Assembly: GCA_913776045.1 (NCBI GenBank)
Contig: CAJYOI010000041.1
Coordinates: forward strand, 184,474 to 248,473
Direction of reading: 5' to 3'
DNA: 64,000 nucleotides
Source of the DNA: an uncultured Sphingomonas sp.
Lineage (GTDB): Bacteria > Pseudomonadota > Alphaproteobacteria > Sphingomonadales > Sphingomonadaceae
The notes under the pieces are model-generated. The model searched no databases. It was not told the origin of the DNA and worked only from the letters and a program-made list of their open reading frames with translations. Within the stretch, counting starts at the first letter, position 1. Every line of letters starts with the position of its first letter. Shown here piece by piece: positions 1 to 64,000 of the stretch. The translations under genes were made by a program, and so were the position numbers.

Positions 1-2
1 GG

Positions 3-1073
3 AACACGGATGGCTACCGCCAACCGTCCGGTGTGCGGATCAACTCCGGCTATCCTCTCGAGCACGGCTTCGGCCACGAGGAATGGAACAACGCGCCCGC
101 CCTGGCCTATCGGGAGAACGGCGTCGCGATGCGCGCGTTCCACACCGAGCGCGTGGGCAATGCGCCGGTGGACGATGAGGCCGGGGACGTCTTCGTATTC
201 ATGTATGCGTCGCACGACGGCGTGCAGGAACTGGTCGGCATCGCGGGTGGTGCGACGTGCCTCATCGATCACGAGGAGCGGCGGCAGGAGCTGACCACGC
301 GGCTGCGACTGGACCGGCTTCGTTCGCAGGCATGGGCTGTTCCGCGGGTGCGCGAACTGCACAGGCAGGACGATGGTCTGTTCGACAAGGTCTGGGATGG
401 CGACCTGGCCTGGATCCCGAACTGGACGTGCCCTGCCGACACCTACCTCTGGCTCGACGTGCCGGCTCCTCTCGACGCCCACGCGATCCGCGGCACCGGC
501 AAGCTGCTCACCATGTTCGGCCGGCACACGAACCTCGAAGCCGCGGAGGCCGCCACGATGATGGAGGCCGTCCCGGTCCGGCAGCGTGATGCGACCTGGC
601 AGCGGATCCGCGCCCGGATCGACGCCGAAGGGAACGGGACGGTCGACCAGGATCTCGGCGACATCAAGAAGCGAAGAGACCTGAAACCCACGGTGAGGAA
701 GCAGCTGGTCGACGCGCGTCTAGGTCAAGGCCGCTTCCGTCGCGACGTCGAGCGGCTATGGGATCGCGCCTGCTCCGTCTCGGGCTGCTCGCTGCGCGAG
801 ACGCTTCGCGCCTCGCACATCAAGCCCTGGAAGCCGAGCAGCAACGAAGAGCGGCTGGACGGCGAGAACGGTCTGCTGCTGACCGCCGACCTGGACGCGC
901 TGTTCGACAAGGGCCTGATCTCCTTCGCCGACGACGGGGAGATGCTCATCGCCGATCGCGTCGGGAAGACCGAGCGCAACCTGTTCCGGCTTCCGCGTCC
1001 ACTGCGCAGGAAGCCGACGCGTGGCCAGCGCCGATATCTGGCTGACCATCGGCGCAGGTGGGCCTTCACATAG
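3..1073 (+). CDS. HNH endonuclease (HNH_2-type), 5' end cut by window edge
   Basis: Putative metal-dependent DNA nuclease. The reading frame is open from base 3 and encodes N-T-D-G-Y-R-Q-P-S-G before a possible GTG at 33, so the true start probably lies just upstream of the window. The C-terminal third holds the HNH core: a CSVSGC Cys pair, then RASHIKPWK (first His), then NGLLLTADLDALFDKGLISF, typical of the HNH_2 group found near restriction and defence loci. The N-terminal 200 residues are not recognised; they are basic to mixed and contain several Trp residues. The gene is followed, 14 bp away and on the opposite strand, by an exonuclease, which fits a nucleic-acid-processing neighbourhood. 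The specific target is unknown. The family call is firm, the role is inference. Confidence 0.85.
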   Translation, partial: NTDGYRQPSGVRINSGYPLEHGFGHEEWNNAPALAYRENGVAMRAFHTERVGNAPVDDEAGDVFVFMYASHDGVQELVGIAGGATCLIDHEERRQELTTRLRLDRLRSQAWAVPRVRELHRQDDGLFDKVWDGDLAWIPNWTCPADTYLWLDVPAPLDAHAIRGTGKLLTMFGRHTNLEAAEAATMMEAVPVRQRDATWQRIRARIDAEGNGTVDQDLGDIKKRRDLKPTVRKQLVDARLGQGRFRRDVERLWDRACSVSGCSLRETLRASHIKPWKPSSNEERLDGENGLLLTADLDALFDKGLISFADDGEMLIADRVGKTERNLFRLPRPLRRKPTRGQRRYLADHRRRWAFT

Positions 1074-1087
1074 GTCGAACCACCGTC

Positions 1088-1639
1088 TCAGCCGCTCGCG
1101 ATGACCAGAGCCCGCGCCGCGTCGCGCGTGCGAACCCACTTCTCCTGCTCGGCGACGGCGTCCGGCAGCGCCCGGTGCGCCGGGGGACCGCCCTCGTCCA
1201 CCGCCGCCCGCGCCACCAGGTTATGGACCTCGGTTTCGAGCCGCGGCCCCGAGAACACGGCCGACAGGATCTCGAGCGCCGTCTCCCGCAGCGCCTCGTC
1301 GGTGTCCTTCAACCGCAACTCGTGACGCGGAATGCCGGCCGACCGGAGGAGCGTGCTCAGCCACTTGCCGTCCCATGATGGCGCGCTCGCGAACAGGTCG
1401 TGGCCGGACAGGGCCTCGACCATGCGCCGCGCGACCACGTCATGCGGCTCCCCGTCCGCGGCGAGCATCTCGCGGGTGATGTGGTGGATGTCCTCCGCCT
1501 CGTCGTCCCAGTCAGTCCAGTTCGGTGCCGGCGTGATCAGGTGGCTCTCCTGACGACCGTTCTGGAACACCCATGCCACCTCGATGGGGTGGCTGCGGTC
1601 GGCAAGCGACGACGCCTCGAAATCCAGGAAGACCTTCAT
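1088..1639 (-). CDS. DEDDh-type 3'-5' exonuclease (DnaQ/RNase T fold)
   Basis: Predicted 183-residue exonuclease. All three DEDDh motifs are visible: Exo I FLDFEASS right after the start, Exo II around SAPSWDGKWL (the Asp), and Exo III HRALPDAV near the C-terminus (His and Asp). The frame is open for another 18 codons upstream, but the domain begins at MKVFLDFE, so the ATG at 1639 is preferred. It is the last gene of a minus-strand series that also holds an exonuclease-BRCT protein and DNA polymerase IV, 72 bp downstream of the former. It may be a small proofreading or RNA/DNA end-trimming enzyme; substrate unknown. Confidence 0.82.
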   Translation of the reverse strand: MKVFLDFEASSLADRSHPIEVAWVFQNGRQESHLITPAPNWTDWDDEAEDIHHITREMLAADGEPHDVVARRMVEALSGHDLFASAPSWDGKWLSTLLRSAGIPRHELRLKDTDEALRETALEILSAVFSGPRLETEVHNLVARAAVDEGGPPAHRALPDAVAEQEKWVRTRDAARALVIASG

Positions 1640-1711
1640 CGTTCGGCTCTGCACGAAGGGCACATGCGAGTCATGCGCGTTCGGCTGGGCCACATCGCCC
1701 GCCCCTGACCA

Positions 1712-2593
1712 TCACCACGCCAGCGGCAACGCCAAGCGATGCCTGATCTCGTCCTCCAGGACGATCTCGATCGAGGCGCCGCCGCGGCGCAGTTCCTCGG
1801 CCCTGCGATGGTCGGCGTGCGACGTGAAGAAGCGGCCGAACGGCTGGTCTCCGCTCACCACCAGCATGGTCGTCGTCGTTCCGACCGAGGCCATGACGCG
1901 GGCACCCTGGGATGCAAGGAAGCAGGCCAGCGCGCCATCGCGCGGTGCGCCGAGGATGGCGATCCGCTCCCCCTTCAGCGGGCCGACCGCGGCAGCCTTC
2001 GGGGCCGGCCCACCGCGCGCGTTCACCGGCGCCAGCCAGCCGGCCAGCTCGATACCGGTGTGCTCAATGGCGCGCACGATCACCATGCCGGCGGCCCGCG
2101 CGTCGCTGAGCGCGTCGTGGTGCTTGTGCCGGACGCCGAGGAACTTCGTCAGGACGTTGAGCCGATGACTGGAAAGCTCAGGCCACGCACGCTTGGCGAC
2201 GCGAACGCTGTCGAGCCACGTCGTCTCGATCGCGGGCCGGCGATGTATGCAGCAGGCCGCGCCCAGCGCGCCCTTGTCGAAATAGGAGTGCGCGACCGTG
2301 ATCCGCCCGCCCAAATGGCCGTCGACCGCGGCATGGATGTCGGCGAACGTCGGCGCGCCGAGGACATGGTCGCCCGTGATGCCGTGGATGCCGATGTTGA
2401 ACGACGAGAAGCGGTCGAGCGGATCGACCAGCGTCTCATACTCGAAGATCTCGACGCCGTCCTTGAAGCCGACGATGCCGACCTGGCAGATGCTCGACAC
2501 GTTCGAGCACGACGTCTCGACGTCCATCACGACGAAGTCGGGCAAGGCTGCTGCGTCGATGGTCGGGGGCACGTCTGATGGGCGGGGCGTCAT
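1712..2593 (-). CDS. DEDDh exonuclease fused to a BRCT domain
   Basis: 293-residue protein. The N-terminal half is a DnaQ-like 3'-5' exonuclease: Exo I FVVMDVETS, Exo II TVAHSYFDKGAL, Exo III HHDALSDARAAG, so all catalytic acidic residues and the His are present. After a linker rich in Pro and Ala, residues of about 200-280 form a BRCT-like domain (LKGERIAILGAPRDGALACF, then TTTMLVVSGDQPFG), as in NAD-dependent ligases and some polymerase III epsilon-like proteins. The start codon overlaps the stop of the polymerase IV gene (ATGA, 2590-2593), so the two are translationally coupled and likely share the upstream SOS operator. A proofreading or damage-processing partner for the error-prone polymerase is a reasonable inference. 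Confidence 0.85.
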   Translation of the reverse strand: MTPRPSDVPPTIDAAALPDFVVMDVETSCSNVSSICQVGIVGFKDGVEIFEYETLVDPLDRFSSFNIGIHGITGDHVLGAPTFADIHAAVDGHLGGRITVAHSYFDKGALGAACCIHRRPAIETTWLDSVRVAKRAWPELSSHRLNVLTKFLGVRHKHHDALSDARAAGMVIVRAIEHTGIELAGWLAPVNARGGPAPKAAAVGPLKGERIAILGAPRDGALACFLASQGARVMASVGTTTTMLVVSGDQPFGRFFTSHADHRRAEELRRGGASIEIVLEDEIRHRLALPLAW

Positions 2594-3690
2594 GCGGCGA
2601 TGCCCTCGGCGAATATCGGCAGCTCGGCAATCTCGGCGGCGGTGGCTTGAGCCTCCACGAAGTTCGACACGGTGACCCCGACCAGACGGATGCCCTTCTC
2701 CGCCGGCAGAACCGACCGGATCAGTTCCAGCGCCGCCTGACGAAGACCGTCATGGGTCGCCACCGCCGTTGGCTGGCTCCGACTGCGCGTGATCTGCTGG
2801 AAGTCGCCATACTTCACCTTCACGGTCACGGTGCGACCGAACGAGCACCTGCCGTCACACCAGCGCCAGACCTCGTCAGCCATGCGCAGCACGCCCGCCT
2901 TGATATCCGCCGCCTCGACCAGATTGCGATCGAACGTGGTTTCCGACCCCGACGACTTGCGCACACGGTTAGGATTCACCGGCCGGTCGTCCACCCCGCG
3001 CGCGATGGCGTGATACCAACCGGCGGAACTGCCGAAGTGCTCCTGCAGGAACTCGAACGGCTTCGCGCGCAGGTCCGCGCCCGTCTCGATGCCCAAGCGC
3101 TTCATCTTCTCGGCGGTCACCGGCCCCACGCCGTGGAACCGACTGACCGGCAGTGTCTCGACCCAGGCAGCACCCATGTCCGGCGTGACCGCGAACTGCC
3201 CGTTGGGCTTGCGGTGGTCGGACGCGAGCTTGGCCAGGAACTTGTTGTAGGAGATGCCGGCCGACGCGGTCAGCCCGGTCTCCTCCAGGATCGCCGCGCG
3301 GATGGCCTTCGCCGTCAGCCATGCGGTCTCGATCCCCGCCTTGTTGGCGGTCACGTCGAGATAGGCCTCGTCGAGCGAAAGCGGCTGGATCAAGTCGGTG
3401 TAGCGCGCGAAAACCTCGTGGATCTGCCCCGAGACCTGCTTGTAGACGTCGAAGCGCGGCGGCACGAACACCAGGTCCGGGCAGCGGCGCATCGCCGTCA
3501 CCGAAGGCAGCGCAGACCGGACGCCGAACTTGCGCGCCTCGTAGCTGGCAGCCGCCACGACACCACGCGCGGCGGCGTATCCGACCGCCACCGGCCTACC
3601 GCGCAGCGACGGATCGTCGCGCTGCTCCACCGATGCGAAGAAGGCGTCCATGTCGACATGGATGATCTTGCGGATGACAGCATCGACCAT
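2590..3690 (-). CDS. dinB: DNA polymerase IV (Y-family translesion polymerase)
   Basis: Y-family, error-prone DNA polymerase that copies past damaged bases. 366 residues, the usual DinB length. Catalytic motifs are intact: IIHVDMDAFFASVEQ near the N-terminus and SLDEAYLDVT with the paired acidic residues, followed by the thumb helix-hairpin-helix region (FHGVGPVTAEKMKRLGI) and the little finger. It has no obvious beta-clamp QLxLF peptide at the extreme C-terminus, which ends LPIFAEGIAA. A LexA-type box sits 22 bp upstream of the start, and the downstream exonuclease-BRCT gene overlaps by 4 bp. The location in an accessory-looking region suggests a second or mobile copy; that cannot be tested here. 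Confidence 0.93.
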   Translation of the reverse strand: MVDAVIRKIIHVDMDAFFASVEQRDDPSLRGRPVAVGYAAARGVVAAASYEARKFGVRSALPSVTAMRRCPDLVFVPPRFDVYKQVSGQIHEVFARYTDLIQPLSLDEAYLDVTANKAGIETAWLTAKAIRAAILEETGLTASAGISYNKFLAKLASDHRKPNGQFAVTPDMGAAWVETLPVSRFHGVGPVTAEKMKRLGIETGADLRAKPFEFLQEHFGSSAGWYHAIARGVDDRPVNPNRVRKSSGSETTFDRNLVEAADIKAGVLRMADEVWRWCDGRCSFGRTVTVKVKYGDFQQITRSRSQPTAVATHDGLRQAALELIRSVLPAEKGIRLVGVTVSNFVEAQATAAEIAELPIFAEGIAA

Positions 3691-3711
3691 AACCCATGCC
3701 TAACACTCGCA

Positions 3712-3726
3712 GAACGAAATGAGAAC
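3712..3726 (-). promoter_or_regulatory. LexA/SOS box upstream of dinB
   Basis: On the minus strand the sequence reads GTTC-TCATTTC-GTTC, an exact match to the alphaproteobacterial LexA operator GTTC-N7-GTTC. It lies 22-36 bp before the polymerase IV ATG, where a repressor would block transcription initiation. This predicts DNA-damage induction of dinB and the coupled exonuclease-BRCT gene. Confidence 0.85.
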
Positions 3727-3819
3727 ACCAAATCACCAGTCGCAGCGAACCTCTGGACTGCCCGGTGCCGCTGCGCAGTCCACCGGAGACGACCAGTGAA
3801 AGGGATTCTGGGCGCCCGT

Positions 3820-4566
3820 TCAGGGCTCCAATTTGCTGAGGAAGGCGTGGATCTCGCTGGCGATCTCCGACGTGCGCTCTGTCAAAACGTCATGTCCGGC
3901 GTCGAAGATGACGGTCTTGGCGTGTGGCAGCGTTGCGGGCATCTCCCCTTCCTCGGCGCCTCCAATCACGTCGTCCCGTTCACCCTGCAGGACGAGCACA
4001 TCCAACTCGTAGCTTCTGATGGCGTGCGACCAAACATCCTTGAAATACCAACTCTTTGACCTGAAGAACCCGAGCAGCCGCGACACCGCCCCTGACGTTG
4101 GGGCGCCCTCGGCCTTCGCTGCAACCAGTCTTTCAAAAGGATCCAACGACCACGCCGCGCTTTGCATGATCATCGCAGAGATCTCGCTCTTGACCTCGTT
4201 GAAGGCGCCAAGAGCGACAGGACCAGACGAACCCTGCGCGTAGACGGCGTAGCTCTCGATCCCGAGATCCTCGGTCATGATGGTGCTAGCGTAGCAACCG
4301 AGACGGCCGAAGGTGTAGCCGAACTCAGCCTCCGATGGCCGGCCCGAGCGTCCGAATCCGACCAAATCGGGCGCCACGAGGCGGTAACGGTCTGACAGCA
4401 GCTCCATCAGGGGCACGAACACTTCGCTCGTCGTCGAGAAGTCGTGGAGGAGCAGGATCGCCGGAGTGCCAGGTTCGCCGGCTTCGCGAACGAACATCCG
4501 CTCCTTGTTCCAGGAAACGAAGCGCTCTCTGATGCCCGTCTTCTCGAAAACCGCCGCTGCCGCCAT
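3820..4566 (-). CDS. Alpha/beta hydrolase fold protein
   Basis: 248-residue alpha/beta hydrolase. It has the oxyanion-side LLLHDFSTTSEVFVPLM, the strand-loop RLVAPDLVGFGRSGRP typical of epoxide hydrolase and dehalogenase relatives, a nucleophile elbow region YAVYAQGSSGPVALGAF, an acid-containing GERDDVI and a catalytic His in FDAGHDVLTER. The elbow departs from a standard GxSxG: the candidate nucleophile is a Ser in QGSSG, while alignment with dehalogenase VQDWGGP would put Gly at the nucleophile position. Substrate unknown. It stands alone: 129 bp from dinB and 138 bp from msrB, with nothing recognisable in either gap beyond the SOS box. Confidence 0.75.
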   Translation of the reverse strand: MAAAAVFEKTGIRERFVSWNKERMFVREAGEPGTPAILLLHDFSTTSEVFVPLMELLSDRYRLVAPDLVGFGRSGRPSEAEFGYTFGRLGCYASTIMTEDLGIESYAVYAQGSSGPVALGAFNEVKSEISAMIMQSAAWSLDPFERLVAAKAEGAPTSGAVSRLLGFFRSKSWYFKDVWSHAIRSYELDVLVLQGERDDVIGGAEEGEMPATLPHAKTVIFDAGHDVLTERTSEIASEIHAFLSKLEP

Positions 4567-4704
4567 CTCGTCACCCCTTACCCGTTAAGTCGGAGGTTAC
4601 GTAGGATGATTCGGTAAACGCATCCCGAACCTGCTGAGCAGGAACGAAATTCTGGCACTTGCTAGGACCGGCGCTGAGCCTCGCCGACTGCGGCTGATGG
4701 GCTG

Positions 4705-5154
4705 CTAGGCGACGGTTCCGACCTGGGAAACATAGGCGCCGTAACCCTGCGCCTCCATCTCCTCACGCGGGACGAAGCGGAGCGAAGCCGAGTTGATGCA
4801 GTAGCGCAGGCCACCGCGATCCTGCGGACCATCGTCGAAGACATGGCCGAGATGACTGTCGCCATTGGCGGAACGCACCTCCGTGCGAACCATCCCGTGG
4901 GTGACGTCGCGAAGCTCTGCGACGTTGGCCGGCTCGATCGGCTTGGTGAAACTCGGCCAGCCACAGCCGGACTCATACTTGTCCGACGATGCGAACAGCG
5001 GCTCGCCGGACACGATGTCCACGTAGATGCCGGGCTTCTTGTTGTTGAGATACTCGCCGGTGCCGGGGCGTTCGGTCCCGCTCTCCTGGGTGACCCAGAA
5101 CTGCTCGGGCGTCAGCGCGGCGACGGCCTCGTCGGTCTTGCGATAGTCGGTCAT
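4705..5154 (-). CDS. msrB: Peptide-methionine (R)-S-oxide reductase
   Basis: MsrB repairs the R-epimer of methionine sulfoxide in proteins. The 149-residue product shows the fold signature [12 protein letters not shown], the [10 protein letters not shown] motif and the catalytic Cys in [11 protein letters not shown]. The zinc CxxC pairs of other MsrB forms are absent, so this is the metal-free type, with the Cys in ESGCGW as the probable resolving residue. The ATG at 5154 is chosen because a strong GGAGG ribosome site (about 5159-5165) lies just upstream; a longer frame to 5280 would run into the flavin reductase gene. It follows the old-yellow-enzyme gene by 70 bp on the same strand, so co-transcription as an oxidative-stress pair is likely. 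Confidence 0.93.
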
Positions 5155-5224
5155 GCGGCCTCCTTTCCCCGAATATGGGATGCAGGAGGCCGCGTAGCCA
5201 GCCTCGGGTGCTCGCCCCCGGCCC

Positions 5225-6343
5225 TCAGTCGACAACCTCGCCGTTCTGCGGGCCGGGATAGCGCGCCAGCCAATAGGCATACTGGTCGGGCAGCACAGAC
5301 GACGACTTCGGGATGCCGAGGTTGCGGGCCAGTCGGAACGGATAGTGCGGATCGGCGAGATGCCCGCGCGCGACCATCACAACGTCCATGCTGCCCTGAT
5401 CGATCGCTGCCGTCGCGTCCTCGGGCTTGTCCATGCCCCAGGCCGTCGCCACCGGCAGTCCGGTTTCGGTCCGCACGCGGGCCGCGATCGGCGCCATGAA
5501 CCCGTTGCTCCACGGCACCTTCGCCTCGATCGTCGAGAAGCCTATGCTGACGTTCAGGAAGTCGAGACCCTCGGCTTTGAACTTCCGCACCAGGTCGATT
5601 GCGTCGACCATGGTCTCCTCGTCCCGACCGTCGAACTCCAGCACCCCGAAGCGGGCGGTCAGCGGCAGGTTCTCCGGCCACACCTCGCGGACGGCGCGCA
5701 GCGTCTCGATCAGGAAGCGGCCGCGGTTCTCGGCGCTCCCGCCATACTGGTCCGTCCGGTGGTTGGCATGGACCGAGAAGAAGCTCTGGGCGAGGTAGCC
5801 GTGGGCGAAGTGCAGTTCGAGCCACTCGAACCCGGCTTGGAGCGCACGGACCGCCGCACTGACGAAGTCGGCCTTCACCCGCTCGATGTCGGCGATCGTC
5901 ATCTCGCGCGGCACCTTGGGCAGGCCGCCGCCGAACGCGATGGCGGACGGCGAGATCGTGTCCCAGCCACCGGGCTCGCCGGTCGGGATGTGGTCGTCGC
6001 CCTCCCACGGCTTGTTGGCGCTGGCCTTGCGGCCCGCATGGCCGAGCTGGATGCCCGGCACGGCGCCCGCCGCCTTGATGCCGTGGGCGATGGCGGCCAT
6101 GCCCTCGATCTGCCCGTCCTCCCACAGGCCGGTGCAGCCGGGCGTGATCCGGCCGTCGGGCGACACGCCGGTCGCCTCGACGATCACCAGGCCGGCATCG
6201 CCGCGCGCCAGACCGACATAGTGCGGCTGGTGCCACTCGGTCACGTAGCCGTCCCGCGCGCTGTATTGGCACATGGGCGGCACGCCGATGCGGTTGCGGA
6301 GCGTGACGTCCTTGAGGGTGAACGGCGTGAAGAGAGCAGTCAT
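5225..6343 (-). CDS. NADH:flavin oxidoreductase, old yellow enzyme family (YqjM-like)
   Basis: 372-residue FMN-dependent ene-reductase, (beta/alpha)8 barrel. The N-terminus [14 protein letters not shown] and PPMCQYSA with the redox-tuning Cys mark the YqjM/thermophilic-like branch. The paired His of the active site appears in [13 protein letters not shown], followed by [11 protein letters not shown] and the phosphate-binding VARGHLADP near the C-terminus. It would reduce activated C=C bonds of enones or nitro compounds with NAD(P)H. The gene is divergent from a LysR regulator 114 bp away, the classic arrangement for a LysR target, and precedes msrB. Physiological substrate unknown. Confidence 0.9.
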
Positions 6344-6457
6344 CGGCGAATCCTGGGCGAAGTTGTTCGACCCGACAGATGCGACGCCTCACGCGACTTG
6401 ATAACCGCACGCCCACGATCAAGACTTAGGAACTCAATTCCGCAACGGAGCGATTCG

Positions 6458-7363
6458 ATGGACAACCGAGCCAGCGAGATGCGCGTGTTCTCGCGCGTCG
6501 TCGAGACCGGCAGCTTCTCCGAGGCGGGACGCCGCCTTCACATGACGGCGTCGGCGGTAGGGAAGATGGTCGGGCGGATCGAGACGCGGCTCGGCGTCAG
6601 GCTGATCGAACGCTCGACGCGGAGGCTCGCGCTGACCGACGACGGACAGGTCTACTATGACCGCTGCCTCCAGATCCTGCAGGACATGGACGATCTCGAC
6701 AACAACCTCTCCAAGGGAGGCTCGAAGATCTGCGGCACGATCCGCATCAGCGCCTCGGTCGGCTTCGGCATGTATGAGCTGGAGCCGCTACTCCCCGAGT
6801 TCTGGGCTATGCACCCGAACGTCACAATCGACCTGTCGCTGTCCGATGAAGTGGTCGACCTCTATCTGGAGCGAACCGACCTCGCCTTCCGGGTCGGCTC
6901 CCTCCCCGCCTCGAACCTCGTCGCCACCCGGATCGGCAGCTCTCCGCGCGTAATAGTCGCCTCGCCGCAGTATCTCGCAAAGCACGGCAGCCCTAGCACC
7001 ATTGCGGAACTGGAGGGGCATAATTGCCTTGGATTCAACTTCCGCCGGTCGGTGTCGAGCTGGCCCATGCGGGACGGCGGCCGCGTGACCGAGCAGCCCG
7101 TGACGGGCAACTTCCTCGGTAACAGCGGCGAGGCTGTGAGGCGCATGGCCGTGCGAGGTGCCGGCCTCGCGCGGATCGGCCTTTTCCACGCCATCGAGGA
7201 CATTCGAGCGGGCCGGCTGGTGCGGATCCTGGAGGACGTGTCGCCGCCGGAGACCGAGGAGGTGTTCGCCGTCCATACCGGCGGGCAGACGATGGCGCCG
7301 CGCCTGCGCGCCCTCCTTGACTTCGCGCTGCCGAGAATGCGGGCGAGCCTAGCTGCGCAGTGA
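6458..7363 (+). CDS. LysR-family transcriptional regulator
   Basis: 301-residue LTTR. The N-terminal winged helix-turn-helix is clear (RVFSRVVETGSFSEAGRRLH, then TASAVGKMVGRIETRLGVRL and RSTRRLALTDDG), followed by a periplasmic-binding-protein-like effector domain (GTIRISASVGFGMYELEPLL onwards). It belongs to the group that includes CrgA-like regulators with the DLAFRVG motif. The ATG at 6458 gives the canonical start; the upstream intergenic region is shared with the divergent ene-reductase gene, which is the probable target. Effector unknown. Confidence 0.92.
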   Translation: MDNRASEMRVFSRVVETGSFSEAGRRLHMTASAVGKMVGRIETRLGVRLIERSTRRLALTDDGQVYYDRCLQILQDMDDLDNNLSKGGSKICGTIRISASVGFGMYELEPLLPEFWAMHPNVTIDLSLSDEVVDLYLERTDLAFRVGSLPASNLVATRIGSSPRVIVASPQYLAKHGSPSTIAELEGHNCLGFNFRRSVSSWPMRDGGRVTEQPVTGNFLGNSGEAVRRMAVRGAGLARIGLFHAIEDIRAGRLVRILEDVSPPETEEVFAVHTGGQTMAPRLRALLDFALPRMRASLAAQ

Positions 7364-7441
7364 CGCATCGGTTGCGAACACGTCCGAGATATTCGATCGA
7401 TCGCGCTTTGCGGACACCCGCCCCCATCATATCTTCTGCTC

Positions 7442-8926
7442 ATGGCAAAAGCGGCGAAACGACGTATCGGGGATGAAATTGGCGGTTGGCGCCTTCAGGA
7501 GAAGATCGGCGGCGGAGGCAATGGCATCGTCTGGCGCGTCAGCAAGGCAGGTGAACCAGAGAGGGCGCTGAAGGAGCTTCGAAATCTCAGCGCCATAGCG
7601 AGAGACCGACTTGCTGCCGAAATCGAGGCGCTCGGGCTAGCAGCGGGAATCGAGGGGATAATTCCCCTGCTCGAGCATGATCTTCCCTTTGACCCGGCAA
7701 AGGCGCCGCGGTGGTTCGTCATGCCGATCGCGCGAGACATATCGACGCTTCTCGGGAAACGTGACGCACTTGCCGTTGTGAAGCACTTCGTCCCGCTGGC
7801 GAAGACCTTGGCGGAACTCCATGCGCTTGGAATCCACCATCGCGATATCAAACCTGCCAACCTCCTCGTGCTGAACGGGCGCCTGTGCTTTTCCGATTTC
7901 GGGCTCGTGAAGTATCCCTCCCGGAAGGACATCACCCCGGACCGTTCCGATGTCGGGCCGAGATACACAATGGCACCGGAGATGCGGCGCGAGGCGGCAA
8001 AGGCGGATGGGTCGGCTGCCGACGTCTACTCGTTCGCCAAAACCCTGTGGATCGCACTCGTCGGAGAGCTTCGCGGCTTCGATGGGCAATACTCTCCCGT
8101 CGGGGTCCTGTCGCTTGGAGATAGACATCCTCGCATATTCAGCACTCCGCTTGACGAGCTGCTGTCCGAATGCACGGACAACGATCCCACCAAACGCCCG
8201 TCGATGGTCGTTGTGCAACGGCGCCTGGCGGACTGGATCGTGACCGAAGAGGACTTCCACAAACGCAATCTCAGCGAATGGTTCGCCATCCAAAAGCAGT
8301 TGTTCCCGCATGGCGCGCCCTCGCAAGCGACTTGGACCGGGATCGACGAAATATGCTCCGTCCTTCGGCTTGCATCCAGCACCGAAGGCCTCAACCACAT
8401 GTTCTTCGCGGAAGGCGGCGGAAACACCTTGCGAGCGGTTACGCTCGCAGCGGAACCCGGGTTCATCCGCCTCGATGCTGGGCTGCTCTCGGTCGCGAAG
8501 CCGCGGAAGCTAACATACGAGGCTTTCGGAATGGGCGCCCGCATGAACTATTTCCGGCTCGAGCTTGAAGACGTTGATCCGACTGGCATCCCCGGCGCCT
8601 ACATCAGCCGGAATGGCCACTACGAGGCAGTATGCGAAATTCGTCCCGGAGAGTATGTTACGCCAGAAGCCTGGGAAAACGATGAATACAAGGGCTCGCC
8701 TCTTCCAGCCGGCGCCGCTTCGGTCTCCCGCCTACTGAAAGGTTCGCTCGTAATCTTCAGCACGAGATCTCCATACAACCTGACAACGGGGACCTATGAC
8801 GGTCGCCACGACAAGGTGAGCGAGGCCGATTTCCGGGCATACATCGCAAGGAACGTCGCCCGTATGGAAGCCGATCGGAAAGCGGCCGCGGACGCGGGAG
8901 CAGGTGCCGATATGGACGAGGAATGA
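7442..8926 (+). CDS. Hanks-type Ser/Thr protein kinase with unassigned C-terminal domain
   Basis: 494-residue soluble kinase. Catalytic elements, in order: Gly-rich loop GGGGNG (23-28), ALKEL with the ATP-anchoring Lys (44), catalytic HRDIKPANL (Asp 135), SDFGLVK (DFG 152-154), APE (178-180), and the Asp of the F helix (194). All key residues are present, so the kinase should be active. After about residue 270 the protein continues for 220 residues with no motif I recognise: it starts with an EDFHKRNLSEWFAIQ helix and contains an aromatic, glycine-rich beta-like section and a charged C-terminal helix. No transmembrane segment or PASTA repeats are seen, unlike PknB. It is a single gene with no partner phosphatase nearby. 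A role in signalling or phage defence is possible but only inference. Confidence 0.85.
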   Translation: MAKAAKRRIGDEIGGWRLQEKIGGGGNGIVWRVSKAGEPERALKELRNLSAIARDRLAAEIEALGLAAGIEGIIPLLEHDLPFDPAKAPRWFVMPIARDISTLLGKRDALAVVKHFVPLAKTLAELHALGIHHRDIKPANLLVLNGRLCFSDFGLVKYPSRKDITPDRSDVGPRYTMAPEMRREAAKADGSAADVYSFAKTLWIALVGELRGFDGQYSPVGVLSLGDRHPRIFSTPLDELLSECTDNDPTKRPSMVVVQRRLADWIVTEEDFHKRNLSEWFAIQKQLFPHGAPSQATWTGIDEICSVLRLASSTEGLNHMFFAEGGGNTLRAVTLAAEPGFIRLDAGLLSVAKPRKLTYEAFGMGARMNYFRLELEDVDPTGIPGAYISRNGHYEAVCEIRPGEYVTPEAWENDEYKGSPLPAGAASVSRLLKGSLVIFSTRSPYNLTTGTYDGRHDKVSEADFRAYIARNVARMEADRKAAADAGAGADMDEE

Positions 8927-8997
8927 GCGGGTGAACGAGACACCTGAATTTGCCGTGCCACCGATCGACTCTCAACTAATCGAACTAAAGGTTTCGC

Positions 8998-9645
8998 ATG
9001 TCACTTGATGGACCCCGTCTCATCCCGCTGTCAGGCAATAAACCGAACGCGCTCGTCATCCTCATCCACGGCTACGGCTCGAACGGCGACGACCTCATCT
9101 CGCTCGCCGCCATGATCCAGCCGGCGCTGCCTGACGCCACCTTCGTCGCGCCGAACGCCCCGTCGATGATCCCGCGCATGGCCGCCGCCCACCAGTGGTG
9201 GCCGATCGAGACCTTCTCCATGGCGGAGCGCGCCGCCGGTGCCGCCGCCGCGGCGCCCGGACTGGACGCCTTCATCACGGCCGAACTGGAGGCCACCGGG
9301 CTGAAGAGCGACCGCCTGCTGCTCGTCGGCTTCAGCCAGGGCACGATGATGGCGCTCCACGTCGGCCTGCGGCGCGAGCAACCGGTCGCCGGCATCGTCG
9401 GCATCTCCGGGATGCTCGTCGCGCCGGACCGGCTGGAGGCAGACATCCGCAGCCGGCCGCCCGTGCTGCTGATCCACGGGACCGAGGACGATGTCGTCCC
9501 GTTCCGGTCGATGGATCTAGCGGCGACGGCGCTGGCGGCTGCCGGCGTGACCGTGGAAACGCACGTGTCGCCCGGTCTCGGGCACAGCGTCGGCCAGGAC
9601 GGTCTGGCGGCGGCGACGGCGTTCGCGAGGCGCGTGATCGGCTGA
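8998..9645 (+). CDS. Phospholipase/carboxylesterase family alpha/beta hydrolase
   Basis: 215-residue serine esterase of the Abhydrolase_2 (phospholipase/carboxylesterase) family. The catalytic triad can be read: nucleophile in VGFSQGTMMALH, Asp in HGTEDDVVPF, His in PGLGHSVGQDG. N-terminal VILIHGYGSNGDD forms the oxyanion hole. Length is normal and no signal peptide is present, so it should be cytoplasmic. Probable activity is on short-chain acyl esters or lysophospholipids. It starts 71 bp after the kinase gene on the same strand and could be read from the same transcript, though the two have no evident functional link. Confidence 0.88.
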   Translation: MSLDGPRLIPLSGNKPNALVILIHGYGSNGDDLISLAAMIQPALPDATFVAPNAPSMIPRMAAAHQWWPIETFSMAERAAGAAAAAPGLDAFITAELEATGLKSDRLLLVGFSQGTMMALHVGLRREQPVAGIVGISGMLVAPDRLEADIRSRPPVLLIHGTEDDVVPFRSMDLAATALAAAGVTVETHVSPGLGHSVGQDGLAAATAFARRVIG

Positions 9646-9785
9646 GGTGACCGGAAGGGCTGCGGGGGCGTCCGGCTCAACCGCGAAAACGCTCTGTCGC
9701 GACGTTTTCGCCAAGCCCTGCCGCCTCCTAGGATTTGCGTCATGTCGTTGAGCCCTCAAGGCTCATCGGCATAGAACCAACGAAA

Positions 9786-9818
9786 GAGCGCCCACTGCCT
9801 CAAGGGCAATGGGCGCTC
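9786..9818 (-). terminator. Rho-independent terminator for the small repeat protein gene
   Basis: Perfect 9-bp inverted repeat GAGCGCCCA / TGGGCGCTC with a loop that itself pairs partly. Read on the minus strand it is followed by TTTCGTT. It lies 26 bp beyond the stop of the gene that ends at 9844 and may also stop the plus-strand esterase transcript. The rest of the gap 9646-9843 shows nothing else. Confidence 0.7.
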
Positions 9819-9843
9819 CGGCCATCATCATCGGAGCAGCCGA

Positions 9844-10056
9844 TTAGCTATCCTTGATGGTGGTGTTGGGGCTGCGCTTCCCATGCGCGGTCGTCACGAA
9901 TCGCCCGGAGATCGCGCTGCGATAGGTGCCACCGGTGCTGCCACCGCCAGCGGCCTCGCGGACGGTCGTGCGTGGAGACGCCTTCCCGTGCTTTGCCGTG
10001 ACGAACCGCCCGGAGATCGCACTGCGGTAGGAACCGCCACTCCTTCCCTTAGCCAT
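9844..10056 (-). CDS. Small protein made of a tandem YRSAISGRFVT repeat
   Basis: 70-residue basic protein built from two near-identical units of about 28 residues: SYRSAISGRFVTAKHGKASP and TYRSAISGRFVTTAHGKRSP, each followed by R/N-TT. The duplication is also visible in the DNA (about 9880-9935 and 9975-10035). Similar short SAxxGRFVT proteins occur, as uncharacterised proteins, in bacterial genomic islands and phages; I do not know a function. The Arg/Lys/Ser/Gly content suggests nucleic-acid or protein binding rather than catalysis. Starts with ATG at 10056; a DUF2188 gene lies 65 bp downstream in coordinates (upstream in transcription) on the same strand. Confidence 0.75.
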   Translation of the reverse strand: MAKGRSGGSYRSAISGRFVTAKHGKASPRTTVREAAGGGSTGGTYRSAISGRFVTTAHGKRSPNTTIKDS

Positions 10057-10121
10057 GCCTGTTCTCCAATCATCGGGTCATCGAGGTTGGGGCCGCGCCG
10101 AAACGCGACCCCGGTCATGCG

Positions 10122-10343
10122 TCAGCCGCGCGGGGGGAACGGGTCCCCACCGAAGCTGTCGCGTTCGCGGATCTGGCCATTGCGACCATGGATCAGCAGT
10201 TCGCTCTGCTGGTTGCGCGCGATGTCACGCGCCGCGCCGATCGCTTCGGACTGGGTGGTGTGGACCGAGGTCGCCCGCTCATTGCCGGCGCCGCGAACCG
10301 CCCAGCCGCCTTCGTGCGGCACCACATGCTGGTTCTTGCCCAT
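10122..10343 (-). CDS. DUF2188 domain protein
   Basis: 73-residue protein that fits DUF2188 over its whole length: GKNQHVVPHEGGWAVRGAGN, then SVHTTQSEAIGAARDIARNQ, then SELLIHGRNGQIRERDSFG and the closing DPFPP. The family's function is unknown; such genes are common in mobile islands of alphaproteobacteria. The ATG at 10343 is supported by a strong GGAGG six bases upstream; a longer frame to 10421 has no such site. Probably co-transcribed with the tandem-repeat protein downstream. The alternating Gln/His/Asp pattern suggests a compact two-layer fold. Confidence 0.85.
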   Translation of the reverse strand: MGKNQHVVPHEGGWAVRGAGNERATSVHTTQSEAIGAARDIARNQQSELLIHGRNGQIRERDSFGGDPFPPRG

Positions 10344-10504
10344 GTCGATATTCCTCCTTCCTCGCGCTGTCGGGTAAGCCGGCTTGCGACACCGCTCCCG
10401 AACCCCGTGATTGGCATTCACGGACCTAGGCCGGATCCGGGGAGATCCGCGGACAGAAAAAATATTTCGCGCGCCTTGTCCGCGCGTCCCTTCCCGACCA
10501 GCCT

Positions 10505-11098
10505 ATGCATCAGGCAGCCCATGGGAGTGACGTGCACCACGACGTTCTTGGCCTTGAAGAAATCGGGATCGCGATCGACGGCCTGACCGAGATCGACCTG
10601 ATCCGCATGCGGCGGGCCGGAAGGTCATTCGCGTGGGGTTCCGCACATGAGGTCGATGACCTCATTCAGGAAGCTATCCTGGCGGCATCGACCGGCCGCC
10701 GTCAGTGCCCGCGCGAAGTGGCGTTCGTGAAGTTCCTGATCAACGCCATGCGAAGCATCTCATCGGCAGCCCGGGAAAGAGAGCGCGTAGCTGGCATCGA
10801 CTACACGCTTGACGCCACCGGGACGGATGGAAATCCGATCGTCGTTCCCATCGGTGTCGAGCCGGATGCTGAGACTGCTCGATTGCGGGCCGAAGACGTC
10901 GAACTCCGGATCGCTGAATTGCACGAGATCTTCGACGACGACGATGAGGCGATGCTCGTCATCCTCGCGCTGCTGGAACCACAATCCAAGGAGGAAATCA
11001 TGTCGACCTACGATTTCACGGAGACGGGCTACGACACGATCCGACGTCGGATCCGTCGCAAGATAAACGGGAGGTCTCCAAATCGGTGGACTTCGTGA
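10505..11098 (+). CDS. Sigma-70-like protein, first gene of a three-gene operon
   Basis: Up to 197 residues. Residues of about 30-90 resemble sigma region 2: LIRMRRAGRSFAWG, then SAHEVDDLIQEAILAAST, then REVAFVKFLINAMRSISSAA, where the DLIQEA core is typical. The C-terminus (SKEEIMSTYDFTETGYDTIR, RRRIRRK) looks like a region 4 helix-turn-helix with degenerate spacing. The middle is acidic (IFDDDDEA). The ATG at 10505 has no ribosome site; a GTG at 10532 preceded by GGGAG is a better candidate start. The last 13 bases overlap the next gene. I read it as a divergent RNA polymerase sigma factor or sigma-derived DNA-binding protein; the ECF assignment is tentative. Confidence 0.6.
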   Translation: MHQAAHGSDVHHDVLGLEEIGIAIDGLTEIDLIRMRRAGRSFAWGSAHEVDDLIQEAILAASTGRRQCPREVAFVKFLINAMRSISSAARERERVAGIDYTLDATGTDGNPIVVPIGVEPDAETARLRAEDVELRIAELHEIFDDDDEAMLVILALLEPQSKEEIMSTYDFTETGYDTIRRRIRRKINGRSPNRWTS

Positions 11099-11529
11099 GC
11101 CGGGACAAGAAACCCGACCCCACGCTGGACCGACTTCTCGACGAACTGACCGAAGACGTCATGAGCATGACCGACGCTGAACTCCTCGCCGAACTGGCTG
11201 AGGAAGGCACCGATCCGGTCGCCGAGGCACAGGCTGCGCGTGATGCGATCGCTGCCGGTCTGAACCGCGCCGGTCGGGCGAAACTCGAGGAGGCACGCGC
11301 GGCGGTCACTCGCGACCGGACGGCGCATGTCGTGCATCTGGCAGTCAGCAGTGACCGCCGGGCAGACGTGCTCGCGCGCTTTGCGAATGATGACGTGAAG
11401 CTCAAGTCCAGACTGACGATGGCCGCCCGCAACGGTGAGGGGATCACGGCCAACGAAGCTGATGCGATTCTAAGGAATCTGCGTGAGCTTGGAGCCATCG
11501 ACGATGACGGAAACCCGAGTGACGGATGA
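11086..11529 (+). CDS. Unrecognised acidic protein between sigma-like gene and immA
   Basis: 147 residues, no family recognised. It is strongly acidic and alanine-rich and predicted helical, with TLDRLLDELTEDVMSMTDAE at the N-terminus and a C-terminal region (LKSRLTMAARNGEGITANEA, then DAILRNLRELGAI) that could be a small helical bundle. The GTG at 11086 has GGAGG 12 bases upstream; a second in-frame GTG at 11095 makes a GTGA overlap with the previous stop. It also overlaps the next gene by 26 bp. The sandwich position suggests an anti-sigma or adaptor protein that the ImmA peptidase could cleave, by analogy with ImmR/ImmA and similar pairs; this is inference only. Confidence 0.6.
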   Translation: MDFVSRDKKPDPTLDRLLDELTEDVMSMTDAELLAELAEEGTDPVAEAQAARDAIAAGLNRAGRAKLEEARAAVTRDRTAHVVHLAVSSDRRADVLARFANDDVKLKSRLTMAARNGEGITANEADAILRNLRELGAIDDDGNPSDG

Positions 11530-12292
11530 CAGCCCGGCCGAGGCGCTGCTCCGATCACTCGGTATCGACGCCCCCGGCGACATTGACCTCGATGCCATCG
11601 CCTGGACCGTTGGCGCAAAAGTGCGCGAGGAGGAGTTAGAGAGTTGCGAGGCGCGCATCATCGGTTTCCGCGACCGGGCCATTATCACCGTCAGTAAGGA
11701 CGGGGACCCTCGTCGCCGCCGATTTTCCATCGGCCACGAACTGGGGCACTGGATGCACCATCGCGGTCGATCATCCATTTGTCGAACGAGCGAGATCGGC
11801 AACCCAGGAGCGGCCAGCCAGCTTGAGAAGCAGGCCGACAGGTTCGCAGCCGATCTGCTCATGCCGCGATATCTTTTCGCCTCCTCGCTCGCAGAAATGA
11901 AGAAACCCGACTTCGAAGGCGTCGATGCACTCGCAGGTCTCTACTCGACCAGTAGGATCGCAACCTCTCTTCGAATGGTCGACCTCGGCAATTGGCCGAT
12001 CGTCCTGATCTGCCACTCCCGATCGGGAAGGCGCTATTTCAAGCGCAGCCATCTGATACCCGACCACTGGTTTCCCAGGGAGGACGTCGACGCTTCATCG
12101 CCATCCTTTCAGGTGCTGTTCGGAACTGTTGATCGCACTCGCCCCCAGAACGTATCCGCCAGCCTGTGGTTTGACCGGCGAGATGCTAATCGCTTCAACA
12201 TCCTGGAGCAGTCGGTGAAGGCGCATGGCAACGAGATGCTGACGATCTTGACGCTTGCCGATCGGAAGATGCTCGCCGCCACCTCAGCCTGA
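11504..12292 (+). CDS. ImmA/IrrE-family zinc metallopeptidase
   Basis: 262-residue protein of the ImmA/IrrE family (formerly DUF955). The zinc site is explicit: FSIGHELGHWMHH (HExxH) followed by EKQADRFAADLLMPRYLF, whose Glu is the third ligand. The C-terminal 120 residues, with GRRYFKRSHLIPDHWF, form the variable part. Family members cleave repressors or anti-regulators of integrative elements and stress genes (ImmA of ICEBs1, IrrE of Deinococcus). The ATG at 11504 with GGAG nine bases upstream is preferred over an upstream GTG at 11483. As the last gene of a tight operon with the sigma-like protein it probably controls that system. Confidence 0.88.
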   Translation: MTETRVTDDSPAEALLRSLGIDAPGDIDLDAIAWTVGAKVREEELESCEARIIGFRDRAIITVSKDGDPRRRRFSIGHELGHWMHHRGRSSICRTSEIGNPGAASQLEKQADRFAADLLMPRYLFASSLAEMKKPDFEGVDALAGLYSTSRIATSLRMVDLGNWPIVLICHSRSGRRYFKRSHLIPDHWFPREDVDASSPSFQVLFGTVDRTRPQNVSASLWFDRRDANRFNILEQSVKAHGNEMLTILTLADRKMLAATSA

Positions 12293-12385
12293 TCGACTGA
12301 GTGGACTTCGGGGCGCGGAAAGCCCCGCGCACCAATCCGTGAAGCCCCCCAAAATGGCCCCTCGTAACCCCTTGTTTTCAGGGGA

Positions 12386-12435
12386 TAGGTGACGAGTGTG
12401 CAAAAAACGGCCGAGTTAGGTGACGCGTTGTGCAA
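12386..12435. repeat. Imperfect direct repeats at the accessory/core junction
   Basis: Two copies of TAGGTGACG-(A/C)G-(T)TGTGCAA, at 12386-12403 and 12417-12435, 31 bp apart. Just upstream is CCCCTtgttttcAGGGG. The block lies between the convergent ImmA and HDAC-like genes, where the content changes from accessory to core-type. It could be an attachment or recombination site of an integrated element, or a replication/regulatory iteron pair. No integrase is in view. A weak hairpin (CGGGGC/GCCCCG, 12309-12327) lacks a T-run. Confidence 0.4.
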
Positions 12436-12449
12436 TCACCTTTTTGCAA

Positions 12450-13388
12450 CTACCCCCAAAACCCGCCTTTCCGGTGACATCGCTGATGCAACCGGACACC
12501 CTGTTTCGCCGTGACGCTGCCCAACGTCAGGATCGACGTGACGTGGCGATCGGCGACCTCCATCATGTCGGTGCCGTACCCGCCGCCCAGTGCACTTGCG
12601 AGCGGCAGGCCGCGATCGCGGGCCAGCGTTGCGATCCAACGATCGCGAGTCACCAGCCCCTCGCGGCTGAGCGCCAGCCGGCCCAGCCGGTCGCCGGACC
12701 AGGGATCGACGCCCGCTTGATAGAGGATCAGGTCGGGGGCGAAGTCGTCGAGCAGCGGAAGGAGCGTCGTCTCGAGCGCCGCCATGTAGCCATCGTCGTC
12801 CACGCCGTCCGGCAGGCCCACATCCAGCGTAGACCGAGCCTTTCGCGCCGGGAAGTTTTTCTCGGCGTGGATCGAGTAGGTCGCGATGTCGATGCGACCC
12901 GCGGTCAGGCTGGCGGTGCCGTCGCCCTGGTGGACGTCGCAATCGACGATCAGCACGCGCCGCCCTTCCTCGGCCAGCCGCACGGCGGCGATGGCCAGGT
13001 CGTTGAACACGCAATAGCCGGCACCCGTATCGGCGAGCGCATGGTGGCTGCCGCCTGCGGTGTTGGCGGCGAACCCGCGCTCCATCGCCAACGTCGCCGC
13101 CAGATAGGTACCGCCGGGAACGACGAAGGCGCGCCGCCCGACCTGCGGGGTGATGGGGAAACCGATCCGCCGTTCCTTGACCGCCGGCACGCGCGCCTCT
13201 GCGACCTCCGCGACGTAATCGGCGTCGTGCACCGCCTCCACCCAAGCGCGCGGCATCGGGTCGGGCGTGTGCCAGTCGAGCGCGGCGCCGCTCGCCAGCA
13301 GCAGGTCGCGCACCGCGGCGTTCTTGGTCGGGCCGGTGCCGCGCACGGTCGGCGCGACATATTCGGGATGATGGACGACGGCGATCAC
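12450..13388 (-). CDS. Histone deacetylase-family (acetylpolyamine amidohydrolase-like) protein
   Basis: 312-residue zinc-dependent deacetylase of the HDAC/AcuC/AphA superfamily. Visible landmarks: the His-His pair in NTAGGSHHALADTGAGYCVF, the zinc ligands in VDCDVHQGDGTA, the second Asp ligand in LYQAGVDPWSGDRLG, and the glycine-rich GGGYG. Likely removes acetyl groups from small amines or acetylated lysines. The GTG at 13388 (VIAVVHHPEY) is chosen because earlier codons run antisense through the rppH gene. The last 15 residues (about GVRLHQRCHRKGGFWG) do not look like a family C-terminus and fall at the repeat-containing junction, so the end may have been replaced. Divergent from rppH, 51 bp apart. 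Confidence 0.88.
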   Translation of the reverse strand: MIAVVHHPEYVAPTVRGTGPTKNAAVRDLLLASGAALDWHTPDPMPRAWVEAVHDADYVAEVAEARVPAVKERRIGFPITPQVGRRAFVVPGGTYLAATLAMERGFAANTAGGSHHALADTGAGYCVFNDLAIAAVRLAEEGRRVLIVDCDVHQGDGTASLTAGRIDIATYSIHAEKNFPARKARSTLDVGLPDGVDDDGYMAALETTLLPLLDDFAPDLILYQAGVDPWSGDRLGRLALSREGLVTRDRWIATLARDRGLPLASALGGGYGTDMMEVADRHVTSILTLGSVTAKQGVRLHQRCHRKGGFWG

Positions 13389-13439
13389 GCTGCCTAGGTA
13401 GGCGCCCGCCCACCCGCTCGCCAGCCGGAGACCGACACG

Positions 13440-13931
13440 ATGACCGACCTGCCCTATCGCCCCTGCGCCGGCGTGATGATCCTGAACCGCGACGGCCGTG
13501 TCTTCGTCGGCCAGCGGCTCGATTCGACGCTGGAGGCCTGGCAGATGCCGCAGGGCGGGGTCGATCCGGGCGAGGACGCGCTGCAGGCGGCGATCCGCGA
13601 AGTGGGCGAGGAAACCGGCATCGCGCCCGAGCATCTGCAGCTGATCGCCGAGGCGCCCGAGGAACTGCGTTACGACTTGCCCGAGGAACTGGTCGGCAAG
13701 CTGTGGCAGGGCAAATGGCGCGGGCAGCGTCAGCGCTGGTTCCTCTTCGCCTTTACCGGCACCGACGCCGACGTGAACATCCAGACCGCGCATCCCGAAT
13801 TTCGGGCGTGGAAATGGGCCGACCCGGCCGAGCTGCCGGCGATGATCGTGCCGTTCAAGCGAGCGCTCTACGAAGCGGTGCTGGCCGCGTTCGACGAGCC
13901 GCTCCGCCACCGCGGCCAGTCGAGGCCGTAA
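13440..13931 (+). CDS. rppH: RNA pyrophosphohydrolase (Nudix)
   Basis: 163-residue Nudix hydrolase of the RppH type, which converts 5'-triphosphate RNA ends to monophosphate and starts mRNA decay; alphaproteobacterial members were first named invasion-associated IalA. The N-terminus YRPCAGVMILNRDGRVFVGQ, WQMPQGGVDPGE and the Nudix box GVDPGEDALQAAIREVGEET are complete. WFLFAFTG and the HPEFRAWKW motif near the C-terminus are also typical. Starts at ATG 13440, and 30 bp separate it from the next gene on the same strand. Confidence 0.92.
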   Translation: MTDLPYRPCAGVMILNRDGRVFVGQRLDSTLEAWQMPQGGVDPGEDALQAAIREVGEETGIAPEHLQLIAEAPEELRYDLPEELVGKLWQGKWRGQRQRWFLFAFTGTDADVNIQTAHPEFRAWKWADPAELPAMIVPFKRALYEAVLAAFDEPLRHRGQSRP

Positions 13932-13961
13932 ATCGTCGCCTTTTTGCTAGAGGGGTCGCCC

Positions 13962-14891
13962 ATGCGCGCCGCCCTGCTTCTCCTGTCGCCCCTGCTGCTC
14001 GCCAACGCCGACACACCGACCGCATCGACCGCCACGCCGGACCAGACGCCCCCGGCGACGATTCCCGACCCGATCAAGGCGATGCTCGATGCCGCGATGA
14101 CGTCGGGCAGCGAGGCGGAGGTGCAGACCATCGCGAAATACGCCGCGTCCGTCGCACCCGAGAGTGCAGAGGCGATCCGCCGCATCGCCGGCGCGTGGAA
14201 GGATGCCCGCAGTGCGCAGGCGACGCGGACGCTGCAGGATTCGGGCTTCTTCGACCTGGTGCGCGGGCGGGTCGAGCTGGGTGGTTTCTACACCACCGGC
14301 AACACCAGCAACGTCGGCCTGACACTGGCCGCCGACGTCAGGCGCGACGGGTTCCAGTGGCGTCACAAGCTGCGTCTGCTCGCCGAATATCAGGAGAGCC
14401 TGGGCATCACCACGCGCGAACATTATCTCGCGGCCTATGAGCCCAACTACAAGATCAATGACCGGCTCTATGCCTATGGCGCCGCGCAATATGAGGCGGA
14501 CAGGTTCCTCGGCTATTTCTCGCGCTATTCGGCGTCGGCCGGTGCCGGTTACACCGCGATCCGGTCGCCGCGAATGACGCTGGACGTCGAACTTGGCCCG
14601 TCGTTTCGGCGCACCGCCTTTACCGATCTGACGACCGAGAACGAACTCGGCGCGCGCGGAAACCTCGACTTCGACTGGCGCTTGGCGAGTGGCGTGACGC
14701 TTAGCCAGGATGCCTCGGCCTATTTCCAGAACCTGAACTCGACGCTGGTCAGCCGCACCGCCCTCGCGGCCAAGCTGTTCGGCCCGTTGTCCGCGTCGAT
14801 GTCCTATTCGATCAACTACGAAAGCCGGCCGCCGGTGCGACGGTTGAACACCGACACCACCAGCCGTGCGTCGCTGGTTTACTCGTTCTGA
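13962..14891 (+). CDS. DUF481 outer-membrane protein (YdiY-like)
   Basis: 309-residue exported protein. A signal peptide spans MRAALLLLSPLLLANA. A Thr/Pro-rich stretch and a helical segment (residues about 30-90) precede a DUF481 beta-barrel starting at GRVELGGFYTTGNTSNVGLT. Alternating strands such as RHKLRLLAEYQESLG, YAYGAAQYEADRFLGYFSRY and the terminal RASLVYSF with a C-terminal Phe are consistent with insertion by the BAM complex. Function of DUF481 proteins is unknown; some are salt- or acid-induced. ATG at 13962 is preferred because the signal peptide begins there. Confidence 0.88.
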   Translation: MRAALLLLSPLLLANADTPTASTATPDQTPPATIPDPIKAMLDAAMTSGSEAEVQTIAKYAASVAPESAEAIRRIAGAWKDARSAQATRTLQDSGFFDLVRGRVELGGFYTTGNTSNVGLTLAADVRRDGFQWRHKLRLLAEYQESLGITTREHYLAAYEPNYKINDRLYAYGAAQYEADRFLGYFSRYSASAGAGYTAIRSPRMTLDVELGPSFRRTAFTDLTTENELGARGNLDFDWRLASGVTLSQDASAYFQNLNSTLVSRTALAAKLFGPLSASMSYSINYESRPPVRRLNTDTTSRASLVYSF

Positions 14892-14964
14892 CGTTAGAGC
14901 CGATTTGGTAACATTTGTTACCAGGGGTTGCGGTCCCCTCCCCGATCTGGGCTAGACTGCGGCC

Positions 14965-16170
14965 ATGCCATTGACCGCCACCGAAGCCGCCGCCGTCGCG
15001 CGGGCCGGCGCCTCGCCGATGCTGGAGCGCACGCTGGCGTGGAGCGCGGTGAACAGCGGCACCGGCAACTTGGCCGGCCTCGCCACCGTGGCCGACATGC
15101 TGGCGGACGCCTTCTCCGCATTGCCCGGCGCGATCACGCTTGTCGATCCGGCGCCCGCCGAGCGCGTCACTGTCGACGGCCGCGTCGAGCCGATCGCGCA
15201 CGGCCGCCACTTGGTCCTGCGCGTCCGCCCGGACGCGGCGGTGCGGATGCTCTTCACCGGGCACATGGACACGGTCTATCCGCTCGACCACCCGTTTCAG
15301 ACGATCACCGAGCTGCCCGATGGCCGGCTCAACGGCCCCGGCGTAGCGGACATGAAGGGCGGGCTCGCCACCATGCTCGCCGCCCTCGAAGCGGTCGAGG
15401 CAAGCCCCGTGGCTGCGGACTTCGGTTACGACGTGCTGATCAATTCGGATGAGGAAACCGGCAGTTTTTCGTCCTCCGCGCTGATCGCCGAGATGGCGCG
15501 CAGTAAGGTCGCCGCACTCACCTACGAACCCGCCCTGGCCGACGGTGGCCTGGCCGGCGCGCGCGCGGGCACCGGCAATTTCTCGCTCGTCGTCCGCGGC
15601 AAGAGCGCGCACGCCGGGCGCAACCCCGACGACGGCCGCAACGCGATCGTCGCCGCGGCCGCGCTCGCGCTGCGGCTGAAGGCGGTCCACGGCCCCGGCC
15701 TGTCGGTCAATCCGGCACGGATCGACGGCGGCGGGCCGAACAACGTCGTTCCCGATCTCGCCATCCTGCGCGTCAACTTCCGCCCCGCCTTTGCCGCCGA
15801 CGTGGCGCGCGCCCACACACTTCTCGACGAAGCGGTCGCCGCGGTCGCCGCCGAGCACGACGTCGCAATCGCGGTCCACGGCAGCTTCAACCGCCCGCCC
15901 AAGCCGATCGACCCGGGCGCCCAAAAACTGTTCAGCCTCGTCCGCACTACCGGCGCCGACCTAGGCATCCCGATCGTCTGGAATACGACCGGCGGTGTGT
16001 GCGACGGCAACAATATCGCTGCGTGCGGCGTGCCGGTCGTCGACACGATGGGCCCGCGCGGGGGCGCGATCCATTCGCCGCAAGAATTTCTGATCCCCGA
16101 CAGCCTGGCCGAACGCGCCGGCCTGTCGGCGGTCACCATCCTGCGAATCCTTGAGGGGGGCCTTTCGTGA
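14965..16170 (+). CDS. M20-family metallopeptidase (glutamate carboxypeptidase-like) of the ast operon
   Basis: 401-residue dizinc hydrolase of the M20 (CPG2/ArgE/DapE) clan. Metal-site motifs: TGHMDTVYP (His, Asp), GVADMKGG (bridging Asp), NSDEETGS (catalytic Glu pair), the dimerisation-domain His in GKSAHAGR, and GAIHSPQE (last His). It overlaps astA by 4 bp (GTGA, 16167-16170) and is therefore coupled to arginine succinylation. The AST pathway needs a final succinylglutamate desuccinylase (AstE, an M14-like protein); no AstE is seen here, so this M20 enzyme may do that step. That assignment is inference; glutamate-releasing relatives support it. Confidence 0.85.
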   Translation: MPLTATEAAAVARAGASPMLERTLAWSAVNSGTGNLAGLATVADMLADAFSALPGAITLVDPAPAERVTVDGRVEPIAHGRHLVLRVRPDAAVRMLFTGHMDTVYPLDHPFQTITELPDGRLNGPGVADMKGGLATMLAALEAVEASPVAADFGYDVLINSDEETGSFSSSALIAEMARSKVAALTYEPALADGGLAGARAGTGNFSLVVRGKSAHAGRNPDDGRNAIVAAAALALRLKAVHGPGLSVNPARIDGGGPNNVVPDLAILRVNFRPAFAADVARAHTLLDEAVAAVAAEHDVAIAVHGSFNRPPKPIDPGAQKLFSLVRTTGADLGIPIVWNTTGGVCDGNNIAACGVPVVDTMGPRGGAIHSPQEFLIPDSLAERAGLSAVTILRILEGGLS

Positions 16171-17165
16171 GCTTCGTCATCCGCGCCGCGCGCGATTCCG
16201 ACCTGCAGCCGCTGTACGAAATGGCGAAGCTGACCGGCGGCGGCTTTACCAATCTGCCGCCCGAAAAGCCCGCGCTGCGTGCCAAGCTGGAACGGAGCCA
16301 CGCCGCCTTCGAGCGCGACGGCGACACGATCGAGGACGAATTGTTCGTCCTGGTCCTCGAAAATCTCGAAACCGGGGAGGTCCGGGGCACCTGCCAGATC
16401 TTTCCTCAGGTCGGCCAGCGCTGGCCCTTCTACAGCTATCGTATCGGCACGATCACCAAACGCAGCGAGGAACTGGGCCGTACGTTCAGCGCCGAAATCC
16501 TGAACCTGGTCAACGACCTGGGCGGCGCGAGCGAGGTCGGCGGCCTGTTCCTCCATCCCGGCGAGCGTGCCGGGGGCCTGGGCCTGCTGCTTGCGCGCAG
16601 CCGGTACCTGTTCATCCGCAACCACCGCCGCCGCTTCGGCGAACGCGTGCTGGCGGAGCTGCGCGGGATCATCGACGAAGCGGGTGGCTCCCCCTTCTGG
16701 GACGGCGTCGCCGGGCGATTCTTCGGGATGAATTTCCAGGAGGCGGACCAATTCAACGCCGTCCACGGCAACCAGTTCATCGCCGATCTGATGCCCAAAC
16801 ATCCGGTCTATGTCGCCATGCTGTCGGAAAGCGCGCGCAGCGTGATCGGCCTGCCCCACCCATCGGGTCGCGCGGCGATGCGGATGCTGGAGAACGAAGG
16901 CTTTGCGTACGAGAAATACGTCGACATCTTCGACGGCGGCCCGACCATGACCGCACGGATCGATCAGGTGCGCACGGTGCGCGAGGCGCGCGATTTCGAA
17001 CTGACCGGCATTGCCGCGGGTGGCGAACCCTCGCTGATCGCCACCGGTCGCCTGCGCGATTTCCGCGTGACTCTGGGCGAGGTCGGCGACGGCACGATCG
17101 ATCCGGCAAGTGCTGCGGCGCTCGGCGTATCGGTGGGCGACGTGCTCACGCGGGTGGAACGCTGA
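16167..17165 (+). CDS. astA: Arginine N-succinyltransferase
   Basis: First enzyme of the arginine succinyltransferase (AST) pathway: succinyl-CoA + L-arginine gives N2-succinylarginine. 332 residues, matching single-subunit AstA. Signature pieces: MSFVIRAARDSDLQPLYEMA with a GNAT-type fold, GGGFTNLPP, YSYRIGTITKRSEELGRTFS, LNLVNDLGGASEVGGLFLHP, and FWDGVAGRFFGMNFQEAD. The GTG start overlaps the M20 hydrolase stop, and the TGA overlaps the astB ATG by one base (17165), so three genes form one translational unit. The family allows use of arginine as carbon and nitrogen source. Confidence 0.95.
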   Translation: MSFVIRAARDSDLQPLYEMAKLTGGGFTNLPPEKPALRAKLERSHAAFERDGDTIEDELFVLVLENLETGEVRGTCQIFPQVGQRWPFYSYRIGTITKRSEELGRTFSAEILNLVNDLGGASEVGGLFLHPGERAGGLGLLLARSRYLFIRNHRRRFGERVLAELRGIIDEAGGSPFWDGVAGRFFGMNFQEADQFNAVHGNQFIADLMPKHPVYVAMLSESARSVIGLPHPSGRAAMRMLENEGFAYEKYVDIFDGGPTMTARIDQVRTVREARDFELTGIAAGGEPSLIATGRLRDFRVTLGEVGDGTIDPASAAALGVSVGDVLTRVER

Positions 17166-18415
17166 TGCCGTTGGTCGAAATCAACTTCGACGGCATCGTC
17201 GGGCCGAGCCATAACTACGCCGGGCTCAGCCACGGCAACCTCGCCGCCACGAAGAATGCCGGCGCGACGTCGCATCCGCGCGCCGCGGCGTTACAGGGTA
17301 TCGAAAAGATGCGTGCGAACATCGCGCTGGGGCTGACCCAGGGCATCCTGCTGCCGCACCCGCGCCCCGATCATCGCTGGCTGGCGAGTCTCGCGACCGA
17401 CTATGCCGGCGCGCCCGCGCACCTCCAGGCGCAGGCGCTGTCGGCGTCGGCGATGTGGGCGGCGAATGCGGCGACCGTTTCGCCCGCACCCGACACAGCG
17501 GACGGCCGCTGCCACCTGAGCGTCGCGAATCTCGGCACCATGCCGCACCGCAGCCACGAATGGCCGGCGACCCTGGCGCAGCTTCGCACGGCGTTTGCCG
17601 ACCCGGCATTCGCCGTCCACGCCCCCGTCCCCCCGCCGTTCGGCGACGAGGGCGCGGCCAACCACATGCGGCTGTGCGTGGAGCATGGCAGCCCCGGCGT
17701 CGAGGTCTTCGTCTACGGCATCGCCGGCGGCCCCTTCCCCGCCCGCCAGCACCGCGATGCAAGCGTGGCCATCGCCCGCCGCCACGGGGTCGCCAATGCG
17801 ATCTTCGCCCGCCAGTCCGACGCGGCGATCGCGGCCGGTGCCTTTCACAACGACGTCGTCGCCGTCGCCAACGAACGCGTCCTCTTCGCGCATGAGCAAG
17901 CGTTCGAGGATCGTGAGAGGCTCTACGCCGACCTGCGCACGCGCCTGCCCGAGGTCGAAATCGTCGAAGTTCCCGCCGCTGCGGTCAGCCTGGCCGACGC
18001 GATTTCCTCCTACCTGTTCAACGCGCAGCTGGTGACGCTGCCCGATGGCAGCATGACGCTGATCGTCCCCGGCGAAGCGCGCGATACCCCGTCGGTGTGG
18101 GCGTGGCTCCAGGCGCATCTGGCGGGGAACGGCCCGATCCGCCGGGTCGAGGTGGTCGATGTCCGCGAATCGATGGCGAACGGTGGTGGCCCCGCCTGCC
18201 TGCGCCTGCGCGTCGTCGCCGACCCGACGACCGTCGACCCCCGTTTCCTGGTCGACGACGCCAGGCTCGACCGCATCGCCGAGGTGATCCGCACGATGTG
18301 GCCCGAAGCGATTCCGCACGACGCGATCGGCAACCCGACGCTGATCCGCCAGATCGAGGACGCGCGTCGCGCGTTGTTCGAAACGCTCGACATTGTCGGG
18401 TTACTTGACAGTTAA
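17165..18415 (+). CDS. astB: N-succinylarginine dihydrolase
   Basis: Second AST enzyme: N2-succinylarginine is hydrolysed to succinylornithine, two ammonia and CO2. 416 residues, slightly shorter than the roughly 440 of enterobacterial AstB. The amidinotransferase-like fold is shown by IVGPSHNYAGLSHGNLAATK, FHNDVVAVANERVLF (catalytic His region) and NGGGPACLRLRV with the nucleophilic Cys. Start at 17165 is fixed by the TGATG overlap with astA. astC, astD and astE are not in the window, so the pathway is split. It is followed, 66 bp away, by a small membrane protein gene. Confidence 0.95.
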   Translation: MPLVEINFDGIVGPSHNYAGLSHGNLAATKNAGATSHPRAAALQGIEKMRANIALGLTQGILLPHPRPDHRWLASLATDYAGAPAHLQAQALSASAMWAANAATVSPAPDTADGRCHLSVANLGTMPHRSHEWPATLAQLRTAFADPAFAVHAPVPPPFGDEGAANHMRLCVEHGSPGVEVFVYGIAGGPFPARQHRDASVAIARRHGVANAIFARQSDAAIAAGAFHNDVVAVANERVLFAHEQAFEDRERLYADLRTRLPEVEIVEVPAAAVSLADAISSYLFNAQLVTLPDGSMTLIVPGEARDTPSVWAWLQAHLAGNGPIRRVEVVDVRESMANGGGPACLRLRVVADPTTVDPRFLVDDARLDRIAEVIRTMWPEAIPHDAIGNPTLIRQIEDARRALFETLDIVGLLDS

Positions 18416-18481
18416 CCAAGGCTCTTCACGCGGGATTAACGGTTTTCCGCCGCTGGCCCGGCCCTTGCTTATGGTCTGGCC

Positions 18482-18691
18482 ATGTGGTCCCGCGTCACTC
18501 GCCTGTTTACGATCAAGACCAAGTTCGAGGCGTTCCTCGTCATCTACGGCCTGGGCGTGGGCGCGGTCGAGCGTGGCGTGCGCTACCTCGATGCCTATCC
18601 CGGCGTCGGCGGCTGGATGCTGTTCGCGGTCTGCCCGATCGCGGTGTTCATGGCCGGCGGGCGAATTCTCGATTCGCTGGAGCGCGACTGA
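18482..18691 (+). CDS. Small two-helix membrane protein
   Basis: 69-residue hypothetical protein. Two hydrophobic segments are evident: FEAFLVIYGLGVGAVERG and GWMLFAVCPIAVFMAGGRIL, joined by a short loop (VRYLDAYPGVG), with basic residues at the N-terminus (MWSRVTRLFTIKTK). Probably an inner-membrane protein. I recognise no named family; the size and position 66 bp after astB and 37 bp before the DUF6356 gene suggest a conserved sphingomonad envelope gene. Confidence 0.7.
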   Translation: MWSRVTRLFTIKTKFEAFLVIYGLGVGAVERGVRYLDAYPGVGGWMLFAVCPIAVFMAGGRILDSLERD

Positions 18692-18728
18692 GGTTCCGTT
18701 CTGCCGCCATCCGCGCTATGCTTGATGC

Positions 18729-19004
18729 ATGGCAAAGGACGGCACCCTCCACCGCTGGTTTCGCGCGCATCCCGAGAGCGTCGGCGAAACCTATGTCGAG
18801 CATTTCGGCGTGGCCTCGAGCTTCGGCACGAAGATGATCGCCGGGGGCCTCGCCTGCATGGTTCATGCGGTCCTACCCAATTTCTTCGAGCGCACCGGCA
18901 GCAACACGGTGAAGGCGCTCTATTCGAAGATGGTCTCCCGCCAACCCGGCGCCCGCCGCCCGGCCTACGAAGAACCGCAGTGGCGGCCGGAATACGAGAT
19001 TTGA
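18729..19004 (+). CDS. DUF6356 family protein
   Basis: 91-residue protein resembling the DUF6356 family: FRAHPESVGETYVEHFGVAS, then FGTKMIAGGLACMVHAVLP with one hydrophobic helix, then NFFERTGSNTVKALYSKMVS. The C-terminal tail is Pro/Arg-rich. The family is uncharacterised but is widespread in alphaproteobacteria as short single-span proteins. Start ATG at 18729. The gene is followed by an 82-bp gap with nothing recognised. Confidence 0.75.
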   Translation: MAKDGTLHRWFRAHPESVGETYVEHFGVASSFGTKMIAGGLACMVHAVLPNFFERTGSNTVKALYSKMVSRQPGARRPAYEEPQWRPEYEI

Positions 19005-19086
19005 TGGAATTTCGGGTGGCGACGTTGGACGAAGCCATCGGTCGGTCCCGACCGGAAGCGTTCGGCCCGACGGCCTCGCTTCGCGC

Positions 19087-20130
19087 TTAAGTCGCCACGG
19101 CGGGGCGCACGCAGTCGCCGTCCCGCACCCCGCTGACACTCCCCACGCCCAGAACGATCTTCGCGCGGCGGGAGAAGGTCAGCGCCTGCCACCGCCCGCT
19201 GTTGCCGGTTGCGGTGCGGCTGCGCAGGAAGGTCAGGTGGAGCAGATCGACCTGTTCGGGGTCGACGCGGCCTGTGTCGATCAGGCAGCCCCAGCGATCG
19301 ACGTTCCACGCCCAGTCCTTCGCCACACCGTCCTGATCCGCCGACTGCGACAGCCCGCGATACCAGTCGAGCATCGCGTGCAGACGCGCGCGGCGTTCCT
19401 CCTCGCCCATGACGCTCAGCTTTGCACGGACGCGGGCAACGTCCTCGTCCTTGGGGAAGCTCTTCTGCTGCACCCGCGTGTCGATCGCCCAGCGGACCTT
19501 GCGCGGGGTTATCGGCATGGCCGGAAACAGGCGCAGCACCTCGGCTCGGACCTCGCCCAGCAGCGCGACATAGGCGTCGGTCTGGACCTGGAGCATCGCG
19601 TCGCTCTCGAACAGCGCGGTCAGTTCGGTGGCAAGCGTCGCGTTGATACGGCCAGTTTCCTGCGCGGCCAGGATGCCGTCGCGGCAACGGTCTTCGACCG
19701 AAACCTTCTGGCAACCCTTCGAGAAAAGCAGTTTGCCGTACGTCGGGGCGAGCGATTGCAGGGCTCGTTTGAACCGCCGCCGCGACTGGAAACTCTCGCG
19801 CCATGCGACCAGCAGGGGCTGCAGGCTGCCGGTGCCGTAGTTCCACTGCGACATGCCAACCGAGATCAGCTGGCCATCGAAATTTCCGACCGGCATCGCC
19901 CAGCAACCCATCGTCTCGGGAATCGACGTGCCGCGCATCCGTTCGAAGATTTCCGCGCGGTCTAAGCCGATCTGCGCCAGGTCGGCGGCCCTTGCCGGGT
20001 CGATGCGGATGAAGTTTGGCTCACCGGTCGCGCTGACGACGTCGCCGACCTCGCGGCACGGCGGGCGGCTGGGGGCCTGGCCGAACGCGGGCGTGGCGGC
20101 GACGACGCTCGCCCCCATCAGCAGATTCAC
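19087..20130 (-). CDS. Exported protein, possibly lysozyme/chitosanase-like
   Basis: 347 residues from a GTG at 20130, which gives a short signal peptide (VNLLMGASVVAATPAFGQA). The body contains LISVGMSQWNYGTGSLQPLL, reminiscent of GxxQWNFGxGxLQPLL segments in lysozyme-like and chitosanase-like phage and bacterial proteins, and long helical stretches with many Arg and Glu. Cys residues at PCREVG, GCWAMP, KGCQK, EDRCRDG, WGCLID and GDCVR could form disulfides in the periplasm. I do not recognise a formal family; hydrolytic function is a weak inference. The frame is open upstream to 20223, but that part covers an extragenic palindrome. Confidence 0.6.
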   Translation of the reverse strand: MNLLMGASVVAATPAFGQAPSRPPCREVGDVVSATGEPNFIRIDPARAADLAQIGLDRAEIFERMRGTSIPETMGCWAMPVGNFDGQLISVGMSQWNYGTGSLQPLLVAWRESFQSRRRFKRALQSLAPTYGKLLFSKGCQKVSVEDRCRDGILAAQETGRINATLATELTALFESDAMLQVQTDAYVALLGEVRAEVLRLFPAMPITPRKVRWAIDTRVQQKSFPKDEDVARVRAKLSVMGEEERRARLHAMLDWYRGLSQSADQDGVAKDWAWNVDRWGCLIDTGRVDPEQVDLLHLTFLRSRTATGNSGRWQALTFSRRAKIVLGVGSVSGVRDGDCVRPAVAT

Positions 20131-20143
20131 AACCCACGGCCAT

Positions 20144-20204
20144 CCCGGCGAAGGCCAGGGTCCAGGTGCCACGTCCTCCCGACTGGACCCCGGCCTTCGC
20201 CGGG
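20144..20204. repeat. Extragenic palindromic repeat (CCCGGCGAAGGCC type)
   Basis: Near-perfect inverted repeat with arms CCCGGCGAAGGCC (20144-20156) and GGCCTTCGCCGGG (20192-20204), plus an inner pair GGTCCAG / CTGGACC (20159-20165 and 20183-20189). It lies between two minus-strand genes. The type is common between genes of sphingomonads and may act as a transcript-stabilising hairpin or a mobile REP-like unit. Confidence 0.75.
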
Positions 20205-20228
20205 GAACAGCAAGAGGCCGCAAACCGA

Positions 20229-21395
20229 TCAGCGGAAAATCCCCAGCGGCACGGCTTCGCCCATCGCCATCTCGCCTGCGCCGTTGGGATGCAGATTATC
20301 TCCGCCCTGCATCGCATCGGCCAGCCGCAGCGGGTCCTTCGGATCGGCGACCGGCCGCTCCAGATCGATCACCCCGTCGAACGCGCCCGAGGCGCGGATC
20401 CAGCGATTGACCTCGCTGCGCACCGCTTCGCCGTCCGCGGTATAATATTTCGCCCCCTTGTACGGCAGGATCGGAGAGGCGTAGATCCTGATGCCCCGTT
20501 CGTGCGCCCGCGCGATCAGCTGGCGAAACGCGCCGATCAGGTCGGACGCGGTAACCGGCGCCTGTGCGTTCGCATTACCGATGTCGTTGACGCCTTCGAG
20601 CAGCAGGACGTGGCTGACCCCCGGCACTGCCAGCACGTCGCGATCGAACCGGGCAAGCGCGCTCGGCCCCACGCCCGGCGTCAGAACCCGGTTGCCGGAG
20701 ATCGCCTGCGTGACGACGACGTGCGGCTTCCCCGCCGCCGCCAGCCGCCGCCCGAGCACATCGCCCCAACGACAGATGACGGGCGCATCGTTGCGGCAGC
20801 CGGTGTTGTCCGTGATCGAATCGCCATAGGCCACCACCACCGGCCGCGCCCGAGCGGTGAGCACGTCGACCCCCGCGATGAACGGCCGCAGCACCAGCGT
20901 GCTCGCCGCGGCGAAGCTCGCCGCCCCGGTCATGTCCCCCGGCGCCGACACCGACGTCCGCGCGCCGCCGGCACCATGGACACTGGTCAGCGCGGTGCGA
21001 TCGGGCAGGAACAGCGACACCTCGACCAGTTCGAACGGCTTCACCGCCAGTTTGACCGCGTCGCTGACCAGTGGCGCCCCGGCGCGCATCGTCGCGGTCG
21101 CGGCGCCATTGTCGAAGGTCACGCGGACGATCCGCCCATCGGCCGCCTTGATGCTCGCCGCGCCGATCCGCACGGGCACGTCGCCATGCTCGTTCGACAG
21201 CCGCAGCCGCAGCGCTTCGCCGCCCGCCCCGACCCGGACCTGCGCACGCAGCGTGATGTTCTCGACCGTCTGCACATTGCCGCCGGTCGCCTGCCACGGG
21301 CTGGCCGTCCACGCCCGCGTCCAGCTGCCCCGTTGCTGCGCGGTGGCCGGGGTCGCGGCGAGCGCCAGCGCGAGGGGAAGGAACAGCGTGCGCAT
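20229..21395 (-). CDS. Secreted SGNH/GDSL hydrolase
   Basis: 388-residue exported esterase or deacylase. Signal peptide [20 protein letters not shown]. The SGNH blocks are: YGDSITDNTG (catalytic Ser), an oxyanion Gly in ISGNRV, LEGVNDIGNA (Asn), and GDNLHPNGAGE (catalytic Asp/His). The N-terminal 150 residues form a beta-rich domain (VENITLRAQVRVGAGGEALR) as found in GDSL proteins acting on polysaccharides or lipids. The ATG at 21395 overlaps the stop of the M13 peptidase gene by one base (TGATG), so the two secreted enzymes are coupled. Substrate not predictable. Confidence 0.9.
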   Translation of the reverse strand: MRTLFLPLALALAATPATAQQRGSWTRAWTASPWQATGGNVQTVENITLRAQVRVGAGGEALRLRLSNEHGDVPVRIGAASIKAADGRIVRVTFDNGAATATMRAGAPLVSDAVKLAVKPFELVEVSLFLPDRTALTSVHGAGGARTSVSAPGDMTGAASFAAASTLVLRPFIAGVDVLTARARPVVVAYGDSITDNTGCRNDAPVICRWGDVLGRRLAAAGKPHVVVTQAISGNRVLTPGVGPSALARFDRDVLAVPGVSHVLLLEGVNDIGNANAQAPVTASDLIGAFRQLIARAHERGIRIYASPILPYKGAKYYTADGEAVRSEVNRWIRASGAFDGVIDLERPVADPKDPLRLADAMQGGDNLHPNGAGEMAMGEAVPLGIFR

Positions 21396-23452
21396 CACCA
21401 CACCTTCACCCGCTGTTCGGGGGCAAGGTAGAGCTTGTCGCCCGGCTTGATCCCGAACGCGTCATACCACGCATCGATGTTGCGGACGGTCAGCGCGCGA
21501 TACTGGCCCGGTGCATGGCCATCGGTCGCGATCCGCGCGCGCAGCGTCGCATCGCGCATCTTCGTGGCCCAGGTCTGCGCGAACGCCAGGAAGAAGCGCT
21601 GGTCGCCGGTCATGCCGTCGATCACCGGCGCCGGCTTGCCGCCCAGCGACGCGTGATAGGCATCATAGGCGGCCTGCAGCCCCGCCACGTCGGCGATGTT
21701 CTCACCCAGCGTCAGCTTGCCGTTGACCGCCAGGTCGGGGAACGGGCGATAGGTGTCGTACTGATCGGCCAGCGCCTTGCCCGCGGCGTTGAACCGCTGG
21801 AGGTCGGCCGGCGTCCACCAGTTGCGGAGCGTCCCCGACGCGTCGAACGCCGCGCCATTGTTGTCGAAGCTGTGGCTGATCTCGTGGCCGATCACCGCGC
21901 CGATCGCGCCGTAGTTGTACGCCGGGTCGGCGGCGGGGTCGAAGAACGGCGGCTGCAGGATCGCGGCGGGGAAGTTCAGCGCATTCTGCACCGGCAGGTT
22001 GACCGCGTTGATCGTCTGCGGCGTCATCCACCATTCTGCCCGGTCGAGCGGCTTGCCGATCTTCGCGAGCTGGTGGCGATATTCCGCCCGCTCGCCGTTC
22101 ACCGCGTTGGCATAGGCATCGGTCGGGCTGACGGCGTAGCCGCCGTAGCTGCGCCACGTCTCCGGGTATCCCACCCCGACGACGATGCCACGGACCTTCT
22201 TCAGCGCCTCCGCCTTGGTTTCCGGCGCCATCCAGTCGAGCCGCTGCACGCGGTTGGCGAATGCGGTCTTGATAGTATCGACCATCGCCTGGACTTCGGA
22301 CTTGGCGCTCGCCGGGAAATATTGCGCCGCGTAGAGCTTGCCCACATCGTCGCCGAGTTCCCGGTTCAGCGCCGCCAGCGCACGCTTGGCGCGGGGTTGC
22401 TGCTGCGGCGTACCCGACAGCGTCGTGCCGTAGAAGGCGAAATGCGCGGCATCGATCGCGGTCGGCAGCACGTCGGCATGGCTGTTGATCTGGTGGAACG
22501 CCAGCCAGTCCTTCCACGCCTCCAGCGGCTCGGATGCGACCAGCGCCGACAGCCCGGTGATCGCCCGCGCATGATACGCCCCGAAGCTGTTATGCCTGGC
22601 GAGGTCGGCCCCGGCGAGGAACGCCGGCCAGTCGATCCCCGGCGCCTTCGATTGCAGATCGGCACGCGACCACACCGCCGCCGACTTGGTGAAGTCCTCG
22701 CTCTCCTCGCGCGTCACATGGGCTCGCGCGATCTTCATCTCCAGGTCGAAGATCCGCTGCGCCTTCGCATCCGCGTCCGCGATACCGGCGGTCTTCAGCA
22801 GCTTGGCGATATACGCGCGATAGGCCGTGCGAATCTCCGCCATCTTGGGATCGGCCGACAGATAATATTCGCGCTCCGGCAGCCCCAGCCCGCCCTGCAG
22901 GATATACGGGATGACCTTGCCCGGTGTGGCGAGGCCCTGCGTCACGAAGATGCCGAACAGATTCTCCGTCTGGAAATTCGTTGCGTTCAGCGGATCGACG
23001 TCGGCGCGGATCGTCGTCCCGATCGCGCGCGAAAGGGCGCCCTTGTCGCGGATCGCGGCAAAGCGCGCGAGGTCGGCCGCGATCGGCTGCATCCCCGCCG
23101 CATCGATCGCGCGGGTGTTGGTGTACGCCTTGTGATAGTTCGCGATCCGGGCCTCGGGCGATCCCGGCTTGGGCGTGCCCCGGACGATCTGGTCGACCAT
23201 GCCGGTCGTGCGCTGCTCGGTCGTCGCAAAGGCTTCGTAGAACGAACCCGTGCTCGACCGGTCGGCCGGGATCTGCGTCGCCTTCTGCCAGCCGCCGTTG
23301 GCGTAGAGGTAGAAATCGTCGCCCGGTTTGACGCTCCCGTCCATCGACGATCGCTCGACGCCGGCCTGCGGCGCGGTCTGCGGGGCAGTCTGCGGGCTGG
23401 TGGCGGCGGTGGTGGCGAGCAGGGCGAGGACGATCAGGGAACGACGCAGCAT
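21395..23452 (-). CDS. M13-family zinc metallopeptidase (neprilysin/PepO-like)
   Basis: 685-residue peptidase with signal peptide [19 protein letters not shown]. The M13 signature is complete: [20 protein letters not shown] (HExxH), [17 protein letters not shown] (ExxxD with the third zinc ligand) and a C-terminal region ending [11 protein letters not shown]. The N-terminal M13_N domain starts at [20 protein letters not shown]. It should act in the periplasm or outside the cell on oligopeptides. The start at 23452 is taken because the signal peptide begins there; upstream codons run antisense to the start region of mccB. Coupled to the SGNH gene downstream. Confidence 0.94.
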
Positions 23453-23552
23453 TCTTCGACTCCGGAAAGGCAATGGCGCGCACGCTACGCCCGTCCCCGT
23501 GCGTCCGCCAGACCCGCTTCCCAAGCATGCAACGGAACGCTACCCACAGCCC

Positions 23553-25150
<1,598 letters not shown>

Positions 25151-25154
<4 letters not shown>

Positions 25155-25636
25155 TCGAAGGGGAGGATCCACAAAATCCTCCCCAGAATGGGGAGGGGGA
25201 CCGCGCGAAGCGCGGTGGAGGGGCTGGTCATAGGCTAACCGGTCCACGCAGCACCGTACTGCGCAGCCGCCGCCTCCGCAGAGAACTTAGCCTCCCCGAA
25301 GTCATCCTCTGGCGCGCCTTGAGGACCCGCCCGAACGGTCTGAAGTTCCGCAAGCAGCACCCGGCCGGTGTCTATATTCTCGACTTCTACTGCCCCGCGG
25401 CCAAACTTGCGATCGAAGTCGATGGCGCACATCACGGGCTCGAACGGCAGGCCGTAAAAGACAGCGCCCGCGATCAATGGCTCGCGAGCTGGAACGTCCG
25501 TACACTCCGCATCCCTGCCACTGCCATCCTTGACGACGTAGCCGCCGTGGTCGCACACATCGTGGCACACGCTTCGCCCGACCAGCCCCTCCACCAGCCT
25601 GCGGCTGGTCCCCCTCCCCGTGCCGGGGAGGATTGA
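25151..25636 (+). CDS. DUF559 protein (Vsr-like nuclease fold) inside an inverted-repeat element
   Basis: Up to 161 residues in a frame that begins at a GTG overlapping the mccB stop; no ATG is available near the domain, so the start is uncertain. The DUF559 core is complete: [16 protein letters not shown] (the Glu), [19 protein letters not shown] (Asp), [10 protein letters not shown] (Glu, Asp) and a final LRIPATAIL, as in PD-(D/E)XK endonucleases related to Vsr. The first 25 and last 18 codons are translated from the flanking 55-bp inverted repeats, so the repeats are part of the gene. It splits the mccB-mccA operon. The function is unknown; a nicking or end-processing nuclease for the repeats themselves is an attractive inference. 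Confidence 0.75.
25175..25229 (+). repeat. Left 55-bp inverted repeat of the DUF559 element
   Basis: Two consecutive hairpins: CCTCCCC-agaat-GGGGAGG and CCGCGC-gaa-GCGCGG, followed by TGGAGGGGCTGGTC. It is the inverse of 25580-25634: 55 bp each, identical outside the loop of hairpin 1 and the inner part of hairpin 2. An extra upstream arm GGGGAGGAT (25160-25168) can pair with ATCCTCCCC (25176-25184), making an alternative hairpin just after the mccB stop. Confidence 0.9.
25580..25634 (-). repeat. Right 55-bp inverted repeat of the DUF559 element
   Basis: Read on the minus strand it matches the left copy: CCTCCCC-ggcac-GGGGAGG, then CCAGCC-gca-GGCTGG, then TGGAGGGGCTGGTC. The second stem differs in sequence from the left copy but is still fully paired, which means paired (compensating) substitutions. 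It encodes the C-terminal tail of the DUF559 protein and ends two bases before its stop codon is complete. Confidence 0.9.
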
Positions 25637-25646
25637 AGGAAAGATA

Positions 25647-26120
25647 ATGCTCCTCCTCGCCCTCGCCCTCCAGGTCACGCCGGCCCAGCCCCTGCCCAAG
25701 GCGGTCCCCCTGCCCCCACCCGACGCCGACACCGCCGCCGTCCTCGCCCCCATCGACCGCCTCTTCGCCGCCGTCACCGCGAAGGATCCGGCCGGCATTC
25801 TGGCGCAGGTCCGCAGCGACGGCCGCAACAGTGCGATCGTCGCGATGCCCGACGGGTCGAGCGAGATCCGCACGCGCAGCTGGGCCGATTTCGCCGGCGG
25901 CTTGAGCGACGGCCCCAGCCTGCTCCAGGAACGGCTGGTCAACCCGGTCGTCGATATCGACGGCAATCTCGCCATGGTATGGTCCAGCTACATCTTCCGC
26001 GCCGACGGCCGCGTCACCCATTGTGGCACCGACCAGTTCACGATGGTCCGCGATGCTGCGGGCTGGAAGGTGCAGCATCTGACCTACACCCAGCGCCAGA
26101 CCGACTGCCCGGCCGGCTGA
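25647..26120 (+). CDS. NTF2-like/DUF4440 exported protein
   Basis: 157-residue protein with a signal-peptide-like start (MLLLALALQVTPAQPLP) and a nuclear-transport-factor-2-like domain: IDRLFAAVTAKDPAGILAQV, then IRTRSWADFAGGL, then LAMVWSSYIFRADGRVTHCG, then TDQFTMVRDAAGWKVQHLTY. Such domains form a cone-shaped pocket used by many unrelated enzymes and binding proteins. The start at 25647 has GGAAAG seven bases upstream. It sits immediately after the DUF559 element and before mccA, within the leucine-degradation cluster; whether it is part of that pathway is unknown. Confidence 0.8.
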   Translation: MLLLALALQVTPAQPLPKAVPLPPPDADTAAVLAPIDRLFAAVTAKDPAGILAQVRSDGRNSAIVAMPDGSSEIRTRSWADFAGGLSDGPSLLQERLVNPVVDIDGNLAMVWSSYIFRADGRVTHCGTDQFTMVRDAAGWKVQHLTYTQRQTDCPAG

Positions 26121-26207
26121 TTCCATTTTCCTACTTGGCGGCGACACGCTAGTCGTCGGCCATGCAAAGCTCACACGACGTTTCGAAAAATTTTAGCGCC
26201 ATACGGG

Positions 26208-26225
26208 CAAACTTCGTGAAGTTTG
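26208..26225. promoter_or_regulatory. Palindromic operator candidate before mccA
   Basis: Perfect 18-bp inverted repeat CAAACTTC-GT-GAAGTTTG ending 10 bases before the mccA ATG and touching its GAGGG ribosome site. The two-base centre favours a DNA operator for a dimeric repressor over an RNA hairpin. The preceding AT-rich stretch (TTTCGAAAAATTTTAG, 26181-26196) could hold a promoter, so mccA may have its own regulated start. Confidence 0.55.
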
Positions 26226-26235
26226 AGGGCGCGCG

Positions 26236-28077
26236 ATGATCGGCTCGCTGCTGATCGCCAACCGCGGCGAGATCGCCTGCCGGATCATCCGCACAGCCCG
26301 CGCGCTGGGCGTGCGAACGGTCGCGGTCTATTCGGATGCCGATGCCGAGGCGCTCCACGTTCGCGAGGCGGATGACGCTGTGCACATCGGCCCGTCCCCG
26401 GCGCGCGAAAGCTATCTCGTCGGCGACACAATCATCGCCGCGGCGAAGCAGAGCGGGGCGGAGGCGATCCACCCCGGCTATGGTTTCCTGAGCGAAAACG
26501 CCGACTTCGCGCAGGCGGTGATCGACGCCGGCCTGATCTGGGTCGGCCCCAAGCCCGACAGCATCCGCGCGATGGGACTGAAGGACGCGGCCAAGGCGCG
26601 GATGATCGCGGCCGGCGTGCCGGTGACACCGGGCTATCTGGGTGAAGACCAGAGCCCGGCAAGGCTTCAGACGGAGGCCGATGCGATCGGCTATCCCGTG
26701 CTCATCAAGGCGGTCGCCGGCGGCGGCGGCAAAGGCATGCGCCGCGTCGAAAGCGCCGCCGACTTCGCAGACATGCTCGCCAGCTGCCAGCGCGAAGCCG
26801 CCTCGTCCTTCGGCGACGATCGGGTGCTTCTGGAGAAATACATCCTCTCTCCGCGCCATATCGAGGTGCAAGTCTTCGGCGACTCGCACGGAAACGTCGT
26901 CCACCTGTTCGAACGCGACTGCTCGCTCCAGCGTCGCCACCAGAAAGTGATCGAGGAGGCCCCCGCGCCGGGCATGTCGGCCGAAACCCGCGACGCGATC
27001 TGCGCCGCCGCCGTGCGTGCTGCGCAGGCGGTCGACTACATCGGCGCCGGCACGATCGAATTCATCGCCGACGCCTCCGAGGGGCTCCGCGCCGACCGCA
27101 TCTGGTTCATGGAAATGAACACCCGCCTGCAGGTCGAACATCCGGTGACGGAGGAGATCACCGGCATCGACCTGGTCGAATGGCAGCTGCGCGTCGCCAG
27201 CGGCGAGCCGCTGCCCAAGCGCCAGGACGAGCTTTCCATTGACGGTTGGGCGATCGAAGCGCGGCTCTACGCCGAAGATCCGGCCAAGGGCTTCCTGCCG
27301 AGCGTCGGACGGCTCGAGGCCTTCGACCTGGGCGACGCCGCTCGGATCGAGACGGGCGTCGAGGAAGGCGCCGACGTGTCGCCCTTCTACGATCCGATGA
27401 TCGCCAAGGTCATCACATGGGGCGAAACCCGCAACGATGCCCGCGAGCAACTGATCGACGCGCTCGACACAGCCGTCGTCTGGCCGATCCGCTCGAACGC
27501 AGGCTTCCTGGTCAAGGCGCTGGAGCACCCCGCCTTCGTCGCCGCCGAGCTCGACACCGGCCTGCTCGCGCGAGAAGGCGACGCACTGTTGCCCAACGCG
27601 ATGCCGAGCGAGGACGCGCTTGCCGAGGCCGCCGGCCGCATCGTCGGCGATGTGGCCCTGTCAGGCTTTCGGCTGAATGCGAACACGAACCGCATCGTCC
27701 GCCTGCTCGTTGATGGCGAAGCGGTCGAGGTCGAAGCGGGTGCGCCGGGCGACGACGTGGAGGACGATGGCCTGCTCCTGACCGAAGCCGGCCAGACTTG
27801 GTCCGTCACGCCGTTCCGTGCCGGCGGTGTGTCCGCGGGCGGCGCGGCGGACGGAGCGATCCTGTCGCCGATGCCGGGCCGCATCACCGCGGTCGAGGTC
27901 GCGGCGGGCCAGTCGGTCGTGAAGGGGCAGAAGCTCGTCACGCTGGAAGCGATGAAGATGGAACACGGCCTGGTCGCGCCGTTCGACGGGACGGTTGCGG
28001 AACTGGATGCCAAGGCGGGCGCGCAAGTCGCGGAAGGCCGGATGCTGGTCCGGATCGAGCGAACCGAGGCGACGTGA
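26236..28077 (+). CDS. mccA: 3-Methylcrotonyl-CoA carboxylase biotin-carrying (alpha) subunit
   Basis: 613-residue biotin carboxylase with fused biotin carrier. Order: N-terminal biotin carboxylase (LLIANRGEIACRIIRTARAL), ATP-grasp loop VAGGGGKGMR, catalytic MEMNTRLQVEHPVTEEITGI, a C-terminal BC domain, a linker and BCCP domain with EAMKMEHG; the biotinylated Lys is residue 574. Works with MccB to carboxylate 3-methylcrotonyl-CoA. The general acyl-CoA carboxylase fold does not by itself exclude propionyl-CoA, but the mccB-type partner supports the assignment. The stop overlaps the next gene by GTGA (28074-28077). Confidence 0.92.
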   Translation: MIGSLLIANRGEIACRIIRTARALGVRTVAVYSDADAEALHVREADDAVHIGPSPARESYLVGDTIIAAAKQSGAEAIHPGYGFLSENADFAQAVIDAGLIWVGPKPDSIRAMGLKDAAKARMIAAGVPVTPGYLGEDQSPARLQTEADAIGYPVLIKAVAGGGGKGMRRVESAADFADMLASCQREAASSFGDDRVLLEKYILSPRHIEVQVFGDSHGNVVHLFERDCSLQRRHQKVIEEAPAPGMSAETRDAICAAAVRAAQAVDYIGAGTIEFIADASEGLRADRIWFMEMNTRLQVEHPVTEEITGIDLVEWQLRVASGEPLPKRQDELSIDGWAIEARLYAEDPAKGFLPSVGRLEAFDLGDAARIETGVEEGADVSPFYDPMIAKVITWGETRNDAREQLIDALDTAVVWPIRSNAGFLVKALEHPAFVAAELDTGLLAREGDALLPNAMPSEDALAEAAGRIVGDVALSGFRLNANTNRIVRLLVDGEAVEVEAGAPGDDVEDDGLLLTEAGQTWSVTPFRAGGVSAGGAADGAILSPMPGRITAVEVAAGQSVVKGQKLVTLEAMKMEHGLVAPFDGTVAELDAKAGAQVAEGRMLVRIERTEAT

Positions 28078-28541
28078 CCCTCACTATCCGCCCGGCCACC
28101 CTCGCCGACGTCCCCGCGATCGTCGCGTTGATGGCCGACGACCACAACGGCGCTCTCCGCGAAGACCCGTCGCTGCCGATCGATCCGGCCTATGAAGCCG
28201 CCTTCCACCAGATCGCTGCCGATCCGCACCAGCATCTGGTAATCGCGGAACTGCACGGTCGCGTCATCGGCACGCTTCAGGTCACGCTGATCCCCGGCCT
28301 CGCGTTCAAGGGCGCGCTGCGCGGCCAGATCGAATCCGTCCGCGTCGCGTCCGACCTTCGCGGTCAGGGCCTCGGCAAGAAGCTGATCGACTGGGCGGTC
28401 GAGCATTGCCGCGCCTCAGGCTGCCGTTTCGTCCAACTGACGTCGCAGCGGAACCGACCCGACGCGCATCGCTTCTACGACCGGCTCGGCTGGGAGCAGA
28501 GCCACCTGGGGTTCAAACTGCATTTCGAGGGACAGCACTGA
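28074..28541 (+). CDS. GNAT-family N-acetyltransferase
   Basis: 155-residue acetyltransferase. Motif A of the GNAT fold is clear (IESVRVASDLRGQGLGKKLI, with the Q/RxxGxG/A acetyl-CoA loop), followed by RFVQLTSQRNRPDAHRFYDR and LGWEQSHLGFKLHF. Starts with GTG overlapping the mccA stop, ends in TGATG with the MaoC gene, so it is translationally embedded in the leucine/acyl-CoA operon. The substrate is unknown; small-molecule amines or protein N-termini are possibilities. Confidence 0.88.
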   Translation: MTLTIRPATLADVPAIVALMADDHNGALREDPSLPIDPAYEAAFHQIAADPHQHLVIAELHGRVIGTLQVTLIPGLAFKGALRGQIESVRVASDLRGQGLGKKLIDWAVEHCRASGCRFVQLTSQRNRPDAHRFYDRLGWEQSHLGFKLHFEGQH

Positions 28542-28990
28542 TGGCCGGACGCCACTTCGACGAATGGCAGGTCGGCGATCGCATCGCTCACGACCTGCGC
28601 CGTACCGTCACCGAAACGGACAATCTTCTGTTCTCGACGATGACGCACAATCCACAGCCGCTGCACCTGGATGCGGAGGCGGCGAAGGCGTCGGAGTTCG
28701 GCCGCATCCTCGTCAACGGCACCTTCACCTTCGCACTGATGGTCGGCGTGTCCGTCGGCGACACGACGCTCGGCACGCTCGTTGCGAACCTCGGCTACGA
28801 CAAGGTCGTGATGCCGAACCCGGTCTTCATCGGCGACACGCTGCGCGGCGAAACCGAAGTCGTCGAGCTGCGCCCGTCCAGGTCGCGTCCCGGGCAGGGA
28901 ATTGTCACTTTCCGCCACCGCATGCTCAACCAGCGCGACGAGGTTGTGTGCGAATGCCTGCGCAGCGCGCTGCTGAAATCGCGTGGCTGA
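28541..28990 (+). CDS. MaoC-like hot-dog dehydratase
   Basis: 149-residue single hot-dog domain protein. Family pieces: GDRIAHDLRRTVTETDNLLF, MTHNPQPLHLDAEAAKASEF with the catalytic Asp-His neighbourhood (NPxPLHxD), GRILVNGTFTFALMVGVSVG, and a C-terminal GIVTFRHRMLNQRDEVVCEC. Most likely an enoyl-CoA hydratase of R specificity, as expected for the branched acyl-CoA pathway; beta-methylmalyl-CoA-type dehydratases are similar. The position after mccA and GNAT suggests hydration of a CoA intermediate, but methylglutaconyl-CoA hydratase is normally a crotonase-type protein. Confidence 0.85.
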   Translation: MAGRHFDEWQVGDRIAHDLRRTVTETDNLLFSTMTHNPQPLHLDAEAAKASEFGRILVNGTFTFALMVGVSVGDTTLGTLVANLGYDKVVMPNPVFIGDTLRGETEVVELRPSRSRPGQGIVTFRHRMLNQRDEVVCECLRSALLKSRG

Positions 28991-30230
28991 CTACGACGTC
29001 GTCATTATCGGCGCCGGCGCGGCCGGTGTCGGCGCGGCGCGTCGGTTGGCGGGTAGCGGCCTGTCGATCGCTGTCGTCGAGGCGAGCGCCCGCGTCGGCG
29101 GGCGGGCATGGACGCTGGGCCTCGCGGACATGCCTCTCGATCTGGGCTGCGGCTGGCTCCATTCGGCCGAGCGCAATCCGTGGGTCGGCATCGCCGAAAG
29201 CGCGGGCTTCTCAATCGATCGCAGCCCGACGAGTTGGGGCGAACAGTATCGCAACCTCGGTTTCCCGGAAGCGGACCAGAAGGCGGCGGGCGAAGCCTAT
29301 GACGCGTTCGAACGAGCCTTGCGCGAAAGCCCACCGCCAAGCGACCGCGCCGCCGATGCATTGCCCGCGGACGGCGAATGGAACGGCTTCATCGAAGCGC
29401 TGTCGGGCTACATCAACGGCGCCGGACTCGGCATGCTCTCGGTCGAGGATTATCTCGCCTATGACGACGCCGCGAGCGAAGTGAACTGGCGAGTCCCCGC
29501 CGGCTACGGCACGCTCGTCTCCGCCAGCCTGCCGCCCGTCCCGCTCCACCTGTCGACGCCGGTCGAGCGGATCGACGACGGCGGTGCTACGCTCAAGCTC
29601 GTCACGCCGCGCGGCGATATCCGCGCGCGGTCGGTCATCGTGACCGTCGCGACCAATGTACTGGCGACGGGCGGCCTCCGCCTGCCCGCCGCGCTCGACG
29701 ATCATGCCCATGCCGCAACGCGTCTGCCGCTCGGGCTCGCCGACAAGCTGTTCCTCGCCTTCGACGCTGAGGTCGTTCCGCCCGACAGCCATCTGCTCGG
29801 CAATCCAAAGAGCGCCTGCACCGGCAGCTATTATCTGCGCCCGTTCGGTCGCCCGGTAATCGAGGTATTTCTGGGCGGCGCGGGCGCTTTGGCGCTGGAG
29901 GACGTTGGGCTCGACGGTGCCGCCGCCTTCGCGATTGACGAACTTGCAGGCCTGCTCGGCAACGACGTGCGCCGCAAGCTGCGTCTTATCGCCGGCTCGG
30001 CATGGGCGCGGACGGACGGCTTCGGCGGCTCGTACAGCCACGCGCGGCCCGGGCACCATGCCGCGCGCACTACGCTGGCCGCTCCTTGGCAGGACCGGCT
30101 GTTCTTTGCCGGGGAGGCCTGTTCGCCGACCGACTTCTCCACCTCCCACGGCGCCCTCGCTACCGGCATCGCCGCAGCCGACGCCGTGCTGGCTCAGCGG
30201 AATTCCATCTCGTCGTTGACCGGGCCGTAG
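28983..30230 (+). CDS. FAD-dependent amine oxidase (polyamine/monoamine oxidase-like)
   Basis: 415-residue flavoprotein. N-terminal Rossmann motif DVVIIGAGAAGVGAARRLAG (GxGxxG), ARVGGRAWT (GG motif), LDLGCGWLH, and the C-terminal FAD-binding segment DRLFFAGEACSP with GALATGIAAADAVL. It has the compact form of bacterial monoamine/polyamine oxidases. Starts with a GTG that overlaps MaoC by 8 bp, so it belongs to the operon, and its 3' end overlaps the convergent monooxygenase gene by 37 bp. The cellular substrate is not predictable. Confidence 0.87.
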   Translation: MADYDVVIIGAGAAGVGAARRLAGSGLSIAVVEASARVGGRAWTLGLADMPLDLGCGWLHSAERNPWVGIAESAGFSIDRSPTSWGEQYRNLGFPEADQKAAGEAYDAFERALRESPPPSDRAADALPADGEWNGFIEALSGYINGAGLGMLSVEDYLAYDDAASEVNWRVPAGYGTLVSASLPPVPLHLSTPVERIDDGGATLKLVTPRGDIRARSVIVTVATNVLATGGLRLPAALDDHAHAATRLPLGLADKLFLAFDAEVVPPDSHLLGNPKSACTGSYYLRPFGRPVIEVFLGGAGALALEDVGLDGAAAFAIDELAGLLGNDVRRKLRLIAGSAWARTDGFGGSYSHARPGHHAARTTLAAPWQDRLFFAGEACSPTDFSTSHGALATGIAAADAVLAQRNSISSLTGP

Positions 30231-31645
30231 CGCAGCCTGCGCACGTCCTTCAGATAATTCTGATCGAGCCGCCACGGCGCCCGCGTTCCCTGCTGCGGCA
30301 GTATGTCCTTGGCCCGCTGAACATAGCCCGAGGTGAAGTCGAGGAATGCCTCCCGCTCCACCGGAACCGACCCCACCCGTGGCGTCGCCCGGCGCGTGCC
30401 AGTCGCGGTCATGTGCTTCAGCAACCGGCAGACATAAGCGCTCGTCAGGTCCGCCTTCAGCGTCCAGGACGCATTGGTGTAGCCGAACGCGATGGCCAGA
30501 TTGGGCACCTCCGAGAACATCATGCCCTTGTAGGTGAGCGACTGTGCGGGATCGACGGCACGCCCATCGACCGTCAGCGTGACGCCGCCCAGCATCTTCA
30601 GCTTCAGCCCCGTCGCGGTGACGACGACATCGGCGGCCAACGTCTCGCCCGACGCTAGGCGGATACCGTCCTCGGTGAAGGTCTCGATCGTATCGGTGAC
30701 GACGCTCGCCCGCCCCCCCTTGATCGCATCGAACAGGTCGCCATCGGGCACCAGACACAGCCGCTGGTCCCATGGGTCATACCGCGGCGTGAAGTGGCGA
30801 TCGACGTCCACCTCGTCGCCCAGCCGATCGCGCACCCAGCCGATCAGCCGGGTCTTCGCCGCGTCCGGATGCTTGCGCATCTGGCGATAGAAGAACTGGC
30901 CGAGCAGCACATTCTTCCATCGCGTCAGCCGGTACGCGGTCCGCTCTGGCAGCACGCGTCGCAGGGCGTTGGCGACGGCATCCTTGCCCGGCCGCGCGAC
31001 GATGTAGGTCGGCGAGCGCTGGAGCATAGTGACATGCGCCGCGGTCTTCGCCAGCTCCGGCACCAGCGTCACCGAAGTCGCCCCGCTGCCGATGACGACG
31101 ACGTGCTGGCCTGTGCAATCGAGGTCATCGGGCCAGAATTGCGGATGGACGATCCGGCCACCGAACCGCTCCACGCCCGGAAATACCGGCGCGTGGCCCT
31201 GTTCGTAATCATAGTAGCCGGCGCAGACGTAGAGGAAGTTGGCCCGAAACAACGCCCGCTCGCCGTCGCGATCGACCGTCAGGGTCCACGCGGCGTCGGC
31301 GCTCGACCATTCGGCGGCGACGACGCGGTGGCGATAGCGGATGCGCCCCGCGATGCCGTTTTCGGCCGCGGTCTCGCGCAGATAGTCGAGGATCGAACCG
31401 CCGTCCGCGATCGCCTTCGCCTGCCGCCAGGGTTTGAAACGGAAGCCGAGCGTGTGCATGTCCGAATCCGACCGGATGCCGGGATAGCGAAACAGGTCCC
31501 ACGTGCCACCCAGGTCACCCCGCGCCTCCAGGATGACGTGGCTCAGGTCGGGGCAATCGACCGCCAGATGCCAGCTCGCGCCGATGCCGGACAGGCCGGC
31601 ACCGATCACGATCACGTCGAACTGCTCCACCGCGCCCTCCATCAT
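30194..31645 (-). CDS. Baeyer-Villiger-type flavin monooxygenase
   Basis: 483-residue FAD/NADPH monooxygenase. Evidence: the N-terminal FDVIVIGAGLSGIGASWHLA, the Baeyer-Villiger fingerprint FGGRIVHPQFWPDD (FxGxxxHxxxWP), the second GxGxxG in VVVIGSGATSVTLVPELA, and VVTATGLKLKMLGG. It resembles EthA-like enzymes from actinobacteria that oxidise ketones and thioamides. Alternative starts exist (TTG 31654, GTG 31648, ATG 31645 and 31642); no strong ribosome site decides. It follows tamB by about 30 bp on the same strand and overlaps the amine oxidase 3' end. Confidence 0.9.
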   Translation of the reverse strand: MMEGAVEQFDVIVIGAGLSGIGASWHLAVDCPDLSHVILEARGDLGGTWDLFRYPGIRSDSDMHTLGFRFKPWRQAKAIADGGSILDYLRETAAENGIAGRIRYRHRVVAAEWSSADAAWTLTVDRDGERALFRANFLYVCAGYYDYEQGHAPVFPGVERFGGRIVHPQFWPDDLDCTGQHVVVIGSGATSVTLVPELAKTAAHVTMLQRSPTYIVARPGKDAVANALRRVLPERTAYRLTRWKNVLLGQFFYRQMRKHPDAAKTRLIGWVRDRLGDEVDVDRHFTPRYDPWDQRLCLVPDGDLFDAIKGGRASVVTDTIETFTEDGIRLASGETLAADVVVTATGLKLKMLGGVTLTVDGRAVDPAQSLTYKGMMFSEVPNLAIAFGYTNASWTLKADLTSAYVCRLLKHMTATGTRRATPRVGSVPVEREAFLDFTSGYVQRAKDILPQQGTRAPWRLDQNYLKDVRRLRYGPVNDEMEFR

Positions 31646-31678
31646 CACTGACAAAGGTGTAAGCGTGGATCGCCGGCG

Positions 31679-34600
31679 TCAATAGTCCTTCGAATAGCGC
31701 AGGTTCACGTTCGATCCCCCGAACGACCCCGTCGACGACAGCAGGCTGAGGGCGCGAGTCAGCGCGATTTCCAGCTGTGTCGCCGTAAAGCCGCGGGCGT
31801 CGGTGATGATCTCGATATAGATATCATCGGTCAGATACTGCCCCGCCGCCAGCGCGGTGCCGCGCCCGGTCGCCTGATCGGCGCCGAGAATACGCAGTCG
31901 GTCGATGCCGGTAACGCTGCGCAGCTTGCCGAGCGGATTGAGCCCGCCGCCACTCGATCCGCGCAGCGAATTTAACGCGGCCGCCAGCTGGATCGCCTCC
32001 GTCGCCGACAGATTGGTGACCGAGCTGCCGAACAACAGGCGTGACAACACTTCGTCCTGCGGCAGGTTGGGCGTCGACGTGAAGGTCAGTCGCGGCTGCT
32101 GCGCCGATCCACCGATCGCGATCGTCGCGGTGATGCCCTGCGTCGTCGTGGTCGCGGCGATGTCGAGTTCCGGATCGCCGATCGGCCCACCGCGGAAGCG
32201 GACGATGCCGCGGGTCAGGTCGAACCGCTTGCCGGCGAAGCTGTACGTGCCGCGTACGACGCGCGCCTCGCCGGTCACGTTGGGCGCGGCCGACGTACCA
32301 CCGACACGGATGTCGGCCTCCCATTCGGACTCCAGCCCCATGCCCGAGACGTAGAGGCGGTTGTCCGCCCGCACTCGAAGCGCGAGCTTGAACAGCCCCG
32401 GCGACGAGGCGGCCGGCTGGTCGCGACGCGCAGAGGCGGCGCGCGCGATGTCGCTCTTGCGACGCACACCGGTCAGTTCGGGCACTTCGGCCGCGCCTTG
32501 GCGGACGATCTCGTAGCGCGCCTCCGGAATGGTCAGCTCACCCTGGATCAGCCCGCCGTTCTGCGCCGAGTTGGTCACGCGGATGGTGCCCGTCGCGGTC
32601 GCACCCAGCGCATTGCTGCGAGCGAGCCGCGCGTTGTTCAGCGTCGCACGCACGTCGATCGGGAAGCCGCTGTCCGCCGCCAGACCGACCGTGCCTTGCG
32701 CGGTGATCGTGCCTTCACCCGCCTGCGCCGCCATGTCGGTCAGCTCGAACCGGTCGTTAGTGAAGCGGCCGTTTATGCGCATGTTGGTCAGGCGCGTGCC
32801 GTAGGTTTCGTTATCGTACGTCAGGTTGCTCGCGCGCACGACGCCGGTCAACTGCGGCGACGATACCCGCCCGCCGAAGTCGGCCGCGACGCCGATGGGC
32901 CCGCTCAACTGCTGCCCCGCGAAGCCCGCGAAGGAGAACAGCACGCCAGCGGGGCCATTGTAGCGGATGCCGCCCGACAGCGGCGCCGCCATCAGCCGTG
33001 TCGTCCAGCTGCCGCTACCCGGCGGCAACGGCCGCAGTGTCGCGACAAGCCGACCGACGGTCGTCGTGCCCCGCTGGATGATCGCACGGGCGTCGCCGCC
33101 GTCGGGCAGCAGGCGCCCGGCGAAGACGATGTTCACCGGCGTCGACACCGACGCTAGGCTGGAGCGGGTGAAGTTGGTGATGCGCAGCTTCGCATCCGCC
33201 TGCGGGAAGCTGGCGCCGGTCGGCTGGCGGAAGTCGAGGCTGCCGCTCGCCTGTCCGCCAAGACCGATGCCGGGCACGAAGGCATTCGCGATCGACAGAT
33301 CCATCCGGTCGAGCCGCGACTGCAGCTCGATGCCGTTGCCGTAGCGGCCGGCCAGCCGCAGCGAGCCTTGGTCGAAATCGATCCGCGTCGGTTGCAGGCG
33401 ATAGCTGCCGCGCTCCGGAATGATGCGTGCGGGCTGAGCGGTGCGGAAGTTGATCCCGTTCGCCTGCCCCTGCAGCGCAGCCAGCCAAAGCTGCGGCGAG
33501 AAGCGCGCGTTGAGGCCGACCCGGAATGGTACGCCGGACGACCCTTCGGCGAATGCCTGCGCGGTGCCGCTGCCGCCGCGATAGTAGAGCTTCACACGGC
33601 TGGTGCGCAGCAGGAACTCACCCATCTTCAGGTTCGCGATCTGCGCATCGCCCGTTATGGCCGGCTGGCTCGGATAGAGGATTGCGGTCCCGACGACGAT
33701 CGCACGGCCGATCGTCAGTCCGGCACTGCCCGGAATGACCGCGTTCAACGCACGGGCGTTCACGTCGGCGCGCTGCACATTGCCCTGCGCCGCAAGCCGC
33801 AGCGTGCCGTTGACGCCCGATCCGTTGAACGCAAGTTGCCCGGCGAACGGTCCGGCTGGGGTCTGTTCGACCCGCCCGCGGAAATCGATGCCGGCAAAGC
33901 GCGCGTTGCGGATGTCTGCGGTCAGCCGGGGTCCGGTCGACAGCAGCAGATCTGCGGTGAACGGCCCGTAATCGGACCCGCCCCGCGCGACGATGGCATA
34001 GCGACTGCCCTGTCCACGGATCGTGGCCGTCACGCCGGTCAGACCAACGCCGAGACCCGGGCGCGCGGCGCGAATAGTCGCGACAGGCGCGTAGAGCGTC
34101 CCCGTGACCCGCGCGCTGACGGGGCCATAGACAGTCGAATATGCATCCGCATCGATCAGCAGAGGCCCGGCTGGGTCGTAGCGGCCCGAGCCGCGCGTAA
34201 CGCGGAACTGCGGCGCATTCACTCGCAGATTGTTGAAGACGATGATCCCCTGCGGCGTATAGTCCAGGTCCACTCGCGCGATGGCGTTGCCGCCAAGAAA
34301 GTCTCGCGCGCCGTCGTTGAATATCCGCGACGTCCGCGCGACCACCCGCCCACGGATGCCGAAGCCGCCGCTCGCCGGCGTGTAGAGCTGCGCATCGGTC
34401 GTCAAATTGACGATGCCAAAGCCCTCGACACGATAGTCGTTCACCCGCCCCTTCAGCGCCCCGGCATAGCGACCGGTCGCCAAATTCGCCGCCACGATCG
34501 CGGTCGCATCGATCCGGTCGGATCGGATGCGCAGATTGTCGGACAGAATTTCGGTGCCGTTGTTGATCGCGAGATCGCCGTTGATCACAACGTTGGTCAG

Positions 34601-35905
34601 CAACCCGCCGGCCGCAGCGTTCAGCCCGGTCACCCGTGCTGCCCGTGCCGCGACCGGGATCATGATGCGGTCGGCGTTCACGCGCGCGCGCCCTTCGGCG
34701 TACAGGCCCTGCACCACCGTCTCACCGAAACCGACCGCTGCGGCGCGCAGCTTATAGTCGACGACAGGCGTCGCGAACGGTCCGTCAAGCGCGACGGCCA
34801 GTTGCACCTCACGCCCGTTCAGATTCGGCGCGATCGCCCCCGGCGTCAGCAGCATCGCCGTCGCCTTGAAGTTGGAGAAACGGCTGTCGGCCAGGTTGAG
34901 CTTGCCGTCACCCGTCACCTGCAACGCGCTGGAACGGAGCAGCAGCTTGGTGTCAGCAACGCGATCGGCGAAGGCCGCATCGATCGCGACATCGAGCCGC
35001 GGCGAGGTAAGCCGTTCGACCGGGCCTTTCAAATACAGTCCCGGCTGCGTCGTCCCGCGCACAATGAATTTGCCGTCGCGCCCCTCGACGCGCAGGTCGG
35101 CGAGACTGCTGCCACCGAGCGTCGACACCGCCCGCCCCGTCCACCGCCGCCAGTCGCCCCGTCCATCGACAGCCAGCGTCAGCGGCGCCTCCAGCTTGGC
35201 CATGCTGGCGATCAGGCCGTTGGCCGGCGCCTGCGCATTCAGCTTCAGGTCGAAGCGATTGGCGTCCGGTACGGCGTCGAGACGCAGTGCGACGTGGTCG
35301 CCCCCGGCGATGCCCGGCCCGGTCAGCGTGCGCCCGTCCAGCTGCACCTGCGCCCGCCGATCGGCGATGTGGACGCTGCCGGCTACCTGCGCCAGCCGCC
35401 GCGCCCCGCTGACCGCCGGCGCCAGGTCGATCCGGCCGATCGCCAACCGGTTCACGTCGATGTCGATATCGGGCAGCAGCGGCGCGTTGGGATCGCTCGG
35501 GACGGGCTTCAGCACCGGCATACGGCTCATGCTGATTAGTGGGCTGGTCAGCTGGCGGACGTCGACATGGTTGCGCGCGAAGGCGAACGGCCGCCAGTCG
35601 ACCCGCAGCTCCGGCGAGGTCAGGAACACGCCGCGCTGGTCTCGCACCCGCACGTCGCGCAGGCGCATGTCGCCATAGATGGACCCGTCGATCCGCCCAA
35701 CCCGCACATTGATGCCGTTGGCCATCGTGTACCCGCCGATGCGATCCGCGACGAAGCGGCGTCCCGGCTGGGTATTCAGGCCGAACATCACCAGCACCAG
35801 CAACAGCGCCGAGCCTGCGATGACGATGCCGACCCACTTGGCGATGGTCTGCCACATCGGGCGGCGCTCTTTGACCACGACAGTCGTTTCCTGCGACGCG
35901 GCCAT
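31679..35905 (-). CDS. tamB: Translocation and assembly module protein TamB
   Basis: 1408-residue inner-membrane-anchored protein that works with TamA in outer-membrane protein assembly and lipid transport. An N-terminal signal anchor (WVGIVIAGSALLLVLVMFGL) is followed by more than 1200 residues of beta-taco-type repeats rich in Gly, Asn and Arg (DLRVEGRDGKFIVRG-like strands), and the DUF490/TamB C-terminal domain with LDIAATTTTQGITATIAIGG, DEVLSRLLFGSSVTNLSATE and LEIALTRALSLLSSTGSFGG near the end. The ATG at 35905 overlaps the tamA stop by one base, so the pair is translationally coupled. Length is normal for alphaproteobacteria. Confidence 0.95.
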   Translation of the reverse strand: MAASQETTVVVKERRPMWQTIAKWVGIVIAGSALLLVLVMFGLNTQPGRRFVADRIGGYTMANGINVRVGRIDGSIYGDMRLRDVRVRDQRGVFLTSPELRVDWRPFAFARNHVDVRQLTSPLISMSRMPVLKPVPSDPNAPLLPDIDIDVNRLAIGRIDLAPAVSGARRLAQVAGSVHIADRRAQVQLDGRTLTGPGIAGGDHVALRLDAVPDANRFDLKLNAQAPANGLIASMAKLEAPLTLAVDGRGDWRRWTGRAVSTLGGSSLADLRVEGRDGKFIVRGTTQPGLYLKGPVERLTSPRLDVAIDAAFADRVADTKLLLRSSALQVTGDGKLNLADSRFSNFKATAMLLTPGAIAPNLNGREVQLAVALDGPFATPVVDYKLRAAAVGFGETVVQGLYAEGRARVNADRIMIPVAARAARVTGLNAAAGGLLTNVVINGDLAINNGTEILSDNLRIRSDRIDATAIVAANLATGRYAGALKGRVNDYRVEGFGIVNLTTDAQLYTPASGGFGIRGRVVARTSRIFNDGARDFLGGNAIARVDLDYTPQGIIVFNNLRVNAPQFRVTRGSGRYDPAGPLLIDADAYSTVYGPVSARVTGTLYAPVATIRAARPGLGVGLTGVTATIRGQGSRYAIVARGGSDYGPFTADLLLSTGPRLTADIRNARFAGIDFRGRVEQTPAGPFAGQLAFNGSGVNGTLRLAAQGNVQRADVNARALNAVIPGSAGLTIGRAIVVGTAILYPSQPAITGDAQIANLKMGEFLLRTSRVKLYYRGGSGTAQAFAEGSSGVPFRVGLNARFSPQLWLAALQGQANGINFRTAQPARIIPERGSYRLQPTRIDFDQGSLRLAGRYGNGIELQSRLDRMDLSIANAFVPGIGLGGQASGSLDFRQPTGASFPQADAKLRITNFTRSSLASVSTPVNIVFAGRLLPDGGDARAIIQRGTTTVGRLVATLRPLPPGSGSWTTRLMAAPLSGGIRYNGPAGVLFSFAGFAGQQLSGPIGVAADFGGRVSSPQLTGVVRASNLTYDNETYGTRLTNMRINGRFTNDRFELTDMAAQAGEGTITAQGTVGLAADSGFPIDVRATLNNARLARSNALGATATGTIRVTNSAQNGGLIQGELTIPEARYEIVRQGAAEVPELTGVRRKSDIARAASARRDQPAASSPGLFKLALRVRADNRLYVSGMGLESEWEADIRVGGTSAAPNVTGEARVVRGTYSFAGKRFDLTRGIVRFRGGPIGDPELDIAATTTTQGITATIAIGGSAQQPRLTFTSTPNLPQDEVLSRLLFGSSVTNLSATEAIQLAAALNSLRGSSGGGLNPLGKLRSVTGIDRLRILGADQATGRGTALAAGQYLTDDIYIEIITDARGFTATQLEIALTRALSLLSSTGSFGGSNVNLRYSKDY

Positions 35906-38151
35906 CAGAATGCCTGCCCGATCGATAGATAGAGCGCGATCTTTGATTCTCCCGGCTTGCGCGCGATCGGGGTTGCGACGTCGATGCGCATCGGCCCGAA
36001 ATTGGTGTAGAACCGCCCGCCTATGCCGGCACCGAAGCGCAGGTCGGAGCCCTTGGGCAGCGTACTGTCATAGACTTGGCCCGCATCCAGGAACGGGACG
36101 ATCCCGAAGTTGCCGAAGCGATAGCGCGCCTCGATCGCGAATTCGTTGAAGCTGCGCCCCCCGACCGGGCGAAAGATTGTGGGCGGCTCCTTGCTGTCCG
36201 GATCGTTCGGATCGAATTTCGGATTCGGCTCTTCGGTCTTGGGTCCAAGTTCCTGGAAACCGAAGCCGCGCACCGATCCACCGCCACCGGCGTAATAGCG
36301 CCGCGAGGGGGCCAGATCATCGCGCGAAATGCCGGCGATCGCACCGATGCGCGCACGACCGGCGATGACGATGCTGCTGGTCACCGGATAATAGGCCGTC
36401 CCCTCCAGCATACCGCGAACATAGGGCCGCGTGCCCCGGTTCATCGACGCCTCGGGGCTGAGGTTCAGCTTCACCCGGAAACCACGCGTCGGATTCAACA
36501 GATCGTCCGAGGAATCATAACCGAGATACCCCGGCAGCGCGCCAATCAAATAGGTACGCCGCACGCGATCCTGGAGCGTGAAATCGTAGACGTCCTCATT
36601 CGTGCCGACGAGTTCGACACCATAGAAATAGGTCCATTTCTTCTGCCAGATCGGCGTCGAATCATAGCTGATGCGGCCCGACAGCGTACCGGTGAACGCT
36701 TCGAAAGCGTCGTAATCCTGCCGGTTGGCCGACGCGACCAACGTCACCGTCCGGTCGCGTTTCCCGGCGTTCGAGCGCCGGAAAGTCACGCCCAGCCCCT
36801 GCTGCTGCGTGCCGGCGATGCCACTGACGATCAGCGCGCCTTCGGGCGGGAACAGATTGCGGTGGGTCCAGCTGCCCTGTAGCGTAAAGCCCTCGCCGGT
36901 GCCGTACCCGACCTGTCCGGCCAGCGTGCGCGCCGGCCCCTTGTTCTGGGTGACGAGCAGGTCGACCTCCTCAGTCCCGTCCGGACCGGCGCGACCGGTG
37001 CGCTGCGGTTCGACGGCGACCGAAGAGAACAGACTGGTCGCGACAAGCGCTTGGCGCAGGTCATCGACCCTGCGCGCATCGTACAACTCACCCGGCTTGT
37101 AGCGGCGCAGGATTTCGATGTGATCGGTCTCGAAGACCGGGTCGCCCTTGGACACGATTCTACCGAAGCTGCCGCGCGGACCGAGGGCGACGGGCAGCGT
37201 ATAGTCGCCCAGATGCGTCGCATCGTCGAGCAGGATATCGCGCTGCCCGACCTGGGCAAAGGCATAGCCCTGCTGCGGCAGGCGCAGCGACACGTTCGCT
37301 TCGGCACCCTGAATACGCTCGGCGTCCACGGCCTCGCCCACTTTCAGCGGCAGTTCGCGTTCGATCATCCCCGGCGGGACCGTCGGGTCGGCGCGCACGG
37401 TGATCGACCCCAGCTTGTATTGCACCCCCGGAATGGCGGTGAGGACGGCACGGACGCGGCCCTGTTGGCCCGGCAGTGGCTCGATCGACGACGTCGCGGT
37501 GCCGTCGTAATAGCCGATTGCGCGCATCAGTCGCTTGGCGAGCTCCTCGTCCTCGCGCGCCCGCGCGGCGACGATGACGGCATTGGGCGCGTCCTTGTCG
37601 TTCTTCAGCGCCGACAGCGCGTTGAAGCGATCCGTCAGGCCGATCTCCTCCAGCCCCTCGACCCGCGTTTCGTAGCGAATTTCGCTGGCCGGCGCGTCCT
37701 CGACCCCGGCGATCTGGACGGGTTCGACGTTGAAGCTCGACAGCGGGGGTAGCGGCTGGTTGAGCTCGCTGTCCTGCACCACCTGCGCGGCGGCGGCATC
37801 GGCGGCGGTAGTGCCGGCCCCAGGCTGCTGTCCCGGCGTCGTTGGCTGCGCGACGACTGGAGCCGGCGCGGTGAATTCCTCGATCGGTTCGAGCGGTGCG
37901 GTGGGATCGCTACTCAGTTGCGGCACTTCCTTCTCGAAGGTCGCATCGGGTACGATCGGGGCATCGTTCGCAGGATCGGCGGGCGTGGTCGGCGTCGTCT
38001 GCGCTGACGCCGGAGGCTGCTTCGTTGGGTCCGGCAGAGGCGACGACGGCACCCCCTGCCCCGGCTTGGGCTGATTGATCTGGCCATGCGCCATCGCCGG
38101 CAGCGACACCGCACCCGCCAGCATCCATAAAGTCAAAACGCCCCGACGCAC
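35905..38151 (-). CDS. tamA: Outer-membrane protein TamA (BamA/Omp85 family)
   Basis: Omp85-family barrel that partners TamB. After a signal peptide (VLTLWMLAGAVSLPAMAHG) comes a long Pro/Thr/Ala-rich linker (QPKPGQGVPSSPLPDPTKQP onward, about 100 residues), unusual for TamA, then POTRA-like domains and the 16-stranded barrel. The barrel lid motif is present in GGGGSVRGFGFQELGPK (VRGF). The C-terminal strand ends ALYLSIGQAF with a terminal Phe. A GTG at 38151, preceded by GGGAG, is chosen over an upstream TTG at 38202. Residues 20-120 could be a disordered periplasmic tether. Confidence 0.92.
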   Translation of the reverse strand: MRRGVLTLWMLAGAVSLPAMAHGQINQPKPGQGVPSSPLPDPTKQPPASAQTTPTTPADPANDAPIVPDATFEKEVPQLSSDPTAPLEPIEEFTAPAPVVAQPTTPGQQPGAGTTAADAAAAQVVQDSELNQPLPPLSSFNVEPVQIAGVEDAPASEIRYETRVEGLEEIGLTDRFNALSALKNDKDAPNAVIVAARAREDEELAKRLMRAIGYYDGTATSSIEPLPGQQGRVRAVLTAIPGVQYKLGSITVRADPTVPPGMIERELPLKVGEAVDAERIQGAEANVSLRLPQQGYAFAQVGQRDILLDDATHLGDYTLPVALGPRGSFGRIVSKGDPVFETDHIEILRRYKPGELYDARRVDDLRQALVATSLFSSVAVEPQRTGRAGPDGTEEVDLLVTQNKGPARTLAGQVGYGTGEGFTLQGSWTHRNLFPPEGALIVSGIAGTQQQGLGVTFRRSNAGKRDRTVTLVASANRQDYDAFEAFTGTLSGRISYDSTPIWQKKWTYFYGVELVGTNEDVYDFTLQDRVRRTYLIGALPGYLGYDSSDDLLNPTRGFRVKLNLSPEASMNRGTRPYVRGMLEGTAYYPVTSSIVIAGRARIGAIAGISRDDLAPSRRYYAGGGGSVRGFGFQELGPKTEEPNPKFDPNDPDSKEPPTIFRPVGGRSFNEFAIEARYRFGNFGIVPFLDAGQVYDSTLPKGSDLRFGAGIGGRFYTNFGPMRIDVATPIARKPGESKIALYLSIGQAF

Positions 38152-38268
38152 GTCCCGCGAACTCCCGCCCTGATCACCGGGGTCGCGTGCCCCGTTGAAC
38201 AAGCGTAACGATCAATCGCAGTTTTGGGTCCGCAACTTTAAAATTATGTGTCCGCCCAATAACATAGG

Positions 38269-38709
38269 CTAGATTCGATCGACGGCATCCTCGATCCGCG
38301 CGAGCATCGAACGGAGCTGGGCGAGCTCGGTCGCGTCGAACGCACCGAACAGCCGTCGCTCGATCTCCAGCGCCTTGGGGGCAACCTCAGCATAAAGCGC
38401 ACGCCCGGCCGGGGTCAGCGCCAAGATGTGCGACCGCTGGTCACCAGGATTGGGCGTCCGCGTGACCAGCCCGCGATCGACCAGTGCGATCGCCGCACGG
38501 CTGACCGTCACCTTGTCCATCTGCGTCCGCGTTCCCAGCGCCTGCTGGCTCAGCCCCTCGCTCTCCGCCAGTACCGCCACCAGGCGCCATTCGGAAATGC
38601 GCAGGCCGAACAGCGCGCGGTACGTGCCGGCGACCGCGTCCGACACCCGGTTCGACGCGATCGACAGGCGATAGGGCAGGAATTCGTCGAGCTTCAGCGT
38701 TTTCGTCAC
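38269..38709 (-). CDS. MarR-family transcriptional regulator
   Basis: Winged-helix regulator of about 146 residues. The helix-turn-helix and wing are readable: LFGLRISEWRLVAVLAESEG, LSQQALGTRTQMDKVTVSRA, RGLVTRTPNPGDQRSHILAL. Long N- and C-terminal helices form the dimer interface. Two starts are possible: TTG at 38745 and GTG at 38709; the latter begins at VTKTLKLDEFLPYRL and fits family length. It is divergent from hpd, 99 bp away, so it is the likely regulator of the tyrosine/homogentisate genes hpd-hmgA, similar to HmgR-type MarR control. The ligand would be a pathway intermediate; this is inference. Confidence 0.88.
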   Translation of the reverse strand: MTKTLKLDEFLPYRLSIASNRVSDAVAGTYRALFGLRISEWRLVAVLAESEGLSQQALGTRTQMDKVTVSRAAIALVDRGLVTRTPNPGDQRSHILALTPAGRALYAEVAPKALEIERRLFGAFDATELAQLRSMLARIEDAVDRI

Positions 38710-38808
38710 ATCTGTAACTGTGCGCCGATCCCCCGCTCCCCGCAAGCTCAGCCTTTACGAATCGGATGCCTTGAGATAGTAACAACTGAAACCATCTACG
38801 AGGATGTT

Positions 38809-39873
38809 ATGACCAACACGCGCGACAATCCGATGGGCCTCGACGGCTTCGCTTTCGTCGAATTCACCTCGCCCGACCCGCAGGCGATGGCGGATTGGTT
38901 CGGCAAGCTGGGGTTCACCCATGTCGGCACGCACAAGTCGAAGAACGTCCATCATTATGCGCAGGGCGAGATCAATTTCCTGCTGAACATGGATGCCGAG
39001 GGTCAGGTCGCCGACTTCCGCGAGGCGCACGGCGCCAGCGCCAACGCGATGGCGTTTACCGTCGAGGACGACGATGCGGCGCTGAAGCTGGCGCTGGAGC
39101 GCGGCGCGGTCGAGGTGAAGGGCAAGAACGGCCCCGGCGAACTCGACATCCCGGCGATCGAAGGGATCGGCGGCGCGAACCTGTATCTGGTCGACAAGAC
39201 GGACGACATCTGGTCGACCGACTTCGTCCCCACCGGCAAAGGCCGCAACGACAATACGGTCGGCCTGAACGTGCTCGATCATCTGACCCATAATCTGAAG
39301 CGCGGTCGGATGGATTATTGGGCCGATTATTACGAGCGCATCTTCAACTTCCGCCAGATCCGCTATTTCGACATCGAAGGTCAGGCGACCGGGCTGTTCA
39401 GCAAGGCGATGACGGCGCCCGACGACAAGATCCGCATCCCGCTGAACGAAAGCCAGGACGAGCATTCGCAGATCGAAGAGTTCATCAAGGACTATAAGGG
39501 CGAAGGTATCCAGCATATCGCGCTGACGACCGACGACATCTTCACGACCGTCGATCAGCTGCGCGCGAATGGCATCATTTTCCAGGATTCGCCCGATACC
39601 TATTTCGACATGATCGACCAGCGCCTGCCTGGCCATGGCCATGACGTGGCGGAAATGCGCAAGCGCAAGATCCTGATCGATGGCGCCCCGGAAACGGGAG
39701 GCGGTCTGCTGCTACAGATCTTCACCGCCAACATGGTCGGCCCGATCTTCTTCGAGATCATCCAGCGCAAGGGCAACGACGGTTTCGGCGAGGGGAATTT
39801 CAAGGCTCTGTTCGAAAGCATCGAGCTCGACCAAATTCGTCGCGGCGTCGTACCGGCTAAGCAGGAAGTTTAG
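38809..39873 (+). CDS. hpd: 4-Hydroxyphenylpyruvate dioxygenase
   Basis: Tyrosine degradation: converts 4-hydroxyphenylpyruvate to homogentisate with Fe(II) and O2. 354 residues. The C-terminal catalytic half contains NVLDHLTHNL (first iron His), GEGIQHIALTTDDI (second His) and NMVGPIFFEIIQRKGNDGFG (Glu ligand), followed by NFKALFESIELDQIRRGV. The N-terminal half is the degenerate repeat domain. ATG at 38809; GAGG lies just upstream. An 11-bp hairpin covers the stop codon, 107 bp before hmgA. Confidence 0.96.
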   Translation: MTNTRDNPMGLDGFAFVEFTSPDPQAMADWFGKLGFTHVGTHKSKNVHHYAQGEINFLLNMDAEGQVADFREAHGASANAMAFTVEDDDAALKLALERGAVEVKGKNGPGELDIPAIEGIGGANLYLVDKTDDIWSTDFVPTGKGRNDNTVGLNVLDHLTHNLKRGRMDYWADYYERIFNFRQIRYFDIEGQATGLFSKAMTAPDDKIRIPLNESQDEHSQIEEFIKDYKGEGIQHIALTTDDIFTTVDQLRANGIIFQDSPDTYFDMIDQRLPGHGHDVAEMRKRKILIDGAPETGGGLLLQIFTANMVGPIFFEIIQRKGNDGFGEGNFKALFESIELDQIRRGVVPAKQEV

Positions 39874-39899
39874 CCGGTACGCGGGCGCGAAAACGCCCG
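39850..39899 (+). terminator. Two hairpins between hpd and hmgA
   Basis: Perfect 11-bp inverted repeat GTACCGGCTAA / TTAGCCGGTAC (39850-39860 and 39870-39880) covering the hpd stop codon, followed by CGGGCG / CGCCCG (39882-39887, 39894-39899). No T-run follows, so it is more likely an attenuating or RNA-stabilising structure than a full terminator. Downstream, 39905-39965 has further G/C-rich self-complementary CCGGC blocks. Confidence 0.5.
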
Positions 39900-39979
39900 A
39901 GCGCGACCGGCCGGCACGGCAAGCCGGTCCATAGGATCCGGCTTTGCCGGGTCCGACGGGCCGGCGGTTGGAGAGGATG

Positions 39980-41269
39980 ATGACAGACTCGCAGTACATG
40001 ACCGGCTTCGGCAATCACTTCGCCACCGAAGCGGTCGCCGGCGCGCTGCCCCAAGGCCGCAACTCTCCGCAGAAGCCCCCGTTTGGCCTCTACGCCGAGC
40101 AGCTCTCAGGCACCGCCTTCACCGCCCCGCGACACGAAAACCGCCGCTCCTGGCTCTACCGCCTGCGCCCCTCGGCCAGCCACCCCGCCTTCACGCGCTA
40201 CACCGGCGCCGAGCGGTTCGCGCCTGGCGTCAGCGACGCACCGCTCGCGCCGAACCGCCTGCGCTGGCGCCCGCTTGAGCAGGCCCACGGCGGCGACTGG
40301 CTCGACAGCCTGACGACGATGCTGGTCGCCGGCGACGGCCCGCAGACGCAGACCGGCGTTGCAATGCACCTCTATCACGCCGCGCAGGACATGGTCCGCC
40401 GCGCCTTCGTGTCGGCCGATGGCGAACTGCTGATTCTGCCGGAGATGGGTGCGCTCCGCTTGCTGACGGAAATGGGCCGCATCGACGTGGCGCCCGGGCA
40501 GGTCGCGATCATTCCACGCGGCGTCCGCTTCCGCGTCGAGCTGCCAGACGGCCCGGCGCGCGGTTATGTCGCGGAGAACCATGGATCGCCATTCCGCCTG
40601 CCCGATCTTGGGCCGATCGGCGCCAACGGCTTGGCCAACCCGCGCGATTTCGAAACGCCGGTCGCCTGGTATGAGGATGTCGAGGGCGACTATGAACTCG
40701 TCCAGAAATTCCTGGGCAGCCTCTGGACGACCGAGCTCGGTCGTTCGCCGCTCGACGTCGTCGCGTGGCACGGCAACCTCGCGCCGTGCCGTTACGATCT
40801 GTCGCGGTTCAACACGATCGGCACGGTCAGCTTCGACCATCCCGACCCGTCGATCTTCACCGTTCTGACCTCGCCCAGCGACGTGGCCGGTACCGCCAAC
40901 GTCGATTTCGTGATCTTCCCGCCGCGCTGGATGGTGGCGGAGGACACGTTTCGCCCACCCTGGTTCCACCGCAATGTCATGAGCGAATGCATGGGGCTCA
41001 TCACCGGTGCCTATGATGCCAAGGCGGACGGCTTCCGCCCCGGCGCGCTGTCGCTGCACAACCAGATGAGCGGCCACGGACCCGACGTCGCCAGCTGGAA
41101 GGGCGCGAGCGAGGCCGAGCTCAAACCGCACAAGATCGATGGCACGATGGCGTTCATGATCGAAAGCCGCTGGGTGTTCACACCGACCGCCTACGCGCTG
41201 GAAACGAGCGCGCTCGACGAGGATTACGACGAGGTGTGGGCGGACTTTCCCAAAGCGACCCTGCCCTAA
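39980..41269 (+). CDS. hmgA: Homogentisate 1,2-dioxygenase
   Basis: Opens the ring of homogentisate to maleylacetoacetate. 429 residues, normal length. Clear features: [20 protein letters not shown] at the N-terminus, [26 protein letters not shown], and the iron-binding C-terminal half with [35 protein letters not shown] and [15 protein letters not shown]. Two adjacent ATGs (39977 and 39980); the second is spaced better from GGAG. The stop TAA overlaps that of the convergent aldehyde dehydrogenase. Expected partners fahA and maiA are not in the window. Confidence 0.96.
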
Positions 41270-42684
41270 CCCTTGACCTCCTGCGCGATGGTCCGCCGGG
41301 TCGCCTTGCCATAGGGCGGCTTGAGCCCGGCGAGCTTCGCCACGTCGAGCCGGGACTGTTTGAACACCGCCTTCGCATGGCTGAACGTGCGAAACCCGTC
41401 GCGGCCGTGGTACGCGCCCATGCCCGAAGGCCCGATCCCGCCGAAGGGCAGGTCCTCCATCGACACATGCATCACGACGTCGTTGACGGTGACTCCGCCC
41501 GATATGGTCCGCTCCAGCACCCGCGCCTGTTCGGCCGCATCCTCGCCGAAATAATAGAGCCCGAGCGGCCGGTCGCGACGGTTTACTTCCCCGACGGCAT
41601 CGTCGATCGCGTCATAGCGGCGAACCGGCAGGATGGGTCCGAAGATCTCCTCCTGCATCACCGTCATGTCGTCGGTCGCATCGCGGATGATGTGCAGCGG
41701 CATCTTGCGGCTGCTGCTCGCGGCAAAGTCTTCGCCGCCGGGGTTCACTACCTCGACCGTCGCGCCCTTCGCGCGGGCATCCTCGATCCACGCGGTCAGA
41801 CGGGCGTGATGCCGGTCGTTGATGATTGCGGTATAGTCGGGGTTCGCGAGCAGCGTCGGATACATCGCCGATGCTGCGGTTTTCAGTCCGTCGATAACCG
41901 CCTGCTCGCGCTCGGCGGGCACGAGCACATAGTCGGGCGCCAGGCAGATCTGGCCGGCGTTGAGCATCTTGCCGAGCGCAATCCGCTCGGTCGTTCGTGC
42001 GATGTCGGCCGATCGCCCGACGATCACCGGCGACTTGCCGCCGAGTTCCAGCGTCACCGGCACCAGATTATCCGCGGCGGCATGCAGGATATGCCGGCCG
42101 ATCCCCGTCGCGCCGGTGAACAGCAGATGGTCGAACGGCAAGCTTGCGAACGCGTGCCCGACGTCCGCCCCGCCGGACACAAACGCAAGTTCGTCAGCCG
42201 CAAAATAGCGGCCCGCCAGTTCCTCGAACAGCGCCGCCGTCCGCGGCGTGTACTCCGACGTCTTGACCATCGCCCGGTTGCCCGCCGCCAGGATGCCGGC
42301 GAGCGGCGCCATCACCAGGTTTACCGGGAAATTCCATGGTGCGATCACGCCGACGACACCCTTGGGCTGATAGTCCACCCACGCCCGTGCGCCGAGCAGC
42401 CCGAGCGGGAAGCGAACGCTGCGCTTCTCCCGCGCCATCCAGCGATCGACATGCTTCAATGCATGACGCAGCGGGCCGATCGACGCGCCGATGTCGGTGA
42501 TCATCGACTGTTCGCGGCTGCGATGCCCGAAATCCTCGCTCAGCGCGTCGCACCAGGCATCGGCATGGTCGGCGACCATCGCGATTACGCGCTTCAGGCG
42601 GTCCTTGCGAGTCGCGGCCGATATCGGAAGGTCCTGGAAGAAGGCGGCGCACTGGCGATCGAGCAACGATTTCAGGTCGGTCAT
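41266..42684 (-). CDS. Aldehyde dehydrogenase (coniferyl aldehyde dehydrogenase-like)
   Basis: 472-residue NAD(P)+-dependent aldehyde dehydrogenase of the short, CalB/class 3 type. Catalytic residues: Glu in [12 protein letters not shown] and Cys in [13 protein letters not shown]; the Rossmann loop [10 protein letters not shown] is also present. C-terminal end [15 protein letters not shown] is characteristic of the class. Relatives oxidise aromatic aldehydes such as coniferyl aldehyde or long-chain aldehydes. The ATG at 42684 (MTDLKSLL) is preferred; an upstream frame to 42741 lies in the 3' end of the prepilin peptidase gene, 10 bp away. Convergent with hmgA, sharing overlapping stops. Confidence 0.92.
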
Positions 42685-42694
42685 GCGGCGCACC

Positions 42695-43420
42695 CTATCT
42701 GAGATTCGCGGCGATCCCCATCCCGAACGCGGCAACCGCAAGCAATGTCCCGAGCGGCAAGCGCTCGTCCGCCCGCATCCGTCGAGCCAGCGCCCAGCCC
42801 AGCCCCAACAGGCATGCGATCAGCAGCACGCCGGGCAGCGTCTGCCAGCCAAGCCAGAGCCCGATCGCCCCGAACAGCTTGGCATCCCCACCGCCCAGAC
42901 CCATTCGCCCGCGCACGGTGCGATAGGCATGAGCGACGGCGTACAGGCTCGCGAAGCCCGAGACGCCGCCAATAACGCGATCCGCCAGCGGCGGGGCGAC
43001 CCCCGCCAGTCCACCCGCAAGACCGAGCAGCGCTAGCGTCAGACTCAACGGGTTCGGGATCCGAAAGGCGACAAAATCGATCGCTCCGATCAGCAGCAGC
43101 AGCCAGCCGAACACCGCTATCGCAATCGCCGCTGGTCCGACGGCACTCAGCCCCGCGGCAACACCGATCACGGCGCCGAATATCTCGATCGCCGGATGCA
43201 ACGGGCCGATCCCCGCCCTGCAGGTTTGGCACCGTCCGCGCAGCGCGACCCAGCTGAGCACCGGCACCAACTCGACTGCGCGCAACGTCCGCGCGCACCC
43301 GTCACAGCGCGATCGTCCGATGTATGCAGGCGCGGGCCAACGCACCGCGACGGTCGCGATGAAGCTGCCGAAGATCGCTCCCAGCCCCCCGAGGCCGACC
43401 GCCCAGATGATGTGTGCTAC
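42695..43420 (-). CDS. Prepilin peptidase (A24 family)
   Basis: Type IV prepilin/pseudopilin leader peptidase, about 240 residues. Present: the zinc-finger-like cytoplasmic loop CDGCARTL...CQTC, eight predicted membrane segments, and the catalytic aspartates in GAIDFVAFRIPN and GLGGGDAKLFGAIG (GxGD). No pilin genes lie nearby. The start is uncertain: the conserved N-terminus (HIIWAVGLGGLGAIFGSFIA) has no ATG, GTG or TTG in frame close upstream; the frame is open further, but reading from far upstream seems unlikely. The region abuts the stop of the following 85-residue gene, and ATC codons or a GTA lie at the expected point. Confidence 0.82.
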   Translation of the reverse strand, partial: VAHIIWAVGLGGLGAIFGSFIATVAVRWPAPAYIGRSRCDGCARTLRAVELVPVLSWVALRGRCQTCRAGIGPLHPAIEIFGAVIGVAAGLSAVGPAAIAIAVFGWLLLLIGAIDFVAFRIPNPLSLTLALLGLAGGLAGVAPPLADRVIGGVSGFASLYAVAHAYRTVRGRMGLGGGDAKLFGAIGLWLGWQTLPGVLLIACLLGLGWALARRMRADERLPLGTLLAVAAFGMGIAANLR

Positions 43421-43674
43421 TCGCCCTTCTTGCGGATCAGATAGCGATACACGCCGAACAGATTGATGCCCAGCAGCACGCCGTTCTGCGACGTCAGCGC
43501 CCAGTCCCGGGTCAGCACGGCGCCCGTGATCCAGGCAATGGCGGACGCGACGAAAATCACGAACCCCCATCCCGTCACCCGCCGCCCGCTGTCGAGCGAT
43601 ACCATGAAGGCGGCGGTGACCCCGGTCAGCGTGGCGAACCACTTCAGACCGGTGACGATGGGCGTGTCTTCCAT
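43417..43674 (-). CDS. Small three-span membrane protein
   Basis: 85-residue hypothetical membrane protein. Hydrophobic segments: GLKWFATLTGVTAAFMVSL, GFVIFVASAIAWITGAVL and GVLLGINLFGVYRYLI, ending in RKKGE. No family recognised. ATG at 43674 gives the first residue; upstream open codons are in the asd-to-gene gap. The stop overlaps the apparent beginning of the prepilin peptidase by four bases, which suggests the two are co-translated. Function unknown. Confidence 0.7.
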   Translation of the reverse strand: MEDTPIVTGLKWFATLTGVTAAFMVSLDSGRRVTGWGFVIFVASAIAWITGAVLTRDWALTSQNGVLLGINLFGVYRYLIRKKGE

Positions 43675-43745
43675 CCCCGCCCAACGTCCCGCGAGGACGT
43701 CAGGACACGGAAAAAATCGCGCTGATTCAAATCGTAAGCGCCCGC

Positions 43746-44771
43746 TCAGCCCTTCTTCAAGTGCCGCCGCCCCAGCAACTCCGCGATCTGGACCGCATTG
43801 AGCGCGGCACCTTTGCGCAGATTGTCGCTGACGCACCACAGCGCCAGGCCGTTTTCGACCGTCGGGTCCTCGCGCACGCGGCTGACGAAGGTCGCATAGT
43901 CGCCGACGCATTCGACCGGCGTGACGTAACCACCGTCCTCGCGCTTATCGACCAGCATGATGCCCGGCGCCTCGCGGAGCAGGTTCTGCGCGGCTTCCGC
44001 CGACAGTTCGTTCTCCATCTCGATGTTCAGCGCTTCGGAATGGCCGACGAAGACGGGCACGCGCACGCAGGTCGCGACGACCTTGATCTTGGGGTCGAGG
44101 ATCTTCTTGGTTTCGACGACCATCTTCCATTCTTCCTTGGTCGATCCGTCGTCCAGGAAGCTGTCGATGTGCGGGATCACGTTGAACGCGATCTGCTTGG
44201 TGAACTTCTTGGGCTCGGCGGAATCGCCGACGAAGATGTTGCGGCTCTGCTCGAACAGCTCGTCCATGCCCGCCTTCCCCGCGCCCGACACCGACTGGTA
44301 GGTCGCGACAACCACGCGGGTAATCTTCGCGGCATCGTGGATCGGCTTCAGCGCGACGACCATCTGCGCGGTCGAGCAGTTCGGGTTCGCGATGATGTTT
44401 TTGGCGGTATAGCCGTCGATCGCTTCCGGGTTCACTTCCGGCACGACCAGCGGCACGTCCGGGTCCATGCGGAACAGCGACGAATTGTCGATGACCGTGC
44501 AGCCTGCCGCGGCGAAGCGGGGCGCATGAACCTTAGTCGCGTCAGAGCCGATGGCGAAGATCGCCATGTCCCAACCCTTGGGGTCGAAATGCTCGATATT
44601 CTGAATCTTGAGCTTCTTGCCCGTGTCTCCGAAATCGACCTCGTCGCCCTGGCTGCGCGCCGACGCCAGCACCGCGATCTCGTCGGCCGGAAACTCGCGT
44701 TCGGCCAGAATGGCGAGCACTTCGCGCCCGACATTGCCCGTCGCGCCTGCGACAACGATCCGATACCCCAT
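43746..44771 (-). CDS. asd: Aspartate-semialdehyde dehydrogenase
   Basis: Reduces beta-aspartyl phosphate to aspartate semialdehyde, branch point for lysine, diaminopimelate, threonine and methionine. 341 residues. The NADP loop VVAGATGNVGREVLAILAER is near the N-terminus; the catalytic Cys is in ANPNCSTAQMVVAL and the active-site His in RVPVFVGHSEALNIE. The ATG at 44771 opens the conserved part. It is monocistronic here: 71 bp from the small membrane gene and 62 bp from the DPP IV-like gene, both on the same strand. Confidence 0.96.
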   Translation of the reverse strand: MGYRIVVAGATGNVGREVLAILAEREFPADEIAVLASARSQGDEVDFGDTGKKLKIQNIEHFDPKGWDMAIFAIGSDATKVHAPRFAAAGCTVIDNSSLFRMDPDVPLVVPEVNPEAIDGYTAKNIIANPNCSTAQMVVALKPIHDAAKITRVVVATYQSVSGAGKAGMDELFEQSRNIFVGDSAEPKKFTKQIAFNVIPHIDSFLDDGSTKEEWKMVVETKKILDPKIKVVATCVRVPVFVGHSEALNIEMENELSAEAAQNLLREAPGIMLVDKREDGGYVTPVECVGDYATFVSRVREDPTVENGLALWCVSDNLRKGAALNAVQIAELLGRRHLKKG

Positions 44772-44833
44772 GAAACCCTCCACTTGCTCGCGCGCGGCCC
44801 TAGCTTCTGGCTCGCGCGCGGGCAAGCAAAGGT

Positions 44834-47041
44834 CTACTTGGGGCCGGCTCCAACCGTTCTATCCAGGAAGTTCAGGATCGTCGTCCAGACATGGATGTCG
44901 CGGCTCGCGCTGTGGGTCTTGCCGGGATAGAACATCATTTCGAACGGCGTGTTCGTCGCCTGCATTTTGGCGGCGAAGGCAGTGGAATTGTCGAGCACGA
45001 CATTGTCGTCGGCCATGCCGTGGATCAGCAACAGCGGATCGCTGATCTTCGGCCCGTCCTCGACCGCTGCGGACTTCGCATAGGCCGCCTTGTCACGGCC
45101 CTTCGGATCGGTGCCCATGTAGCGTTCGGTATAGTGGGTGTCGTACAGTTCCCACCTGGTCACCGGCGCGCCGGAGATGCCAGCCGCATAGACGCCCGGG
45201 TTAGCCTCCAGCATCTTCAGCGTCATGTAGCCGCCATAGGACCAGCCGTAGGTCGCAATACGTTTCGGATCGACGAAGTCCAGCGTCTTCAGATAGTCGA
45301 CGCCGGCGAGCTGATCGCGAACCTCAACCCCGCCCATCGCGTGCCAGATCGCATCCTCGAACGCCTTGCCGCGGTTCGCCGAGCCGCGGTTGTCGATCAT
45401 GAAGACGATGTAGCCCTTGTCGACCAGCAGCTGATGCAGCGGCGGGCCCCAGTTGCGCGTCACCGTCTGGCTGTGCGGGCCGCCGTAATGTTCGAAGAAG
45501 ACCGGGTATGTCTTGCCCGGCTCCAGCTTCGGGGTCAGCATTTCCCAATAGAGCGTTTCGCCGTCCGCGGTCTTCAGGCTGCCGAACTTCGTCTCGGCGT
45601 GGCCCGACAGATAGGGGTGATAGGGATGCCCCGGCCGGACGGCATTTTCGTTGATCCACGACAGCCGCTTGCCGCTGCCGTCGGCCAGATAGACCTGCGT
45701 CGGCTGGGTCGGGTTGGAGCGCTCGACGATGAAGCGGGTCGCGCTGCTGTCGGCGGTGGCGTTATTCCACCAGCCCGCCTCGGTCAGTCGCGTCGTCGCC
45801 AGCGATTTCAGGTCGAGCGCGTAGATGTGGCGTTCAAGCGCGCCATCCTTATTGCCGTTGAAATAGAGCTTTCCGCCCTGTTCATCGACGCCGTTCAGCC
45901 CCGCGACTTCCCAAGCCCCCTTGGTCAGCTGCGTCCACTTACCCGTGGCGAAGCGATAGAGGTGACCATGGCCGTCGCGTTCCGACCACCAGATGATGCT
46001 GCCGTCCTGCATCGGCACGAAAACGTTCGACAGGTTGACCCAGCTCTTCGGCCCCGACTTTTCGGTGAAGAGCACGCTGGAGGCGCCGGTCGCCGGATCG
46101 ACCTTCAGCACGTCGAGCACGGTCTGCTCGCGGTTCTGGCGCTGGACGTACAGCGTATTGCCGTCGGGCGCCCACTTCACGCGGGCGAGATAGATGTCAC
46201 GATCCTTGCCCAGATCGACCTTGACCGATCCCGTTCCGTCCGGGCGCATGACATACAGGTCGACCAGCACGTTAGACGTGCCGGCGGCGGGATAGCGTTG
46301 TTCGAACACCTTGGTGTCCTCCGCCCCGATCGCGGCGCGGACGACGGTGCCGACCGGTGCTTCGTCGAAGCGTTCGACCGCGACGTAGCGCTCGTCGGGC
46401 GACCACCAATAGCCGGTCGTGCGGTCCATTTCCTCCTGCGCGACGAATTCGGCCTCACCCCAGTGCACCGTTCCGGCGCCGTCGGGGGTGATCTTGCGCG
46501 CGTCGCCACCGTTCAGGTCGGAGACGTAGAGGTTCTGGTCGCGCACGAAGCTGAGATACTGGCCGCGCGGGCTGACCAGCGGATTGAGCTCGCCGCCCGG
46601 AGTGTTCGTCAGCCGCGTGACCTTGCCGTCGAGCGTCGCGAGATACAGGTCGCCGTCGAGCGGCACCAGGATCGACGTGCCGTCCGACGACCATTGATAG
46701 GCGACGATGCCGCGCTGGCCGCCGATGCGCGCGCGTTCGCGCTGCATCTTTTCGGCCTCGCTGAGTTCAGCGCCGCTACCGACCTTCTTGCTGTCGACCA
46801 GCATCCGCCACTGGCCCGTGCTGGTGTCCATCGCCCAGAGGTCAAACCGATCCTTCTCCTCCGCCCGCGGGCGCAGCGAGGTGAGCAGGCGGCCGTCCGG
46901 CGACAGTTTCAGCGCGCGCGGTTGTTCGCCGGCCAGATTTGGGCTGGCGAAGACGCGTTGCAGCGTCAGGTCTTCGGCTTGGGCTGGCATGGTCATCAGG
47001 GCGACGGAAGCGGCGAGCGCCGCGAGAGAGGTGCGAAGCAT
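44834..47041 (-). CDS. S9 dipeptidyl peptidase IV-type serine peptidase
   Basis: 735-residue exported peptidase. Signal peptide MLRTSLAALAASVALMTMPAQA. An N-terminal eight-bladed propeller domain contains VAQEEMDRTTGYWWSPDERY, where the adjacent Glu residues match the substrate N-terminus site of DPP IV. The C-terminal alpha/beta hydrolase shows nucleophile in TYGWSYGGYMTLKML, Asp in HGMADDNVVLDN and His in PGKTHSASR. Should release Xaa-Pro dipeptides in the periplasm. ATG at 47041. The following minus-strand gene, in transcription order, is asd; no regulatory link seen. Confidence 0.93.
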   Translation of the reverse strand: MLRTSLAALAASVALMTMPAQAEDLTLQRVFASPNLAGEQPRALKLSPDGRLLTSLRPRAEEKDRFDLWAMDTSTGQWRMLVDSKKVGSGAELSEAEKMQRERARIGGQRGIVAYQWSSDGTSILVPLDGDLYLATLDGKVTRLTNTPGGELNPLVSPRGQYLSFVRDQNLYVSDLNGGDARKITPDGAGTVHWGEAEFVAQEEMDRTTGYWWSPDERYVAVERFDEAPVGTVVRAAIGAEDTKVFEQRYPAAGTSNVLVDLYVMRPDGTGSVKVDLGKDRDIYLARVKWAPDGNTLYVQRQNREQTVLDVLKVDPATGASSVLFTEKSGPKSWVNLSNVFVPMQDGSIIWWSERDGHGHLYRFATGKWTQLTKGAWEVAGLNGVDEQGGKLYFNGNKDGALERHIYALDLKSLATTRLTEAGWWNNATADSSATRFIVERSNPTQPTQVYLADGSGKRLSWINENAVRPGHPYHPYLSGHAETKFGSLKTADGETLYWEMLTPKLEPGKTYPVFFEHYGGPHSQTVTRNWGPPLHQLLVDKGYIVFMIDNRGSANRGKAFEDAIWHAMGGVEVRDQLAGVDYLKTLDFVDPKRIATYGWSYGGYMTLKMLEANPGVYAAGISGAPVTRWELYDTHYTERYMGTDPKGRDKAAYAKSAAVEDGPKISDPLLLIHGMADDNVVLDNSTAFAAKMQATNTPFEMMFYPGKTHSASRDIHVWTTILNFLDRTVGAGPK

Positions 47042-47081
47042 GGGGCGGAGCCTATCGAAGCCTCCGCCCCGCGCCAAGCGT

Positions 47082-48500
47082 TCAGGCGGCGACCGGCACG
47101 CCTCCCGCTACAAGCGGCGGGCGCTTGCGGATCGGCAGCGACTTGCGCGCGACGATTGACCGCCAGGCCCACTCGACCGGCGCGATGCGATAGTTCCGCA
47201 CGTACCAGTTGGCCGCGACCAGCAGCACCGCATTCACTGCAACCGCGGTCAGCATCAGCGCCATCCATCCCTGCGTGCCGTACAGGCCCAGGGCGAACGG
47301 CGGATAGAGGATCCACAGGCAGATGATCGTCTGCGCGATGTAGATCGTCAGAGCAGTCCGCCCCGCCGCCTCGAACGGTCGCAGCAGCTTCATGCCGAAT
47401 GGGGTCGTCAAAAGCAGATAGACGAGCCCAACATGACCCAGCGTGGTCGTCAGGCGGGCGACTTCAGACAGCGACCACATGATCGACGGCGCATCGTCGA
47501 AGCGCATCATGTCCAACGCACCGACCGTGCGGCTGCCCAGACCGATCGCATAGCTGGCCACCGTCATCCGTACGTAGAACGCCCGCGACCGCAGGCCCTG
47601 GATTATGCCCCATTTGTACAACGCCGCACCGATCAGCATAGTCGCGGCGGATTCCCAGATGCTGAAGACCTCCAGCCCTTCCTTCTCTATATAGAGGAAG
47701 AAACCCCAGGCCGCGGAGGCCCAGGTCCCGAATGTGCCCGTCGCGTCGCTGCGCGCGACATCCTCGGCAGCGATTTTCGCGCGCTCCTCCGCCTTTGCCT
47801 TTTCGCGCTCGGCGCGGCGATCGAGTTCCTTCTTTAGGGTCTCGGCCTGCGCCTTGGTCAGCACCTGCCCGTTCGCCTTGGCCGTTTCCAGCCGCGCGAC
47901 TTCGGCACGCTGTCCCGGCACGATCAGATATCCGACGCCACCGCCGACCAGCTGAAGCAGCGCCATGCTGAGGCCGATCCCGAGCAAGGTCTTGGGCCCC
48001 AATCGACGGAACAGCACGGCAACCAACGCGGCGATGCCGTAGGTATGCAGAATATCGCCCGGCCACAGCAGGATGAACACGTGGATCAGGCCGAACAGGA
48101 ACAGCACGATGTTGCGCCATGCATAGCTGCGCAGGACCGGCCACGGACCGAACAGTCGGCGTACGATACGGCCCATCCGGCTTTCCGGCGGCACAACCGC
48201 GATGGCACCTGCCGCACGGTCGGTCAGTATGACCATCCCGACACCGAACAGCATCTCCAGCAGGCAACGTGCGGTACCATCGGCAAGCACTTCGCGCAGG
48301 AACCACGCGAGCCGATCGGCCTGCGACCAGCCGACGTGGCGGATATCCTGCGCCCAGAACGCCCAGATCGACGCGCCCATGTCGTTGATGTTCATGAACA
48401 GGATGCCGAGGATCGCCAGCCCGCGCAGGATGTCTATCCCGGCTAGGCGCGGCGCACCGTCCGGTTCCGCCGCAGTGGTCATCGTAGTCGCATCGGTCAT
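47082..48500 (-). CDS. DUF418 membrane protein
   Basis: 472-residue polytopic inner-membrane protein. It starts with RLAGIDILRGLAILGILFMN, the N-terminal heparan-alpha-glucosaminide/DUF418 opening, contains several further hydrophobic spans, and ends with the DUF418 region (FEAAGRTALTIYIAQTIICL, WILYPPFALGLYG). A charged cytoplasmic coiled section (KKELDRRAEREKAKAEERAK) interrupts the middle, which is unusually long and highly charged. A GGGGGAGA ribosome site precedes the ATG at 48500. Function of DUF418 proteins is unknown; acyltransferase relation is possible. Confidence 0.88.
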   Translation of the reverse strand: MTDATTMTTAAEPDGAPRLAGIDILRGLAILGILFMNINDMGASIWAFWAQDIRHVGWSQADRLAWFLREVLADGTARCLLEMLFGVGMVILTDRAAGAIAVVPPESRMGRIVRRLFGPWPVLRSYAWRNIVLFLFGLIHVFILLWPGDILHTYGIAALVAVLFRRLGPKTLLGIGLSMALLQLVGGGVGYLIVPGQRAEVARLETAKANGQVLTKAQAETLKKELDRRAEREKAKAEERAKIAAEDVARSDATGTFGTWASAAWGFFLYIEKEGLEVFSIWESAATMLIGAALYKWGIIQGLRSRAFYVRMTVASYAIGLGSRTVGALDMMRFDDAPSIMWSLSEVARLTTTLGHVGLVYLLLTTPFGMKLLRPFEAAGRTALTIYIAQTIICLWILYPPFALGLYGTQGWMALMLTAVAVNAVLLVAANWYVRNYRIAPVEWAWRSIVARKSLPIRKRPPLVAGGVPVAA

Positions 48501-48548
48501 AAAATGTCTCCCCCCGGAGTGTATGGGGAGCGTAGCACACTTCGCCGA

Positions 48549-49637
48549 TCACGCAAGTGCACGCGTCTTCCGCTTTCGCCGATTGAGCCACGCGATTAGG
48601 CCGGTGGCATAGAACATCGGCAGACTGAGCCCCAGCAGCAGCACCATCGTCCGTCCGACGACGCCCAACGCCTCGCCAGAATGGACCGCGAAGGCAGCAT
48701 CAGCCAGGCGATTGGCAATCGGTGCCGTCAGCGGATCGTAGCGTCCGATCACGCGGCCGGTGGCAGCATCGATGGTGACGCTGCTGGTGCCCGACAGGTG
48801 TCGAAGCTCGCCGCGTTGGCGCAGGCGGACGGTATAGGCATTCCCCTTCGTCGACGGCAACATCACGCGGAACAGGCGCGCCTTCGGGAACTGTCCTTGC
48901 GCAATCTCATATGCGCGCTGTGGCCCGACGATGTCGCCCGTCCCCGGCGCGACGTGAGCGGGCATCTCGAAGCGCACCCAGCGCGCGACGAGCGGACGCA
49001 GGTCGGATGCGAAGATCAGCCAGGCGCCGGTCAGGGTCATAAAAACGAAGCCGGCCGACGCCAGCAGGCCCGCGCCGCGATGCCAGCCGTACAGACGCTG
49101 CGCCGGGCTTTTCCACCGTCGCGGGTCGAACACGATCCGCCACCCGCCGCCCCGAGGCCAAGCGAGCCACAGACCCATCAGGGCGGCGCCAAGCAGAAAC
49201 AGCCCCGATATACCGATCAACGTCTCTCCAGCGTCGTGCAACAACAGCGCTTCGTGCAGTTGATACAACCAGCGCCACGCCGCGCAGTCCGCACCCGGCA
49301 GCGTCGGGTCCGTATCCCGCACCGCCAGCACCCGTGCGGTGGCGGCATCGATCAGCACCGTGCGTTTGTCGCTACGGTCGACTGCCAGCACGGTACCAGC
49401 GGTGTCGCGGACGCCGATGCGGATCAGATCATCCGCCCCGCCGGCGGACTGCGCGACGCGGTCGAGCGACACCATCGGTCCTGGGGTCCCCCGCAAACCT
49501 ATCGTCCGGTCAATGTCGCGGTGATAGACCAGCAGCGCCCCCGTCGCACCCTGCACCGCCCAAACCGCGCCGATCGTCAGCCCCAGCCACAAATGGGCCT
49601 TGACGAGGCACCGGCGCAGGCGGGCGCGTGGTTTCAC
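48549..49637 (-). CDS. PepSY-domain iron-regulated membrane protein (PiuB-like)
   Basis: 362-residue membrane protein of the PepSY_TM family, found next to siderophore receptors and thought to reduce or process ferri-siderophores. N-terminal HLWLGLTIGAVWAVQGATGA, YHRDIDRTIG, a middle pair of spans near LIGISGLFLLGAALMGLWLA with the PiuB-like PRGGGWRIVFDPRRW, and the last segment at GRTMVLLLGLSLPMFYATGL. Starts with GTG at 49637, which overlaps the stop of the TonB receptor (GTGA, 49634-49637). The shared promoter suggests iron control by the Fur-like site upstream of the receptor. Confidence 0.87.
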   Translation of the reverse strand: MKPRARLRRCLVKAHLWLGLTIGAVWAVQGATGALLVYHRDIDRTIGLRGTPGPMVSLDRVAQSAGGADDLIRIGVRDTAGTVLAVDRSDKRTVLIDAATARVLAVRDTDPTLPGADCAAWRWLYQLHEALLLHDAGETLIGISGLFLLGAALMGLWLAWPRGGGWRIVFDPRRWKSPAQRLYGWHRGAGLLASAGFVFMTLTGAWLIFASDLRPLVARWVRFEMPAHVAPGTGDIVGPQRAYEIAQGQFPKARLFRVMLPSTKGNAYTVRLRQRGELRHLSGTSSVTIDAATGRVIGRYDPLTAPIANRLADAAFAVHSGEALGVVGRTMVLLLGLSLPMFYATGLIAWLNRRKRKTRALA

Positions 49638-51733
49638 AGCGCGATCCGGGTCGTGACCTTCACCTGCCGAGGCAGGCCGACGCCGAGCAGGGTGTTGCCC
49701 GCCGCGCTCCAATAGCGTTCGTCGGTCAGGTTATCGGCATTGATCTGGAAGGTGAGCGGCTTGCCGCCGACCGGGGCGGTGTAGCGCAGCGACGCCGAAT
49801 AGGTGGTATAGCCATCGACGAACGCCTGATTCAGCGCATTCGCTGCCCGATCCCCGACGTAATAGCCGCCGCCGCCGATCGCCAAGCCGGGAAGTGCCGG
49901 CACGCGATATTCGGCATACAGACTGCCGGTCCATTCCGGCGTATTCTCCGGCCGCTTCCCGATCAGCGCCACCGGCGTCGCGTTGCGCACCCGCGCATCG
50001 AGATATTGGCCCGACGCGTAGATCGACAGGTGCCGAGTGACTTCGCCGGTCAACGATCCCTCGATCCCTTGATACCGCGACCGGCCGGCGAGCTTGAAGA
50101 CGTTGTCCGACGGGTCGAGGAACGCGAACGGCCGGATGATCCTAAACCCCGCCACTTGCAGCGTCACGCCGGCCAGTGCTTCGGCCTTCACCCCCGCCTC
50201 ATATTGCCGCGACACGGCGGGCTCGAGCACCTGCACGCTATTGGCCGCCGCGATCGGTGCCGTGCCGCCCTCTTCCAATCCTTCGAGATAGGTTGCGTAA
50301 AGGCTTATGTTGCGCACCGGCTTCACAACGGCGGCAATCGAAGGCGTCCAGCGATCGCGTTCGAACCCGCTGGCGATGCCCACGGTCGACACCGCACGAC
50401 TGCGATAATCGCTGTAGCGGGCGCCCACCATCAGTTCGACCGGCCCCAGGACAGCACGGTCGGTCACATATGCTCCGCGGTCGCGGACGGTGATGGGCGC
50501 GGTCGTGAAAACCGTTGGCGCGGCGACCTGCACGTCGCGCGGATCGAAGTAATTCTGCGCGACGGTCAGCGCGGTGCCGTTGCGCCCGTTCTGGAACCGC
50601 CAAGTGCTGTTGATACCGGCGATGATGTTGTGGATGATCGGGCCCGTCGCAAAGGCACCGGCGACCTCGGCGCGAAGGATGCGATTGCGATACTTCTGGT
50701 CACGCGTACGGAACACACGCAGCGTGCCGTTGCCGTAATTGGCGCCGGGACGGAAATCGGCGCTTTCCAGCTGACTGAAGTCACGATCGCGCATCGTTAC
50801 CGCCTGCCCTGCCTCGACCGTCAGCGCGACCTGACGCGACAGGCGGACATCGACCCGGCCCAGCACATCGGTCGCGCTTGCAGCATAGCGCAGGTTCTTG
50901 CCGCCCAGGTTCGCCCGCGGATCGGCGATCGGGGGCAACACGATCCGCCCACCGGACGCAGAGGGCAACTGGATCGCCGCGGTTTCGGTGATGTCCTTGT
51001 TTACGTGCTCGACATCGACCCGCGCGGTTATCGCGTCGCTGATCTGCCAGTCGGCCGCCGCCGCTGCCATAAAGCGCTGCCCATCGACCCGCGCGACCCC
51101 CGTCTCCAGCAGCCCCGCCGCGCCGTTCACCCGCAGCCCGAAACGGTCGGTGATCCGCCTGGAGACATCTGCCGCGGCATAGGCCGCACCATGTTCGCTG
51201 ACGCTGGCGGTGACTTCGGTCAGATCGCGCGTCGGGCGCTTGGTGACCATGTTGACGATCCCCGACGGCGGGGCATAGCCGTAATAGAGCGCGCCGACGC
51301 CTTTCAGCACTTCGACACGGTCCTTGTTCTCGATCGGCAAGTCGATCAGGTTCACGGTCGGAAGCACGCCGTTCAGGCGATAGCTGGTGCGGTTCTCGAC
51401 CAGGATGCCGCGGATCGCGACATTGTCGTACGCCGATCCGTTCAGCTGAGCGCGGCTGACGCCTGCGGTGTTGCGCAGCGCATCGAACAGGCCGCTCGCC
51501 GCCTGCGCGCGCAGCAGTTCATTCGGCACGACGTTGATCGTCAGCGGAACATCGACCACGCGCGCATTCCGGAAGGTACCGACCTGGACCAAGTCCGCGC
51601 CGAAGCTGCCCATGCGGTCGGCGGTGACGACGACGTCCTCCAGCACCACCGCATCTTCACCCGCCGACCGATCCTGCGCCAGAGCGGGTGGCGCCATCGT
51701 CATGACGAACGCCGTCGAAATCAAAAATCGCAT
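49634..51733 (-). CDS. TonB-dependent siderophore receptor
   Basis: 699-residue outer-membrane receptor. Signal peptide MRFLISTAFVMTMAPPALAQ; the plug domain contains VVVTADRMG, DALRNTAGVSRAQLNGSAYD and RVEVLKGVGALYYGYAPPSG; the barrel follows, with the conserved last third (YTTYSASLRYTAPVGGKPLT, LTDERYWSAAGNTLLGVGLP) and a C-terminal TRIAL ending. The family fits ferric siderophore uptake. The coupled PepSY gene downstream and the Fur-box-like sequence upstream support an iron-starvation role. No siderophore synthesis genes are in view. Confidence 0.94.
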   Translation of the reverse strand: MRFLISTAFVMTMAPPALAQDRSAGEDAVVLEDVVVTADRMGSFGADLVQVGTFRNARVVDVPLTINVVPNELLRAQAASGLFDALRNTAGVSRAQLNGSAYDNVAIRGILVENRTSYRLNGVLPTVNLIDLPIENKDRVEVLKGVGALYYGYAPPSGIVNMVTKRPTRDLTEVTASVSEHGAAYAAADVSRRITDRFGLRVNGAAGLLETGVARVDGQRFMAAAAADWQISDAITARVDVEHVNKDITETAAIQLPSASGGRIVLPPIADPRANLGGKNLRYAASATDVLGRVDVRLSRQVALTVEAGQAVTMRDRDFSQLESADFRPGANYGNGTLRVFRTRDQKYRNRILRAEVAGAFATGPIIHNIIAGINSTWRFQNGRNGTALTVAQNYFDPRDVQVAAPTVFTTAPITVRDRGAYVTDRAVLGPVELMVGARYSDYRSRAVSTVGIASGFERDRWTPSIAAVVKPVRNISLYATYLEGLEEGGTAPIAAANSVQVLEPAVSRQYEAGVKAEALAGVTLQVAGFRIIRPFAFLDPSDNVFKLAGRSRYQGIEGSLTGEVTRHLSIYASGQYLDARVRNATPVALIGKRPENTPEWTGSLYAEYRVPALPGLAIGGGGYYVGDRAANALNQAFVDGYTTYSASLRYTAPVGGKPLTFQINADNLTDERYWSAAGNTLLGVGLPRQVKVTTRIAL

Positions 51734-51758
51734 TTGAGCCCCTTTGTGGAGAGGCGCT

Positions 51759-51778
51759 AATGCGACTTGCTCTCATTT
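51759..51778 (-). promoter_or_regulatory. Fur-box-like site upstream of the siderophore receptor
   Basis: On the minus strand the sequence AAATGAGAGCAAGTCGCATT lies 26 bases before the receptor ATG. It resembles the Fur-box pattern AAATGAGAATNATTCGCATT seen in many proteobacteria, with both outer halves intact. An iron-dependent repressor there would control the receptor and the coupled PepSY gene. Confidence 0.65.
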
Positions 51779-51809
51779 GCAAGCTGAGTGAGGTAAATCT
51801 GTAAACGAA

Positions 51810-51841
51810 AAGAGCCGCCTCCCTCGCGGAAGACGGCTCTT
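51810..51841 (-). terminator. Rho-independent terminator after rplS
   Basis: Inverted repeat AAGAGCCG / CGGCTCTT (51810-51817 and 51834-51841) with inner pairing. On the minus strand it is followed by a short T-run (TTTTC), 27 bases past the rplS stop at 51868. It should end the trmD-rplS transcript before the receptor gene. Confidence 0.8.
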
Positions 51842-51867
51842 CGCAAAACCCAGATGGGCAGCGCGGC

Positions 51868-52257
51868 TTATTCGGCCGCAGCAGCCTCGGTCGGGCGGGT
51901 GTCGCGACGCTCGGCGATACGCGCCGACTTGCCGGTACGACCACGCAGATAGTACAGCTTGGCACGACGCACGACACCGCGACGAACGACGGTGATGCTG
52001 TCGATGTTCGGCGAATACAGCGGGAAGACACGCTCCACGCCTTCGCCGAAGCTGATCTTGCGGACGGTGAAGCTCGAACCCATGCCCTTGTTGGCGCGCG
52101 CGATGCACACACCTTCATAAGCCTGAACGCGGGTACGCTCGCCTTCGACGACGCGCACGCCGACACGCAGCGTATCGCCCGGGCGGAATTCCGGAACCGA
52201 CTTGCTGTCGTTGAACTTGGCGATCTGCTCGGCTTCGAGCTGCTGAATGATGTTCAT
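51868..52257 (-). CDS. rplS: Large ribosomal subunit protein bL19
   Basis: 129-residue ribosomal protein bL19 at the 30S-50S interface. [20 protein letters not shown] at the start, [40 protein letters not shown] and [20 protein letters not shown] match the family; a short Ala/Glu C-terminal tail follows [10 protein letters not shown]. The ATG at 52257 overlaps the trmD stop (ATGA, 52254-52257). Normally it ends an rpsP-rimM-trmD-rplS run; here only trmD precedes it directly. Confidence 0.97.
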
Positions 52258-52991
52258 ACCAAATCGTCCTCTGACGGTTGCCGCGCGCCAGAGGGAGGGT
52301 GGACCCGAACGCCGGTATGGCGCTCCCACAGGTCTGGCCTCCGTAGCCGTGTATCGGTCTCGGCCTGCGCTTTCCGCCAGGCCGCGATCTTCGCATGATC
52401 CCCCGATCGCAGCACTTGCGGGATCGTGCGGCCCTCCCACTCGACGGGTCGGGTGTAGTGTGGATATTCGAGAAGGCCGCTTTCGAAGCTTTCGTCATCC
52501 CCACTGAGGGCCGCGCCCATTACGCCGGGAAGCAGCCGAATGCAAGCATCGAGCAGGACGAGCGCCCCCATCTCGCCGCCCGAGAGGATATAGTCGCCGA
52601 TCGATACCGGTTCGACCTCGCGCCCCTCGAAGATTCGTTCGTCGAACCCTTCGAACCGACCGCACAGGATGGCTACCCCCGGCCCCGCCGCCAGCGCGCG
52701 TACCCGCGCCTGGGTCAGTGGCGCCCCACGTGGGCTCATCGCCAGCACCGGCACGACGTCGGTCACGCTGTCGATCGCCGCGGCCAGCACGTCGGCGCGC
52801 AGCACCATCCCCGCCCCGCCCCCGGCCGGCGTGTCGTCGACCGTCCGGTGCCGGTCGATCGCGAAGTCGCGAATCTGCGTGGTCTTGAGCGACCATTTCC
52901 CCTCCTTCAGCGCCCGCCCGGCAAGCGACGTGCCGAGCGGACCGGGGAACATCTCCGGGTAGAGCGTCAGGATGGTGGCGGCGAAGGTCAT
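52254..52991 (-). CDS. trmD: tRNA (guanine-N1)-methyltransferase
   Basis: Essential SPOUT methyltransferase that makes m1G37 in tRNAs to prevent frameshifting. 245 residues. Conserved stretches: [58 protein letters not shown] and [20 protein letters not shown] (SAM-binding knot), then [20 protein letters not shown]. The ATG at 52991 overlaps the stop of the vapC toxin gene (ATGA, 52988-52991); no free upstream region exists, so trmD translation depends on, or at least follows, vapC. Upstream rimM lies more than 4 kb away. Confidence 0.96.
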
Positions 52992-53362
52992 GCAGTCCAA
53001 TTCTCGACGCGCAGGCCGGGGATATCCGCGAAATGCGCTATGTTGTCGGTTACCAGTGTCAGCTGAAGGGCCAGCGCGTGTGCGGCAATCAGCCGGTCGT
53101 AACTCGCGCGGCGAAAGGGAAGCCCGGCATAAGCGATTGCGGCTGTGGCGTCGAAATCGACGATCGGCACCTCTTCGACGAAGGCGTGCAGGACCGCTAT
53201 CGCGGGGGGCTTTGCCTGAATGCAGCCGAAGGCGACTTCGGCGTAAACGATCGACGACATCACCATGTCGCCGGCGTTGCAGTCAGCCATTCGCCGGCGC
53301 AGCGGCTCGCCGATCGCCAGCGCCGCGCCGATGACGATATTGGAATCGAGCAGATACTTCAC
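52988..53362 (-). CDS. vapC: VapC-type PIN-domain toxin
   Basis: 124-residue PIN-domain ribonuclease. The acidic active site is intact: Asp6 in LLDSNIVIG, Glu42 in [10 protein letters not shown], Asp89 in [16 protein letters not shown], and Asp106 in LVTDNIAHF. Family members cleave tRNA or rRNA and are neutralised by a partner antitoxin. The start overlaps the vapB stop (ATGA, 53359-53362) and the stop overlaps trmD. A complete, apparently active toxin gene is thus in the middle of a translation operon. Confidence 0.92.
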
Positions 53363-53631
53363 GCACTGCCATCCTCGTCTCCAAGCAGGCGCCGCGGCTC
53401 GAACACGCGGTCTTCGTCCGGGATAAGTGCCAGGCCCAAACCGATCGCGGATCCCCAGATTTTATCGACGTTGAATTTCCGTTTCGGCGCGTCGGTGGGC
53501 TCCAGAATGAACTTACCCGCCTCTTCCCGCACCCGCATCTGCGCGCCTTCCGTCACCCCAAGCGCCTTCGGCAGCCGCAGGGCTACCGAATTGCCCGACT
53601 TGAACGTCTTCGCCAGATATTCCTTCGTCAT
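53359..53631 (-). CDS. vapB: VapB/AbrB-type antitoxin
   Basis: 90-residue antitoxin. The N-terminal swapped-hairpin (AbrB/SpoVT) DNA-binding domain is readable: KTFKSGNSVALRLPKALGVT, QMRVREEAGKFILEP. The C-terminal half (WGSAIGLGLALIPDEDRVFE) should bind and block VapC. Overlaps vapC by 4 bp. A 21-bp palindrome sits 10 bases upstream, as expected for autoregulation by the complex. The gene is close to the 3' end of the beta-lactamase-family gene. Confidence 0.9.
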   Translation of the reverse strand: MTKEYLAKTFKSGNSVALRLPKALGVTEGAQMRVREEAGKFILEPTDAPKRKFNVDKIWGSAIGLGLALIPDEDRVFEPRRLLGDEDGSA

Positions 53632-53640
53632 CCCGTAAAT

Positions 53641-53661
53641 GTATATACGCTCCGTATATAC
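53641..53661. promoter_or_regulatory. VapB autoregulatory operator
   Basis: GTATATACG-CTC-CGTATATAC, a perfect inverted repeat with 9-bp arms and 3-bp centre, which also contains a direct repeat of GTATATACG. It occupies the whole space between vapB (start 53631) and the stop of the upstream hydrolase gene (53663). It is the only AT-rich stretch in the area, consistent with a promoter-operator. Confidence 0.75.
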
Positions 53662-53662
53662 G

Positions 53663-55156
53663 TCAATCCGGCCGTACGCGGAAGTCGATGACCTGGAGGC
53701 TCAGTTCCGGCGTCGGTGCGCGCTGGACGCGGCCGGCGATGTGGCCGCGTTCGCAGTGCCAGTCGAAAATGCCTTCCATCGCCGAGATCGGGCGGATCGC
53801 CTCCGACATTGTGCAGGTGCCGACCTGCGCCTTGGCATCGGCAATTTCGCGCGCCCGGCGCGCAGCATCGCGGTCGAGCAAAACGTTGTTGGCCAGCGGC
53901 GCGCGGGTCGCGTCGCCCGCCGTCCATGCCGTTTTCGCGACCGCATAGGCCGCCGCCAACCCATCGGACACCGGCACCGTCCGCGGCTTGGCCATTCCCG
54001 CCTCGCGCAGCGCCATCAACGCCCGCATCATCGGCAATGCGCCGCCCGTGTAGGTCCGGCTGGAAAAGACGAACACGCCCACGCCCGCGTCCGGCAACAG
54101 CGCGACGTTGGACCCATAGCCCGGATAGCCGCCACTATGCGTCACGATGCGCCCGAGATCGCAGTCGTCGAGCACGCGCCAGCCCATCCCGTACGCGCCG
54201 GCCTGCCGGCACGGCGCGCCGAGCGCCGCGTTGCGCATCTGTCCGCTCGCGAAGTTCGCGCCCTCGACGATCTCGCGCACGGTCGATCGCTTCGCCGGAC
54301 CGACCTCGGCGCCGTCGCGTGCCGGCCAACCGGCCAGCAGGAACGCCATCCAGCGCCAATAATCGTTGGCGGTCGTCTCTACGCCGCCCATCGCCCCGAA
54401 GGCACCATCGGCCATGTCGGGCTCGCGCACATAGCCGCCGTCCTGCCAGCGATAGCCGATCGCGCGCTTATCCTTTGGGGAGGCGAAGATGTCATAGCCG
54501 GTCGACGTCATCCCGAGCGGGACCATGATCTCGCGCCGGATATAGTCCTGGTACCGTACGCCCGACACGTTCGACACGATCCGCCCCAGCGTCGCATAGC
54601 CCAGATTCGAATATTCGAACGCGGTGCCCGGCACCGTCGCAAAGGGCACGCCGTCCTTCAGCATCCTGGTGAATTCGGGCTCGGTCAGCACCTGCTGGCG
54701 GTCGCCCCAGGGATTGTCCTCGACGTAGCCGGCAATGTGGTGGAGCAGGTCGCGCACGGTGATCTCAGGGCTGTCGCTGGTCGGGTAACGCCATCCGCGC
54801 ATCTCCGGCACATAGCGTTCGGCCGGGGCGTCGAGCGACAGCTTGCCCGCATCCCGCAGCTTCAGGATGGCGAGTGCGGTGAACGCCTTGGACATCGACG
54901 CGATGCGGAAGCGGCTGTCTGCGGTCACGGGACGCCGGCTGTCCTGATCCTGCGTGCCGATCGTACCGACATGGACCAGGCGGCCGTCCTTGACCATGCC
55001 GTACACGGCGCCCGGCACATGCGCCTCGCGCGCCCATTCGGCAAAGATCGCGTCGATCTTCGGCGCGATGCTGGCGACATCTGCCGCAGGCGCGGTCTGC
55101 GCGATTACGGGGCTTGCGACGCCCGCCAGAGCCAATGCAATCGCCAGACGCTTCAT
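53663..55156 (-). CDS. Serine hydrolase, beta-lactamase/esterase EstB family
   Basis: 497-residue exported penicillin-binding-protein-like hydrolase. Signal peptide MKRLAIALALAGVASPVIAQ. Catalytic elements of the class C beta-lactamase fold: Ser-x-x-Lys in ASMSKAFTALAI, Tyr-x-Asn in EYSNLGYATLGRIV, and HSGGYPGYGSN replacing KTG. A long C-terminal extension of about 110 residues follows (VSDGLAAAYAVAKTAW onward). Such proteins are usually esterases or D-amino peptidases; true beta-lactamase activity is not implied. ATG at 55156 is preceded by GGGGAG. Confidence 0.9.
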   Translation of the reverse strand: MKRLAIALALAGVASPVIAQTAPAADVASIAPKIDAIFAEWAREAHVPGAVYGMVKDGRLVHVGTIGTQDQDSRRPVTADSRFRIASMSKAFTALAILKLRDAGKLSLDAPAERYVPEMRGWRYPTSDSPEITVRDLLHHIAGYVEDNPWGDRQQVLTEPEFTRMLKDGVPFATVPGTAFEYSNLGYATLGRIVSNVSGVRYQDYIRREIMVPLGMTSTGYDIFASPKDKRAIGYRWQDGGYVREPDMADGAFGAMGGVETTANDYWRWMAFLLAGWPARDGAEVGPAKRSTVREIVEGANFASGQMRNAALGAPCRQAGAYGMGWRVLDDCDLGRIVTHSGGYPGYGSNVALLPDAGVGVFVFSSRTYTGGALPMMRALMALREAGMAKPRTVPVSDGLAAAYAVAKTAWTAGDATRAPLANNVLLDRDAARRAREIADAKAQVGTCTMSEAIRPISAMEGIFDWHCERGHIAGRVQRAPTPELSLQVIDFRVRPD

Positions 55157-55236
55157 GAGCACTCCCCTATCATCCCGATCAAGCGATTAGCCCGCACACG
55201 GCGGAACCGCCAGCCGAGTCATCGCTTAGGGAGCCC

Positions 55237-56142
55237 GTGGACGATTGTATCATCATCGGCGCCGGGCCGGCGGGACTGACCGCGGCGATCTATCTGGCGC
55301 GTTTTCACCTCTCGATCCGGCTATTCGACTGCGGGTCGAGCCGCGCCGCGCTGATCCCGCGCACGCACAATCACGCCGGCTACCCGGAGGGGATCGAAGG
55401 GCCCGACCTGCTCCGGCGCATGCTCCGCCAGGCCGAACGCTACGGTGCGGTGCGCGAAGGCGTCGAGGTGACGCGGATCGAGCCGGTCGGCCGCGATTTC
55501 CGTGTCCAAGCCGGCGACCGGACGTATGACACGCGCACGGTGCTGCTCGCGACCGGCGTCGTCAACAATCGTCCCGACATGCCGCGCGAGGCGCATGACG
55601 CGGCGCTCGCGGCGGGCCTCATCCGCTACTGCCCGATCTGCGACGGTTATGAAGTCACCGACAAGCGCGTCGGCGTGATCGGCACTGGCGACCACGGCAT
55701 GCGCGAGGCCTTGTTCCTGCGTGGCTATACCACGGACGTCACGCTGATCGCGCACGACGGCGCACATGACCTGTCCGACGCCTGTCGTAACCAGCTCGCC
55801 GACGCCGGGATCGCGTGGGTAGACGGCCCGTGCACGCCACTGGCGGCCGATGGAGCGGAATTGGTCGTCCAGACGGCAGCGGGCGAGAGACGCTTCGACA
55901 GCGTCTATCCCGCACTCGGGTCGGTCATCCGGTCGAAGCTCGCGATCGCAGCCGGCGCGAAGGCCAGCGAAGACGGGTGCCTCGAAGTCGATGACCACCA
56001 GCGCACCTCGCTCCCCGGCCTGTTCGCGGCGGGCGATGTCGTGAAGGGCCTCGACCAGATCAGCAACGCGATGGGGCAGGCCGGCGTTGCCGCGACGACG
56101 ATCCGCAACGAGCTGGCCGAGCGCGTGCCGTTGCGACGATAA
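55237..56142 (+). CDS. Thioredoxin reductase-like NAD(P)/FAD oxidoreductase
   Basis: 301-residue flavoprotein. N-terminal FAD loop CIIIGAGPAGLTAAIYLARF; a CxxC redox pair in RYCPICDGYEV; NAD(P)-binding VGVIGTGDHGMREALFL; C-terminal LPGLFAAGDVVKGLDQISNA. It matches thioredoxin-reductase-like proteins, though the reductase signature varies from TrxB (CATC becomes CPIC), so the partner may not be thioredoxin. Starts with GTG at 55237 after AGGGAG. Divergent from the beta-lactamase-family gene. Confidence 0.88.
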   Translation: MDDCIIIGAGPAGLTAAIYLARFHLSIRLFDCGSSRAALIPRTHNHAGYPEGIEGPDLLRRMLRQAERYGAVREGVEVTRIEPVGRDFRVQAGDRTYDTRTVLLATGVVNNRPDMPREAHDAALAAGLIRYCPICDGYEVTDKRVGVIGTGDHGMREALFLRGYTTDVTLIAHDGAHDLSDACRNQLADAGIAWVDGPCTPLAADGAELVVQTAAGERRFDSVYPALGSVIRSKLAIAAGAKASEDGCLEVDDHQRTSLPGLFAAGDVVKGLDQISNAMGQAGVAATTIRNELAERVPLRR

Positions 56143-56160
56143 GGCTTGTTGACCACGGTC

Positions 56161-56179
56161 GATGTGATACCGTCACATC
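56161..56179. promoter_or_regulatory. GATGTGA/TCACATC palindrome before a small gene
   Basis: Perfect 7-bp inverted repeat GATGTGA-TACCG-TCACATC directly abutting the ATG at 56180. It resembles a CRP/FNR-class half-site pair but the spacer is five, not six, bases. It could be an operator or an RNA hairpin masking the start codon. Confidence 0.45.
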
Positions 56180-56650
56180 ATGCTCGACTGGCGCGGTCTT
56201 ATTGGAACATCTCTGATCCATGCTGCTGCGATATTCGGTTGGCCCGCGCTCGATCTGAACGTGACCCAATGCCTGTGCTTGACATGGTCGAGCGAGCCGT
56301 CGGAAATCTATGACGTCCCCAAGGTGCGGCAAATACAGTTGTTCACGAATGTCGATCCCCCATCGGGCATGGTCGAAACGATTTACACCGAACGAACGCG
56401 CTGCAGTTCCCCACCCGATCGCGCGCCGATCCTGCTATCGCGCCCAGATGTCCCGCAGCACCTGCGCACCGCGGCATCAGTCGCCTTCTGCGCGTCGGTC
56501 GCCACAGACGGGACGATTTCAAGCCTGAAATTGCTACGATCGGGCAGCAGGTCGGCACGCGAGATCGCCGAAATCCGTCGCCTCATACGACAGGCACGCT
56601 TCCTCCCCGGTGCCGGGCCTTCACGCATAGAAATCGCGGTGACCAGCTAA
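56180..56650 (+). CDS. Hypothetical protein with TonB-C-like tail
   Basis: 156-residue protein of unknown function. The N-terminus has a short hydrophobic stretch (LIGTSLIHAAAIFGWPALDL). The C-terminal 60 residues (VAFCASVATDGTISSLKLLR, then IRRLIRQARFLPG) resemble the beta-alpha-beta of a TonB C-terminal domain, where DGxxxxxxxxxS and RFxP are usual. It has several Cys residues (QCLCL, TRCSS, FCASV). The start lies in the middle of a palindrome-abutting site with no clear ribosome site. It ends four bases into the convergent phosphoesterase gene. Confidence 0.55.
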   Translation: MLDWRGLIGTSLIHAAAIFGWPALDLNVTQCLCLTWSSEPSEIYDVPKVRQIQLFTNVDPPSGMVETIYTERTRCSSPPDRAPILLSRPDVPQHLRTAASVAFCASVATDGTISSLKLLRSGSRSAREIAEIRRLIRQARFLPGAGPSRIEIAVTS

Positions 56651-57381
56651 GCCGTCAGTTGCTCGATGCTCGATGCTTTGCCTGTCTCCAGCCAGGTCGC
56701 CCATGCATCGAACCCGCCTTCCCGCGCCCGGCGTGCCGCGACGCGATGGTCGTAATCGACACGGCGAAACGTCAGGTGCCCGTCCTTCAGAATCGCATAG
56801 CGGGCCTGGGGAGTGTCGTTGGCGACAGCGTAAGGGTGCGGCCGATCGTCGGTATAGGCCTGTAACCCGACGCTGCCCGGATTAGCGACCCGCCGCCCGT
56901 CCGGCAGCACACGCTCACCCGCGACGTGGGAATGCCCGCATAGGGTCATTGCCGGCGCTGAGCCCAAACGTTCGTTGATTTCCTCGTCCGTCGCCGCCCG
57001 GAAACCCGTCGCGTTCACGCAGAAGAGCAGATGCTCTATGTCGCTCGACAGGGTGCCATGGCACAATAGGGTGTCGCCGAGTGCCAGCCTTGGAGGAAGG
57101 CTTTCGATCCACCGCCAGTGACGGTCGGTCAGGCGCGCCGCGGCAAAGGCGTCACTTGGACCGGGCGCCCTACCGAACAGCTGCCGTTCGTGATTGCCGG
57201 TGATCGTCGGCCAATCGCGCGCGATCAGCAGATCCGCTGTCTCCGTCGGCCAGAGCGGGCCGGACAGGCTATCACCGAGATTGAGGAAGCTGTCGCAACC
57301 CATTGCGACCGCATCGGCGATGACGGCCTCCAGCGCCGGCAAGTTGCCGTGGATGTCGGAAAGGACCGCGGTGCGGGTCAA
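56647..57381 (-). CDS. Metallophosphoesterase (calcineurin-like)
   Basis: 244-residue dimetal phosphoesterase of the YfcE/MJ0936 type. Metal motifs: AVLSDIHGNLPALEAVI, LNLGDSLSGP, ITGNHERQL, LLCHGTL, CGHSHVAGER, and NPGSVGLQ. It should hydrolyse phosphodiesters or phosphomonoesters. Begins with TTG at 57381 overlapping the rimM stop (TTGA), so it occupies the position usually held by trmD in the rpsP-rimM run. Its exact substrate is unknown. Confidence 0.88.
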   Translation of the reverse strand: MTRTAVLSDIHGNLPALEAVIADAVAMGCDSFLNLGDSLSGPLWPTETADLLIARDWPTITGNHERQLFGRAPGPSDAFAAARLTDRHWRWIESLPPRLALGDTLLCHGTLSSDIEHLLFCVNATGFRAATDEEINERLGSAPAMTLCGHSHVAGERVLPDGRRVANPGSVGLQAYTDDRPHPYAVANDTPQARYAILKDGHLTFRRVDYDHRVAARRAREGGFDAWATWLETGKASSIEQLTA

Positions 57382-57950
57382 TCCGCCCAGCCGTCGGCGA
57401 CGGTCAGCGTGTCAGCGTCCCAACGGGGCACCGCGACTTCGGTCATCGGGATCATGAAGCGTTTGCCGTCGCCGCGCTCGATTTCGATCACGTCGCCAGC
57501 GCCGAAATTGTCGATCGCTACGACGGTGCCGATAGCCGCACCGTCTTCGCCGACGGCGGCAAGGCCGAGCAGGTCGGCGTGGTAATATTCGCCCTCGCCC
57601 AGCGGCGGCAGACTGTCGCGCGAGACTGTCAGTTCGGTGCCGCGCATCTTTTCGGCCGCGGTGCGATCGGCGACCTCTGCAAAGCGCGCAATGGCGCCTT
57701 GCGGAGTGATCCGCAGCGCCTTCAACGTCAGTGCGCCGCCGTTGAAACTCTTGTGGACGCCCAGGTCGTCGGCGAAGACCTTCAGCCGAACCTCGCCGCC
57801 GATGCCGTGCGCGCCGATCACGGCCGCCAGCGTAACGGTCCGGTCAGCGCGCGCGATCGGCGCTGCGGTCGTCGCCGGGAGGGACGTCGTCGGCCCCTTC
57901 GGCGGGGTCGGTGCTCGACCGGCCTTCGTCGGTGGCGTCGTCTTGGTCAT
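57378..57950 (-). CDS. rimM: Ribosome maturation factor RimM
   Basis: 16S rRNA-processing factor that assists 30S head assembly with protein uS19. 190 residues, longer than usual because of a low-complexity Thr/Pro/Lys/Ala leader of about 38 residues (TPPTKAGRAPTPPKGPTTSL). The RimM N-domain starts at VTLAAVIGAHGIGGEVRLKV; the PRC-barrel C-domain includes GEYYHADLLGLAAVGEDGAA and DNFGAGDVIEIERGDGKRFM. The ATG at 57950 is the only good start. TGA overlaps the downstream TTG. Separated from rpsP by a hairpin. Confidence 0.92.
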   Translation of the reverse strand: MTKTTPPTKAGRAPTPPKGPTTSLPATTAAPIARADRTVTLAAVIGAHGIGGEVRLKVFADDLGVHKSFNGGALTLKALRITPQGAIARFAEVADRTAAEKMRGTELTVSRDSLPPLGEGEYYHADLLGLAAVGEDGAAIGTVVAIDNFGAGDVIEIERGDGKRFMIPMTEVAVPRWDADTLTVADGWAD

Positions 57951-58058
57951 CGGTGTCCGGCTCGGTCGGCGGAGGCGTGGCGGTCATGATTGTCGTCCCG
58001 GCTGCGATAGAAGCCCGGAAAACGCATCACGACCGCGGTTGGATCACGCAAAAAATTG

Positions 58059-58086
58059 CGTCGTCTCCACCTGCGCGGGGACGACG
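58059..58086 (-). repeat. Hairpin between rpsP and rimM
   Basis: CGTCGTC / GACGACG arms (58059-58065, 58080-58086). Read in the transcribed direction the stem is followed by GCAATTTTTTGCG, resembling a rho-independent terminator. It probably lowers rimM output relative to rpsP, or is a fragment of a CGTCCCCGxxCAGG extragenic repeat like the one in mtaB. Confidence 0.6.
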
Positions 58087-58095
58087 CGATTAGGA

Positions 58096-58530
58096 TTACG
58101 CTTCGGTCGTCTCGCCTTCGGCAGCCGGCGCTTCCGCGGCAGGCTCTTCGGCGGCCGGAGCCGCGGCGGCCGCAGCAGCGGCTTCCTCGGCGGCCTTCTG
58201 CTTCTCGGCACGCTCTTCGGCGCGCTCGGTGGCCTTTTCGCCCGGCTTGCCCTTGTTCGGGTTGTTGCGCGCAGCGCGCTCCTTCACGCCGGCGGCATCC
58301 AGGAAGCGGGCGACGCGGTCGGTCGGCTGTGCACCGACGCTCAGCCAGTGCTTGGCACGCTCGCCGTCCAGTACGACGCGCTTCTCGTCGTCCTTCGCCA
58401 GCAGCGGGTTGTAGGTGCCGATCTTCTCGATGAACTTGCCGTCACGCGATGCGCGAGCGTCAGCAACGACGATGCGGTAATAGGGACGCTTCTTGCTGCC
58501 GCCACGCGACAGGCGAATGCTAACTGCCAT
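58096..58530 (-). CDS. rpsP: Small ribosomal subunit protein bS16
   Basis: 144-residue bS16. The first 85 residues are the standard protein: [60 protein letters not shown]-terminal extension of about 55 residues is almost all Ala, Glu, Lys and Pro ([20 protein letters not shown]), a form common in alphaproteobacteria and expected to be disordered. Located 32 bases after the ffh stop. Confidence 0.96.
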
Positions 58531-58562
58531 TATATTTTTCCTTCTCTAAACAATTGTGTTTG

Positions 58563-60062
58563 TTATTTTTTCTTGATCAGATTTTCGAACCCCGGCGGCA
58601 GCTTCATGCCATCAGGTCCGCCTAAGCCCGGCAGGCCCGGAAGCCCCCCGCCCTGCTGGTCGAGCTTGCCCATCATGTCGCCCATCTGGGCGCCGCCGAT
58701 GGCGTTGCCGATACCGCCCAGGCCACCCTTGCCGAACATCGACATCATGCCCTTTAGCCCGCCCATTTTCTTGATGCGCTTCATGGCCGTCGACATTTCC
58801 AGGTGCATCTTCAGCAGCTTGTTTACGTCCTGCACCGTGGTGCCGGAACCCTTGGCGACGCGGATCTTGCGCTTGGCGTTGATCAACTCGGGCTTGGCGC
58901 GCTCCTTCGGCGTCATCGACCCGATCATCGCGTCCATGCGCAGCAGAATCTTTTCGTCGACCGCGCCCGCGGCCATCGCGGCCTGCGCCTTCTTCATACC
59001 CGGGATCATGCCGGCAAGCGCACCCAGGCCGCCCATACGGCGCATCTGTGCCAACTGCGCGCGCAGGTCGTTCATATCGAACTGGCCCTTGGCGAGCTTC
59101 GCGGCCATCCGCTCGGCATCTTCGGCCTCGATCGACTGCGCGGCCTTTTCGACCAGGCTGACGACGTCGCCCATGCCCAGGATGCGACCCGCGACGCGGC
59201 CCGGATGGAACGGCTCGATCGCATCGAGCTTCTCGCCCATGCCGGCGAATTTGATCGGCTTGCCGGTGACGGCACGCATCGACAGCGCCGCACCACCGCG
59301 CGCGTCGCCGTCCATGCGGGTCAGGATGACGCCGGTCAGCGGCACCTGCTCGCTGAAGTTCTTGGCGACGTTGACCGCATCCTGACCGGTCAGGCTGTCG
59401 ACGACGAGCAGGATTTCGTTCGGCGTCGCGATGTCGGCGACCGCCTTCATCTCGTCCATCAGCGCCTGGTCGACGTGCAGGCGGCCCGCGGTGTCTAGCA
59501 TCAGCACGTCGAAGCCCTGCAGCTTCGCCGCCTGCAGCGCGCGCCGCGCGATGTCGACCGGCTGCTGGCCGGCGACGATCGGTAGAGTCGCGACTTCCGT
59601 TTGCGTGCCGAGCACCGCCAGCTGTTCCTGCGCGGCCGGACGATTGACGTCCAAGGACGCCATCATGACCTTCTTGCGCTCGCGGCCCTTCAGAAGCTTG
59701 GCGAGCTTGGCGGTCGTCGTCGTCTTGCCAGAGCCCTGCAAGCCGACGAGCATGACGACCGCCGGCGGCGTCACATCGATGTCGAGCCCGACATTGTCGC
59801 TGCCGAGCATTTCGACCAGCGCATCGTTGACGATCTTGACGACCTGCTGCCCCGGCGTGACCGAGCGCAGGACGTTCTGGCCGACCGCCTGTTCGGTTAC
59901 CTTGTCGACGAATTCGCGCGCAACCGGCAGCGCCACGTCGGCCTCGAGCAGCGCGACGCGGACTTCGCGCATCGCACCGCGCACGTCGGCCTCGGTCAGC
60001 GCACCGCGGCCACGCAGGCGGTCGAACACTCCGCCAAGGCGGTCGCTCAGACTGTCGAACAT
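58563..60062 (-). CDS. ffh: Signal recognition particle protein Ffh
   Basis: SRP54 homologue that binds signal sequences and 4.5S RNA and targets ribosomes to FtsY. 499 residues. N-domain MFDSLSDRLGGVFDRLRGRG; G-domain with GLQGSGKTTTTAKLA, DTAGRLHVDQ and TRMDGDARGG; the Met-rich M-domain with GMIPGMKKAQAAMAAG, MSMFGKGGLGGIGNAIGGAQ and KLPPGFENLIKKK at the C-terminus. ATG at 60062 fits the family. First gene of the ffh-rpsP-rimM group. A strong hairpin followed by T-residues lies about 50 bases upstream. Confidence 0.97.
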   Translation of the reverse strand: MFDSLSDRLGGVFDRLRGRGALTEADVRGAMREVRVALLEADVALPVAREFVDKVTEQAVGQNVLRSVTPGQQVVKIVNDALVEMLGSDNVGLDIDVTPPAVVMLVGLQGSGKTTTTAKLAKLLKGRERKKVMMASLDVNRPAAQEQLAVLGTQTEVATLPIVAGQQPVDIARRALQAAKLQGFDVLMLDTAGRLHVDQALMDEMKAVADIATPNEILLVVDSLTGQDAVNVAKNFSEQVPLTGVILTRMDGDARGGAALSMRAVTGKPIKFAGMGEKLDAIEPFHPGRVAGRILGMGDVVSLVEKAAQSIEAEDAERMAAKLAKGQFDMNDLRAQLAQMRRMGGLGALAGMIPGMKKAQAAMAAGAVDEKILLRMDAMIGSMTPKERAKPELINAKRKIRVAKGSGTTVQDVNKLLKMHLEMSTAMKRIKKMGGLKGMMSMFGKGGLGGIGNAIGGAQMGDMMGKLDQQGGGLPGLPGLGGPDGMKLPPGFENLIKKK

Positions 60063-60114
60063 CGCGCGCACTCCAAAAACTGCCCCTTGCGCGCAGAACC
60101 ACGAAACGCGAAAA

Positions 60115-60146
60115 ACGCCGGCGGACGAAACCTCGTCGGCCGGCGT
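60115..60146 (-). terminator. Terminator-like hairpin in the ffh leader
   Basis: Arms ACGCCGGC / GCCGGCGT (60115-60122, 60139-60146) with an inner GACGA / TCGTC pair. On the minus strand the stem is followed by TTTTTCGCGTTT, 50 bases upstream of the ffh ATG. No minus-strand gene lies above it, so it may be an attenuator within the ffh leader. The remainder of 60147-60317 shows no other feature and must hold both divergent promoters. Confidence 0.6.
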
Positions 60147-60317
60147 CGCCGTCCTGACAGGCAGGATCGGCGGCAGATGCGTCACGTAGCCCTGAACAGG
60201 GGAACGATCGCTGCGCCCTTAGCCCCCCCCGTGCCGAAAGACAAGCCATCACCGCCTTAACCCGATCTACACTGCCGCGGGTGCAGGCAGGCCGATGACC
60301 TTCGTCGTGGGGCAGGA

Positions 60318-61940
60318 ATGGACAGCGAGCAGACGAATTTGGGTGGCCGCAGGCTCCGCGCCTCGCAGGCGGAATTGATGACCGGCGCCGTATGCGTTGC
60401 CGCGATCCTGCTGTTCGTCGGTATCGGCAGCTCCGTCCTGTCCTCCGCGCTCGACCGGCTGGTCAACAATTCGTCCGGCCCCGTCGACCATCCGCTGACG
60501 CTGGCGCTGATCCTGAACGTCGCACTGATTCTGCTCGGCTGGCGCCGCCACCGCGCGCTTCGCGAAGAAGTCGAGGAGCGCGCCGCCGCCGAGGAGCGCG
60601 CGCACATGCTGGCCGCGCGCGACCCGTTGACCGGCTTCCTCAACCGTCGCAGCGTCATGGAGCAAGGCGCGGCGCTGGTGTCGCGCGCCCTCCAGCGAGG
60701 CAAGGCGGTCGCCGTGCTGGCGATCGACCTCGATCATTTCAAGACGGTCAACGACATGCACGGCCATGCCGTCGGCGACGCCCTGCTTCGCGTCGTCGCA
60801 CAGGAGATGGAAGGCGGCCTGCCGCCCAACGCGCTCACCGCACGGCTGGGCGGTGACGAGTTCGCCTGCGGCTTCCTGTTCGACAGCGGCAATCCCGATG
60901 TGGTCGTTCGAATCGCCGAGCGACTGGTCAGCCGCATGGCCCAGCCGTTCGATGCGGACGGCATCCGCTGTCACATCTCGGCATCGATCGGCATCGCCCG
61001 CTCCGACATCGACGGCGCGTCGATCGAAACGCTGCTGCGCGCGTCCGACATCGCGATGTATGCCGCCAAGAAGTCGGGTAAGAATCGCTTCGCTTGGTTC
61101 GACGCCGCGATGGAGCGGGAGCTTCAGGCCCGTAACGAGATGGAAAGCGGACTGCGTCTGGCCATCCCGCGCCAGGAGATCGTACCCTACTTCGAACAGC
61201 AGATCGATCTGGCAACCGGCCGCCTGACCGGCTTCGAGGTGCTCGCCCGCTGGGAGCATCCGACCCGCGGCCTGATCAGCCCCGAAGCGTTCATCCCCAT
61301 CGCCGAGGAAACCGGCATGATCGCCGATCTGTCGCTGTCAATCATGCGCCAGGCGTTCACCGCGGCGCGCGACTGGGACCCGGATCTGGTCATCTCGGTC
61401 AATATCTCGCCATGGCAGCTACGCGATGCGTGGCTGGCGCAGAAGATCATCAAGGTCCTGACCGAAACCGGCTTTCCGGCGCAGCGCTGCGAAATCGAGA
61501 TCACCGAAACCGCATTGTTCGACAATCTGCCCCTCGCGCAGTCGACGGTCGGCAGCCTAAAGAACCAGGGGGTTCGCTTGGCGCTCGACGATTTCGGAAC
61601 CGGCTATTCCTCGCTCGCCCATCTGCGCGCGCTGCCGTTCGACCGCATCAAGATCGACAAGAGCTTTGTCACATCGATGACCGAAAGCGTAGATTCGGCC
61701 GCGATTGTCGGCGCCATCGCACGACTGGGCGAAAGCCTGAACCTGCCGGTCACGGCCGAAGGCGTCGAGGACGGCGACATCCAGGACCGCCTCGTCGTGC
61801 TCGGCATTGCCAAGGCGCAAGGCTGGTTTTTCGGCAAGCCGCTGTCGATCGCCGGCGTCCGTCGGCTGCTGTCGGAGCGGCGAATGCTCGCCGCCCCGGC
61901 CCCGGCCGAGGACGTTACCAGCCGGCGCCTGGCTGGCTGA
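60318..61940 (+). CDS. GGDEF/EAL c-di-GMP signalling protein
   Basis: 540-residue dual-domain protein. Two membrane spans near residues 21-45 and 58-75 are followed by a GGDEF domain with the motif intact (LGGDEF at 177-182) and without an inhibitory RxxD site, then an EAL domain whose motif reads EVL (307-309) and whose loop 6 DDFGTGYSS is intact. Possible activities are synthesis and hydrolysis of c-di-GMP; the EVL variant is known in active phosphodiesterases. No sensory domain precedes, only a short membrane anchor. It may control motility or biofilm. Its 3' end overlaps the convergent DUF924 gene by 26 bp. Confidence 0.93.
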   Translation: MDSEQTNLGGRRLRASQAELMTGAVCVAAILLFVGIGSSVLSSALDRLVNNSSGPVDHPLTLALILNVALILLGWRRHRALREEVEERAAAEERAHMLAARDPLTGFLNRRSVMEQGAALVSRALQRGKAVAVLAIDLDHFKTVNDMHGHAVGDALLRVVAQEMEGGLPPNALTARLGGDEFACGFLFDSGNPDVVVRIAERLVSRMAQPFDADGIRCHISASIGIARSDIDGASIETLLRASDIAMYAAKKSGKNRFAWFDAAMERELQARNEMESGLRLAIPRQEIVPYFEQQIDLATGRLTGFEVLARWEHPTRGLISPEAFIPIAEETGMIADLSLSIMRQAFTAARDWDPDLVISVNISPWQLRDAWLAQKIIKVLTETGFPAQRCEIEITETALFDNLPLAQSTVGSLKNQGVRLALDDFGTGYSSLAHLRALPFDRIKIDKSFVTSMTESVDSAAIVGAIARLGESLNLPVTAEGVEDGDIQDRLVVLGIAKAQGWFFGKPLSIAGVRRLLSERRMLAAPAPAEDVTSRRLAG

Positions 61941-62490
61941 GATAGTCGAGCTCTTCTTCGGTCGATCCGCGACCCAGCGCTTCGTTGCGCCCCGGAAAAC
62001 GCCCGAAACGTTCGAACACTTGCGCGTGCTCGCGCGCGAACTTCGCGTTCGTCTCCAGCCCCAGCGCTTCGAATTTCGCGACGCTCAGCGCCTGTGCGTC
62101 GGCCTGTTCGGCATGCATTAGCGGCATCAGCAGGAACACCGCCTGATTGGGCGGCAGCACCGCATCCCAACCCTTGTCGATCGCATCATGCGTCAGCGAC
62201 AGCGCCAGCGGATCGGCCTCGAACGCCCTGGCCTGCCCGCGATAGATGTTACGGCTGAACTGATCGAGCAGGATGATCGCGGCTAGGATGGTCTCGGGCT
62301 CGCCCCGCCAGCCCAGCGCATCGCTGTCGAGGACGCCCTGGCGCATCTGTCCGAAATGCTCGGCGATGGCACGATCGAGCGCAGGATCCTTGCCGAACTG
62401 CTGTTCCTCGCTCAACGCGAACCAGAAGTCGTTGACCTTCTGCGCCGCGTCATAGACTTCCCCGGTTCCTGACCCTAAGTGCTCTGACAT
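61915..62490 (-). CDS. DUF924 family protein
   Basis: 191-residue soluble protein of DUF924, a TPR-like helical family. Signature stretches: VNDFWFALSEEQQFGKDPAL, AAIILLDQFSRNIYRGQARA, GWDAVLPPNQAVFLLMPLMH and AREHAQVFERFGRFPGRNEA. The function is unknown; members are common in proteobacteria, often near envelope or tRNA genes. The ATG at 62490 overlaps the mtaB ATG (62489) on the other strand by two bases. Confidence 0.9.
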   Translation of the reverse strand: MSEHLGSGTGEVYDAAQKVNDFWFALSEEQQFGKDPALDRAIAEHFGQMRQGVLDSDALGWRGEPETILAAIILLDQFSRNIYRGQARAFEADPLALSLTHDAIDKGWDAVLPPNQAVFLLMPLMHAEQADAQALSVAKFEALGLETNAKFAREHAQVFERFGRFPGRNEALGRGSTEEELDYLSQPGAGW

Positions 62491-63757
62491 GCTCGCTCCT
62501 CTGGCGCCCGAGGTGATAACGCTCGGCTGCAGACTCAACATCGCCGAAAGCGAAACGATCCGCGGGTACCTTGGGAACCGCGACGTCGTGGTGGTGAACA
62601 GCTGTGCGGTGACGAACGAAGCCGTGAAGGCGACCCGAGCCGCGATCCGCCGCGCGCGCCGTCGGCGGCCTGGCGCAGAAATCGTCGTGACCGGTTGCGC
62701 CGCGACGATCGACCCGGCGGGGTTTGGCGCCATGGCAGAAGTCGACCGGGTGGTCGGCAATCTCGACAAGCTGGCGCCGACGAACTGGGGCGCCCCCGCG
62801 GCGCCGGCCGCCGTCCGTTTCGACGGCCACGCTCGCGCGCTGGTCGAGGTGCAGAACGGCTGCGACCACCGCTGTACCTTTTGCGCGATCCCGTTCGGCC
62901 GGGGGCCCAGCCGGTCCGTTCCCGCCGGCGCCGTGGTCCAGCGCATCGCCGGACTGGTCGCGGCTGGGCATAACGAGGTCGTGCTGACCGGCGTCGACCT
63001 GACGAGCTACGGCCACGATCTGCCCGGCAGCCCGACGCTTGGGCTTCTGGTCGAGCGTATCCTAAAGCTCGTTCCCGCCTTGCCCCGGCTGCGCCTGTCG
63101 TCGCTCGACGGAATTGAGATAGACGACCGCCTGTTCGACCTGCTGACCGGCGAACCGCGGGTCATGCCGCACGTCCATTTGTCGCTTCAGGCCGGTGACG
63201 ACCTGATCCTGAAGCGGATGAAGCGCCGCCACGATCGCGCGCAGTCGGTTGCGCTGGTCGAGCGGCTGAAGGCCAGGCGACCGGAGATCGCAATCGGTGC
63301 CGACGTCATCGCGGGCTTTCCGACCGAAGACGAGACGATGTTCGCCAACAGCATGGCGCTGATCACCGATTGCGACATCGTTCACACGCATGTTTTCCCC
63401 TATTCTCCTCGATCCGGCACGCCGGCTGCGCGGATGCCGCAGGTCGCGCCGATCGTGGTCAGGGAACGCGCGGCGCGTTTGCGTGCGGCGGCGGAGGCGC
63501 ATCGCACGGCGTGGCTTGCCTCGCTGGTAGGGACCGAGCAGCGCGTGCTGGTCGAGGCCCCCGGCGACCGCGGCCATGCCGAGAATTTTGCGGAAGTAGA
63601 GATCGACCGACAGCACCCGATCGGTTCGATCGTCACCACCATATATCGTCGTCCCCGTGCAGGCGGGGACCCATCCCCGATCCGCGCCGACCAGCCCGGC
63701 GCGCAGGAGATGGGCTCCCGACTCCGCGGGGGGGACGAAAACAGGATTACAGTATGA
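62489..63757 (+). CDS. mtaB: tRNA threonylcarbamoyladenosine C2-methylthiotransferase MtaB
   Basis: Radical-SAM enzyme that makes ms2t6A at position 37 of ANN-decoding tRNAs. 422 residues. UPF0004 domain VITLGCRLNIAESETIRGYL; the radical SAM cluster motif CDHRCTFC; TGVDLTSYGHDLP; HVHLSLQAGDDLILKRMKRR; and a TRAM-like end. The last 37 or so residues, from YRRPRAGGDPSPIRADQP on, are translated from an extragenic palindrome and are not expected to be part of the enzyme. Start at 62489, with a GTG at 62513 as alternative. Stop overlaps ftsY (ATGA). Confidence 0.93.
   Translation: MLAPLAPEVITLGCRLNIAESETIRGYLGNRDVVVVNSCAVTNEAVKATRAAIRRARRRRPGAEIVVTGCAATIDPAGFGAMAEVDRVVGNLDKLAPTNWGAPAAPAAVRFDGHARALVEVQNGCDHRCTFCAIPFGRGPSRSVPAGAVVQRIAGLVAAGHNEVVLTGVDLTSYGHDLPGSPTLGLLVERILKLVPALPRLRLSSLDGIEIDDRLFDLLTGEPRVMPHVHLSLQAGDDLILKRMKRRHDRAQSVALVERLKARRPEIAIGADVIAGFPTEDETMFANSMALITDCDIVHTHVFPYSPRSGTPAARMPQVAPIVVRERAARLRAAAEAHRTAWLASLVGTEQRVLVEAPGDRGHAENFAEVEIDRQHPIGSIVTTIYRRPRAGGDPSPIRADQPGAQEMGSRLRGGDENRITV
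63649..63737. repeat. Extragenic palindromic repeat inside the mtaB 3' end
   Basis: Outer arms CGTCCCCG (63650-63657) and CGGGGGGGACG (63727-63737), inner arms GGGACCCATC (63666-63675) and GATGGGCTCCC (63709-63719). It carries the same CGTCCCCGxxCAGG signature as the rpsP-rimM hairpin. It is read through by mtaB, forms the last third of its C-terminus and lies 17 bases before ftsY. Confidence 0.75.
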
Positions 63758-64000
63758 GCACCACCCCTTCCTGGTCCCAGCGCCTGCTCGGCGGCTTCAA
63801 GCGTACGTCCGACCGCCTGACCGGCAATCTCGCCGGCCTGGGCGCCGCGCGGCTCGACGATGCGACGCTCGATGATATCGAGGAAGCGCTGATCGCCTCC
63901 GACCTCGGCCCCGCCACCGCGGGGCGCGTCCGCCAGCGGCTCGCCGACGGGCAATTTGAGCGCAACATGGAGGAGCTCGGCATCCGCGTCGTCGTGGCGG
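63754..64000 (+). CDS. ftsY: Signal recognition particle receptor FtsY, 3' end beyond window
   Basis: Start of the SRP receptor. The available 82 residues begin SWSQRLLGGFKRTSDRLTGN and contain the N-domain (LDDIEEALIASDLGPATAGR). No acidic A-domain precedes it, as in many alphaproteobacteria. The ATG at 63754 overlaps the mtaB stop (63754-63757). Together with ffh this puts both protein halves of the SRP pathway within 4 kb. The GTPase domain lies beyond the window. Confidence 0.9.
   Translation, partial: MSTTPSWSQRLLGGFKRTSDRLTGNLAGLGAARLDDATLDDIEEALIASDLGPATAGRVRQRLADGQFERNMEELGIRVVVA

Follow-up and report, generated by a model that had tools for sequence, protein, structure and literature searches.

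A DUF559 nuclease-like gene set between inverted cognate hairpin repeats in Sphingomonas: a probable partnership of the REP/REPIN type

Read from the sequence, the unit described here consists of a DUF559 nuclease-like gene set between inverted cognate hairpins; it mostly lies in an operon gap that is conserved and has no near-identical second copy in the same genome. From the genomic comparisons, the association of DUF559 genes with these hairpins, as well as its cognate nature, can be taken as near certain in this genus. We propose that the DUF559 nuclease probably acts on its cognate hairpins and drives a population of short dispersed hairpin pairs (REPINs), in a partnership comparable to that of the REP/REPIN systems.

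The unit was found in a 64,000-nucleotide stretch of DNA from an uncultured Sphingomonas sp. (the window, i.e. the whole stretch that was analysed). The features of the locus are the following:

23550 to 25154, + strand: mccB-type carboxyltransferase gene, upstream, left flank of the slot (TIGR01117 match below the cut-off)
25151 to 25636, + strand: DUF559 nuclease-like open reading frame (GTG start, from ORF reading; PF04480 profile match, E = 1.3e-23)
25175 to 25229, + strand: left class A repeat, two hairpins (repeat search and folding)
25178 to 25196, + strand: left hairpin 1, loop AGAAT (sequence reading and folding)
25200 to 25216, + strand: left hairpin 2, variable stem, GAA triloop (sequence reading, folding and survey of stem variants)
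25259 to 25567, + strand: DUF559 domain (profile match; 209732-210040 of contig C41 of the same genome)
25580 to 25634, − strand: right class A repeat, inverted (repeat search and folding)
25593 to 25609, − strand: right hairpin 2, variable stem, GCA triloop (sequence reading)
25613 to 25631, − strand: right hairpin 1, loop GGCAC (sequence reading and folding)
25647 to 26120, + strand: 157-residue ORF, downstream, right flank of the slot (ORF list; no NCBIfam match)

The GTG at 25151 overlaps the mccB stop and the TGA ends at 25636; the frame is open between them, so that both repeats lie inside it. The window protein matched PF04480 with 83.4 bits, the curated cut-off being 20.6, and the sequence-only reading of a DUF559 gene between the repeats, with a frame running into both of them, is thus confirmed. 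That reading had also placed the unit inside mccB-mccA. It does lie between these two genes, but not directly, since the separate ORF at 25647-26120, which we take to be NTF2-like, precedes mccA; the order along the window is mccB, DUF559 unit, 157-residue ORF and mccA. A further 9-bp inverted repeat, noticed by eye at 25160-25184 (GGGGAGGAT / ATCCTCCCC), overlaps the outer arm of the left repeat. A defence gene was considered and rejected, the PADLOC matches (DpdF and mREase_II) being partial and to larger proteins.

The repeat search recovered the two 55-nt arms, at 25175-25229 and 25580-25634, in the head-to-head orientation first read by eye and with 82% complementarity; in the whole window, only one other inverted pair of at least 30 nt was found within 2 kb (73% over 30 nt). 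As previously claimed, the two copies differ in the loop of hairpin 1 (AGAAT / GGCAC) and in the inner stem of hairpin 2 (GCGCGAAGCGC / AGCCGCAGGCT), and the difference is limited to these segments. Folding gave z-scores of -4.80 for the left copy and -4.74 for the right one, both beating 200 of 200 shuffles, and the minimum-energy fold of the right copy contains an alternative pairing across the hairpin 2 stretch (25593-25609). The class A pattern was matched twice in the window and never in 100 shuffles. The paired stems had been interpreted as paired substitutions under structural selection. The stems are indeed paired in both copies, but turnover of the whole loop/stem module is a better description: in the mccB slot of the close relative G544, whose DUF559 gene is 91% identical, the left repeat is kept and the right one is replaced by a copy with another loop and another paired stem. 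Base-by-base compensation between the window copies was abandoned on this comparison. Throughout the genome, the inner segment of hairpin 2 is present in 31 distinct versions among 38 copies, with 92% of pairing versus 39% in shuffles, and 24 of the 31 versions carry a central GNA triloop.

Such hairpins, which persist despite the change of their stems and which are located within a reading frame and between operon genes, could work at the RNA level, as terminators or sites of mRNA processing that form the regulatory ends of a small operon gene. This is very unlikely in our opinion, because the same hairpins are found genome-wide as gene-free pairs and because their GNA loops are of a type that is stable as a DNA triloop. 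Moreover, the Rfam scan of the window returned no family at gathering score, and a structured RNA was rejected on this result, the single sub-threshold match (E = 0.019) being set aside.

The PF04480 profile was present in 141 of 151 same-genus genomes. A census was carried out on 25 DUF559-bearing genomes of the genus, hand-chosen for their one to five contigs (G088 is 88% complete). They contain 116 PF04480 matches, of which 110 were analysed; the six others (G010:288055, G055:2085414, G108:2855270, G021:1832591, G010:2729902 and G026:1519409) were left out as weak matches, mostly within very long frames. With a threshold score of 40 or more, an inverted hairpin pair was detected at 98 of the 110 DUF559 loci and at none of 2000 random positions, drawn from twenty 20-kb stretches of the census genomes and mostly intragenic, so that this control is not matched to the intergenic context. 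Six of the 12 loci below the threshold scored 31-39 and six 17-24. Hairpin pairs flank DUF559 genes more often than chance, the point on which the sequence-only reading had let its proposal depend, and the census supports its central idea that the protein and its hairpin ends belong together, following the logic of REP and RAYT with a nuclease of another fold. Chance or base composition could be invoked given the high GC content of both repeats and genomes and the frequency of weak inverted matches (median score of 21 in the controls). With no random position at the threshold, and with no match to the backwards control patterns searched in the window's own genome and in the same-genus genomes, this explanation was rejected as hardly credible.

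Phylum-wide, the threshold was reached at 38 of 70 loci, in 19 of the 26 sampled families, and missed at 32; these loci comprise the 30 best matches and 40 picked for family spread, and the random control remains that of the census genomes. Among the 30 named loci of another collection, 18 reach the threshold, including loci of Sphingomonas, Sphingopyxis, Porphyrobacter, Phenylobacterium and a Caulobacteraceae bin, and 12 miss it. Several individual loci were also noted. The third DUF559 gene of the window's own genome (L003, contig C45) is devoid of class A repeats and is flanked on both sides by what appear, by eye, to be degenerate hairpins of another class. On a plasmid of Sphingobium sp. 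RAC03 (L335), thus in another genus, a DUF559 gene with class A repeats adjoins a carboxyl transferase gene, as in the window. A DUF559 gene of rhizobial type is flanked on both sides by double hairpins (L250) with a putative likeness to the RIME of rhizobia; at L291 such hairpins are found downstream only.

Seven hairpin classes were typed and several of them coexist in a single genome. In 92 of 95 loci, the best same-genome match of the left repeat was its own right repeat, against 22 expected (only genomes with more than one locus were used). When the classes were placed on a tree of 97 protein domains, 9 class changes were counted (minimum 6) versus a mean of 62.6 after shuffling, and none of 200 shuffles was as low; in this tree L166, which has no class, is omitted, and L139 and L113 were assigned to a class by eye. 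After removal of 12 residues from each domain end, which eliminates the residues encoded by the repeats, 10 changes were obtained versus 59.8 in within-genome shuffles (lowest 50). One locus typed D2 (L102) falls in the D3 clade. Much of this agreement between class and tree is shared inheritance of slots, yet classes A, B, C and D2 each span several slots.

The AlphaFold2 model of the DUF559 protein has a pLDDT of 90.1. The closest solved structures are 3hrl, I-Bth0305I and PvuRts1I, followed by mitoribosomal RAP-domain proteins and Vsr. I-Bth0305I (3r3p) was retrieved with E values of 6.6e-4 by Foldseek and 2.2e-6 by hmmsearch. It is a homing endonuclease of intron origin, belonging to the type named EDxHD after a residue motif. 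The DUF559 protein has its fold and its conserved acidic and histidine residues, as compared without residue-by-residue superposition: D50, E61, D63, H67 and D76 are among the residues invariant in 57 sequences. Unlike I-Bth0305I, which resides in an intron, the DUF559 gene is free-standing between hairpin repeats. The very-short-patch repair endonuclease Vsr (1vsr; Foldseek rank 8, E = 0.027) is related in fold, whereas the DUF559 proteins studied here are tied to repeat classes.

Related DUF559 genes occupy slots that are common to several genomes: the mccB side, pntA, glyQ-glyS, sufB-sufC, fabI-aroC and serA-hisZ. On annotated plasmids, they are also present at pntA and yqeY-dnaG. The closest of 188 within-genome DUF559 pairs is 65% identical, and dN/dS is 0.05-0.10 in four pairs. 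These data indicate that the DUF559 gene is largely vertical in fixed operon slots and under purifying selection. A freely transposing gene unit was discarded, since the genes occupy common slots across genomes. The small element proposed from the sequence alone is thereby retained for the pairing of gene and hairpins, but not as a freely hopping unit, the gene being mostly in shared operon slots. Two nuclease types occupy the sufB-sufC gap: GIY-YIG in Azospirillum (L325) and DUF559 of class D3 in G120 (L097).

The content of the mccB slot was examined in the 29 other best mccB matches: five contain DUF559, two GIY-YIG and four another sequence, 17 are empty (nothing ahead of the NTF2-like ORF or mccA) and one is cut off. 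The empty sites expected in relatives do exist, and the slot genes of the census bear hairpin pairs. In G043 the slot holds a lone short hairpin. The DUF559 genes of this slot are found in both orientations and come from several lineages, the protein of G602 being 56% identical to that of the window. DUF559 might accordingly be seen as a site-loyal selfish nuclease of the homing type, which would cleave the empty slot and be copied in by recombination; the hairpins would mark or protect the slot and the REPs would move otherwise. The similarity to I-Bth0305I, the slots shared between genomes in filled and empty states and the repeated filling of the mccB slot are in line with this scheme. We nevertheless regard it as rather unlikely, as it leaves unexplained why each lineage possesses its own hairpin class and why gene-free pairs and gene units have common inner ends (see below).

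The hairpins are also dispersed. The window's own genome contains 38 exact class A copies, which form 10 exact +/- pairs: nine are spaced by 28-47 bp and the tenth, spaced by 362 bp, is the DUF559 unit of the window. Class A copies were detected in 130 of the 151 same-genus genomes searched, with a maximum of 144 per genome. The gene-free hairpins form REPIN-like +/- pairs about 30 bp apart. The 15 bp inside the REPIN ends score 5.39 on a matrix built from the inner ends of the DUF559 units versus -0.11 for shuffled sequences (p = 2e-13; 30 and 48 ends compared). The two copies of one REPIN are often unlike, one having a short and the other a longer second hairpin, which resembles distinct left and right ends. 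Spacing provides a test of the long +/- pairs that is independent of the random-position control. Five long class A pairs were chosen by spacing alone and fetched, and all five contain DUF559. Among the matches listed, the adjacent +/- pairs within 250-700 bp number 14, including loci already known; they are spaced by 347-461 bp and all of them hold DUF559 (A 7, D2 4 and B 3).

In the 25 genomes, a class is represented by more copies where its gene is present (A, p = 0.005; D2, p = 0.014; B, p = 0.0009), also after subtraction of two copies per gene (A, p = 0.011; D2, p = 0.023; B, p = 0.005). The 10 DUF559-less genomes have 0-3 class A copies versus a median of 18 in the 141 others, 14 of which are devoid of any class A copy. 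Copies without the matching class gene are encountered in G018 (187 D2), G104 (54 D2) and G111 (67 class A). Copy number thus tracks gene presence only loosely and imperfectly. The abundance of REPs in some genomes that lack the class gene, together with the purifying selection on DUF559, would be expected of an ordinary Vsr-like host repair gene located by chance in REP-rich operon gaps, the REPs being moved by an unknown or lost enzyme. In Caulobacter, the DUF559 protein VsrA has been connected with a cytosine methyltransferase and with DNA damage (PMC12907096), which points in the same direction. Such a fortuitous location is unlikely in view of the cognate match between hairpin class and protein lineage and of the occupancy of the listed long pairs by DUF559. 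The Y1_Tnp profile, moreover, was absent in 135 of the 151 genus genomes and present in 16, and the profile search found none in the window's own genome; RAYT was rejected as the mover on this rarity, although other enzymes are possible.

Turnover of REPINs was followed between close relatives by comparing 260 kb each of G544 and G602. The G544 stretch contains five class A clusters and the G602 stretch seven, one in each being the DUF559 unit. Out of seven REPIN sites, three are shared, one is absent in the other genome, one faces another hairpin class and two face a solo hairpin. Three solo hairpins, with the form ATCCTCCCC-loop-GGGGAGGAT, lie in the two stretches (G544 C2 and G602 C1; L337-L356 and L370-L375), and at two of them the relative carries a full REPIN. 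This solo/full pattern would fit cutting or joining in the hairpin 1 loops; replication slippage across short direct repeats, which needs no enzyme, could also account for it and for the loss of REPINs. Target-site duplications, the mark of an IS or MITE, were not clearly visible in the G544/G602 comparison, the junctions being solo hairpins or ragged.

In the partnership that we favour, the DUF559 protein, with its Vsr / I-Bth0305I fold, would recognise its own hairpin as extruded or single-stranded DNA. We infer this mode of recognition from the stable GNA triloops and from the pairing that is kept while the stem sequence changes. The nuclease would cut at or close to the hairpin, and repair or replication would afterwards copy, convert or remove the short hairpin pairs. 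As has been put forward for RAYTs, the gene unit would act autonomously and give rise to the REPINs as non-autonomous derivatives, here with a hydrolytic nuclease chemistry in place of the HUH-tyrosine step.

Several features are common to REP/RAYT systems and the present one. Hairpin repeats are dispersed as +/- pairs (REPINs), and one genome may contain several cognate classes. The partner gene lies between inverted cognate repeats; it has no near-identical copies and is inherited vertically at conserved places. RAYTs are described as single-copy and vertically inherited (PMC8049555), and the RAYT features compared here are taken from PMC8049555 and PMC3733652. In contrast, the RAYT partner is a HUH-tyrosine Y1_Tnp protein and the partner here is a DUF559 nuclease; the REP-RAYT hairpin has a GTAG tetranucleotide at its foot, which by eye the window repeats do not have. 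The DUF559-hairpin system is REP-RAYT-like without being a member, because it lacks both the transposase that defines these systems and the GTAG foot.

The CGTC-tagged REPs of alphaproteobacteria are described, in a 2013 survey (PMC3733652), as dispersed palindromic elements, mostly head-to-head dimers and apparently without a dedicated transposase. According to the same survey, their stem starts with AT after an unpaired CGTC. This is not the case of class A, as judged by eye against that description, and DUF559 was dropped as the missing enzyme of the CGTC REPs on this disparity. A parallel pairing was observed in passing, that of a GIY-YIG nuclease with CGTC-type REPs. At 9 of 12 plasmid GIY-YIG loci (L323-L334), picked from 33 matching records so as to avoid near-copies, an inverted repeat pair scored 54 or more, and an exact CGTCAT repeat is present on at least one side at 7 of the 12. 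The GIY-YIG genes of the two mccB slots (L059 in G022 and L063 in G080) are flanked by inverted CGTC-type REPs. In the open-access PMC literature (without bioRxiv and with few subscription journals), searched by title and start of abstract, none of the papers listed joins DUF559 or GIY-YIG to REPs.

We tentatively extend the proposal, at slightly less than an even chance, to REPs without RAYTs in general. These would be run by homing-type nucleases, DUF559 for several classes in Pseudomonadota and GIY-YIG for the CGTC REPs, each cutting its own class and hydrolytically driving dispersal, conversion and excision to solo hairpins. The DUF559 family, still named for its unknown function, gains a testable role, and REP-type repeats without RAYTs gain a candidate partner enzyme. 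With several matched protein and hairpin classes per genome, material for exchanging specificities in the laboratory is already at hand. Should the enzyme cut its cognate hairpin, at least two unrelated enzyme chemistries would have given rise to REP-type populations.
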